A stretch of 36,204 bases of DNA from the NCBI GenBank assembly GCA_016286245.1, contig JAEESG010000006.1:1-36204 (forward strand), written 5' to 3'. Positions 1 to 36,204 of this stretch are shown piece by piece (position 1 is the first letter of the stretch; the number at the start of each line of letters is the position of its first letter). Source of the stretch: Clostridiales bacterium. GTDB lineage: Bacteria; Bacillota; Clostridia; Oscillospirales; CAG-382. A model generated the notes under the pieces. That model made no database searches. It worked only from the letters and a program-made list of their open reading frames with translations, and was not told the DNA's origin. Both the position numbers and the translations under genes were made by a program.

Positions 1-694
1 CTTCTTCACTACTGGTTAAAATATAATTAAACATTTGAATATTTTCCATATTTTCTTTTATTTTTTTTTTCTTTTTTAAAGAAAGAATTTTATTCTTCAG
101 TTTCTCAATTTGTTCATCTTTTAAATTTAATTTCTTATTACTGTCTTGAAGTAAATAAGAATATTTTGTTATTAATTCTCTTGTTTCACATAATTCATTA
201 TTCATTTCTAAATTAACTTGATCAGGTTCACAAATAATTAATTCTTTTGTACTATTATAATCTTCTCGATAATATTTAGTTAATTCTTTTTTTAATTGAA
301 ATATTATATTTTCCTTTTCTTTTAATTGATTTGATAAAGTAAAAATTTCTGTCTTTATATTATCTTCTTTCTTTTGTTTTTTTGTTAAAACTTGTTCTAA
401 TTGTTGTTGAATTGTATATAATTTTCTTTCTAATTCATTTTTTTCTTTATATAATATTGAATTATTTTTCGTTAATCTTTCGTTTTCTTCTTTTAAAATT
501 TTAAGATAGTTTTTATTTTCTTCTAATATATTTACATTTAATTGCTTAAATAAAATTTCCTTATTTATATCTAAAGAAGTTTTAATATCTTTTAATTCAG
601 TTTTTAAATTTTCATTTTCTTTCATATATAAATTTACTTTTTCAGCATAAGAACTCAATAATTTTTTACAAGTTTCTATATCAAATTTTTTCAT
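1..694 (-). CDS. partial coiled-coil protein, eukaryote-like (runs off window start)
   Basis: Minus-strand reading from ATG at 694 gives MKKFDIETCKKLLSSYAEKVNLYMKENENLKTELKDIKTSLDINKEILFKQLNVNILEENKNYLKILKEENERLTKNNSILYKEKNELERKLYTIQQQLEQVLTKK... with no stop to position 1. Extreme A/T codon bias. Not in the supplied ORF track because it lacks a stop in the window. Confidence 0.6.
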   Translation of the reverse strand, partial: MKKFDIETCKKLLSSYAEKVNLYMKENENLKTELKDIKTSLDINKEILFKQLNVNILEENKNYLKILKEENERLTKNNSILYKEKNELERKLYTIQQQLEQVLTKKQKKEDNIKTEIFTLSNQLKEKENIIFQLKKELTKYYREDYNSTKELIICEPDQVNLEMNNELCETRELITKYSYLLQDSNKKLNLKDEQIEKLKNKILSLKKKKKIKENMENIQMFNYILTSSEE

Positions 695-1649
695 TTCAAA
701 GTAAAAAAATTATAATTATTTTTTAAAACTAAAATAAAATATTAATTTTAATAATGTAATTTTTCATTTCAAGTTTCATCTTGAGTAAATTTACATTTTT
801 ATTGAAATTTACAAGATATTATCATCAAAAGTTAATTTCAATCCAAAAAAAATAACTTTACAATAAAAAACTAATATTATATTTAAATCTAAAAATAATT
901 ATATTAAGTGAATATGAATGAAGTAAATATAAAATTCAAGGAAATCTAAATAAACTCATTCTAATAAATCGAATAATTATATTACAAAACTCACTCAATG
1001 TTAATTCATTTATTAGATAGTAGATTAATTTTTTTCCATTAATTTCTATGAATATAATATACCATTAAATATTCCTATAATATTAATGAACCTCCACTAA
1101 TTCTTTCATTACTGAAATATTTATATTGAGATGTGATTTTTAAAACACATTTATTTAGAATTTCATTAAAATATACATTTTTATTTTTTTGTCATTTGAA
1201 AATACTATAAAGGAGAAAATGTATTAAAAGCAATTATAAAAATACATTTTAAAATATTTTTATTAAAAAAACAAAAATAACATTTCATTCTTTTTACTAG
1301 TACATTTAAAAGAATTAAAATAAAAATAAATGGTTTGTTGACTGTTTGATTTAAAAAATGAACTCACAATATAATCTAAAAAAACAAATAAATAATATAA
1401 AACAAATAATATTTCTTTTCTTTTTTAACCTTTAAAATTTATTTTTAATAAGTAATTCCCATATACCTAAATGAGAAATATAAAAAGAAAAGAATGACCA
1501 CTTCTATTTTCATAAACAATATACCACCAAATAATAATTTAATATCATTATCTTCAAAATAAAGTCTTAGATTTTAATAAATTAATTTTAATGTTGAACA
1601 AAATCAATGTTACAAGAAAAAAATATTTTAGGATTATATTCAAAAATTT
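1..1649. other. AT-rich foreign or chimeric segment, probably from a microbial eukaryote
   Basis: Homopolymer-rich, very low-GC sequence up to ~1650. Composition then changes abruptly to the moderate-GC style of the rest of the window, in the middle of a bacterial ORF. Confidence 0.75.
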
Positions 1650-3227
1650 AATTCCCGCCTTTCCGATTTCGGCGTTTTTGGATACCGTGTCGCCGACGGA
1701 AACGGAAATGCTTTCAAGGTTGCCGTAATAAGTAAATATCGAGCAGCCGTGGTCGATTATAACGGTATTTCCCGTAAATTCAAGCTCCGACGCAAACACG
1801 ACCTTGCCGTTGTTTGCCGCCGGTACGGAACTTCCCGCGTCAAGCGCGATATCGAGACCTTCGTTCATATATTCGAACGTTTCGGTTCCCTGCACCTTTC
1901 TTTGTGTTCCGAAGCCCGCGTATCCGCTTGCGATATTGCCTTTTTCGTCGGGATATACGAATTTTCCGTCCCACAAAGGTCTGTTTTCGCTTTCGGCAGT
2001 TGCTTTTGAAACCATATCTTTAAATTCCTCAAACGCCGCCGCGGTTGCCTTCTGCGCAAGCGTAATGTCGCTTACAAGACCTTCCTGGCTTGCCGTGGCG
2101 GGTGCTCTGCCGTCGCGTACCGAAAGTTTTAATATCTGCGACGAGCCGTCTTCAAGCGAGAGCTTGAGGTTATACGTTGCGGACGCTTTGCTTGTGTATT
2201 CTGCCGGTACGAATGCGAAGGAATAGCCTCCCGCCGCAGAGCGGTAAACGTTAAGTTCTTTAGGAATCGGGTAGTCGCATTCCGCAAACAACTTGTCGCC
2301 GTCGTTGAAGTTCTTTATTTTTACTATCGTAAAGTCGCCTTTGCTTACGACGCCCTTGTATATAACCGAATAGGTCGGCGCAACGTCGTAAAGCAGCGTC
2401 GTTTTATAATTCAGCGTGCCGAAGCATTCCGCACCTTCCTCTTCATTCCACGTTGCCGTTATTACCGCGTCGTAATACACGTCGTCGGGCGACATGGTGG
2501 ACGCGTTTATTATATTTTCAAAGGCGCCCGCGTGCTTTTTCTCGCCGCCGTGCGTAAGGATTACCGTTACGGTGTCGGGCTGCTTTTCGGATGAGAACGA
2601 AAGCGCACCTATATCCGAAAGGCTTATGATAAGCGGAACGTTTTCGGTCGGGGACGAAACGTCCGCCGAATATACGTTTCCGTCAGCCGCAACGTAATTC
2701 CACGTTCCGTCGGAGGCGTATACCGTAAACGCTTTTCCGTCGGCTTTTGTCTGCGTAACCGAGGGGATAACCGAAAGCGTGTTTATGCTCGAATATTCCG
2801 CTCTTTTGAGAAGCTCGAGCGCATCTGCGCCGTCAATGAGGTAATATTTCCCCGCTTCGTCGGTAAAAATACAGCCGGTTTCATCATTCGCCATGTAAAA
2901 AGAATAGGTTTTGGTTATGTCGTCGGTTTCGTTTATTTTAACGGTAAAAGGTTTTTCGTTTGTCAGATCCTTAAAGTCCGCGTCAATTAAACGCGCGTTT
3001 TCGACGGCGTTCGTATACGCCGTCAGATCTTCTTCACGGGTAAACGAAAAATCGGTATTTTCGGATGAAGGCAGAGAAACGGCAATTTCGTTTATCCTGT
3101 GAAGAATTACCGACGTATCGTCGGTGCGCGCGTTTATAATGCACGCAATAACCGTCGGCAGTATCACTATGAGCGCGATTAAAAAAATCACGAATTTGTT
3201 TTTTTTGTTAAAAACGGTGCTGTTCAT
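1554..3227 (-). pseudogene. M23/LytM-type peptidase-domain membrane protein, C-terminus replaced at the junction (native part ~1650-3227)
   Basis: N-terminal TM helix (KFVIFLIALIVILPTVIACII). C-terminal M23-like segment NEGLDIALDAGSSVPAANNGKVVFASELEFTGNTVIIDHGCSIFTYYGNLESISVSVGDTVSKNAEIGKAG, then switching to AT-rich KFLNIILKYFFLVTLILFNIKINLLKSKTLF. Confidence 0.7.
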
Positions 3228-3352
3228 AAAACCTGTCCTTTCGAGAAACGAAAATAAATCGCCGTTACAATTATATTATATATTCGTTTAACGTTTTAGT
3301 CAAGGCAAAAAAGCAATAATAAAATAAAAATAAAAGGAAAAAAAGACAAAAT

Positions 3353-4312
3353 TCAACAGATAAATTCGTCTATATCCTCAAACGAAAGCCCGTCGTTGAG
3401 CGCGAGATTTATCGCGTATCCTATGAGTTTTGACGTGTCCTTTATGATGCGGTCGGTTTCTTTGGGTGTTACGAAAAAGTCGCATACTCCGGAAGAGAGC
3501 GCCGAAAAAAGTTTTTCCAGAACCGGAAAATTTACGTCGTTTTTTGTCATTCCCGCTTTTTCGGCGGTTTCCTTCAAAATATCGTACGCAAGCGTCGACG
3601 CGTCCACGACCGTCGGCACGCCGATGCTGATGACGGGAACGCCGAGCGTGCGCATGCTTATCTCCTTTCGCGCGTTGTTGATTCCCGAGCCGGGAGAAAT
3701 TCCCGTATTTGCAATCTGCACGGTACACGCAAGCCTTGACAGCCGCATTGAAGAAAGAGAATCTACCGCTATGACGAAATCGGGTTTTGTAAGTTCCACG
3801 GCGCCCTTTATTATTTCGGCGGCCTCAATCCCGGTGTTTCCCGATACTCCGGGGCATACGCAAAGCGTCTCCCTCATGCCGAACTCGTTGAAAAGAGAAG
3901 GATTTGCGGATTTTATGTGTCGGGTTACGATGAAATTTTCCGCGGTAATGGGACCCGTTGCGTCGGCGGTAATGGATTTGTTACCGAGCGCTGCAAGCAG
4001 GCAGGACTTGTCTTTTTGGGGAATGAACGCACGCAGATACTCCGATATGACGTAACATGCGCGCTTAAAAGTTTCCTTGTCGGAAAGCCAGATTTTTCCG
4101 ATGTCGACGGTAAAATATTTTCCCACGGGTTTTCCTGAGATTTTTTCGCCGTTTTGGTCTTTAACCTCGAGAACGTGGCAGGAAAAACCGTTTTTGTTTT
4201 CATCGCGCGAAATAAGTCCGCTTACCTGTTTTCCTTTTTTTTCGGAGACAATTTCGCACACCTCGTCGGCAAGGTCGGTGCGTTTGTTGAAATCGGAAAA
4301 AGAATTCGTCAT
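3353..4312 (-). CDS. gpr: GPR endopeptidase (germination protease)
   Basis: MTNSFSDFNKRTDLADEV... with CVCPGVSGNTGIEAAEIIKGAVELTKPDFVIAVDSLSSMRLSRLACTVQIANTGISPGSGINNARKEIS, characteristic of GPR. Start trimmed to ATG at 4312. Confidence 0.93.
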   Translation of the reverse strand: MTNSFSDFNKRTDLADEVCEIVSEKKGKQVSGLISRDENKNGFSCHVLEVKDQNGEKISGKPVGKYFTVDIGKIWLSDKETFKRACYVISEYLRAFIPQKDKSCLLAALGNKSITADATGPITAENFIVTRHIKSANPSLFNEFGMRETLCVCPGVSGNTGIEAAEIIKGAVELTKPDFVIAVDSLSSMRLSRLACTVQIANTGISPGSGINNARKEISMRTLGVPVISIGVPTVVDASTLAYDILKETAEKAGMTKNDVNFPVLEKLFSALSSGVCDFFVTPKETDRIIKDTSKLIGYAINLALNDGLSFEDIDEFIC

Positions 4313-4490
4313 AATAAAGTCCTTTCGGAAAAAGCATATTTTGGCATAAAAATGCGGTAAAAGCACATTCTGCATAAAAATATTTGCAAAAATTTGTAAA
4401 AAATTTGAAATTACACTTGTATTTTTTTAAAAAGCGTGATAAAATACATAAGAATAAAAATGTATACATACGTATAGGGAGGTGAAGATT

Positions 4491-4754
4491 TTGCCAAACA
4501 TTAAGTCCGCGAAAAAACGCGTAAAGGTAACGGCTGTAAAGACGTTGCAGAACCAGATGTTCAAGACAAACTTCAAAACGACACTCAAGAAGTTTGAAAA
4601 GGCTGCCGAAAGCGGAGATAAAGCCGCTGCGGAAGCTTGCTATAAAGAAGCCGTAAGTAAACTTGACAAGGCTGTTTCAAAAGGCGCTCTGCACGTTAAC
4701 GCCGCAGCGAGAAAAAAGAGCCAGTTTACAAAGAAGCTCAACGCAATGAAATAA
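4491..4754 (+). CDS. rpsT: 30S ribosomal protein S20
   Basis: PNIKSAKKRVKVTAVKTLQNQMFKTNFKTTLKKFEKA...ALHVNAAARKKSQFTKKLNAMK. TTG start with upstream GGGAGGTGA ribosome-binding site. Confidence 0.95.
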   Translation: MPNIKSAKKRVKVTAVKTLQNQMFKTNFKTTLKKFEKAAESGDKAAAEACYKEAVSKLDKAVSKGALHVNAAARKKSQFTKKLNAMK

Positions 4755-4773
4755 TTTTTGAAAAAAGCAGTTC

Positions 4774-4799
4774 AAATCCGCCGTTTTCGGCGGATTTTT
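4774..4799 (+). terminator. intrinsic terminator after rpsT
   Basis: AAATCCGCCGttttCGGCGGATTTTTG hairpin. Confidence 0.75.
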
Positions 4800-4811
4800 G
4801 CTTTTTATAAG

Positions 4812-5210
4812 CTATAGGACGTTTCCGAGAGTAATTCCCTCGTCGAATATAATGTGTTTCGTTACGTTGCGCAAAGCCGCAAGACTCGACGCGTATTCTC
4901 CGTAATCCTCCGCCTCGAAAAATGTTTTGGTACTCAAAAGACGTTCCGAAAAATCCGATGCCTTTTCGTGCTCGAGCACCGACATAACGTAGTTTTCCTT
5001 TGATTTCCATTCCTTTTCGATTTCAGAAAGCCGCACGCTTACGGCTTCCTTTTCGCTTTCAGATAAATTTTCGGCGTCATGCGCCGTCTGAGGAAGGCGC
5101 AGCAGTAAATCGTCCGTTTTTTTGAAAAACCCGTTTATAAAAAAGGCGTTTGAAATTATGAAGACGAGGATTGCCGCAAAAAGCAAAACCGCCGTTATCA
5201 ACGATTTCAT
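4812..5210 (-). CDS. DUF4363-like small membrane-anchored protein
   Basis: N-terminal TM helix followed by a helical ~110 aa domain; upstream of and same strand as the DUF421 protein, its usual partner. Confidence 0.6.
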   Translation of the reverse strand: MKSLITAVLLFAAILVFIISNAFFINGFFKKTDDLLLRLPQTAHDAENLSESEKEAVSVRLSEIEKEWKSKENYVMSVLEHEKASDFSERLLSTKTFFEAEDYGEYASSLAALRNVTKHIIFDEGITLGNVL

Positions 5211-5222
5211 ACAAACCTCCCG

Positions 5223-5918
5223 CTAAGACGTTTTGTATATGACGTTCCCGCCGCCGTCTATTATGCAGACGTTCCGCATGTCGTCAATACCCATATAAAG
5301 GACCTCCTTTTCGCTTGAAAACCCGTTTTGCGAAAGTATTCCGTAAATCTTTGATTTGTCAAAGCCGAGAGAAGACAATTCACTTTCGTTGAGCTTTCCG
5401 TCGATAATTACGGAATGTTCTATTCCGTTTTCGCAAACGGTGCGGTCAAGGTCTTTTGCACTCGGCGGCGTGTTGTTTGCTTTCGGAATTATCGAAATCG
5501 AGCCGTTTGGCTCTAAAAACGCGTATTCCACGTTTGCAAGACATGACACGCCCGAAAGGCGCATGGCGCTTGTAAGCTCGTCAAACGAAATGCGCGCGTC
5601 GGACATCTGTTTTTTGTCGATTTTTCCCTTTTTTATGAGGGCGAGCGCGTCGCCCGCGGCAATTTTTTTGAAAAAGCGCGATTTTATGGTTATAAACGAG
5701 AAAAGTACTTCAAGGGAAACTATCGTAATACTCGGAATTACGCCGTATAAAAGCGGAGTTGCGCTGTTTGACACGGGATACGTCGCAAATTCCGAAACCA
5801 TAAACGCGGTGATGAATTCGGAAAGCTCGAGCTGCCCTATCTGGCGCTTTCCCGTTATGCGCATGATAACGAAAATGAAAATATAAAGTATGACCGTTCT
5901 AAGAAAAATATTTGCCAT
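5223..5918 (-). CDS. DUF421 (YetF/YdfR-like) membrane protein
   Basis: ILYIFIFVIMRITGKRQIGQLELSEFITAFMVSEFATYPVSNSATPLLYGVIP, typical of the family. Confidence 0.88.
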   Translation of the reverse strand: MANIFLRTVILYIFIFVIMRITGKRQIGQLELSEFITAFMVSEFATYPVSNSATPLLYGVIPSITIVSLEVLFSFITIKSRFFKKIAAGDALALIKKGKIDKKQMSDARISFDELTSAMRLSGVSCLANVEYAFLEPNGSISIIPKANNTPPSAKDLDRTVCENGIEHSVIIDGKLNESELSSLGFDKSKIYGILSQNGFSSEKEVLYMGIDDMRNVCIIDGGGNVIYKTS

Positions 5919-6067
5919 AATTTCCTCGCGAAAATAAACTGTATCCTTATTTTTTCCCCGAACCTTTCAAATATTCATGATATATTGCTTGTTTGCCGCA
6001 TAATACGCGGATTATATTAATATATTGTAAGGTAAAACCGTAAAAGCGTTAAAAAGGGAGAAAAGCG

Positions 6068-7363
6068 ATGATTTATTCAAAGGTGAGCATTCCCGTAAAG
6101 CCCGAAAAAAAGGAAGAAGCCGAAAAGGCATCATACGAAGAGGAGATTTTCGCCGCCGAAGAGGCGTATTGCAAAGAAGAGCTTTTAATGGCGCAAAAAA
6201 GAGAAGACGCGCTTGCAAGCTTTTTTACGTTTCTCTTGGTGGTGTTCGCGTGCTTTTTCTCGTTTGCTTTCGGCAATTCCTTTAATAAGAACGGCTTTCA
6301 CGACACGCTATCTTACATGAACGCGGTGTCGGCGGGAAGAATACCCTTTGATTTCAAACGGGATAAAGCGGGTTTTTTGAGTGAAAGCGACGTAAAAACG
6401 CAGAAAACCGTCTACGAAAAATATAAAAACGCGGACGAAAATATAACTTTTTCGACGGATGACGGGTATTACGGAATAAATGACGAGCCCGAAACAAAAA
6501 AGGATTCGTTTGTCTTTCTCAAACAAGACGAAAAAACTGACGTGCAGGCGTCAAACGGCATAAGCACCGCGTCGTCTCTCGACGGAGAAATACTTTTACC
6601 CGTAATAAGCCGTAATATTTCGTCGTACGGTGAACTTCTGCTGTCAAACGAAACAAAATTTTCACCCGATATTGCCGCGCTGTCGGAGGAAATTCCCGAC
6701 GCCTTTTGCGGCATTGACGAAACGCTTCCGACGGTACTCATTCTTCACACACACGCAACGGAAAGCTACAACGAATCGGAATACGACGGATATTATTCCG
6801 AAAGTGTGCCCACAAGAAGCGAGGACACGTCGAAAAACGTCGTTTACGTGGGAGAGGTGCTGAAAAATTATCTCGAAGATTTCGGAATCTGCACTCTGCA
6901 CGACGAAACGCTGTGCGACAAGGAGTCCTTCGTGTACGCCTACAACAAGTCGAACGAGGTTGCGAAAAAATATCTTGACGAATATCCGTCGATAAAGCTC
7001 GTAATAGATCTGCACAGGGATTCCATAATTTCACCCGACGGTACGAAAACAAAACCGGTGTTCGACTACGCGGGAAAGAAAACCGCACAGCTGATGTTCG
7101 TCGTGGGAACGAACGAAGCGGGAGCAAAGCACGAAAACTGGGAGGAAAACTTAAAAACCGCTCTGTATATACAGGAAAAAGCGTCGGAAAGCTGTCCCGA
7201 GCTGTTCAGAAAGATAAATCTGAGAAAGGCGAGCTTCAACCAGCAGCTGTGTACGGGATATCTGCTGCTTGAATGCGGATCGTGCGCAAACACGCGCGCC
7301 GAAGCGGAAAACGCGGTAAAAATTTTTGCGTGCGCGCTTGCGAGAATGATAAAGGAAGTTTAA
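6068..7363 (+). CDS. spoIIP: stage II sporulation protein P (amidase)
   Basis: VLILHTHATESY...TRSEDTSKNVVYVGEVL...YPSIKLVIDLHRDSI...QLMFVVGTNEAGAKHENWEENL...LLLECGSCANTRAEAENAV. Confidence 0.92.
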   Translation: MIYSKVSIPVKPEKKEEAEKASYEEEIFAAEEAYCKEELLMAQKREDALASFFTFLLVVFACFFSFAFGNSFNKNGFHDTLSYMNAVSAGRIPFDFKRDKAGFLSESDVKTQKTVYEKYKNADENITFSTDDGYYGINDEPETKKDSFVFLKQDEKTDVQASNGISTASSLDGEILLPVISRNISSYGELLLSNETKFSPDIAALSEEIPDAFCGIDETLPTVLILHTHATESYNESEYDGYYSESVPTRSEDTSKNVVYVGEVLKNYLEDFGICTLHDETLCDKESFVYAYNKSNEVAKKYLDEYPSIKLVIDLHRDSIISPDGTKTKPVFDYAGKKTAQLMFVVGTNEAGAKHENWEENLKTALYIQEKASESCPELFRKINLRKASFNQQLCTGYLLLECGSCANTRAEAENAVKIFACALARMIKEV

Positions 7364-7371
7364 ATAAAGTA

Positions 7372-7400
7372 TTGACTAAAATTTGATTTTGATGTATAAT
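7372..7400 (+). promoter_or_regulatory. sigma-A-type promoter of serC/serA
   Basis: TTGACT - 17 nt - TATAAT. Confidence 0.8.
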
Positions 7401-7496
7401 TAATCTAAATTTTCGACAAATCGAAACCCAACCCGAAACGGCAAAACCGTCAAATCCGGTAATTTGCCGGCAATCAACCATGAAAGGATGAAAAAA

Positions 7497-8576
7497 ATGA
7501 GCAGAATTTATAACTTTTCGGCAGGCCCCTCGATGCTTCCCCTCGAAGTGTTGAAAAAAGCCGCTGAAGAAATGACGGATTATAGGGGAACGGGCATGTC
7601 CGTAATGGAGATGAGCCACCGTTCTTCGGTATATGAAGGAATAATAAATGAAGCGGAAGCGGATCTCAGAAAGCTTATGAATATTCCCGAAAACTATAAG
7701 GTGTTGTTTCTTCAGGGAGGAGCGTCGACACAGTTTGCCGCGATTCCGCTCAATTTTATGAAAACCGGAAAGGCTGATTACGTAGTAACCGGACAATGGG
7801 CAAAAAAAGCGTTAGGGGAAGCGCGTAAATACGGGGACGCAAAGTGCATCGCCTCGTCCGAGGACAGAACTTTCGCGTATATACCCGAAATCACACCCGA
7901 TATGGTAAGCCCTGATGCGGATTACGTTCATATATGCTATAACAACACCATTTACGGAACGAAATTCCCCGAAATTCCGAACGTCGGAGACAAGATGCTC
8001 ATCGCGGATATGTCGTCATGCATAATGAGCGAGCCGGTCGACGTTACCAAATTCGGCGTAATTTACGCGGGAGCGCAGAAAAATATGGCGCCCGCGGGAC
8101 TCACCGTCGTAATCGTACGCGAAGACCTTTTGGGATACGCAAGGCCCGAAACTCCGACCATGCTCGACTATAAGATAATGGCGGACAACGGCTCTATGTA
8201 CAACACGCCGCCGTGCTATACGATATACGTTGCGGGGCTCGTTTACAAATGGGCGCTCTCCCTCGGCGGACTTGAAAAAATGAAGGAAAGAAACGAAAAA
8301 AAAGCGGCTTTACTCTATGATTATCTTGACGGCTCATCGCTTTTCAAGGCGACCGCCGACAAAGCCTTCCGCTCGATGATGAACGTATGCTTTGTTACGG
8401 GCGACGCGGAGCTTGACAAGAAGTTCTGCGCCGAAGCGCAGCAAAACGGCATGGTAAACCTCAAAGGCCACAGAAGCGTAGGCGGAATGAGAGCGTCGAT
8501 TTACAACGCGATGCCTTACGAGGGCGTTGAAAAGCTCGTTTCGTTCATGAAAAAATTTGAAGCCGAAAATAAATAA
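7497..8576 (+). CDS. serC: phosphoserine aminotransferase
   Basis: MSRIYNFSAGPSMLPLEVLKKAAEEM...FLQGGASTQFAAIPLNF...YAGAQKNMAPAGLTVVIVREDLLG. Start moved to ATG at 7497 after an AAAGGA ribosome-binding site. Confidence 0.96.
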   Translation: MSRIYNFSAGPSMLPLEVLKKAAEEMTDYRGTGMSVMEMSHRSSVYEGIINEAEADLRKLMNIPENYKVLFLQGGASTQFAAIPLNFMKTGKADYVVTGQWAKKALGEARKYGDAKCIASSEDRTFAYIPEITPDMVSPDADYVHICYNNTIYGTKFPEIPNVGDKMLIADMSSCIMSEPVDVTKFGVIYAGAQKNMAPAGLTVVIVREDLLGYARPETPTMLDYKIMADNGSMYNTPPCYTIYVAGLVYKWALSLGGLEKMKERNEKKAALLYDYLDGSSLFKATADKAFRSMMNVCFVTGDAELDKKFCAEAQQNGMVNLKGHRSVGGMRASIYNAMPYEGVEKLVSFMKKFEAENK

Positions 8577-8590
8577 AAGGAAAATGAAAA

Positions 8591-9757
8591 ATGTATCACA
8601 TAAAATTTTACAACAAGATAGCAAAAATTGCCGCCGATAAATTTGACAAGGAAAAATATGACGTCGGAGAAGCAGTCGAAAATCCCGACGCGATAATGGT
8701 GCGCTCGGCATCTTTGCACGAAATCGGACTCGGAAAAAATCTTCTTGCGATAGCAAGGGCGGGCGCGGGCGTAAACAACATCCCGATAGACAAATGCAGC
8801 GAAAAGGGTATTGTCGTTTTCAACACCCCCGGAGCCAACGCAAACGCCGTAAAGGAGCTTGCCATAGCTTCTCTTATTCTCTCGTCGAGAAAGATTGTAA
8901 AGGGCATCGAGTGGGCACAGAGCTTAGAATCTTGCGACGACGTGTCGGCTGCCGTTGAAAAAGGCAAAAGCGAATTTGCGGGCCCCGAAATTTACGGAAA
9001 AACGCTCGGTATAATAGGCCTCGGCGCGATAGGCGTACAGCTTGCGAACATCGCGACGCACCTCGGAATGAAGGTTTACGGATACGACCCGTATATAACC
9101 GTGGATTCCGCATGGATGCTTACGAAATCCGTAATTCACGCGGGAACTCTTGCCGAAATATACGAAAAATGCGACTATATTTCCGTTCACGTGCCGTCAA
9201 ATCCCGAAACAAGAGGTATGATAAACGAAGACGCGATTTCGCAGATGAAAGACGGTGTGAGAATATTAAATCTTGCAAGGGCGGACCTTGCCGACGCACA
9301 GGCGGTAAAAAAGGCGATTTCCGATAAAAAAGTTGCCTGCTACGTTACCGATTTCCCGACGAAAGAGCTTCTCGGAGTCGACGGAATCATAACAATTCCG
9401 CATCTCGGAGCGTCCACCCCCGAATCCGAGGACAACTGCGCGGTTATGGCGGCAAAAGAACTCATAAGCTTTATCGAGACGGGCTGTATAAAGAACAGCG
9501 TAAACTTCCCGGACGCCATCATTCCCGACACCGACAACGTAAGAGTCTGCGTGTTCCACAAAAACGTGCCGTCCATCGTTGCTCAGACCTCAAAGGTGCT
9601 GTCGGATATGAACATTAACATTGAAAACATGATCAACCGTTCCAAAAAAGACAATGCGTACACGCTTATCGAGGTAAACGGCGATATATCAAAGGACGCG
9701 GAAGACCGCATAAGGTCCATAGAAAACGTAATGAGAGTACGGGTTATAAGAAAATAA
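8591..9757 (+). CDS. serA: D-3-phosphoglycerate dehydrogenase with C-terminal ACT domain
   Basis: ARAGAGVNNIPIDKCSEKGIVVFNTPGANANAVKELAIA...GKTLGIIGLGAIGVQLANIA...IPHLGASTPESEDNCA; C-terminal VPSIVAQTSKVLSDMNINIENMINRSKKDNAYTLIEV. Confidence 0.95.
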   Translation: MYHIKFYNKIAKIAADKFDKEKYDVGEAVENPDAIMVRSASLHEIGLGKNLLAIARAGAGVNNIPIDKCSEKGIVVFNTPGANANAVKELAIASLILSSRKIVKGIEWAQSLESCDDVSAAVEKGKSEFAGPEIYGKTLGIIGLGAIGVQLANIATHLGMKVYGYDPYITVDSAWMLTKSVIHAGTLAEIYEKCDYISVHVPSNPETRGMINEDAISQMKDGVRILNLARADLADAQAVKKAISDKKVACYVTDFPTKELLGVDGIITIPHLGASTPESEDNCAVMAAKELISFIETGCIKNSVNFPDAIIPDTDNVRVCVFHKNVPSIVAQTSKVLSDMNINIENMINRSKKDNAYTLIEVNGDISKDAEDRIRSIENVMRVRVIRK

Positions 9758-9761
9758 AACC

Positions 9762-9792
9762 AAAAAACCGGCTTTGAAAAAAGCCGGTTTTT
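9762..9792 (+). terminator. intrinsic terminator after serA
   Basis: AAAAAACCGGCTTTgaaaAAAGCCGGTTTTT. Confidence 0.85.
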
Positions 9793-9805
9793 GATATTGC
9801 GTCAG

Positions 9806-9835
9806 AAACGCAAAAAAATCGTATTTTTTGCGTTT
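9806..9835. repeat. 12-bp inverted repeat
   Basis: AAACGCAAAAAA-ATCGTA-TTTTTTGCGTTT, perfect arms. Confidence 0.85.
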
Positions 9836-9851
9836 GCGGAGCCTAAATGCA

Positions 9852-9880
9852 TTGACACATTATAAAAAAGATATTATAAT
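9852..9880 (+). promoter_or_regulatory. sigma-A-type promoter upstream of the NfnA-like gene
   Basis: TTGACA - 17 nt - TATAAT. Confidence 0.8.
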
Positions 9881-9913
9881 ATTTATATTATTATACTGAT
9901 ATGGAGGAAAACC

Positions 9914-10756
9914 ATGTATCGTATCGTATCAAAGGAAATTTTGAATCCGACGGTCGTAAAAATGGACGTCGAAGCTCCGTTTGTTGCAAAAAAGGCGCTT
10001 CCGGGGCAGTTTATAATATTGAGAGTGGACGAAAACGGCGAACGTATACCGCTCACCGTCGCAGACTACGACAGGGAAAAAGGAACGGTCTCGATTATCT
10101 TTCAGATAGTCGGCGCGACGACCGAAAAACTTTCCCGTCTTGAAGAGGGGGACTTTATATGCGATTTCGCGGGTCCTCTCGGAAGAGCGACAAAAACGGA
10201 AGGCCTAAAAAAAGTGGCGGTTGTCGGCGGCGGCGTCGGATGCGCGATTGCCTTCCCCGTTGCGAAAAGACTTCACGAGCTGGGCTGCGAGGTGCATTCT
10301 GTCGTGGGCTTTCGAACGAAAGATCTTGTAATTCTTGAAGACGAATTCAAAAAAGTGAGCGACAAATATATCCTCATGAGCGACGACGGCTCTTGCGGCG
10401 AAAAGGGACTCGTTACCGACGCGCTCAAAAAGCTTCTTGACGGAGGCGAAAAGTACGACGAGGTCATAACGATAGGTCCGCTTATCATGATGAAATTCGT
10501 GTGCAGGCTCACAAAGGAATACGGAGTAAAGACGGTAGCGTCGATGAACCCGATTATGATAGACGGAACGGGAATGTGCGGCGGCTGCAGGCTTACCGTG
10601 GGCGGAAAAACGGTGTTTGCGTGCGTCGACGGTCCCGAATTCGACGGCCACGAGATAGATTTCGACGAGGCTATGGCGAGAAGCACGATATATAAGCCGT
10701 TTGAAAGGGAGATGCACGAAAAAACGTGCAATCTTCTGAACCGGCAGGCGAAATAA
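9914..10756 (+). CDS. sulfide dehydrogenase/dihydroorotate dehydrogenase-type FAD/NAD-binding subunit (ferredoxin-NADP reductase alpha, NfnA-like)
   Basis: MYRIVSKEILNPTVVKMDVEAPFVAKKALPGQFIILRVDENGERIPLTVAD; VVGGGVGCAIAFPVAKRL; C-terminal MCGGCRLTVGGKTVFACVDGPEFDGHEIDF. Next to gltA. Confidence 0.9.
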   Translation: MYRIVSKEILNPTVVKMDVEAPFVAKKALPGQFIILRVDENGERIPLTVADYDREKGTVSIIFQIVGATTEKLSRLEEGDFICDFAGPLGRATKTEGLKKVAVVGGGVGCAIAFPVAKRLHELGCEVHSVVGFRTKDLVILEDEFKKVSDKYILMSDDGSCGEKGLVTDALKKLLDGGEKYDEVITIGPLIMMKFVCRLTKEYGVKTVASMNPIMIDGTGMCGGCRLTVGGKTVFACVDGPEFDGHEIDFDEAMARSTIYKPFEREMHEKTCNLLNRQAK

Positions 10757-10786
10757 CAAAATTTTTACGGTAAAAGAGGTAAAAAC

Positions 10787-12175
10787 ATGCCTAACATGTC
10801 ATTGAAAAAGAATATAATGCCGACGCAGGCGCCCGAAATAAGAAACTCAAATTTCAACGAGGTTGCGCTCGGATATACAAAAGAACAGGCAATCGACGAA
10901 GCAAAAAGGTGCTTAAACTGCAAAAATCACCCGTGCGTCGGCGGCTGTCCCGTTAAAATAAGGATTCCCGACTTCATACAGAAAGTCGCCTGCGGCGAAT
11001 TTGATGAAGCGTATAAGATAATAAGCGAGTCCTCCAGCCTTCCCGCAGTGTGCGGACGCGTGTGCCCTCAGGAAAATCAGTGCGAGGGCAAGTGCGTCAG
11101 AGGAATAAAGGGCGAACCCGTCGCAATAGGCAGACTTGAAAGATTCGTCGCCGACTATCATAACGAAAACTGCGATAAAAAGGCGCAAAAGCCCGTTTTC
11201 AACGGACATAAGGTCGCCGTTGTCGGCTCGGGCCCTTCGGGACTTACCTGTGCGGGCGACCTTGCGAAAAAAGGGTATGAGGTAACCGTTTTTGAGGCGC
11301 TTCATACGGCGGGCGGCGTTCTCGTTTACGGAATTCCGGAATTCAGGCTTCCGAAGGCGATAGTAAAAAAGGAAATAGACGGTCTGTGCGACCTCGGAGT
11401 CGATATAAAGACGAATATGATCGTAGGAAAGACGGTGTCCGTCGACGAGCTTATTGACGAATACAAGTTCGAAGCGGTATTCATCGGCTCGGGCGCGGGA
11501 CTTCCGAAATTTATGAATATACCCGGCGAAAACTTAAAGGGCGTGCTCTCGGCAAACGAGTTTTTGACGAGAATAAACCTCATGAAAGCGTATAAGGACG
11601 GCAGCGACACGCCCGTAATGCATGCGAAAAAGACGGTTGTCGTGGGCGGCGGAAACGTTGCCATGGACGCCGCAAGATGCGCAAAGCGCCTGGGATCCGA
11701 GGTTTACATAGTTTACAGAAGAAGCATGGAGGAACTTCCCGCAAGAAAAGAGGAAGTCGAGCATGCCGTGGAAGAAGGCATAATTTTCAAGACGCTCAAT
11801 AATCCCGTTGAAATATACGGCGACGAAAACGGCTTTGTAAAGAGCATAAAATGCGTTGAAATGACGCTCGGCGAGCCCGACGAATCGGGCAGAAGAAGAC
11901 CCGTCGTAAAAGAGGAAAGCGAATTTGTAATCGACGCCGACTGCGTTATCATGGCGCTCGGAACGTCGCCGAATCCGCTCATAAAATCCACGACGAGCGG
12001 TCTTGAAACACAGAAGTGGGGCGGAATTATCGCCGACGAAAACACCGGACTTACGTCAAGAGAGGGTATTTATGCGGGCGGCGACGCCGTAACGGGAGCC
12101 GCGACCGTAATACTCGCCATGGGAGCGGGCAAAAACGCCGCGGAAGCGATAGACGAATACATAAAAAACAAATAA
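10787..12175 (+). CDS. gltA: NADPH-dependent glutamate synthase small-subunit family (GltA/NfnB-like)
   Basis: CLNCKNHPCVGGCPVKIRIPDFIQ...VCGRVCPQENQCEGKCVRG...VAVVGSGPSGLTCAGDLAKKGYEVTVFEALHTAGGVLVYGIPEFRLPK. Confidence 0.93.
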   Translation: MPNMSLKKNIMPTQAPEIRNSNFNEVALGYTKEQAIDEAKRCLNCKNHPCVGGCPVKIRIPDFIQKVACGEFDEAYKIISESSSLPAVCGRVCPQENQCEGKCVRGIKGEPVAIGRLERFVADYHNENCDKKAQKPVFNGHKVAVVGSGPSGLTCAGDLAKKGYEVTVFEALHTAGGVLVYGIPEFRLPKAIVKKEIDGLCDLGVDIKTNMIVGKTVSVDELIDEYKFEAVFIGSGAGLPKFMNIPGENLKGVLSANEFLTRINLMKAYKDGSDTPVMHAKKTVVVGGGNVAMDAARCAKRLGSEVYIVYRRSMEELPARKEEVEHAVEEGIIFKTLNNPVEIYGDENGFVKSIKCVEMTLGEPDESGRRRPVVKEESEFVIDADCVIMALGTSPNPLIKSTTSGLETQKWGGIIADENTGLTSREGIYAGGDAVTGAATVILAMGAGKNAAEAIDEYIKNK

Positions 12176-12176
12176 A

Positions 12177-12716
12177 ATGAAAATGAACGGAAACATCAGA
12201 AAATTCGTAAATGCGGCAATGCTTGCGGCGCTGACGTGTGTTGCCGTGCTTATTATAGAAATCCCCATCCCCGCGACGAACGGATATATTAACGCCGGCG
12301 ACGGGATTGTGCTGCTCTGCGCCGCTTTGCTCGGAAGCGTGTACGGAGGCTTTGCGGCGGGAATCGGCGCATCTCTTGCCGACTTGCTTCTCGGCTACGT
12401 CAGATACGTGCCGGCGACGTTTATCATCAAATTTATAATGGCGTTTATCGCCGGAATGATTTTCAAAAAATCCGACCCGAAAAAGAGCGCGGGAATAATA
12501 CTTTGCGCGTTCGCTTCGGGACTTGCGGCTGAAACGGTTATGATTGCGGGATATTTCATATATGAATCGCTGCTGCTCGGATACGGCTTTGCGGGCGCGC
12601 TTGCGGGCGTCCCCGGAAATATCTTTCAGGGTGTCGGCGGAACCGTAATATATGCGATTTTGCTCTTTGCCGTAAAGAAAAACAAGTTTTTATCCGAAAA
12701 AATAAGCAAAAAATAA
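12177..12716 (+). CDS. ECF transporter S component
   Basis: Multi-TM protein, AAMLAALTCVAVLIIEIPIPATNGYINAGDGIVLLCAALLGSVYGGFAAGIGASLADLL. Starts 1 nt after the gltA stop codon. Confidence 0.8.
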   Translation: MKMNGNIRKFVNAAMLAALTCVAVLIIEIPIPATNGYINAGDGIVLLCAALLGSVYGGFAAGIGASLADLLLGYVRYVPATFIIKFIMAFIAGMIFKKSDPKKSAGIILCAFASGLAAETVMIAGYFIYESLLLGYGFAGALAGVPGNIFQGVGGTVIYAILLFAVKKNKFLSEKISKK

Positions 12717-12733
12717 AAAACGGAAGTATTGAA

Positions 12734-13282
12734 ATGGGAATAATAACAGACGAAACGGTTTACAAGGGAAGGCCCGACAGGAGCACGAGGATTGACAAGG
12801 AGAACGACGCGTACGATTTTCTTGAAAACGCGGGAGTCGAATTTTCAAGAGTCGACCACGCGCCCGTCGATACTATAGAGGAATGCGCGGCGGTAAAGGC
12901 GCTTTTGGGGCTCGGGCTATGCAAAAATCTGTTTTTGTGCAATTATCAGAGGACGAAATACTACATGCTCGTGATGCACGGCGAGAAAAAATTCAGCACC
13001 GCCGTCGTGTCAAAGCAGATAGCGTCGTCGAGGCTGTCGTTTGCGCCCAAAGAGGACATGCAGAGCATGCTCAACCTCACTCCCGGCTCGGTTACGATTT
13101 TAGGTCTCATATACGATAAGGAAAAAAAGGTGCGGCTGCTTATAGACGAGGACATACTGAACGACGAATATTTCGGATGTCATCCCATGATAAACACGTC
13201 GTCGGTGAAATTCAGCACGAAAGACCTCAAAGAAAAGGTACTGCCCGCGCTTGCGCACGAATACACGGTAGTTCGCGTGTAA
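12734..13282 (+). CDS. YbaK/ProX-family aminoacyl-tRNA deacylase
   Basis: FLENAGVEFSRVDHAPVDTIEECAAV...CKNLFLCNYQRTKYYMLVMHGEKKFSTAVVSKQIASSRLSFA...LTPGSVTILGLIYDK. Confidence 0.85.
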   Translation: MGIITDETVYKGRPDRSTRIDKENDAYDFLENAGVEFSRVDHAPVDTIEECAAVKALLGLGLCKNLFLCNYQRTKYYMLVMHGEKKFSTAVVSKQIASSRLSFAPKEDMQSMLNLTPGSVTILGLIYDKEKKVRLLIDEDILNDEYFGCHPMINTSSVKFSTKDLKEKVLPALAHEYTVVRV

Positions 13283-13347
13283 TTTGCAAATTGCTTTGTA
13301 AAATGGTATAATAAAACGGTAAAAATAATAAAAAGGGTTGTAATTTT

Positions 13348-14442
13348 ATGAAACTCGGAATTGTAGGACTTCCAAACGTCGGAAAAAGCACGCTTTTCAA
13401 CGCGATTACAAACGCGGGAGCCGAATCGGCGAACTACCCGTTCTGCACGATAGACCCCAACGTCGGCGTGGCCGTTGTGCCGGACAAGCGGCTCGACGTG
13501 CTTGCGTCAATGTATAATCCAAAAAAATACACTCCCGCCGTAATCGAATTCGTCGATATTGCGGGACTCGTCAAGGGCGCGTCGAAGGGAGAGGGACTCG
13601 GAAACAAGTTTCTCTCGCACATAAGAGAGGTCGACGCGGTCGTCCACGTCGTAAGATGCTTTGAAAACGACGACATCATACACGTCAGCGGCAGAGTTGA
13701 TCCCGCGTCGGACGTCGAAACGATAAATCTCGAGCTCATTTATTCGGATATCGAAATAGTCGAGAGAAGAATCGAGCGAGCAAAGAAAATTCTGAAAGGC
13801 GATAAGTCGGTTCAGAAGGAAATAGACCTTCTCGAAAAAATACTCGCGCTCTTAAACTCCGGTAAAAAGGCAAATACGATAGATTACGACAAGGACGAGC
13901 TTGAAATTTTAAAAGAAGTGCCGCTTCTTTCGGCAAAGCCGGTCATTTACGTCGCAAATATCAACGAGGACGCCATAGGAGAAGACCTTTCGCAAAACAA
14001 ATATTATATGCGGTTAAAAGCGATTGCCGACGAGGAAAAATCGGGAATAATAAGCATCTGCGCCGAGCTTGAAGAGGAAATCGCCTCCCTTGAGGAAGGC
14101 GAAAAGAGAGAGTTTTTAAAGGAACTCGGCATTGAGCAGAGCGGACTTGACAATCTTGTCGGCGCATGCTACGAGCTTCTGGGGCTTATCAGTTTTCTTA
14201 CGGCGGGTCCCGAGGAAGTGCGTGCGTGGACGATTAAAAAAGGAACCAAAGCGCCTCAGGCGGCGGGAAAGATACACTCGGATTTTGAAAGAGGCTTTAT
14301 ACGCGCGGAAGTAATATCGTTTGACGAGCTTGTTGCGTGCGGGTCCACCGCCGCGGCAAAGGAAAAGGGCGTTATGCGCTCGGAAGGCAAGGACTACGTC
14401 ATGCAGGACGGCGACGTGGTGCTGTTCAGATTCAACGTGTGA
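13348..14442 (+). CDS. ychF: OBG-type GTPase/ATPase YchF
   Basis: [50 protein letters not shown]-terminal TGS-like domain ending [17 protein letters not shown]. Confidence 0.97.
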
Positions 14443-14531
14443 TTTGAGATAAAAAATATTACGTTTCTATTGAAAATGTTTTTTCGATGTGATATACTAT
14501 TTTTTGTGAATATATAAAAAGGAGAAAAGCA

Positions 14532-15458
14532 ATGAGAAAAAAAATATTTGGAGTAATTTGCATTTTGCTTTGCCTGTGCTTTATCTTTTCCTCGTGCGAA
14601 AAAGAGGATGAAGAGGCAAATACGGGCGCGGACGGTGAAAACACCGAAGTAACGGAAGATACTCCTGTCATTCCCGAGGAAGAAGTAAAGGAAAAGTTCG
14701 AATACAGCTTCTCGGGCGAAGAAGCGACTCTCAACGCATATAACGGAACGGATGAAGAGGTCATACTTGAAGAGACCGTAATAAGAATAAAGAAGAAAAA
14801 AGAGAAAAAGACCGTAAAGGAAACGGTTGAAAACGAAGACGGCACCACGTCGGAAGTCGAAAAGACGGTTGAGGAAACGGTTGAAGTTCCCGAGGAATAC
14901 ACGCTTACCGCCATTGCGGCAGGCGCGTTTATGGGAAATGAAAGCGTAAAGAAGGTTGTCATCCCGGACAGCGTCGCAACAATCGGCGACGCGGCGTTCC
15001 AGGGCTGTACGGCGCTGAAAGAGGTTACGCTTCCGAGCGGACTTGCAAAAATTTCCGACAGACTTTTCTACGGCTGTGAAAATCTTGAAAACGTGAATAT
15101 CCCCTCCACCGTTGAAACGGTAGGCCTGTTTGCGTTCGGAGATATATTCAATCCGACGGCGTGGTATGAAAACCTTTCGGACGAGACGGTTGTCGTAGGC
15201 GACGGTATACTGCTTAAATATAACGGAAGCGCCGAGTCGGTTTCATATTCCGACGAGATAAAGAAGGTGGCTTACTATGCCTTTTACGGCACTCCGGTTA
15301 AGGAAGCGTACTTTACGAACTCCGTGGAAGACATACACGAGCTTGCGTTTTACCGCACGGGCGCTACCGTAATGCTGCCCGCGGGACATTCAAAGATAAG
15401 CACGTTCAGAAACAACGGAATCACGGTAAAAACCTACGAGGCGGCTTCACAGGAATAA
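14532..15458 (+). CDS. BspA-type leucine-rich-repeat lipoprotein
   Basis: Signal peptide with lipobox-like FIFSSC, Glu/Lys/Thr-rich linker, then repeats such as VKKVVIPDSVATIGDAAFQGCTALKEVTLPSGLAKISDRLFYGCENLENVNIPSTVETVGLFAF. Confidence 0.85.
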   Translation: MRKKIFGVICILLCLCFIFSSCEKEDEEANTGADGENTEVTEDTPVIPEEEVKEKFEYSFSGEEATLNAYNGTDEEVILEETVIRIKKKKEKKTVKETVENEDGTTSEVEKTVEETVEVPEEYTLTAIAAGAFMGNESVKKVVIPDSVATIGDAAFQGCTALKEVTLPSGLAKISDRLFYGCENLENVNIPSTVETVGLFAFGDIFNPTAWYENLSDETVVVGDGILLKYNGSAESVSYSDEIKKVAYYAFYGTPVKEAYFTNSVEDIHELAFYRTGATVMLPAGHSKISTFRNNGITVKTYEAASQE

Positions 15459-15471
15459 TCATTAAAAAAAT

Positions 15472-15504
15472 AAAAAAGCAGAAAAGTATTTTTCTGCTTT
15501 TTTT
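15472..15504 (+). terminator. intrinsic terminator
   Basis: AAAAAGCAGAAAAgtaTTTTTCTGCTTTTTTT. Confidence 0.8.
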
Positions 15505-15587
15505 GAATTCAAAAAACGACAAAAAGCAACAAAAAGCAAAGCCCGGCGCAATACCTGAATTTAAATTATATTTAAGGGGTCTTTACA

Positions 15588-16514
15588 TTGGCGCGCGCAA
15601 GCAGAGCATCGGTTAAAAAACTTGTTATAAAAACACTCGAAAAATATTCTTCCACCGAGGTGTCGGAAGAAGAACTCAAAAGAATAATACTTGCAAACGG
15701 ATATACGCTTATCTGCTTCGAGCAAAAGGCGGGGAAGCATAACAATGCGGTGCTGTCTCTTATGAAGAGGGCGGACGTGCTTGAAAAAGCAAAATATCTC
15801 GACGCGTTTCTGTGCGTTTTTGAGGGAAGACATCTTGCTTTTCTGAGGAAAGACGTTTCGGAAAAGAGATATTTTTACGGACTGAGCTATATTCTCGGAA
15901 GCATTATCATAAGAAAGGAATACGGTGAAAATCCCGATAATCCCATAGACGCGCACGCGTTTGCGCATTACCTCGTGCAGATAGCGACCCGCGGGCTGAT
16001 TTATAACCAGTTCAGTCTTTTCCCGAAAGGAAGTATCGCGGTCCTTGTCGCTTTCGTCTTCCTGTTTTCCTTCTTTGTCGGCAGGATTTTTACCGAAAAA
16101 GTCAAAGGCTATGAAAACGCAAACACGCTTTCGTGGGCGGACGAACCATATTTTGAAGAAGAAGTTTTTTCGGCGCAGGACGTGAAAAATACCGACGGAA
16201 TAAGCGCCGACGAGCCGACGGCGGAGGTTTTCGCCGCGGTTTTGGGTGAAATAACACCGCACGAAAATGAAAACGGGGAGATTTTGGGGATAATCAATAA
16301 TGCGGAAAACACGGAAATTCCCGAAAACAAAGAGGAACCGGGTATAGAAAAATTCGTTACCGACGAAAACGAGCGGGTTTACTACGCAACCAAAAGCGGT
16401 AAAAAGTATCACGTTGCGGGATGCAGTTATATTGTCGGGAAGGAAACGAAAATCATAACAAAGGAAGAAATCGAAAGCGGAAAATATACGCCGTGCTCAA
16501 AGTGCATAGGGTAA
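15588..16514 (+). CDS. membrane protein with degenerate ImmA/IrrE-like N-terminus and C-terminal Ada-like Cys/His motif
   Basis: N-terminal FYGLSYILGSIII...PIDAHAFAHYLV; central TM GSIAVLVAFVFLFSFFVG; C-terminal VYYATKSGKKYHVAGCSYIVGKETKIITKEEIESGKYTPCSKCIG. TTG start. Confidence 0.5.
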   Translation: MARASRASVKKLVIKTLEKYSSTEVSEEELKRIILANGYTLICFEQKAGKHNNAVLSLMKRADVLEKAKYLDAFLCVFEGRHLAFLRKDVSEKRYFYGLSYILGSIIIRKEYGENPDNPIDAHAFAHYLVQIATRGLIYNQFSLFPKGSIAVLVAFVFLFSFFVGRIFTEKVKGYENANTLSWADEPYFEEEVFSAQDVKNTDGISADEPTAEVFAAVLGEITPHENENGEILGIINNAENTEIPENKEEPGIEKFVTDENERVYYATKSGKKYHVAGCSYIVGKETKIITKEEIESGKYTPCSKCIG

Positions 16515-16515
16515 C

Positions 16516-16544
16516 AAAAAAAGACGGTTTTACCGTCTTTTTTT
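16516..16544. terminator. bidirectional intrinsic terminator between convergent genes
   Basis: AAAAAAAGACGGTttt ACCGTCTTTTTTT. Confidence 0.8.
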
Positions 16545-17783
16545 ATATATGTCCTCGACTCTGCTCGATTTGTCCTGATTCTGTTCCCTTTGGTATTTTT
16601 CAAAATCGGCTTTTCCGTAGTTTTTGTTTCCCAGCCTGATTAAATATTCATCTTCCGATTTGTAGTATACGTTGTTGTCGAAATCTATCTGAGATTCCGC
16701 CTCGGGCAGCGCCGTCGAATAGATAAGCGCGCCGTAGGGGGCCTCGTAAAACACGTTGTTGTGCACCGTCGTGCTTCCGCCGGGGCTTGCTTTGGGAATT
16801 CTCCATATAAAGATGTGATGTCCCATGGGCTGAGGCCAGAGCTCCGATTTTCTCGGGGGATTTTCTCCCTGAAGCGAAAAGCCGAGTCCCGCGCCGATGC
16901 ATACGTTGTTGTCGAAATGCGAGTCGACGGCTACAAGGTCGCGCAGCTCGTACGCCGCCATGCCGTGATTTTTGAAGACGTTGTTGGTGATGTTTATTCT
17001 CACGCACGGCTTTTTGTTTATAAAGCCCTGGTGCGTCGTGCAGGAATCGTATACCTCGTCAAACGTGCAGCGGTCGACGAGCACGTCCTCGCCGTACTCC
17101 CATATTTCAATGACGTTTCCGAAGCGTATTCTCTGTTTTCTGTCCCAGATTCTGCCGCCCACGTATTTAAAATCGCAGTTTACTATCGAAACGCATTTTG
17201 CGTTTTCCGCGGCGTAGACGTGGGAGCCCACGTTCTGAAAACGGAGGTTTTCAAAGCGGATATATTTCGCGCCGCTCGTAACGGGGCCGTTTCTTTTGAG
17301 CGCGCACTCGATGTCGGAATAAATGTCCGCGGGATTTTTTTCGGAATACATCATGAGAACGTCGGGTTCGTTCTTTTTTTTCGGCGGGAAATACCACTGT
17401 CCCTGCTCTTTTAGGTCTTCATATTCCCATACCATAACTCCGCAGAACTCTCCGAAGTTGAAAATGAGGTTGCACGGCTCGCTCTGAAGGGCGCCCGTGT
17501 AGGTCCATATATTTTTATCCGTTTCGCTCCATAAGTCTTTCTCCGACACGTTTTGTGAAAGCAGAAACGTTGGTTTTTCGCCCTCTCCGTACATTCCCCA
17601 CGTAATTACCGCCCCTTCTCTGCCGTCCGGCGAAAAGAGGTCGGTGCGGAACACGCTTCCCGCTTTGAGAAGAACCGTGTCCCCGGGCTGTACTTTTATG
17701 TCAAGATAGGTATCGAGCGGCAGATTTTCGGATTTTCCGCTGTTTTCGGGCTTTCCGTTTACGGAATCAACGTAGTAGATCAT
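16530..17783 (-). CDS. right-handed parallel beta-helix (pectate-lyase-like fold) protein
   Basis: YYVDSVNGKPENSGKS start, then repeats KYIRFENLRFQNVGSHVYAAENAKCVSIVNCDFKYVGG...VLVDRCTFDEVYDSCTTHQG...VRINITNNVFKNHG. Confidence 0.8.
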   Translation of the reverse strand: MIYYVDSVNGKPENSGKSENLPLDTYLDIKVQPGDTVLLKAGSVFRTDLFSPDGREGAVITWGMYGEGEKPTFLLSQNVSEKDLWSETDKNIWTYTGALQSEPCNLIFNFGEFCGVMVWEYEDLKEQGQWYFPPKKKNEPDVLMMYSEKNPADIYSDIECALKRNGPVTSGAKYIRFENLRFQNVGSHVYAAENAKCVSIVNCDFKYVGGRIWDRKQRIRFGNVIEIWEYGEDVLVDRCTFDEVYDSCTTHQGFINKKPCVRINITNNVFKNHGMAAYELRDLVAVDSHFDNNVCIGAGLGFSLQGENPPRKSELWPQPMGHHIFIWRIPKASPGGSTTVHNNVFYEAPYGALIYSTALPEAESQIDFDNNVYYKSEDEYLIRLGNKNYGKADFEKYQREQNQDKSSRVEDIYKKRR

Positions 17784-17801
17784 TTTTTCAGTCCTTTTTA
17801 A

Positions 17802-18779
17802 TTATTTTTTTATCGTTACGATAACGCTTCCCGTATTGTCGCCGGATATTGAATAAACTGCGTTTTCGTCCTTCGGCACGGGAACGGAAGCGGAGTTTGC
17901 GTCAACCTTTACGCTGTAAATTTCGTATTCTTCAAGCGTATTTTTGTCGGTTATTTTCAGGTGTCCGCTTTCAAACGGATAAAGCGAGAGAAGCTTTATA
18001 TATTCTTCAAGCGTAAGACCGTTTTCATACATGTACTGCGCGTGGGGAACGCCCACGTACCTGAAATGCCACGACTCGTAGCTTATTCCGGTAACGTCCT
18101 CCTTGCCTTGCGGATAACGCAGGATAAATCCGTATTTATAGGCGTTGTCAAATATGAAAGCGTACTCGTTTTCGCCGGTAAACGTGCCCATAATATTGTT
18201 TTCGTAGGTGCTTATATCCATCGCGTATCCCGTGTGGTGTTCCGAAAAGCCGGGCTTCTGCGCTACCGTCTGATTTTCGCCGTACTGCCGGATTTTAAGT
18301 TCGAGCATCTCTTTCTGCTCTTCATAAGTGCGAAAGCCCTGCGTTATTATAACGCATTTTTTGCCGACCGATGAGTAAAAATCGTCGATAAAATCGTTGA
18401 AGGCGGAAATGGTCGTCTTGTTTAACGATACGTTTATATCTTTTACAAAATACGAGTCGGTCTTGTTGTAATAAACGCTTGCGTTTTCCTCTGTGTGAAC
18501 GACTGTCGGAAAAGCGTCGAAATCGTACGGATAAAGCGTGTTTACAAGGATAAGCGGCCCTGATTTTGCGTCATTTTCGGTAACGGTTATATATTTGTAA
18601 TTTTCGTCAAGCTCGTTTTTGCCGTTTTCGTCTTCGTTTTCGGGCAGATTTTGTGTGTTTTCGGTATTTTCGTAAACTATTTCGGGAATTTCGCGTGTGA
18701 TTATTTTTGAGTAAACGAAAACGTTCAAAAAGACAAGACAAGTTATTATTACGTAAATAAACCCGCTGTTTTTTCTCAT
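17802..18779 (-). CDS. M15-family D-alanyl-D-alanine carboxypeptidase (VanY/DacB-like)
   Basis: VIITQGFRTYEEQKEMLE...QKPGFSEHHTGYAMDIST...GFILRYPQGKEDVTGISYESWHFRYVG. Confidence 0.92.
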   Translation of the reverse strand: MRKNSGFIYVIITCLVFLNVFVYSKIITREIPEIVYENTENTQNLPENEDENGKNELDENYKYITVTENDAKSGPLILVNTLYPYDFDAFPTVVHTEENASVYYNKTDSYFVKDINVSLNKTTISAFNDFIDDFYSSVGKKCVIITQGFRTYEEQKEMLELKIRQYGENQTVAQKPGFSEHHTGYAMDISTYENNIMGTFTGENEYAFIFDNAYKYGFILRYPQGKEDVTGISYESWHFRYVGVPHAQYMYENGLTLEEYIKLLSLYPFESGHLKITDKNTLEEYEIYSVKVDANSASVPVPKDENAVYSISGDNTGSVIVTIKK

Positions 18780-18994
18780 TTATTCTTCCTCTTTATACAA
18801 ATCTTTTCTTAATTATACATCATTTGAAAAAATAATTGTTGAAAAAGCCGACAATATTTACAAAATAATTACTTTTTTGCATTTTTGCATCTCACCTTGT
18901 CGGAAGAACGGGAAGCGCGCCGAAACAATATTGAAAATGATATTGTATTTTTGCGCGGTATATGGTATAATAAAACCGCATCGGAGGTGAGCAC

Positions 18995-19468
18995 GTGTCC
19001 GTAAAAGAAAACGAAATCAAAATAATCGCGCAGAACAAGAAGGCGTATCACGACTATTTTGTCGAGGAAACGTACGAGGCGGGCATTGAGCTTACCGGCA
19101 CCGAGGTAAAAAGCATAAGGCTCGGAAGAGTGAATATGAAGGACTCTTTCTGCGAGATAAAAAAGGGCGAAATCTTCGCCGAAGGCGTGCATATAAGCCC
19201 GTACGAAAAGGGAAACATATTCAACACGGAGCCTATGAGAAAAAGAAGGCTGCTTCTTCACAAGCGCGAGATACTCAAGCTTTTCGGGCTCGTCGGACGG
19301 GAAGGATACACGATAATTCCGCTTAAAATGTACTTTTCAAAGCAGAGAGTAAAAACGGAAATCGGACTTTGCAAAGGAAAGAAATTGTACGACAAGCGCG
19401 ACGCGGAAGCGAAAAAGCAGGCGAAGCGCGATATAGACCGCGAAGAAAGCGCGGGAAAAAAGTATTAA
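18995..19468 (+). CDS. smpB: SsrA-binding protein SmpB
   Basis: [46 protein letters not shown]...[34 protein letters not shown] start after GGAGGTG. Confidence 0.97.
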
Positions 19469-19485
19469 AAAAGGGAGAAAAAACG

Positions 19486-20340
19486 ATGATTTTCGAAAAA
19501 ATTGACTTAAAACTTGATTATTCAAAAATTGACGCGCCCGATACGGGATACGTTGCAAAAATGGACCTGTACGTCCCCAACGAATCGAGAGAGGCTTCGG
19601 CTTATACTCCCAAAAGACCTACCGTAATCGTGCTTCCCGGCGGCGGCTACGGCTGGACGTCGAGAAGAGAGGCGGATCCGATCGCGCTTAACTTCGTTGC
19701 AAAGGGAATGAACGCGTGCGTTATAAATTACAGCGTCGTTCCGTCGACTTTCCCGTCGGCGCTTCTTGAAGTGCTGTCCGCGATAAAATATTTGCGCGAA
19801 AACGCCGAAAAATATTTCGTAAACAGGGATAAAATATTCGTGTGCGGCTTTTCCGCAGGCGGACATCTCGCAGCAAACGTGGGAACACACTGGAATAAGA
19901 AGGAAGCGGTCAAATATTTCGGAAACGTTGAGGATTTAAGGCCCGACGGGCTTGTTCTCGGCTATCCCGTAATAACGAACGACGACAACAAGAGCCATCT
20001 CGGCTCATTCGACGCGCTTCTCGGCGATAAAAAGGGCGACAAAGAGATGCTCGAATATCTGTGCCTTGACAAACAGGTGTCGGAGGACACGCCGAGCGCG
20101 TTTATATGGAGTACTTACGAGGACGACGGCGTGCCGTGCGAAAACTCGATAAGATTTGCGCTTGCGCTCAGAAAGCAGAGAATTCCGTTTGAACTTCACA
20201 TATACGAAAAAGGCGAACACGGAGCCGCAACGGGCGACAGAGTAACGAATTTCAGACCGCAGAGGCTTAAAAACTGGATGGATGAGGCGGCAGCATGGAT
20301 TTACGACGAAAGGTCGCGCAAAAAGGGTACGGGGGCGTAA
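19486..20340 (+). CDS. alpha/beta hydrolase (xylan esterase/lipase-like)
   Basis: RPTVIVLPGGGYGWTSRREADPIALNF...KIFVCGFSAGGHLAANVGTHW...YEKGEHGAATGDR. Start placed at ATG 19486 after AGGGAG. Confidence 0.88.
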   Translation: MIFEKIDLKLDYSKIDAPDTGYVAKMDLYVPNESREASAYTPKRPTVIVLPGGGYGWTSRREADPIALNFVAKGMNACVINYSVVPSTFPSALLEVLSAIKYLRENAEKYFVNRDKIFVCGFSAGGHLAANVGTHWNKKEAVKYFGNVEDLRPDGLVLGYPVITNDDNKSHLGSFDALLGDKKGDKEMLEYLCLDKQVSEDTPSAFIWSTYEDDGVPCENSIRFALALRKQRIPFELHIYEKGEHGAATGDRVTNFRPQRLKNWMDEAAAWIYDERSRKKGTGA

Positions 20341-20680
20341 AGGTTTCGACGGGGATTTTGAGATATTGTAAGCGAGCAGAGGTGCGGGAGCTCTTAAAAA
20401 CGCCGCAATTTTAAAAATAAACGCTAATAGAAATTTAGTTAAAGCTGCCTAATTTCGGCGGCCGTCGTACCCGTGAGTACTGCGGCGCGGGATACGGCGT
20501 GACACAGCAGTGAACGTGAACGGTCTTAAGCTTTGCGGACCGTCATGAACCAATGAAGCTACTTCTTGCATTTTCCCGACTGCCGGAGCTTGCATGAAGG
20601 AATTTAAAGGCAGTCTGCGCTCGGAGAAAACGGTAAGGATGAATTTTCGGACAGGAGTTCGATTCTCCTCGCCTCCACCA
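20331..20680 (+). ncRNA. ssrA: transfer-messenger RNA (tmRNA)
   Basis: 5' GGGGGCGTAAAGGTTTCGACGGGG; 3' GGACAGGAGTTCGATTCTCCTCGCCTCCACCA. GGGGGCG pairs with CGCCTCC in the acceptor stem. Tag ORF GCTAATAGAAATTTAGTTAAAGCTGCCTAA at 20423-20452. Confidence 0.96.
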
Positions 20681-20716
20681 AAAAGAAAAAGTCGCAAAGG
20701 CGGCTTTTTCTTTTTG
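20681..20716 (+). terminator. terminator-like hairpin after ssrA
   Basis: AAAAAGAAAAAGtCGCaaagGCGGCTTTTTCTTTTT. Confidence 0.7.
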
Positions 20717-20834
20717 TACTTTTCTCTCTTCACTTTTCGTTCTTCACTCTTCTCTTCGCCTCTCGCGCGACTTTTTCCAGTGAATAGAGAAAAGAGAAAA
20801 GAGAAGAGAAAAGGTAGTTTTGCTCCGCAAAACA

Positions 20835-20863
20835 TTGATTTTATTGAGTATTTCTGGTATAAT
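20835..20863 (+). promoter_or_regulatory. promoter of the four-helix-bundle/methyltransferase pair
   Basis: TTGATT - 17 nt - TATAAT. Confidence 0.6.
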
Positions 20864-20891
20864 TGTAATATAAATAAACGGAGGTAAACGT

Positions 20892-21248
20892 ATGGGCAGC
20901 CCATTGCTTGATAGATCGCTGGAATTCGCATCGCAGGTCGTTTTGTTTTACGAAGATTATTCCAAATCCAAAAAAGACACGACGATTTCCAAACAGCTTC
21001 TCCGTTCTGCGACGTCAATCGGAGCAAATATCAATGAAGCAGTATACGGCAACAGCAAAGCGGATTTTATTGCCAAACTCCATATCTCACTTAAGGAAAC
21101 CGGCGAAAGTATCTACTGGCTGACTCTGCTGAAACGCACCGGTATTTTTGAGTATAACTATGATTCTTTGTTGTCGCAAGCAGAAGAAATCAAACGTATG
21201 CTGATCGCTTCCATCAATACGGCAAAAGGTAACAGAAATGAAAAGTGA
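20892..21248 (+). CDS. four helix bundle protein (23S rRNA IVS-protein family)
   Basis: KQLLRSATSIGANINEAVYGNSKADFIAKLHISLKETGESIYWLTLLKRTG is the family signature; ribosome-binding site GGAGGT. Confidence 0.93.
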   Translation: MGSPLLDRSLEFASQVVLFYEDYSKSKKDTTISKQLLRSATSIGANINEAVYGNSKADFIAKLHISLKETGESIYWLTLLKRTGIFEYNYDSLLSQAEEIKRMLIASINTAKGNRNEK

Positions 21249-21840
21249 CGTTATAAATCATTACGACTCTTTGATAGATGAAAACAACGACCCTGTTTTT
21301 GATCCGCAAACGCTTAAAGAATATATGGACAAGTGGGATGGCAAGGCGTTTTTGGATGCATTGACACTCGATGATACAAAGTCCATTCTTGAGATAGGAG
21401 TCGGGACAGGGCGTCTCGCCCTTAAAATTGCACCACAATGCAAAGAGTTTTACGGCATTGATATATCCCCCAAAACAATTAAAAAAGCAAAAGAAAATTT
21501 ACAAGAATTTGATAATGTTACCCTTTTGCTTGGCGATATAGAGAAGTATTCGTTTGACAGATCGTTTGATGTAGTGTATTCTTCATTGACATTTATGCAT
21601 ATCAAAAACAAAAAAGGTGTAATCGATAAGATTTCCCATTTGCTTACACAGGGTGGTCAGTTCGTCTTGTCCGTTGATAAGAGTCAAAACACGGTTCTGG
21701 AGTACGGCGGCAGAAAAATCACTATTTATCCCGATTCGGTTAAGAATGTTGAAAGGTGCGTTCTGCATTCCGGCATGAGTATAATTGAAAAAATCGAAAC
21801 GGATTTCGCCCATATTTTTGTGATTATGAAGAACACATGA
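21238..21840 (+). CDS. class I SAM-dependent methyltransferase
   Basis: SILEIGVGTGRLALKIAPQCKEFYGIDISPKTIKKAKENL...DVVYSSLTFMHI. Overlaps the upstream gene by 11 nt. Confidence 0.9.
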   Translation: MKSDVINHYDSLIDENNDPVFDPQTLKEYMDKWDGKAFLDALTLDDTKSILEIGVGTGRLALKIAPQCKEFYGIDISPKTIKKAKENLQEFDNVTLLLGDIEKYSFDRSFDVVYSSLTFMHIKNKKGVIDKISHLLTQGGQFVLSVDKSQNTVLEYGGRKITIYPDSVKNVERCVLHSGMSIIEKIETDFAHIFVIMKNT

Positions 21841-21857
21841 GTCCGAATCCATACATT

Positions 21858-21893
21858 AAAAAAAGCAACAGATTTTCAGTCTGTTGCTTTTTT
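21858..21893 (+). terminator. intrinsic terminator
   Basis: AAAAAAAGCAACAGattttcagtCTGTTGCTTTTTT. Confidence 0.85.
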
Positions 21894-21989
21894 GTAAAAA
21901 TCAGAAATACGTGGGAAAACGATGCGACAAAAAAGCACCATGGAGGCTGGTAGAATAACAAGTACTCTGAAAAATGCGAGGTGTTAAAA

Positions 21990-23288
21990 ATGAATCCTTT
22001 TGAAAAAATCATAGGCTATGAATCGGTACGCAAAGAGCTTGAGAAAACGGCGGATGCGCTGAAAAACCCGCAGATATACGCGAAACTCGGGACCTGTGCT
22101 CCGAGAGGACTACTTCTTTACGGCAAGCCGGGCGTTGGAAAGACGCTCATGGCCTCCTGCCTTATTCAAGCAAGCGGCAGGAAGGTTTTTGCCTGTCGGA
22201 AGGACAAGCCGGATCGGAATTTTGCAAGTTATATACGCGAGGTGTTCAAGCAGGCGGAGTATGAGGCCCCTTCAATTGTTTTTCTGGATGACCTTGACAA
22301 ATTTTCAAATGACGATGAAGAACGCAAAAATACCGAGGAATATGTAACCGTACAGACGTGCATTGACATCGTGAAAACGTCGGACGTTTTTGTTATTGCA
22401 ACCGCAAACGATATTGACCTTCTTCCCGTTTCCCTGCTTCGCACGGGAAGATTTGACCGTGTCATTCATATAGACGTTCCCGACAAGAAAGACGCTGTGG
22501 ATATTATACGGCACTATCTTAGGAACAAACCGTGCGAAGCCGACATGGATTACGAAAACCTCGGAGGTATTATGGCGCTCCACAGCTGCTCCGATCTCGA
22601 AACGGCGGTCAACAAAGCGGGGCTGCTTGCCGGATATGAACGCTGCGATAAAATTTCCTTGCGCCATCTGATTCTCGGCTGTATATATATTTCCTGCGAA
22701 ATAGCGCCCGAAAGTATTATCAGCGGAGCGGACGGCAAAGAAGTCGAATACGCGGCATACCATGAAGCGGGACACGTTGTTGTGTCTGAAATCCTCTTTC
22801 CGGGCAGCGTATCGGCAAGCTGCGTTTTTAAAGAGGATGACGGCTACGTGTCGGGTATTACCAAGTATAACTTTGAAAAAATGCTTTCCGTGGACGGCGT
22901 GTTCGGCAAAATAACGCGTACAATGGCCGGATGCGCCGCCGTAAAATACAAATTCGGCTCCGTGGATTTAGGCTCTTCAAGAGATATCAATGATGCAAGA
23001 TGGGAGATGTCAATGCTTATTGAGCATAGTTCGGCTTTCGGGGAGTTTCCCCGGCAGAATAACTGTGAGTATTCGCAGAATATTCTTTCGGGCATGGAGC
23101 AGATTGCCGCCGTTAAAATTGAGGAATGCTCAAAACGGGCGGAGAAAATAATATTTGAAAACAGGGAATTGTTTGAGGCCGTCGCAAAAGAACTTTTGAG
23201 CAAAGGTCTGCTCATTGCCGAGGATATAAGAAGAATAAAACGGACTGTGCTCGAACATGAGACATTTTTGTCGCACAGAGCGGTGTAA
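21990..23288 (+). CDS. soluble FtsH-like AAA ATPase with M41-type peptidase domain
   Basis: Walker A LLLYGKPGVGKTLMA; Walker B-like IVFLDDLDKF; SRH-like RTGRFDRVIHIDVPDKKDAVDII; M41 motif YAAYHEAGHVVVSEI and later SSRDINDA. No N-terminal TM helix. Confidence 0.85.
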   Translation: MNPFEKIIGYESVRKELEKTADALKNPQIYAKLGTCAPRGLLLYGKPGVGKTLMASCLIQASGRKVFACRKDKPDRNFASYIREVFKQAEYEAPSIVFLDDLDKFSNDDEERKNTEEYVTVQTCIDIVKTSDVFVIATANDIDLLPVSLLRTGRFDRVIHIDVPDKKDAVDIIRHYLRNKPCEADMDYENLGGIMALHSCSDLETAVNKAGLLAGYERCDKISLRHLILGCIYISCEIAPESIISGADGKEVEYAAYHEAGHVVVSEILFPGSVSASCVFKEDDGYVSGITKYNFEKMLSVDGVFGKITRTMAGCAAVKYKFGSVDLGSSRDINDARWEMSMLIEHSSAFGEFPRQNNCEYSQNILSGMEQIAAVKIEECSKRAEKIIFENRELFEAVAKELLSKGLLIAEDIRRIKRTVLEHETFLSHRAV

Positions 23289-23324
23289 TATATAAATTGA
23301 AAAAGCATTTTTGTCAGAAAGGCG

Positions 23325-24410
23325 GTGTACTGTACCTTGCCGGAACCGGTAAAAAAACTGATGATCTTGAATATTCTTGACATTCTTCGACGTTACAGCG
23401 ATGAAAATCACACACTCAGCCAAAAGGATATAGTTGATATCCTGCAGGACAAATACTATATGACGGTGGAGCGCAAATCGATAAGGCGGAATCTGCTGAA
23501 CCTTATGGAATACGGATACAAAATCGAATACAAGGAATACGTCCGCACGGTGCCGAACCGCATTACCGGCGAGCCGGAAGAGAGCTACGTCTGGTCTGAT
23601 TTCTATCTTGAAAGGGATTTCACGGACAGCGAGCTGAGCCTTCTTATTGACAGTATCATGTTTTTTAAGAATATTCCCTATACACAGAAAAAAGACTTGA
23701 TAAAAAAAATAGAAGGGCTTTCAAACGAATACTTCCGTTCTCGTGTAAAACATATCCTGACCACGCCTGAAAGCAATCCCATAAATAAACAGCTGTTTTA
23801 TACGATAGAAATTCTCGACGAGGCTATCGGACACAGCCGTAAGGTAAAATTTCTTTATAACGAATTCGGGCTGGACAAGAAGTTTCATCCGAAAAAAACT
23901 CCGGACGGAAAAGACAAAGTTTATACAGTCAGTCCGTATCAGATTGCGGCTCTGAACGGGCGCTATTACCTGATCGGCAACACCGATCCGCACGACAACG
24001 TCAGCCACTACCGCCTTGACCGCATTACCGACATGAAAATATCGGACGAGCCTTCAAGGGAGATAAAGACCGTCTACGGACTGGAACACGGAATCAATCT
24101 GCCGAAGCATGTTGCCGAGCATTTTTACATGTTCTCGGGCGAAAGCGACACGGTAAGGTTCAGAATGAAAAAACATATATTAAACGACGTGATAGACTGG
24201 TTCGGCACAGACATAAACTTTTCGGACGAAACAGACGACGAAGTTACGGCGCGGGTGAAGGTAAATCTGCAGGCAATGTGCTTATGGGCGGTTCAGTACG
24301 GACCGTACGTCAAGGTGCTGTCTCCGCAGCCGCTGGTTGATGAGGTTGAGCGGAACCTTTTGCAGGCGGTCGGCAATTACGGATATAATTGCGAAAAGAC
24401 CGGAAAATAG
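23325..24410 (+). CDS. WYL-domain transcriptional regulator with N-terminal HTH
   Basis: HTH-like N-terminus (LSQKDIVDILQDKYYMTVERKSIRRNLLNLMEYGYKIEY); WYL region YTVSPYQIAALNGRYYLIGNTDPHDNVSHYRLDRITDMKI. Confidence 0.85.
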   Translation: MYCTLPEPVKKLMILNILDILRRYSDENHTLSQKDIVDILQDKYYMTVERKSIRRNLLNLMEYGYKIEYKEYVRTVPNRITGEPEESYVWSDFYLERDFTDSELSLLIDSIMFFKNIPYTQKKDLIKKIEGLSNEYFRSRVKHILTTPESNPINKQLFYTIEILDEAIGHSRKVKFLYNEFGLDKKFHPKKTPDGKDKVYTVSPYQIAALNGRYYLIGNTDPHDNVSHYRLDRITDMKISDEPSREIKTVYGLEHGINLPKHVAEHFYMFSGESDTVRFRMKKHILNDVIDWFGTDINFSDETDDEVTARVKVNLQAMCLWAVQYGPYVKVLSPQPLVDEVERNLLQAVGNYGYNCEKTGK

Positions 24411-24451
24411 ATGTTTCGGACTTTATTTGTCAATAAGAAAGGGGTAAGAAA

Positions 24452-25174
24452 ATGAAAGAAAAAGTAAATGAGCGGCTGCTGAATATTCAGAAGGAATGGC
24501 TGAAAATCATAGACGCCGACGAAAAAGCAAAAAAATATCCGCTGTCGAGACCTTTTTCCTTTGCCGTAACGGAGCAGTATATGCAAAGCGGGAAAAAAGT
24601 CATGATAATCGGACAGCAAACAGCCGATTTCGGTGGATATTACACAAACAAATGGCCCATGGATGATATTCATAGATTTAATTATGAATACGTAAACAGG
24701 CAGGTCAGGGGAATGCATGAAGCTGAATACGAATACAACCGTTCCGCCTTCTGGAATCTGTTCAGGAAGCTGGTTGGTCTCGGAATCGAGCCGGTATGGA
24801 ACAATCTTGAGAAGTTTCATTTTGTTGGCGAAAAAGAGAAGACTATACCCTTGAACGACGAAAATCTGAAAAAAGAGCTCTGCGGCCCGTACGGAAACGA
24901 CCGGAAATCGCTTCTTTGCCGGGAAATCGAGATTTCTTCGCCGAAAGCCGTAGTTTTTACCACCGGACCGTATTACAGCAAGACAATGGCGGATTCTTTC
25001 GGCATAGATGAAGAAAAACTGCAAAAAGCCGGTTTATGCAAGGACAACTGCTTTTTGGATATTTCGGATATTATCAAAATCGGTGTTCCGACAATCTGGT
25101 CGTATCATCCCGCATATCTGCAAAGGATTCGCTCTTTGGATAAGATTGTTGAGTTCATTAAAGCATCTGTATAA
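24452..25174 (+). CDS. putative uracil-DNA glycosylase-like superfamily protein
   Basis: KVMIIGQQTADFGGYY near the N-terminus and VPTIWSYHPAYLQR near the C-terminus resemble UDG-superfamily motifs. Motif reading only. Confidence 0.45.
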   Translation: MKEKVNERLLNIQKEWLKIIDADEKAKKYPLSRPFSFAVTEQYMQSGKKVMIIGQQTADFGGYYTNKWPMDDIHRFNYEYVNRQVRGMHEAEYEYNRSAFWNLFRKLVGLGIEPVWNNLEKFHFVGEKEKTIPLNDENLKKELCGPYGNDRKSLLCREIEISSPKAVVFTTGPYYSKTMADSFGIDEEKLQKAGLCKDNCFLDISDIIKIGVPTIWSYHPAYLQRIRSLDKIVEFIKASV

Positions 25175-25193
25175 AAAAGGGAAAGAGAAAAAA

Positions 25194-25391
25194 ATGACGG
25201 TTATTATGCCTCCTCGCTGCGCAACGTGCGAATTCTGGACCGGAAACAGAATCACTAACGGAAGAGCCGTTCAGTGCAACAGTTCTTCTGACAAAGGCAA
25301 CTGCTTGAATAAATTCAAAAGCAAATATACTACATTCATGGCAAATCAGCCCTGCTGTCAGTACTACGAAAAGTGGAGCCAGCTGAAATGA
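25194..25391 (+). CDS. small Cys-rich protein (possible metal binder)
   Basis: 65 aa MTVIMPPRCATCEFWTGNRITNGRAVQCNSSSDKGNCLNKFKSKYTTFMANQPCCQYYEKWSQLK; ribosome-binding site-like AGGGAAAG upstream. Confidence 0.7.
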   Translation: MTVIMPPRCATCEFWTGNRITNGRAVQCNSSSDKGNCLNKFKSKYTTFMANQPCCQYYEKWSQLK

Positions 25392-25394
25392 TAC

Positions 25395-25423
25395 CAAAAA
25401 ACCTGCCCAACGGGCAGGTTTTG
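25395..25423. terminator. intrinsic terminator between convergent genes
   Basis: AAAAAACCTGCCCaacGGGCAGGTTTTG. Confidence 0.8.
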
Positions 25424-25437
25424 TTATGCAAAAAACA

Positions 25438-26022
25438 TCAGGAATACGCTCGTAAAATCTCTTGTGCTACCTCCGTTTTTGAAACGCAGCGGTCCATCGC
25501 CTGCTTTTCTATGTAGCGGTGAGCCTGCGGCTCGTCCATTTTGAGTTCCGAAATGAGGAGCCATTTTGCGCGGTTGACTATGCTTATTTCCTTCATTTTT
25601 TCCTCCACGGTGAGCGTCTTTTTCTCGAGTTTTCTCAGCCGTTCCTTTGCGCTTGACATCCAGTCGAGAGCGAGCGACAAAAGAGGGGATGACGTCGGTT
25701 TTGAAAGCGTGAACACGCCGTGAGGAGACACTTTTTCACGTATATCGTTATGAAATTCCGCGCGCACGAGCAGCAAAACCACCGTGCTTTTGGAGTTTAC
25801 CGCGTCTATTGCGAATCTCGTTCCCACGTCGTCGGGCAGCGGCGAGTTTATAATCACGAAATCGTAGCTCCGTTCGCTCCACGCCTGCTTCCCGGCGTTT
25901 ACTCCCGACACGAATTTTACGGGCTGAAAGTGCGATTCGGGCATAAGGGAGGAAAGAGCGGTATTCAGTTTTTCCGCCGCGGACACGACGAGAACGCTAT
26001 AAATTCGCTCTTCCAGACTCAT
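25438..26022 (-). CDS. ANTAR-domain RNA-binding antiterminator with degenerate receiver domain
   Basis: C-terminal EKMKEISIVNRAKWLLISELKMDEPQAHRYIEKQAMDRCVSKTEVAQEILRAYS matches ANTAR. N-terminal receiver-like YDFVIINSPLPDDVGTRFA...TLSKPTS. Confidence 0.88.
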   Translation of the reverse strand: MSLEERIYSVLVVSAAEKLNTALSSLMPESHFQPVKFVSGVNAGKQAWSERSYDFVIINSPLPDDVGTRFAIDAVNSKSTVVLLLVRAEFHNDIREKVSPHGVFTLSKPTSSPLLSLALDWMSSAKERLRKLEKKTLTVEEKMKEISIVNRAKWLLISELKMDEPQAHRYIEKQAMDRCVSKTEVAQEILRAYS

Positions 26023-26054
26023 ACGAAAACCCTTTCTCCGTGGTGTCTTTTATA

Positions 26055-27266
26055 TTATGCTCCACAGTAAATTTTCAAGATTTCAGAAGGTATATGCGTT
26101 TTGATAAAATCGCTTGAGGACGCAATTTCACAGGCTTCCCTGAAGTTTTCGGGAAGCTTTTCGAATTTTGAGAGAATATCCGCGCCCGCGCTGTAAAGAT
26201 TTACGTCGGCAGGCTCGCACAAGGCAAGTTTATTCGTAATTCCGTAAAGGCCCGCGTAAATCATGAGTGTAAACGCAAGATACGGATTTGACGTCGGGTC
26301 GGGAGACCTGAATTCCGCGCGTCTGTATTCGTTTGCCGCCGCGGGAATGCGTACAAGCTGCGAGCGGTTTTGCGCCGACCAGGAAACGTAAAGCGGAGCT
26401 TTGTTGTTTCCGAGCCGTTTGTATGAATTTTCGCAGGGATTCATAAACGCCGTCATATTTCTTGCATTTTGGAGAATGCCGGCTATCATGTGATTAAAAT
26501 TCTTTCCGTCTCCGAAAGGGAGAATCGACATATTTATATGAAAGCCGTTTCCGGGGGCGTTTTCGAGCGGTTTCGGAGAAAAATCCGCCGTCATGCCGTT
26601 TCTGTGCGCAACCGTTCTGACAACGCGCTGAAAAGTCATTGCGTTGTCGGCGGCACTCAGCGCGTCGGCGTACCTGAAATCGATTTCATTCTGAACGGGG
26701 CCTGCTTCGTGATGCGAGCTTTCGGGGCGTATGCCCATCTGCTCGAGCGTAAGGCAGATTTCACGCCTTACGTTTTCTCCGCGGTCATCGGGCGCTATAT
26801 CCATATATCCCGCCTCGTCGCAGGGGATTTTCGTCGGTTTTCCGTTTTCGTCGAGCAAAAAGAGGTAAAATTCCTGTTCTGAACCGAACGTAAACGTAAT
26901 TCCCGCGTCCTTTGCGTCTTTTACCGCCTTTTTGAGCAGGTTTCGCGTATCGCATACAAACGGAGTTCCGTCGGGATGCGAGATGCTTGAAAACATCTGT
27001 ACTACGCGGCCGTGCTCGGGGCGCCACGGAAGCGGCATAAGCGTATCGGGCTCGGGGTGCAGGAAAAGGTCGCTGTGGGTTTCGTCTCCGAAACCCGGTA
27101 TTGAGGACGCGTCGAACGCGATGCCGTGCTCAAAGGCACGGGGCAGTTCCTCCGGCATTATGGAAATATTCTTTTGTTTTCCGAAAACGTCGCAAAATGC
27201 CAGACGGATGAACTTTACGTCCTCTTCCGTCGCATATTGAATAATATCGTCCTTTGAATACTTCAT
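26055..27266 (-). CDS. glnA: glutamine synthetase, type I family
   Basis: IRLAFCDVFGKQKNISIMPEELPRAFEHGIAFDASSIPGF...GSEQEFYLFLLDENGKP...HHEAGPVQNEIDFRYADAL...NGFHINMS...RRAEFRSPDPTSNPYLAFTLMIYAGLYGI. Confidence 0.95.
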   Translation of the reverse strand: MKYSKDDIIQYATEEDVKFIRLAFCDVFGKQKNISIMPEELPRAFEHGIAFDASSIPGFGDETHSDLFLHPEPDTLMPLPWRPEHGRVVQMFSSISHPDGTPFVCDTRNLLKKAVKDAKDAGITFTFGSEQEFYLFLLDENGKPTKIPCDEAGYMDIAPDDRGENVRREICLTLEQMGIRPESSHHEAGPVQNEIDFRYADALSAADNAMTFQRVVRTVAHRNGMTADFSPKPLENAPGNGFHINMSILPFGDGKNFNHMIAGILQNARNMTAFMNPCENSYKRLGNNKAPLYVSWSAQNRSQLVRIPAAANEYRRAEFRSPDPTSNPYLAFTLMIYAGLYGITNKLALCEPADVNLYSAGADILSKFEKLPENFREACEIASSSDFIKTHIPSEILKIYCGA

Positions 27267-27282
27267 AATTTCCTCCTGTTTG

Positions 27283-28002
27283 TCAATTTGCCACGTACAT
27301 CTGTCTGTAAGGGTTTTTGCTGTCGGGCGTTACGACCGTAAACGGCGACGAAAGAAGCTCGCCTTTGTCAAGCCCGAAAATACGGCAGTATTCCGAAAGA
27401 TAGGAAGAAAGCTCCTTCATATCCTCTTTTGAAGCGGTTTTCGCCGTTACCTGCTTTGGGAAAGCGATATTTTCGCACGTCGAGCGAAGAAACATTTTTC
27501 CACCGTGCATTCCCGTGCAGGGGAAAAATCCGACGCATTTTTCTTTGGGAGTATGCAGATTGAGCACGATTATTATGCCGCCCGCCTGGTATTCGCCGAG
27601 AAAGCTGCCGGCTTTGCCTCCGATAATCATTACGGGAACTTTTTCCTTGTACGCTTTCATATGAATGCCCGCGCGGTAGCCCGCGTTGCCTCCTACGTAT
27701 ATTTTTCCGCCCCGCATTGCGTATCCTGCGGCGTCGCCTATGTTTCCGCGCACGACTATCGTGCCCTCGTTCATGGTGTCGCCCACCGCGTCCTGCGCAT
27801 TTCCGAGAACGGTCAGTTTTCCGCCGTTTAAGTATGCGCCGAGCGCGTTTCCGGGCGTACCTCCGAGCGTTACGTTCTTTTGCGACATGCCGGCGGCGAT
27901 AAACCGCTGTCCGCAGCAGTTTTCGACGGTGCAGTTTGCGCCCGCGTTCCTCAGCGCGTCGTTCAAAGTTTTGTGATCAAGCCCTTTTGCATTTATCAAC
28001 AT
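27283..28002 (-). CDS. glutamate synthase alpha-subunit domain 3 (GXGXG) stand-alone protein
   Basis: GGTPGNALGAYLNGGKLTVLGNAQDAVGDTMNEGTIVVRGNIGDAAGYAMRGGKIYVGGNAGYRAGIHMKAY. Confidence 0.92.
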   Translation of the reverse strand: MLINAKGLDHKTLNDALRNAGANCTVENCCGQRFIAAGMSQKNVTLGGTPGNALGAYLNGGKLTVLGNAQDAVGDTMNEGTIVVRGNIGDAAGYAMRGGKIYVGGNAGYRAGIHMKAYKEKVPVMIIGGKAGSFLGEYQAGGIIIVLNLHTPKEKCVGFFPCTGMHGGKMFLRSTCENIAFPKQVTAKTASKEDMKELSSYLSEYCRIFGLDKGELLSSPFTVVTPDSKNPYRQMYVAN

Positions 28003-28007
28003 ATCTA

Positions 28008-29240
28008 TTATACCACACTTCCGAATTTTTTTCTACGTATTTTTTCCGAAAAAGCGGCGGTTGTCGCCGTTTTTTTCAAAATGTCGAAATTAAGCGACGA
28101 CAAAGGCGTCTTTTCGCGTATCAAGGACGTGTAAATTCCCGCGCGTTCGCCGCATCCGACAAGAATAAAGCCCTTTAAGTGATTGTCCTTGGTAAACAGC
28201 TTTTTTATCGAGTTTTCGGTTCTTTCCTCGTAAATTTCTCCCTCGTAAGCGCCTGCCGACATAATATGAAGTCCGAAAAATCCTATGGAATTCATCGGGA
28301 TTCCCTTGTCGAACAAGGCTTTTCCGCCCGCCATGTTGACTCCCGCCGTAAAGCCCTGCATATAGGCGTTCGGCAGAATCGCAAGCACGCGGTTTTGGTT
28401 TGTCGAAAGGTCAAAGCCCTGCGCGCAGTCCCCGGCGGCGAAAATGTTTGCTTTTGAGGTCTTCATTGCAGTATCCACGATAATTCCGCGGTCAATTTTT
28501 CCGCCCGCGTCCTTTAAAAGAGCGACGTTTGCGCGCACGCCGACGGCAAGAACGAGAACGTCGAACTCCACGACGGCTCCGCTTTTCATGAAAGCCTTGT
28601 TTTTTTCAAATCGGGCGGCGCTGTCGCCGAGATAAAACTTTATTCCGTTATTTTCGAGGTGTTTTTGCACCATGCCCGCGCAGTCCGCGTCGAGAATGCT
28701 CGAAAGAACGCGGTCGGCAAGGTCGCACACCGTAACGCTTGCAACGCGGTCCCTTATTCCCTCGGCGCATTTTAAGCCTATCAGTCCTGCGCCGACGATG
28801 AGCACCCTGCTTTTTTTGTTTAGCGCCTTTTCAAGGGCAAGCGCGTCGTCGAGCGTCATAAACGAAAACTTGTTTTTGACCGAATCTATGCCCTCGAACG
28901 GCGGCACGAAGGGAGAGGAGCCTGTCGCAAGGCAAAGCGCCGAGTACGCAAGCGCGCTTCCGTCGTCAAGCGTGATTTCTTTTGATTTTTCAAGGATTTT
29001 TACCGCTTTTTGTCCGTAAATTACGCGGCAGCCCGCTTTTTCGTAGAAATCTCCGTCTCTGTACGACATGCGGGACAGATCCGTTTTTCCTTCGAGATAA
29101 TAGGATATAAGCGGTCTGCAGTAAACTTCGTGTTTTTCCTCGGAAACGACGGTAATTTTTCCTTTTTTGTCAACGCTTCTTATGCCTTCGATACAGCCTG
29201 CGGCGGCAACGCCGTTTCCGACGATTACGTATTGTTTCAT
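28008..29240 (-). CDS. NAD(P)/FAD-dependent oxidoreductase
   Basis: YVIVGNGVAAAGCIEGIRSVDKKGKITVVSEE...LCLATGSSPFVPPFEG...VLIVGAGLIGLKCAEGI...ANIFAAGDCAQGFD. Confidence 0.92.
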   Translation of the reverse strand: MKQYVIVGNGVAAAGCIEGIRSVDKKGKITVVSEEKHEVYCRPLISYYLEGKTDLSRMSYRDGDFYEKAGCRVIYGQKAVKILEKSKEITLDDGSALAYSALCLATGSSPFVPPFEGIDSVKNKFSFMTLDDALALEKALNKKSRVLIVGAGLIGLKCAEGIRDRVASVTVCDLADRVLSSILDADCAGMVQKHLENNGIKFYLGDSAARFEKNKAFMKSGAVVEFDVLVLAVGVRANVALLKDAGGKIDRGIIVDTAMKTSKANIFAAGDCAQGFDLSTNQNRVLAILPNAYMQGFTAGVNMAGGKALFDKGIPMNSIGFFGLHIMSAGAYEGEIYEERTENSIKKLFTKDNHLKGFILVGCGERAGIYTSLIREKTPLSSLNFDILKKTATTAAFSEKIRRKKFGSVV

Positions 29241-29677
29241 GCCTTTTCACCCCGCTCCTCGTAAACTATTGCTTTGTTCGGGCAGCCTTTCACGCAGGCG
29301 GGCTGCCCTACGGAATTCTGCAGACAAAGCTCGCATTTCTGCATAACCCCGTTTTCGTTCGGTGCAAGCGCGCCGTACGGGCACACGAGAACGCAGGTTA
29401 AACATCCGACGCATTTGTTTTTATCGATTTTTATAACGTCCCCGTCCTTTGAAAGCGCGCCCGCGATACAGCTTTTTACGCATATCGGGTCCTCGCAGTG
29501 CCTGCATGACACGGCGTAGGAGATTTTCTCATTTCCCTCGACGTGAATTCGCGGGTATATGGGCTTGCCTTTGAGCGCAAGCGGCATATCCGAAAGTCCC
29601 GAGTTTGCAAAGGCGCAGTTGTATTCGCACAGATGACAGCCGAGGCACCATTTTTCATTTACATATACACGTTTCAT
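29237..29677 (-). CDS. 4Fe-4S ferredoxin-type electron-transfer protein
   Basis: CLGCHLCEYNC; CRHCEDPICVKSC; CVGCLTCVLVCPYGAL; CELCLQNSVGQPACVKGCP. Confidence 0.92.
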   Translation of the reverse strand: MKRVYVNEKWCLGCHLCEYNCAFANSGLSDMPLALKGKPIYPRIHVEGNEKISYAVSCRHCEDPICVKSCIAGALSKDGDVIKIDKNKCVGCLTCVLVCPYGALAPNENGVMQKCELCLQNSVGQPACVKGCPNKAIVYEERGEKA

Positions 29678-29680
29678 AAT

Positions 29681-31186
29681 TTATTCTCCCGCATGAGATA
29701 TACCGAGTATCTCAAGTTCTTTGTCGGTAAGACCTACTCCGCGAAGCATGAGTCTGTTTCCGCGAAGAGCCTCTATGGAATTTATGCCCATACCGCCCAT
29801 AAGCTCCATGATTTCATGCTTCCAGGCGGTCATAAGGTTTACGAGCCGCTCGCTTCCTATGTCGGGGTTGAGCCTCTTTACAAGGTCGGGGCGCTGGGTT
29901 GCGATACCCCAGTTGCACCTGCCCGTCTGACAGGTGCGGCAGAGATGACATCCGAGCGCAAGCAGCGCGGCGGTTGCGATATAACACGCGTCGGCGCCGA
30001 GCGCGACCGCTTTTACCACGTCGGAAGCGCTCCTTACGGAGCCGCCCGCGATAAGGGAAACGTTGTTTCTTATTCCCTCGTCGCGAAGCCGTTTGTCAAC
30101 CGAGGCAAGCGCAAGTTCAATCGGAATACCCACGTTGTCCCTTATACGCGTGGGCGCGGCGCCCGTTCCGCCGCGGAAACCGTCTATTGCGATTATGTCG
30201 GCGCCGCTGCGGGCAATTCCGCTTGCGATCGCCGCGATATTATGGACGGCGGCAACTTTTACGATTACTGGTTTTTTGTATTCCGTCGCTTCTTTGAGCG
30301 AATATACGAGCTGCCTTAAATCCTCAATGGAGTAGATGTCGTGATGGGGCGCGGGAGAAATGGCGTCCGAGCCTTCGGGAATCATGCGCGTGCGCGAAAC
30401 GTCGCCCACAATTTTTGCGCCCGGCAGGTGTCCGCCTATACCGGGCTTTGCGCCCTGTCCCATTTTTATCTCAATGGCGGCGCCCGCTTCAAGGTAGTCC
30501 TCGTGCACGCCGAATCGACCGCTTGCCACCTGAACGACAGTATTCGCGCCGTAACGGTAGAAATCCTCGTGAAGTCCGCCCTCTCCGGTGTTGTATAAAA
30601 TACCGAGCTTTTCCGCCGCCCTTGCAAGGGATGCGTGCGCGTTGTAGCTTATCGAGCCGTAGCTCATTGCAGAGAACATAACCGGCATTGAGAGGTTGAT
30701 TTGCGGCGGAAGCTCGCAGATAATCCTTCCGTTTTTGTCTTTTTTTATTTTTTCGGGCTTTTTGCCGAGAGAAACGCGCGTTTCCATAGGCTCGCGAAGC
30801 GGGTCTATCGGGGGATTCGTAACCTGGGACGCGTTTATTAAAATTTTGTCCCAGTAAACGGGAAGCGGTTTGGGGTTTCCCATGGAGGAGAGCAGAACGC
30901 CGCCGCTCGACGCCTGCTTGTATATCTCTTTTATCGTGTCGTTCTGCCAGTTTGCGTTTTCACGCAGAGTACAGTCGCTTTTTACGATTTTGAGCGCCCT
31001 CGTCGGGCAGAGGGATACGCATCTCTGGCAGTTGACGCATTTTGTCTCGTCGCTCATCATCATACCGCGCGCTTCGCTGTATGAGTGAACCTCGTTTGCG
31101 CACTGTCTTTCGCATACGCGGCAGGCAATGCAGCGCGACTCGTTTCTGATTACTTCAAATTCGGGAAAAATGAAATCCACGCTCAT
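29681..31186 (-). CDS. glutamate synthase domain 2 (FMN-binding) with N-terminal 4Fe-4S domain
   Basis: CIACRVCERQCANEVH...CVNCQRCVSLCPTRAL; then MSYGSISYNAHASLARAAEKLGILYNTGEGG...IKMGQGAKPGIGGHLPGAKI...IDGFRGGTGAAPTRIRDNVGIPIELAL. Confidence 0.95.
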   Translation of the reverse strand: MSVDFIFPEFEVIRNESRCIACRVCERQCANEVHSYSEARGMMMSDETKCVNCQRCVSLCPTRALKIVKSDCTLRENANWQNDTIKEIYKQASSGGVLLSSMGNPKPLPVYWDKILINASQVTNPPIDPLREPMETRVSLGKKPEKIKKDKNGRIICELPPQINLSMPVMFSAMSYGSISYNAHASLARAAEKLGILYNTGEGGLHEDFYRYGANTVVQVASGRFGVHEDYLEAGAAIEIKMGQGAKPGIGGHLPGAKIVGDVSRTRMIPEGSDAISPAPHHDIYSIEDLRQLVYSLKEATEYKKPVIVKVAAVHNIAAIASGIARSGADIIAIDGFRGGTGAAPTRIRDNVGIPIELALASVDKRLRDEGIRNNVSLIAGGSVRSASDVVKAVALGADACYIATAALLALGCHLCRTCQTGRCNWGIATQRPDLVKRLNPDIGSERLVNLMTAWKHEIMELMGGMGINSIEALRGNRLMLRGVGLTDKELEILGISHAGE

Positions 31187-32280
31187 TAATAAGCACCTTC
31201 CTTCACTTTAACGATAACGGGCTCTCCGCCCGCGGGCGCGTACACGTTTTCGGCGTCCGGCTCCATCGTTCTTATGGAAGCCTCCTCGCTTGCGATGAAT
31301 ACGCGGTCTTTTTTCTCGCCGACCACCATGGAGCGAAGCTTGAGTCTGTCGTTGAGAGCCATAATTCCGCCCGTAAAGCCGAGAATAATCGAAAACGGGC
31401 CCGTTATGAGAAGACTGGGAAACACGGTGCGCAGATACGCGAGTTTTTCCCTTTTGTATTTGTCGCGTTCCTTTTCGATAGTGCTCCAGAACGGAGACGC
31501 GATGACGTTTGCGGCTTCGGTGAGCGTCAGTCCCTGAACGCGCGTAAGATAGTCCATTATATAGGTTATGACCTCGGTGTCGGTCTTTAGCGTGCATTTG
31601 TATCCGAACATTTCTATAAATCTGCGGTTTGCGTCATATGAGGATATTTCCCCGTTATGTACTACCGAATAATCGAGGAGAGTGAACGGGTGCGCGCCGC
31701 CCCACCAGCCGGGGGTGTTTGTCGGATAACGGCCGTGCGCCGTCCAGGAATAGCCCTCATACTCTTCAAGTCTGTAAAACACGCCCACGTCCTCGGGAAA
31801 GCCGACGGCCTTGAAGGTACCCATGTTTTTTCCGCTTGAAAAGACGTACGCGCCCTTCATTTCCGTGTTGATTTTCATTACCGCGCGCGCGACGAACTCC
31901 TTTTCGTCGAGCTGCAGATTTTTGAGCATGGATTGAAGCGGAGATACGAAATAGCGCCAGATAATCGGCTCGTCGGTAATCTGCGGAATCTTTCTCGTCG
32001 GGATTATTTCAGATTTTACTATCTCGAAATGCTCTTTTATGAACGCTTCGCAGTCCTTTCTCGTCGCCCTGCTGTCAAAAAAGAGGTGCAGCGCGTAAAA
32101 ATCCTTATATTCGGGATAAATGCCGTAACCCGCAAATCCGCCGCCTAAGCCGTTCGAACGGTCGTGCATCGGTTTCATCGCGTCGATTACGAGCTTTCCC
32201 GACATTTTGTTTCCTTCCTTGGATATTACGGAGGCTATTGCACATCCTGAAGGGATATGAACTTGATTTTCTTTCATCAT
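31186..32280 (-). CDS. class II glutamine amidotransferase (glutamate synthase domain 1)
   Basis: SGCAIASVISKEGNKMSGKLVIDAMKPMHDRSNGLGGGFAGYG...GRYPTNTPGWWGGAHPFTLLDYSVVHNGEISSYDANRRFIEMFGYKCTLKTDTEVITYI. Likely start ATG at 32277/32280, not the listed 32391. Confidence 0.92.
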   Translation of the reverse strand: MMKENQVHIPSGCAIASVISKEGNKMSGKLVIDAMKPMHDRSNGLGGGFAGYGIYPEYKDFYALHLFFDSRATRKDCEAFIKEHFEIVKSEIIPTRKIPQITDEPIIWRYFVSPLQSMLKNLQLDEKEFVARAVMKINTEMKGAYVFSSGKNMGTFKAVGFPEDVGVFYRLEEYEGYSWTAHGRYPTNTPGWWGGAHPFTLLDYSVVHNGEISSYDANRRFIEMFGYKCTLKTDTEVITYIMDYLTRVQGLTLTEAANVIASPFWSTIEKERDKYKREKLAYLRTVFPSLLITGPFSIILGFTGGIMALNDRLKLRSMVVGEKKDRVFIASEEASIRTMEPDAENVYAPAGGEPVIVKVKEGAY

Positions 32281-32300
32281 ATAAATCTGTTCCTTTCGGA

Positions 32301-32361
32301 AAAATAAAAAAAGAAAGGCGTTTATTACCGCGCAGAAATCTGTACGGTAATGAACGCCTTT
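32301..32361 (-). terminator. leader terminator of the GOGAT operon, overlapping the ANTAR hairpin
   Basis: Minus strand: AAAGGCGTTcATTACCG...CGGTAATaAACGCCTTT followed by CTTTTTTTATTTT. The 5' arm reuses the loop and 3' arm of the AAAGGC hairpin. Confidence 0.85.
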
Positions 32362-32370
32362 GCTCATTAC
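32347..32370 (-). promoter_or_regulatory. ANTAR-target-like hairpin, GOGAT operon leader
   Basis: Minus strand: GTAATGAGC[AAAGGC]GTTCATTAC, 9 bp stem with one G.U pair and a hexaloop with A1 and G4. Confidence 0.75.
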
Positions 32371-32376
32371 GGCACT

Positions 32377-32405
32377 ATTATAAACCGACAAACGTGATTT
32401 GTCAA
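32377..32405 (-). promoter_or_regulatory. sigma-A-type promoter of the GOGAT/glnA/ANTAR operon
   Basis: Minus strand: TTGACA - 17 nt - TATAAT. Confidence 0.88.
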
Positions 32406-32469
32406 GGGGGTATTTTGCTAAAAATTTCGAACGGAAGAAAAAAATTTTGAAAAACTTGCAAAAAAGGGG

Positions 32470-32498
32470 TTGACATCGGCAGAAAAGAGTAGTATAAT
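32470..32498 (+). promoter_or_regulatory. sigma-A-type promoter of glnN
   Basis: TTGACA - 17 nt - TATAAT. Confidence 0.88.
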
Positions 32499-32507
32499 TT
32501 ACGGCGT

Positions 32508-32525
32508 AAAGGCAAAGGCGTCTTT
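32508..32525 (+). promoter_or_regulatory. ANTAR-target-like hairpin 1, glnN leader
   Basis: AAAGGC[AAAGGC]GTCTTT, 6 bp stem with one G.U pair, hexaloop A1/G4. Confidence 0.7.
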
Positions 32526-32555
32526 GAGTGGCAGGCTCGAAGGCGCTCTTTTTTT
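32517..32555 (+). terminator. leader terminator 1 of glnN, overlapping ANTAR hairpin 1
   Basis: GGCGTCTTTGAG[tggcagg]CTCGAAGGCGCT, 12 pairs including G.U, followed by CTTTTTTT. Confidence 0.85.
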
Positions 32556-32638
32556 GGCAGGTTGACGAAAGATTTCACGGCGGTCGGCATGAAAAAATTC
32601 GTTTTCAAAGAAAGAGCAATTTGAATCGAATAAGGATG

Positions 32639-32658
32639 AAAAGGCAAAGGCGTCTTTT
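32639..32658 (+). promoter_or_regulatory. ANTAR-target-like hairpin 2, glnN leader
   Basis: AAAAGGC[AAAGGC]GTCTTTT, 7 bp stem, same hexaloop. Confidence 0.7.
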
Positions 32659-32701
32659 GTGTTCTCACGAAAGGAGTCTTTGCCTTTACTGTTTTATTTT
32701 T
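32640..32701 (+). terminator. long terminator-like hairpin 2 of the glnN leader, overlapping ANTAR hairpin 2
   Basis: AAAGGCAAAGGCGTCTTTTGTG[ttct]CACGAAAGGAGTCTTTGCCTTT: 22 positions with one G/A mismatch. Followed after 4 nt by TTTTATTTTT. Confidence 0.65.
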
Positions 32702-32724
32702 ATAATGAAAAGGAGTTATGAATT

Positions 32725-34821
32725 ATGAGTACGGTATCTGATTATTTTGGAAGCAGCGTTTTTGACGACCGCGTTATGAGGGCGAGCCTCTCGTCCGACG
32801 TGTACGCGTCATTGAGAAAGACCATCGACGAGGGAAGCGAGCTTGACATAAGCGTCGCAAACGCCGTTGCGGACGCCATGAAAAACTGGGCGGTTGAAAA
32901 GGGAGCAACGCATTTTACTCACTGGTTCCAGCCGCTTACGGGCATTACCGCCGAAAAACACGACAGTTTTATCTCACCGTCGCCCGACGGCAGCGTGATT
33001 ATGGAATTTTCAGGCAAGGAACTGATAAAGGGCGAGCCTGACGCGTCGTCGTTCCCGTCGGGAGGCCTTCGCGCCACGTTTGAAGCGAGAGGCTACACCG
33101 CATGGGACCCGACGTCTTACGCGTTTATCAAAGGAAAGACGCTCTGCATTCCGACCGCGTTCTGCTCTTACGGCGGACACGCACTTGACAAGAAAACCCC
33201 GCTTCTTCGCTCGATGGAAGCGTTAAACAGGCAGGCGCTGCGTATTTTGAAGCTGTTCGGAAACACCACGACCAAACGCGTCGTTTCGTCCGTCGGTCCC
33301 GAGCAGGAATATTTCCTTGTTACAAAGGAAATGTACGACAAACGCCCCGACCTGCGTTTTACCGGACGCACGCTGTTCGGCGCAAAGCCGCCCAAAGGAC
33401 AGGAGCTTGACGACCACTATTTCGGCGTTATCAAGCCCGGCGTTGCGGCGTTCATGGAGGACTTAAACGACGAGCTCTGGAAGCTCGGAATTCTCGCAAA
33501 GACCGAACACAACGAAGTGGCTCCCGCTCAGCACGAGCTTGCGCCCATATATTCAACAACGAACATCGCAACCGACCACAACCAGCTGACGATGGAAATC
33601 ATGCAGAAGGTTGCGGCAAAGCACGGACTTGTATGCCTGCTTCACGAAAAACCCTTTGCGGGCGTGAACGGCTCAGGCAAGCACAACAACTGGTCGATTG
33701 CGACGGACAAAGGACAAAACCTCCTTTCGCCCGGCGAAACGCCGTATGAAAACGCGCAGTTCCTTTTGTTCCTTTGCGCCGTAATAAAGGCGGTTGACGA
33801 CTATCAGGACCTTCTTCGTATTTCGGTTGCGACCGCAGGCAATGACCACAGACTCGGAGCAAACGAAGCGCCTCCCGCGGTTATTTCGATTTTCCTCGGC
33901 GACGAGCTTAACGCCGTCCTTAAAGCAATCGAAACGGATACGCCTTATCAGGGAACCAAAAAAACGCAGATGAAGCTCGGCGTAGACGTACTGCCGAAAT
34001 TCAACCGCGATACGACGGACAGAAACAGAACGTCTCCGTTCGCGTTCACCGGCAACAAGTTCGAGTTCCGTATGCTCGGCTCGTCAAACTCCATAGCATG
34101 CGCAAACATCATGCTCAACAGCGCTGTTGCCGAGAGTCTGCGTATATATGCCGACAGACTTGAAAAAGCAAAGGATTTCGAAAAGGCGCTTCACGATATG
34201 ATAAAAAAGACGATAAAAGACCATAAGCGTATAATCTTCAACGGCAACGGATACGACGAGGCGTGGATAAAGGAAGCAACGCAGAAACGCGGACTGTTAA
34301 ACTATCGTACCACTGCCGACTGCATGCCGCACCTGCTTGACAGTAAAAACGTGAAGATGCTCACGTCTCTCGGAGTATTCACGCAAGACGAACTGCACTC
34401 GAGACGCGACATTATGCTCGAAAATTACTGCAAGAGCGTGGTAATCGAGGCAAACACGATGGTTGACATGGCAAGAACGCAGATAGTACCCGCAATAGAA
34501 CGCTACGCAGCAGACGTGGCAAAAGCGGCTTCCGCAAAGAGAGCGGTATCTCCGTATCTCAAGTGCGCGTATGAGACAGGGCTTGTCGAAAAGCTTTCGG
34601 GGCTGATTGACGAAATAGCGCAGAAGACGGATAAGCTTGAAAAGGCTTTGCTTGAAATTCAGAGCGCAAAAGATATTGTGGAAGAATCGGCACTGATAAG
34701 AGACACGATTCTGCCCGCCATGAGCGAAACGCGCGTACCGTGCGACGAAGCGGAAACGCTCACGGCAAAGAGCTATTGGCCGTTCCCGACCTACGCGGAT
34801 CTGCTGTTCGGCGTAAAATAA
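32725..34821 (+). CDS. glnN: glutamine synthetase type III
   Basis: 698 aa; [32 protein letters not shown]...[24 protein letters not shown]...[10 protein letters not shown]...[42 protein letters not shown]...[18 protein letters not shown] signatures. Confidence 0.97.
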
Positions 34822-34824
34822 AAG

Positions 34825-34985
34825 TTTTCGGAAAAAGAAGTAATGCGGATAACCCCGTTTCCAGCGAGTACGGGACGGTGGGAGCCGTACGGCGGGGCCC
34901 GCACGAATAACAATTTCCGATATGACATAAATAAAGAGAAAAAATATAGGTGGCACCGCGAGCACAGCACTTGCCCTATAGAATG
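34825..34985 (+). promoter_or_regulatory. T-box riboswitch, predicted tRNA-Asn specific
   Basis: Stem I base TCGGAAA (34828-34834)/TTTCCGA (34914-34920); AGTA S-turn; AG-bulge AGCGA; distal loop GACGGTGGGAG in GTACGG/CCGTAC; specifier loop CGAATAACA. Antiterminator TATAGG[TGGCACC]GCGAG...CTTGC CCTATA at 34945-34980. Confidence 0.88.
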
Positions 34986-35016
34986 CTGGATATGAAATTA
35001 ACGGAGGTAATTTAAT

Positions 35017-36204
35017 ATGTGTTGTGTTATGGGTTATTGCGGAAGCGGTGCCGACATTGAACTGTTCAAAAAAGGTTTTTCGCGCACGGTGTCGAGAGGT
35101 CCCGACGACAGCAGAATAGTCGATACGGGAAACGGACTTCTCGGCTTTCACAGGCTTTCCATTATGGGACTTACACCGTCGGGAATGCAGCCGTTCGAGC
35201 TTGACGGAAGTTTTGCCGTATGCAACGGCGAACTTTACGGCTTTGAAAAGGAGCGCGAAAAACTGCGCAAAAAGGGCTATACCTTCAAAAGCGGCAGCGA
35301 CTGCGAAATAATTCTGCCGATGTATTTTGAATACGGAACGGATATGTTTTCCATGCTCGACGCCGAATTTGCATGCATAATTTACGACGGAAGAACGAAA
35401 GAATATATCGCCGCGCGTGACCCGATAGGCATCCGACCGCTTTACTTCGGATACGACGAAAAAGGGGTAATTTTGTTTGCGAGCGAAGCGAAAAACCTTG
35501 TCGGGCTTGTAAAAAAGATAATGCCTTTTCCGCCCGGACACTATTATAAAGACGGAAAATTCGTGTGCTACACGGATATTGCAGACGCGAAGAACGTTTG
35601 CTTTGACGATCTTGAGACGGCGTGCGCGAAAATACGCGAAAAATTGATTGCGGGAGTAAAAAAACGCCTCATATCCGACGCAAAAGTGGGATTTCTGCTT
35701 TCGGGAGGCCTCGATTCCTCGCTTGTGTGCGCCATTGCGGCAAGAGAGAGCGAAAAACCGATAGAAACCTTTGCGATAGGCATGAGCGGGGACGCCATCG
35801 ACTTAAAATACGCGAAAACCGTCGCCGATTTCATAGGAAGCCGTCATACCGAGGTGTATATGACGCCGGACGACGTGATTTCGTCGCTTGAGGACGTAAT
35901 TCATCTTCTCGGAACGTACGACATCACGACAATCCGCGCAAGTATGGGTATGTACCTTGTCTGCAAGGCGATACACGAGCGCACGGACATACGCGTAATT
36001 CTGACGGGCGAGATTTCAGACGAGCTTTTCGGATACAAATATACCGATTTTGCTCCTTCTGCAAAAGCATTTCAGGAGGAAGCGGAAAAGAGGATACGCG
36101 AACTGCACATGTACGACGTTCTGCGTGCGGACCGCTGTATTTCGGTAAACTCGCTTGAAGCGAGAGTGCCTTTCGGCGACATTGATTTTGTAAAATACGT
36201 AATG
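35017..36204 (+). CDS. asnB: asparagine synthase (glutamine-hydrolysing), partial, runs off window end
   Basis: MCCVMGYCGSG (catalytic Cys2); SRGPDDSRIVDTGNGLLGFHRLSIMGLTPSGMQPFE; CNGELYGFEKER; GFLLSGGLDSSLVCAIAARE; LTGEISDELFGYKYTDFAPS. Absent from the ORF track because no stop occurs in the window. Confidence 0.93.
   Translation, partial: MCCVMGYCGSGADIELFKKGFSRTVSRGPDDSRIVDTGNGLLGFHRLSIMGLTPSGMQPFELDGSFAVCNGELYGFEKEREKLRKKGYTFKSGSDCEIILPMYFEYGTDMFSMLDAEFACIIYDGRTKEYIAARDPIGIRPLYFGYDEKGVILFASEAKNLVGLVKKIMPFPPGHYYKDGKFVCYTDIADAKNVCFDDLETACAKIREKLIAGVKKRLISDAKVGFLLSGGLDSSLVCAIAARESEKPIETFAIGMSGDAIDLKYAKTVADFIGSRHTEVYMTPDDVISSLEDVIHLLGTYDITTIRASMGMYLVCKAIHERTDIRVILTGEISDELFGYKYTDFAPSAKAFQEEAEKRIRELHMYDVLRADRCISVNSLEARVPFGDIDFVKYVM

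Follow-up and report, generated by a model that had tools for sequence, protein, structure and literature searches.

The question raised by this locus is whether a single hairpin, standing at the very start of a transcript, may serve as the target of an ANTAR antiterminator protein. Characterised ANTAR antitermination targets carry two hexaloops separated by a linker of 5–12 nt, and deletion of the upstream one, P1, abolished EutV induction in Enterococcus (PMC3369931). Published models differ in emphasis, as that work requires two hexaloops, whereas the EutV-RNA structure redefined the minimal target and binding unit as one hexaloop and noted that single-hexaloop motifs call for more work (PMC8934654). 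For the window (the whole 36,204-nt stretch of Clostridiales DNA analysed here), an earlier note had proposed an ANTAR-type switch at the start of the glutamate synthase operon. Judging from sequence, we put at roughly 0.85 the probability that the transcripts of this locus each begin with one hexaloop hairpin, which a NitR-like ANTAR protein would hold against an overlapping terminator.

The glutamate synthase operon lies on the minus strand and begins with a sigma-A consensus promoter (32377..32405), in which the −35 TTGACA (32405–32400) and the −10 TATAAT (32382–32377) are separated by a 17-bp spacer. Its first gene encodes the class-II glutamine amidotransferase subunit of glutamate synthase (31186..32280; PF00310, 4.5e-11), and is followed by genes for the FMN/catalytic subunit with a ferredoxin domain (29681..31186; PF01645, 2.7e-139), a 4Fe-4S protein (29237..29677; PF13247), an NAD(P)H-dependent FAD oxidoreductase (28008..29240; PF07992, 1.6e-54) and the GXGXG subunit (27283..28002; PF01493, 3.8e-26). 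The last two genes are glnA, which encodes a type I glutamine synthetase (26055..27266; PF00120, 1.2e-89), and, immediately 3′ of it, the gene of an ANTAR protein (25438..26022). A program-made ORF starting from TTG 32391 is an artefact, and the true start of the amidotransferase gene is ATG 32280 or 32277.

Six nucleotides 3′ of the −10 TATAAT we identified a single hairpin of the ANTAR hexaloop type, GTAATGAGC[AAAGGC]GTTCATTAC (32347..32370, minus strand; loop at 32361–32356; fold −9.2 kcal/mol), which is the candidate antiterminator. Its 5′ arm begins at about +1, where the position of the promoter would place the transcription start. Both the promoter and this hairpin, as described in the earlier note, were confirmed in the sequence and in folds. 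The loop and the 3′ arm of the hairpin also make up the 5′ arm of an intrinsic terminator, AAAGGCGTTCATTACCG...CGGTAATAAACGCCTTT followed by the U-tract CTTTTTTT (32306..32361, minus strand; fold −26.4 kcal/mol). As these bases are shared, the two structures are mutually exclusive, and upon folding of the full leader the terminator form beats the hairpin form.

Searches were run with a promoter-plus-hairpin model (R1) and a hairpin-only model (R2), for which the site in the glutamate synthase (gltB) leader scored E=2e-5 and E=5.6e-5, respectively, having itself belonged to both training sets. The R1 search of the genome returned only three places, all within the window, namely the gltB hairpin and two hairpins before a glutamine synthetase type III (GSIII) gene, and the same sites were the sole strong R2 matches in the window. 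A weak R2 match, TGAGCAAAGGTCTGCTCA (23195–23217, plus strand; E=0.13), lies within an AAA ATPase gene and is probably due to chance. No Rfam family, ANTAR or other, matched the site at gathering or at loose thresholds; the only family found elsewhere in the window was tmRNA (gene at 20331–20680, plus strand; RF00023, 161.9 bits).

The earlier account of the region was correct for the gltB switch and missed the GSIII promoter with its two tandem switches. The GSIII gene (glnN; 32725..34821, plus strand; PF12437, 1.2e-80) is divergent from the operon and is a candidate target. Its consensus promoter, TTGACA-17-TATAAT (32470..32498, plus strand), is followed at about +1 by a first hexaloop hairpin, TAAAGGC[AAAGGC]GTCTTTG (32507..32526, plus strand; R1 E=7.3e-6, R2 E=1.5e-4), which is overlapped by the terminator GCGTCTTTGAG...CTCGAAGGCGC with its U-tract (32514..32555, plus strand; fold −21.4 kcal/mol). 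A second hairpin, AAAAGGC[AAAGGC]GTCTTTT, stands in tandem with the first (32639..32658, plus strand; R2 E=2.7e-4) and is overlapped by a terminator with a U-rich tail (32640..32700, plus strand; fold −29.7 kcal/mol). The predicted start sites of gltB and glnN are about 140 bp apart in the window. Among named relatives, we scanned leaders in which GSIII is divergent and close to gltB, and at least four stem pairs were required; at least one site was present in 42/42 of them and two or more in 32/42.

In order to follow the hairpin in relatives, glutamate synthase orthologues were taken from related genomes and from 80 named genomes, which cover rumen and gut Clostridia, Ruminococcus albus, [Ruminococcus] torques ATCC 27756, Massiliimalia and Merdimmobilis. 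The named genomes gave 79 leaders, chosen by gene start and not by motif. The promoter matches the consensus at 12/12 or 11/12 positions in most of them, and C-AANGNN-G was found near it in 73. Throughout the 70 aligned leaders A1, A2, G4 and the C:G closing pair are constant, partly by the definition of the search, with A, T, G or C at position 3 and G or A at position 5; thus the earlier suggestion that AAAGGC fits the A1/G4 rule of ANTAR hexaloops is borne out. The loop starts 13–16 nt past the −10 in 65 of the 71 leaders with a good promoter (L189 was counted from reading by eye), and the U-tract follows the loop start at a median of 56 nt. A terminator overlapping the hairpin was present in 70/71 leaders, which agrees with the claim of the earlier note that the two structures cannot coexist. 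Stem pairs 1–6 are formed in 99–100% of the gltB leaders, pair 7 in 83%, pair 8 in 51% and pair 9 in 27%. As pairing fades at the expected +1, the 5′ arm of the hairpin most likely coincides with the 5′ end of the RNA.

As a chance control we searched 391 class-level genomes for TTGACA-N16-18-TATAAT-N12-15-CAANGGCG, which was found at 66 places in 50 genomes, while the same pattern reversed was found at none. The pattern leaves the other stem pairs free, and the 30 sites with flanking sequence were used for pair counts. Across these unselected sites pair 3 was paired in 100%, pair 4 in 97% (41% when shuffled) and pair 5 in 67%, and pair 6 was not kept; hence the core is a stem of 4–5 bp below a fixed hexaloop. 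The alignment of relatives had an invariant AANG loop and a core of 5–6 bp. Pair 4 occurred as C-G, G-C, A-U and U-A, and the stem covaries between different leaders, in a set unselected for those pairs. An earlier alignment-based covariation count agrees with this and is biased, its sequences having been picked for at least four pairs. The covariation by which the earlier note proposed to check the AAAGGC hairpin is therefore seen between different leaders, but among gltB orthologues the stem is conserved and does not covary, being so nearly invariant that a shuffle test is uninformative.

The ANTAR protein of the window (25438..26022, minus strand) is the presumed ligand of the hairpin. The assignment made in the earlier note holds (PF03861, 57.1 bits against a cut-off of 27.3), and as the genome encodes no other ANTAR protein, it is also the sole ANTAR candidate for the ligand. 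The protein is NitR-like with a degenerate (pseudo) receiver, for which Pfam PF00072 remained below cut-off. In 77 relatives the phospho-acceptor Asp is changed to Asn in 72 and the acidic-pocket position is Ser in 74, thus phosphorylation is unlikely. In EutV, K149, E160, Y164 and M172 hold G4 and plug the hexaloop (PMC8934654). The residues equivalent to K149, E160 and M172, namely K153, E164 and M176, are nearly or fully invariant in the 77 relatives, and H168, at the position of EutV Tyr164, is His in 77/77, and AmiR also has His where it aligns with this position; the other EutV contacts, R142 and R168, are not kept. The predicted structure (pLDDT 90.4) gave its best TM-score, 0.76, with RNA-bound EutV (6ww6), and AmiR (1qo0) was a close match. 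In every named locus that reaches the ANTAR gene, glnA lies directly 5′ of it, and in L212 the glnA-ANTAR pair is split from the GOGAT genes, yet still together.

Further +1 sites were detected in relatives before GSIII, an ammonium transporter gene (amt), asnB, purF, purB and large-subunit gltB, with the genes named by reading translated gene starts. In three genomes where glnA leads the cluster (L248–L250), this gene is likewise preceded by the single hairpin. In the glnA-led cluster of L249 a second hairpin, TGAC[AACGAA]GTCA, with an overlapping terminator, lies at 1625 (plus strand), 5′ of the glnA-leader hairpin. The R1 matches L095, L101 and L106, which are inside coding sequence, and L105 and L107, which are without a terminator, look false.

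The motif accompanies ANTAR proteins. Among relatives it was present in 20/30 genomes with such a protein and in 4/30 without, and in 293 class-level genomes an R1 motif was found in 60/156 with PF03861 versus 9/137 without (p=3e-11, which is only indicative, the genomes being related by descent); after removal of the genomes that gave training sequences, the counts were 57/151 and 9/137. An R1 match at E≤0.02 was missing in 96/156 of the ANTAR-bearing class genomes, thus many ANTAR proteins of the class must use other targets or sites that the model missed.

The same counts bear on the possibility that the hairpin is recognised not by the ANTAR protein but by a different RNA-binding regulator or by glutamine synthetase itself. 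This could explain why a few genomes have the motif with no ANTAR protein detected, with convincing sites in two relatives (G031 and G041) and strong R1 matches, known from the R1 score alone, in G095, G239 and G302 of the class sample. The 240 contigs of G031 yielded no ANTAR protein; its locus (L103) has both divergent hairpin sites, and the GXGXG gene closes the operon, with neither glnA nor an ANTAR gene behind it. L100 (G052) and L102 (G041), likewise from genomes with no ANTAR protein detected, have motif-like sites upstream of asnA-GSIII and of purB-purA, and a clear U-tract is missing from the asnA-GSIII site. Where sites occur without an ANTAR protein, contigs may be missing, the system may have decayed, or the ligand may be a different one. 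We consider a different regulator unlikely by a wide margin, given that the A1/G4 loop with its C:G closing pair is the ANTAR signature, that co-occurrence with PF03861 is strong and the ANTAR gene is the last of the regulated operon, and that no Rfam family reached threshold at the site.

A canonical two-hairpin target may have been overlooked if the start site lies further upstream or P1 has degenerated. The spacing of the characterised targets would favour this, as would six of the 71 leaders, all R. albus-like (L190, L191, L192, L196, L203 and L215, of which L190 and L196 are Ruminococcus albus 8 and AR67), that carry 7–16 extra nt between the −10 and the hairpin. However, a second hexaloop is absent from these longer leaders too, and in most leaders the 12/12 consensus promoter takes up the stretch in which P1 would be expected. 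One of 73 leaders had a P1-like hexaloop with a linker of 3–14 nt, fewer than the mean of 3.05 in shuffled sequence, and the fading of the stem at the expected +1 leaves the hairpin at the RNA end. The canonical second hairpin, which was not evident to the earlier note, is thus truly absent, and we regard a hidden P1 as highly improbable.

We give very little credence to a plain terminator placed after a promoter, in which the hairpin is a by-product of the terminator sequence with no regulatory role. The terminator is indeed far more stable (median folds in the gltB leaders −29.3 versus −5.9 kcal/mol), but it does not need the 5′ arm of the hairpin, whose pairs 1–6 are nevertheless kept in the gltB leaders and covary elsewhere; the loop varies at position 3 but not at positions 1, 2 and 4, and a +1 terminator of a nitrogen-assimilation operon needs a mechanism of release. 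Equally hard to credit is an ANTAR dimer that bridges two nascent RNAs, such as those of divergent gltB and glnN, since, although each ANTAR domain of the EutV dimer in the crystal holds a hexaloop from a separate RNA molecule and the divergent pair is common in the named loci, the authors of that structure judged binding in trans unlikely (PMC8934654), the amt, purF and asnB sites stand alone, and loci with GSIII elsewhere (L162 and L168) keep the gltB hairpin.

We therefore return to one hairpin per switch, and compare it with known systems. The characterised ANTAR-target RNAs (the Enterococcus faecalis eutP/G/S/A leaders, nasF and amiE; PMC3369931) share with it the A1/G4 hexaloop, the C:G closing pair, the terminator overlap and the association with nitrogen-metabolism genes, and the eut consensus AGCAANGRRGCUY (PMC3369931) nearly matches the present AGC-AANGGC-GYU. 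Unlike them, the present leaders have one hairpin, located at the start site, with no upstream P1, and GSIII can be preceded by two attenuators in a row. As they resemble ANTAR antiterminators yet lack one defining feature of the described targets, the second hairpin, these leaders look like a new variant of ANTAR antitermination, one that uses a single hairpin.

As for the protein, it probably belongs to the known NitR type. NitR of Clostridium saccharobutylicum NCP262 is, as summarised in PMC6316151 (citing Stutz 2007), an ANTAR protein linked to GS/GOGAT genes, which it induces by antitermination under nitrogen limitation. Clustering of the ANTAR gene with glnA and glutamate synthase, a NitR-type feature, is present here. 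The window differs in that the ANTAR gene is the last of a split-subunit GOGAT operon with GSIII divergent, and a single-hexaloop target is not described in that summary. The degenerate receiver is shared with AmiR/NasT-type proteins, which are controlled by a partner (AmiC, NasS) and not by phosphorylation; unlike these, the operon has no AmiC or NasS homologue, and the constant neighbour is glutamine synthetase. The phospho-acceptor Asp and the acidic pocket of a EutV-like two-component response regulator are not kept here. A possible logic is that of Bacillus GlnR/TnrA, which are controlled by feedback-inhibited glutamine synthetase (PMC9249791), in that glutamine synthetase would be a glutamine sensor that captures a regulator encoded beside it. 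GlnR/TnrA bind DNA, whereas the protein here is a predicted RNA-binding antiterminator, and its contact with glutamine synthetase is hypothetical.

We infer the binding, the direction of control, the signal and the sensor as follows. The transcript would begin with one hexaloop hairpin recognised by the ANTAR protein, and this would form first. By default the downstream strand would capture the loop and the 3′ arm to form the terminator, and transcription would stop about 55 nt later. Free, active ANTAR protein (25438–26022) would bind A1 and G4 of the hexaloop, hold the hairpin shut and block the terminator, so that read-through would lead to expression of glutamate synthase, GlnA, GSIII and the ANTAR protein itself. 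With the ANTAR gene last in the operon, read-through would yield more ANTAR protein, a positive feedback suggested by gene order. The trigger is likely to be nitrogen limitation, by analogy with NitR. Since the receiver has lost its phospho-acceptor, the signal would most likely be a protein contact; with plentiful nitrogen, glutamine-bound, feedback-inhibited GlnA, the product of the adjacent gene, could sequester the ANTAR protein. Glutamine synthetase is proposed as the sensor by hypothesis, from gene adjacency alone and with a logic borrowed from GlnR/TnrA.

Taken as a whole, the picture of a clostridial nitrogen regulon with single-hexaloop antiterminators that begin at the first nucleotide of the RNA, a dispensable P1 and a pseudo-receiver ANTAR protein signalled by the adjacent glutamine synthetase is one we hold tentatively, at a little less than even odds. 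If it is true, this regulon would do without P1, the recruiting hairpin that antitermination has been held to require. The gltB and GSIII leaders look like natural single-hexaloop targets, widespread and strictly conserved, and some of their carriers, such as Ruminococcus albus and [Ruminococcus] torques, are culturable. Searches for dual hairpins, as well as Rfam, would miss one-hairpin targets of this kind. For gut and rumen Clostridia, the switches would offer a concrete mechanism by which nitrogen controls GS, GOGAT, GSIII, ammonium transport and steps that use glutamine.

Follow-up and report, generated by a model that had tools for sequence, protein, structure and literature searches.

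A single 5′-terminal hexaloop as a probable antitermination target of a NitR-like ANTAR protein ahead of clostridial nitrogen genes

What reads a loop of six nucleotides, AAAGGC, that occurs three times within 310 bp in the leaders of two divergent nitrogen operons? The question is raised by a stretch of 36,204 nt from a gut-type Clostridiales bacterium (hereafter, the window), in which glnN, encoding a type III glutamine synthetase (GSIII), diverges from a GOGAT operon. Six-nucleotide loops in which position 1 is A and position 4 is G are what ANTAR proteins recognise; their hairpins are mutually exclusive with terminators, and they mostly precede nitrogen genes (PMC3369931, PMC8934654). The targets described have two such hexaloops, joined by a linker of 2-25 nt (PMC8164766). 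For EutV, a single hexaloop is insufficient for antitermination, which needs both, and lengthening the linker by 20 nt abolishes its action; the 2022 paper on the structure of EutV with RNA nonetheless defined the minimal ANTAR site anew, as a single hexaloop, proposed a model for why antitermination still requires two, and left natural single-hexaloop targets open (PMC8934654). From the comparisons described here, we consider it quite probable that the AAAGGC modules are attenuators read by a NitR-like ANTAR protein, for which one 5′-terminal hexaloop would be enough, and that two such gates would act serially in glnN.

The leader of glnN (32725..34821, plus strand; Pfam GSIII_N, 269 bits) is about 220 nt long: transcription is predicted to start near 32505, and the ATG lies at 32725. 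A sigma-70 promoter (32470..32498, plus strand; TTGACA-17-TATAAT) with 12/12 consensus matches, the position of which is kept in relatives, precedes the leader, which contains a ribosome-binding site, AAGGAG, recognised by sequence at 32710..32715 (plus strand). A preliminary description of this DNA had pointed to a direct repeat, AAAGGCAAAGGCGTCTTT, which is indeed present at 32508-32525 and at 32640-32657. Folded alone, each copy gives a 7-pair hairpin with the loop AAAGGC (-5.3 and -5.6 kcal/mol). These two predicted ANTAR antiterminators, hairpin 1 (32507..32526, plus strand; 29.5 bits in our motif model) and hairpin 2 (32639..32658, plus strand), are each delimited by fold, motif model and conservation, and hairpin 1 begins about 2 nt from the predicted start.

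When downstream sequence is included in the fold, both copies are replaced. Copy 1 gives way to a hairpin at 32514-32551 with a run of seven T's behind it (-21.4 kcal/mol, z -3.3), which constitutes a predicted intrinsic terminator (32514..32555, plus strand) overlapping the loop and the 3′ arm of hairpin 1; the exclusivity and the seven T's are as first described, while the terminator stem, given earlier as 12 pairs from 32517, has in the minimum-energy fold 16 pairs with one bulge and begins at 32514. Copy 2 is exchanged in the same manner for a longer hairpin at 32640-32687 (21 pairs, -29.7 kcal/mol, z -6.7), in agreement with the exclusivity proposed for it. Together with a U-rich tail, this long hairpin is a probable second terminator (32640..32702, plus strand), which ends before the ribosome-binding site. 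Downstream of glnN lies asnB (glutamine-dependent asparagine synthase; 35017-36204, plus strand), which continues past the edge of the window. A second GSIII gene exists elsewhere in the genome (G000:C84:9863-10342); its N-terminal part is 76% identical, and its leader gave no strong motif match.

The third use of the loop, which had been located in the divergent GOGAT leader, was recovered there as a hairpin (32347..32370, minus strand; 26.4 bits) behind a sigma-70 promoter that also has 12/12 consensus matches (32377..32405, minus strand). Its AAAGGC sits on a 9-pair stem differing from those of glnN, and the hairpin overlaps a terminator assigned by sequence (32303..32361, minus strand). 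The operon, all on the minus strand, encodes the glutamine amidotransferase part of GOGAT (31186..32277; Pfam GATase_2), its synthase domain (29681..31183; Pfam Glu_synthase, 465 bits), a pyridine nucleotide-disulphide oxidoreductase (28008..29237; Pfam PF07992), a GOGAT GXGXG domain protein (27283..27999; Pfam PF01493), a GS-I-like protein with an altered catalytic flap, which is a candidate sensor partner (26055..27263), and, as its last gene, a NitR-like ANTAR regulator with a pseudo-receiver, the predicted reader of the hexaloops (25438..26019).

The three hexaloops of the window are the best three matches that the motif model gives across the 1.59-Mb genome (29.5, 29.1 and 26.4 bits; the next scores 21.0), a ranking that is partly built in, since the model was trained on 62 sequences including the window's own copies. 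An unconstrained promoter test is free of that circularity: the strongest hairpin after every good promoter was taken, without preselecting the loop, and hexaloops were found in 33 of 79 hairpins, with A1 and G4 in 31 of those 33 against 6% in shuffles. The 20-nt model alone is too short for weak matches to be counted, and matches were used only when accompanied by a promoter and/or an overlapping terminator. The pattern TATAAT-N-CAANGGCGY was rejected as a genome-wide counter of modules, as it is too loose and its controls are as frequent as its matches in many genomes.

The arrangement is also kept beyond this genome, the comparison of leaders finding mutually exclusive hairpin/terminator modules in dozens of relatives. 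The promoter-proximal modules number 56, in 42 clostridial loci; one or two modules stand in the leaders of the GSIII paralogue nearest the window's copy, and a single module is usual in the divergent GOGAT leader. The genes that follow modules in relatives, GSIII, GOGAT, asnA, asnB and purF, are nitrogen genes, asnA and purF having been named from sequence and not by family search. Single-hexaloop modules before purF (L143), asnB (L146), asnA (L159, L162, L022) and a gltB-type gene (L168) outline a wider glutamine/asparagine regulon. Three ANTAR-less relatives (L024, L025, L030) carry at the GSIII transcription start another attenuator-like hairpin, GTAGTGGGCACTGTGAAA...TTTCGCAGTGGC followed by a T-rich run, without the hexaloop.

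Across 62 distinct modules, both sides vary in four of the six stem pairs, and the covariation score of the stem reaches 0.64, where shuffles give 0.27 and slid controls no more than 0.19; the modules were selected for at least 4 pairs, so that the percentage paired is partly built in, a reservation that does not touch the change of pair types. The closing C-G pair is invariant; adjacent to it, 39 modules have G-U. In turn, the terminator arm tracks the loop: a module forms 9.1 Watson-Crick pairs with its own downstream sequence and 4.9 with that of modules having another loop, and loop position 3 pairs with the terminator arm as A-T, T-A, G-C and C-G. Since the stem covaries and the loop is matched by the terminator's 3′ arm, both alternative folds are maintained.

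The preliminary description had proposed that one exclusive hexaloop/terminator arrangement is used three times, which conservation in relatives supports, and it had left the reader of the loop unnamed; the evidence points to the ANTAR protein. The product of 25438..26019, the only one of its kind in the genome, has an ANTAR domain (PF03861) scoring 57 bits against a cut-off of 27.3, with the C-terminal three-helix domain present. Its AlphaFold model (pLDDT 92) is matched by Foldseek to Rv1626, EutV and AmiR, RNA-bound EutV having the highest TM-score (0.76) among the best full-length solved matches. The equivalents of the EutV RNA contacts Lys149, Glu160 and Met172 are kept and are invariant in 32 relatives; several others differ, a point against the ANTAR reading, with His at Tyr164, as in AmiR, Ile at Arg142 and Glu at Arg168.

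Furthermore, the modules follow the gene. The ANTAR protein, whose relatives were collected with phmmer, occurs in 30 of 60 related genomes, and among the 30 genomes that were read out the best motif match is a full module (a match with promoter and/or overlapping terminator) in 16/20 ANTAR-positive and 0/10 ANTAR-negative ones (p 3e-5). At least two of the four ANTAR-positive genomes without a full best match hold modules elsewhere (G030 = L012 and G001 = L031). As for exceptions in the other direction, one genome (G031) has modules and just a fragment of ANTAR at a contig edge, and another (G052) has a module before asnA-glnN and no ANTAR found in a search of the genome. In L098, L110 and L112, GSIII has immediately upstream, on the other strand, a gene for a divergent ANTAR type, and the GS-like gene is missing. 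These comparisons suggest that the hexaloops are read by the ANTAR-family nitrogen regulator encoded nearby.

A metabolite riboswitch, or some other ligand-binding RNA, would equally account for the leader position, the alternative folds and the nitrogen genes; we hold it to be highly improbable, because the conserved part amounts to six loop nucleotides carried by a stem that varies in sequence, which is too small for known metabolite aptamers, because the presence of the modules follows the ANTAR gene, and because no bacterial family among the Rfam covariance models gave a match at E up to 5. If the reader is an ANTAR protein, the number of hexaloops that it reads at a time becomes the point at issue. 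Of the features that define a dual-hexaloop ANTAR RNA, the A1 and G4 hexaloop (AAAGGC, three times) and the hairpin exclusive with a terminator are both present; a second hairpin on a 2-25 nt linker was found neither at the 56 promoter-proximal modules nor at 28 later ones. The requirement of EutV for two hexaloops in vivo gives some weight to a hidden partner, for instance a non-canonical first hairpin with another loop, through which each module would be read, and the window does allow a bulged hairpin with an AAAGAG loop to be drawn ahead of module 2. No such hairpin shows up in relatives such as L003, however, and the 56 promoter-proximal modules begin 6-14 nt past the -10 box; from a start predicted from the promoter and taken as 7 nt after this box, they are separated by 0-8 nt. 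There is thus no room for a partner hairpin P1, as the smallest hairpin needs 12 nt. In the 28 later modules, an A1/G4 (P1-like) hexaloop within 25 nt upstream was found in none, against an expectation of 0.9 from shuffles, which were the only controls. A hidden partner therefore seems distinctly unlikely. Still less credit can be given to the possibility that the two glnN modules make up one dual target, P1 and P2 on a long linker, leaving the two-hexaloop rule intact. The glnN RNA does have two hexaloops, as do 15 of 47 GSIII leaders, but their spacing is 112 nt (46-161 nt in relatives), far from the known linkers (PMC8164766) and from the tolerance of EutV to added nucleotides (PMC8934654); moreover, each glnN module has its own terminator, and single modules are found in the GOGAT leaders and in 32 GSIII leaders. 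We conclude that the element is a single-hexaloop variant, which lacks the paired hexaloops defining the family and yet, judging by its sequence, would work as that family does. The kind of mechanism is known, and the RNA architecture is new: the openly accessible literature gives ANTAR targets as dual, except that additional single loops and exceptions are touched on in passing (PMC8934654).

The serial double gate suggested for the glnN leader is borne out as an architecture, two modules being present on the GSIII side in the 15 of 47 module-bearing leaders mentioned above; with two successive gates, less leakage would be expected, and a steeper response is conceivable. How module 2 acts is a separate matter. 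Its T tract is weak and delayed in the window (ACTGTTTTATTTTTATAATG), as had been remarked, and its hairpin ends near the ribosome-binding site, while ANTAR targets overlapping such sites have been reported (PMC3369931, PMC8934654), so that module 2 might control translation or mRNA stability and not transcription termination. This option, also raised in the preliminary description, appears unlikely: the long hairpin stops 22 nt before AAGGAG and excludes it, and homologous second modules in relatives (L005, L006, L010) have better T tracts. For these two reasons, termination is favoured over translational control, and is the more likely action of module 2 as far as sequence can indicate.

The anatomy, the conservation, the covariation of both folds, the coupling with the ANTAR gene and the absence of a second hexaloop have sequence and comparison as their basis; binding, antitermination, the direction of the nitrogen response and the GS-like sensor are what we infer. 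By default, the nascent RNA would form the terminator. Under nitrogen shortage, the ANTAR protein would hold the small hexaloop hairpin, with its loop AANGNC on the invariant C-G pair, thereby blocking the terminator and allowing RNA polymerase to read through into glnN or GOGAT. One hexaloop at the extreme 5′ end of the RNA would suffice, unlike in the targets of EutV, NasR and AmiR, and in glnN two such gates would follow one another. The signal would probably reach the ANTAR protein via a protein partner, for which the best candidate is the GS-like protein, its gene immediately preceding that of the ANTAR protein.

Several known systems share parts of this arrangement. In the eutP leader of Enterococcus faecalis, EutV, a REC-ANTAR protein, likewise meets an A1/G4 hexaloop on a short stem that is exclusive with a terminator (PMC3369931, PMC8934654); it differs in that its targets need two hexaloops on a fixed short linker, where here there is one at the 5′ end, and in that EutV is phosphorylated by EutW, whereas the receiver of the window lacks the Asp. 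In Desulfotomaculum, ANTAR regulons spread at least 13 targets over six transcription units, so that a unit has more than one, and resemble our case by having several targets per genome ahead of nitrogen genes, although these are described as dual-hairpin motifs (PMC3369931). AmiR of Pseudomonas aeruginosa (1qo0) is, similarly, a pseudo-receiver ANTAR protein under a protein partner, with His at the Tyr164 position, but this partner, AmiC, is an amide-binding protein and not GS-like. A parallel in genes is offered by Clostridium saccharobutylicum. There, NitR is an ANTAR antiterminator of GS/GOGAT genes upon nitrogen limitation (cited in PMC6316151). Its gene adjoins GS and GOGAT genes, the order of the nit cluster being glnA-nitR-gltA-gltB. 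The window differs from that cluster by its divergent GSIII and by a GS-I-like protein with an altered flap, and the comparison of the two covers their genes.

What signal would the regulator receive? The phosphorylatable Asp of an EutV-type receiver, which AmiR does without, is absent from the ANTAR protein, which has Asn58 where Rv1626 has Asp; because of this replacement, phosphorylation of the EutW kind is unlikely. Position 58 is Asn or another residue in most relatives, and Asp in a few (L038, L058, L095). Since the receiver is without a phosphorylated Asp, the signal probably comes from a protein partner. The GS-I-like gene stands directly before 48 of the 55 ANTAR genes examined, and its product is present in 27/30 ANTAR-positive and 1/30 ANTAR-negative genomes (p 2e-12). 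In the window, this protein is only 402 aa long, shows Asp at the position of Arg62 in Bacillus GS, and carries the flap GNNKAP for PGYEAP, a change of Glu to Lys at the catalytic residue, Glu327 in enteric GS. In most relatives, the flap is shortened to GxxKAP, Lys or Arg replacing Glu. The sequence suggests that the protein may be a pseudo-enzyme acting as a sensor, and genuine glutamine synthesis can come from GSIII. A P-II signal protein was ruled out as a general signal carrier, as it gave no match over the cut-off in 13 of the 30 ANTAR-positive genomes; its absence from the window's genome and from 12 other relatives is an unusual feature for ammonium control. In Bacillus, feedback-inhibited GS controls TnrA, as cited in PMC6316151. 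By analogy with GS-TnrA and AmiC-AmiR, we tentatively propose that the GS-like protein would sense glutamine and control the ANTAR protein.

Altogether, a widespread clostridial circuit of nitrogen control can be envisaged, plausible although short of probable in its entirety, in which an altered GS-like glutamine sensor would switch a pseudo-receiver ANTAR protein on and off single 5′-terminal hexaloops, in tandem before glnN, and the two-hairpin rule would not be general. Its single-hexaloop part is represented by 56 promoter-proximal modules with terminators and covariation, linked to one protein family. Some of these modules belong to cultured species (Defluviitalea phaphyphila, Ruminococcus sp. 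YE71), which makes the question of the single hexaloop directly testable, and the linked GS-like protein is a testable candidate for the sensor. Searches based on two hairpins will have missed this single-hexaloop set, which is predicted to control ammonium assimilation in many gut and rumen Clostridia.
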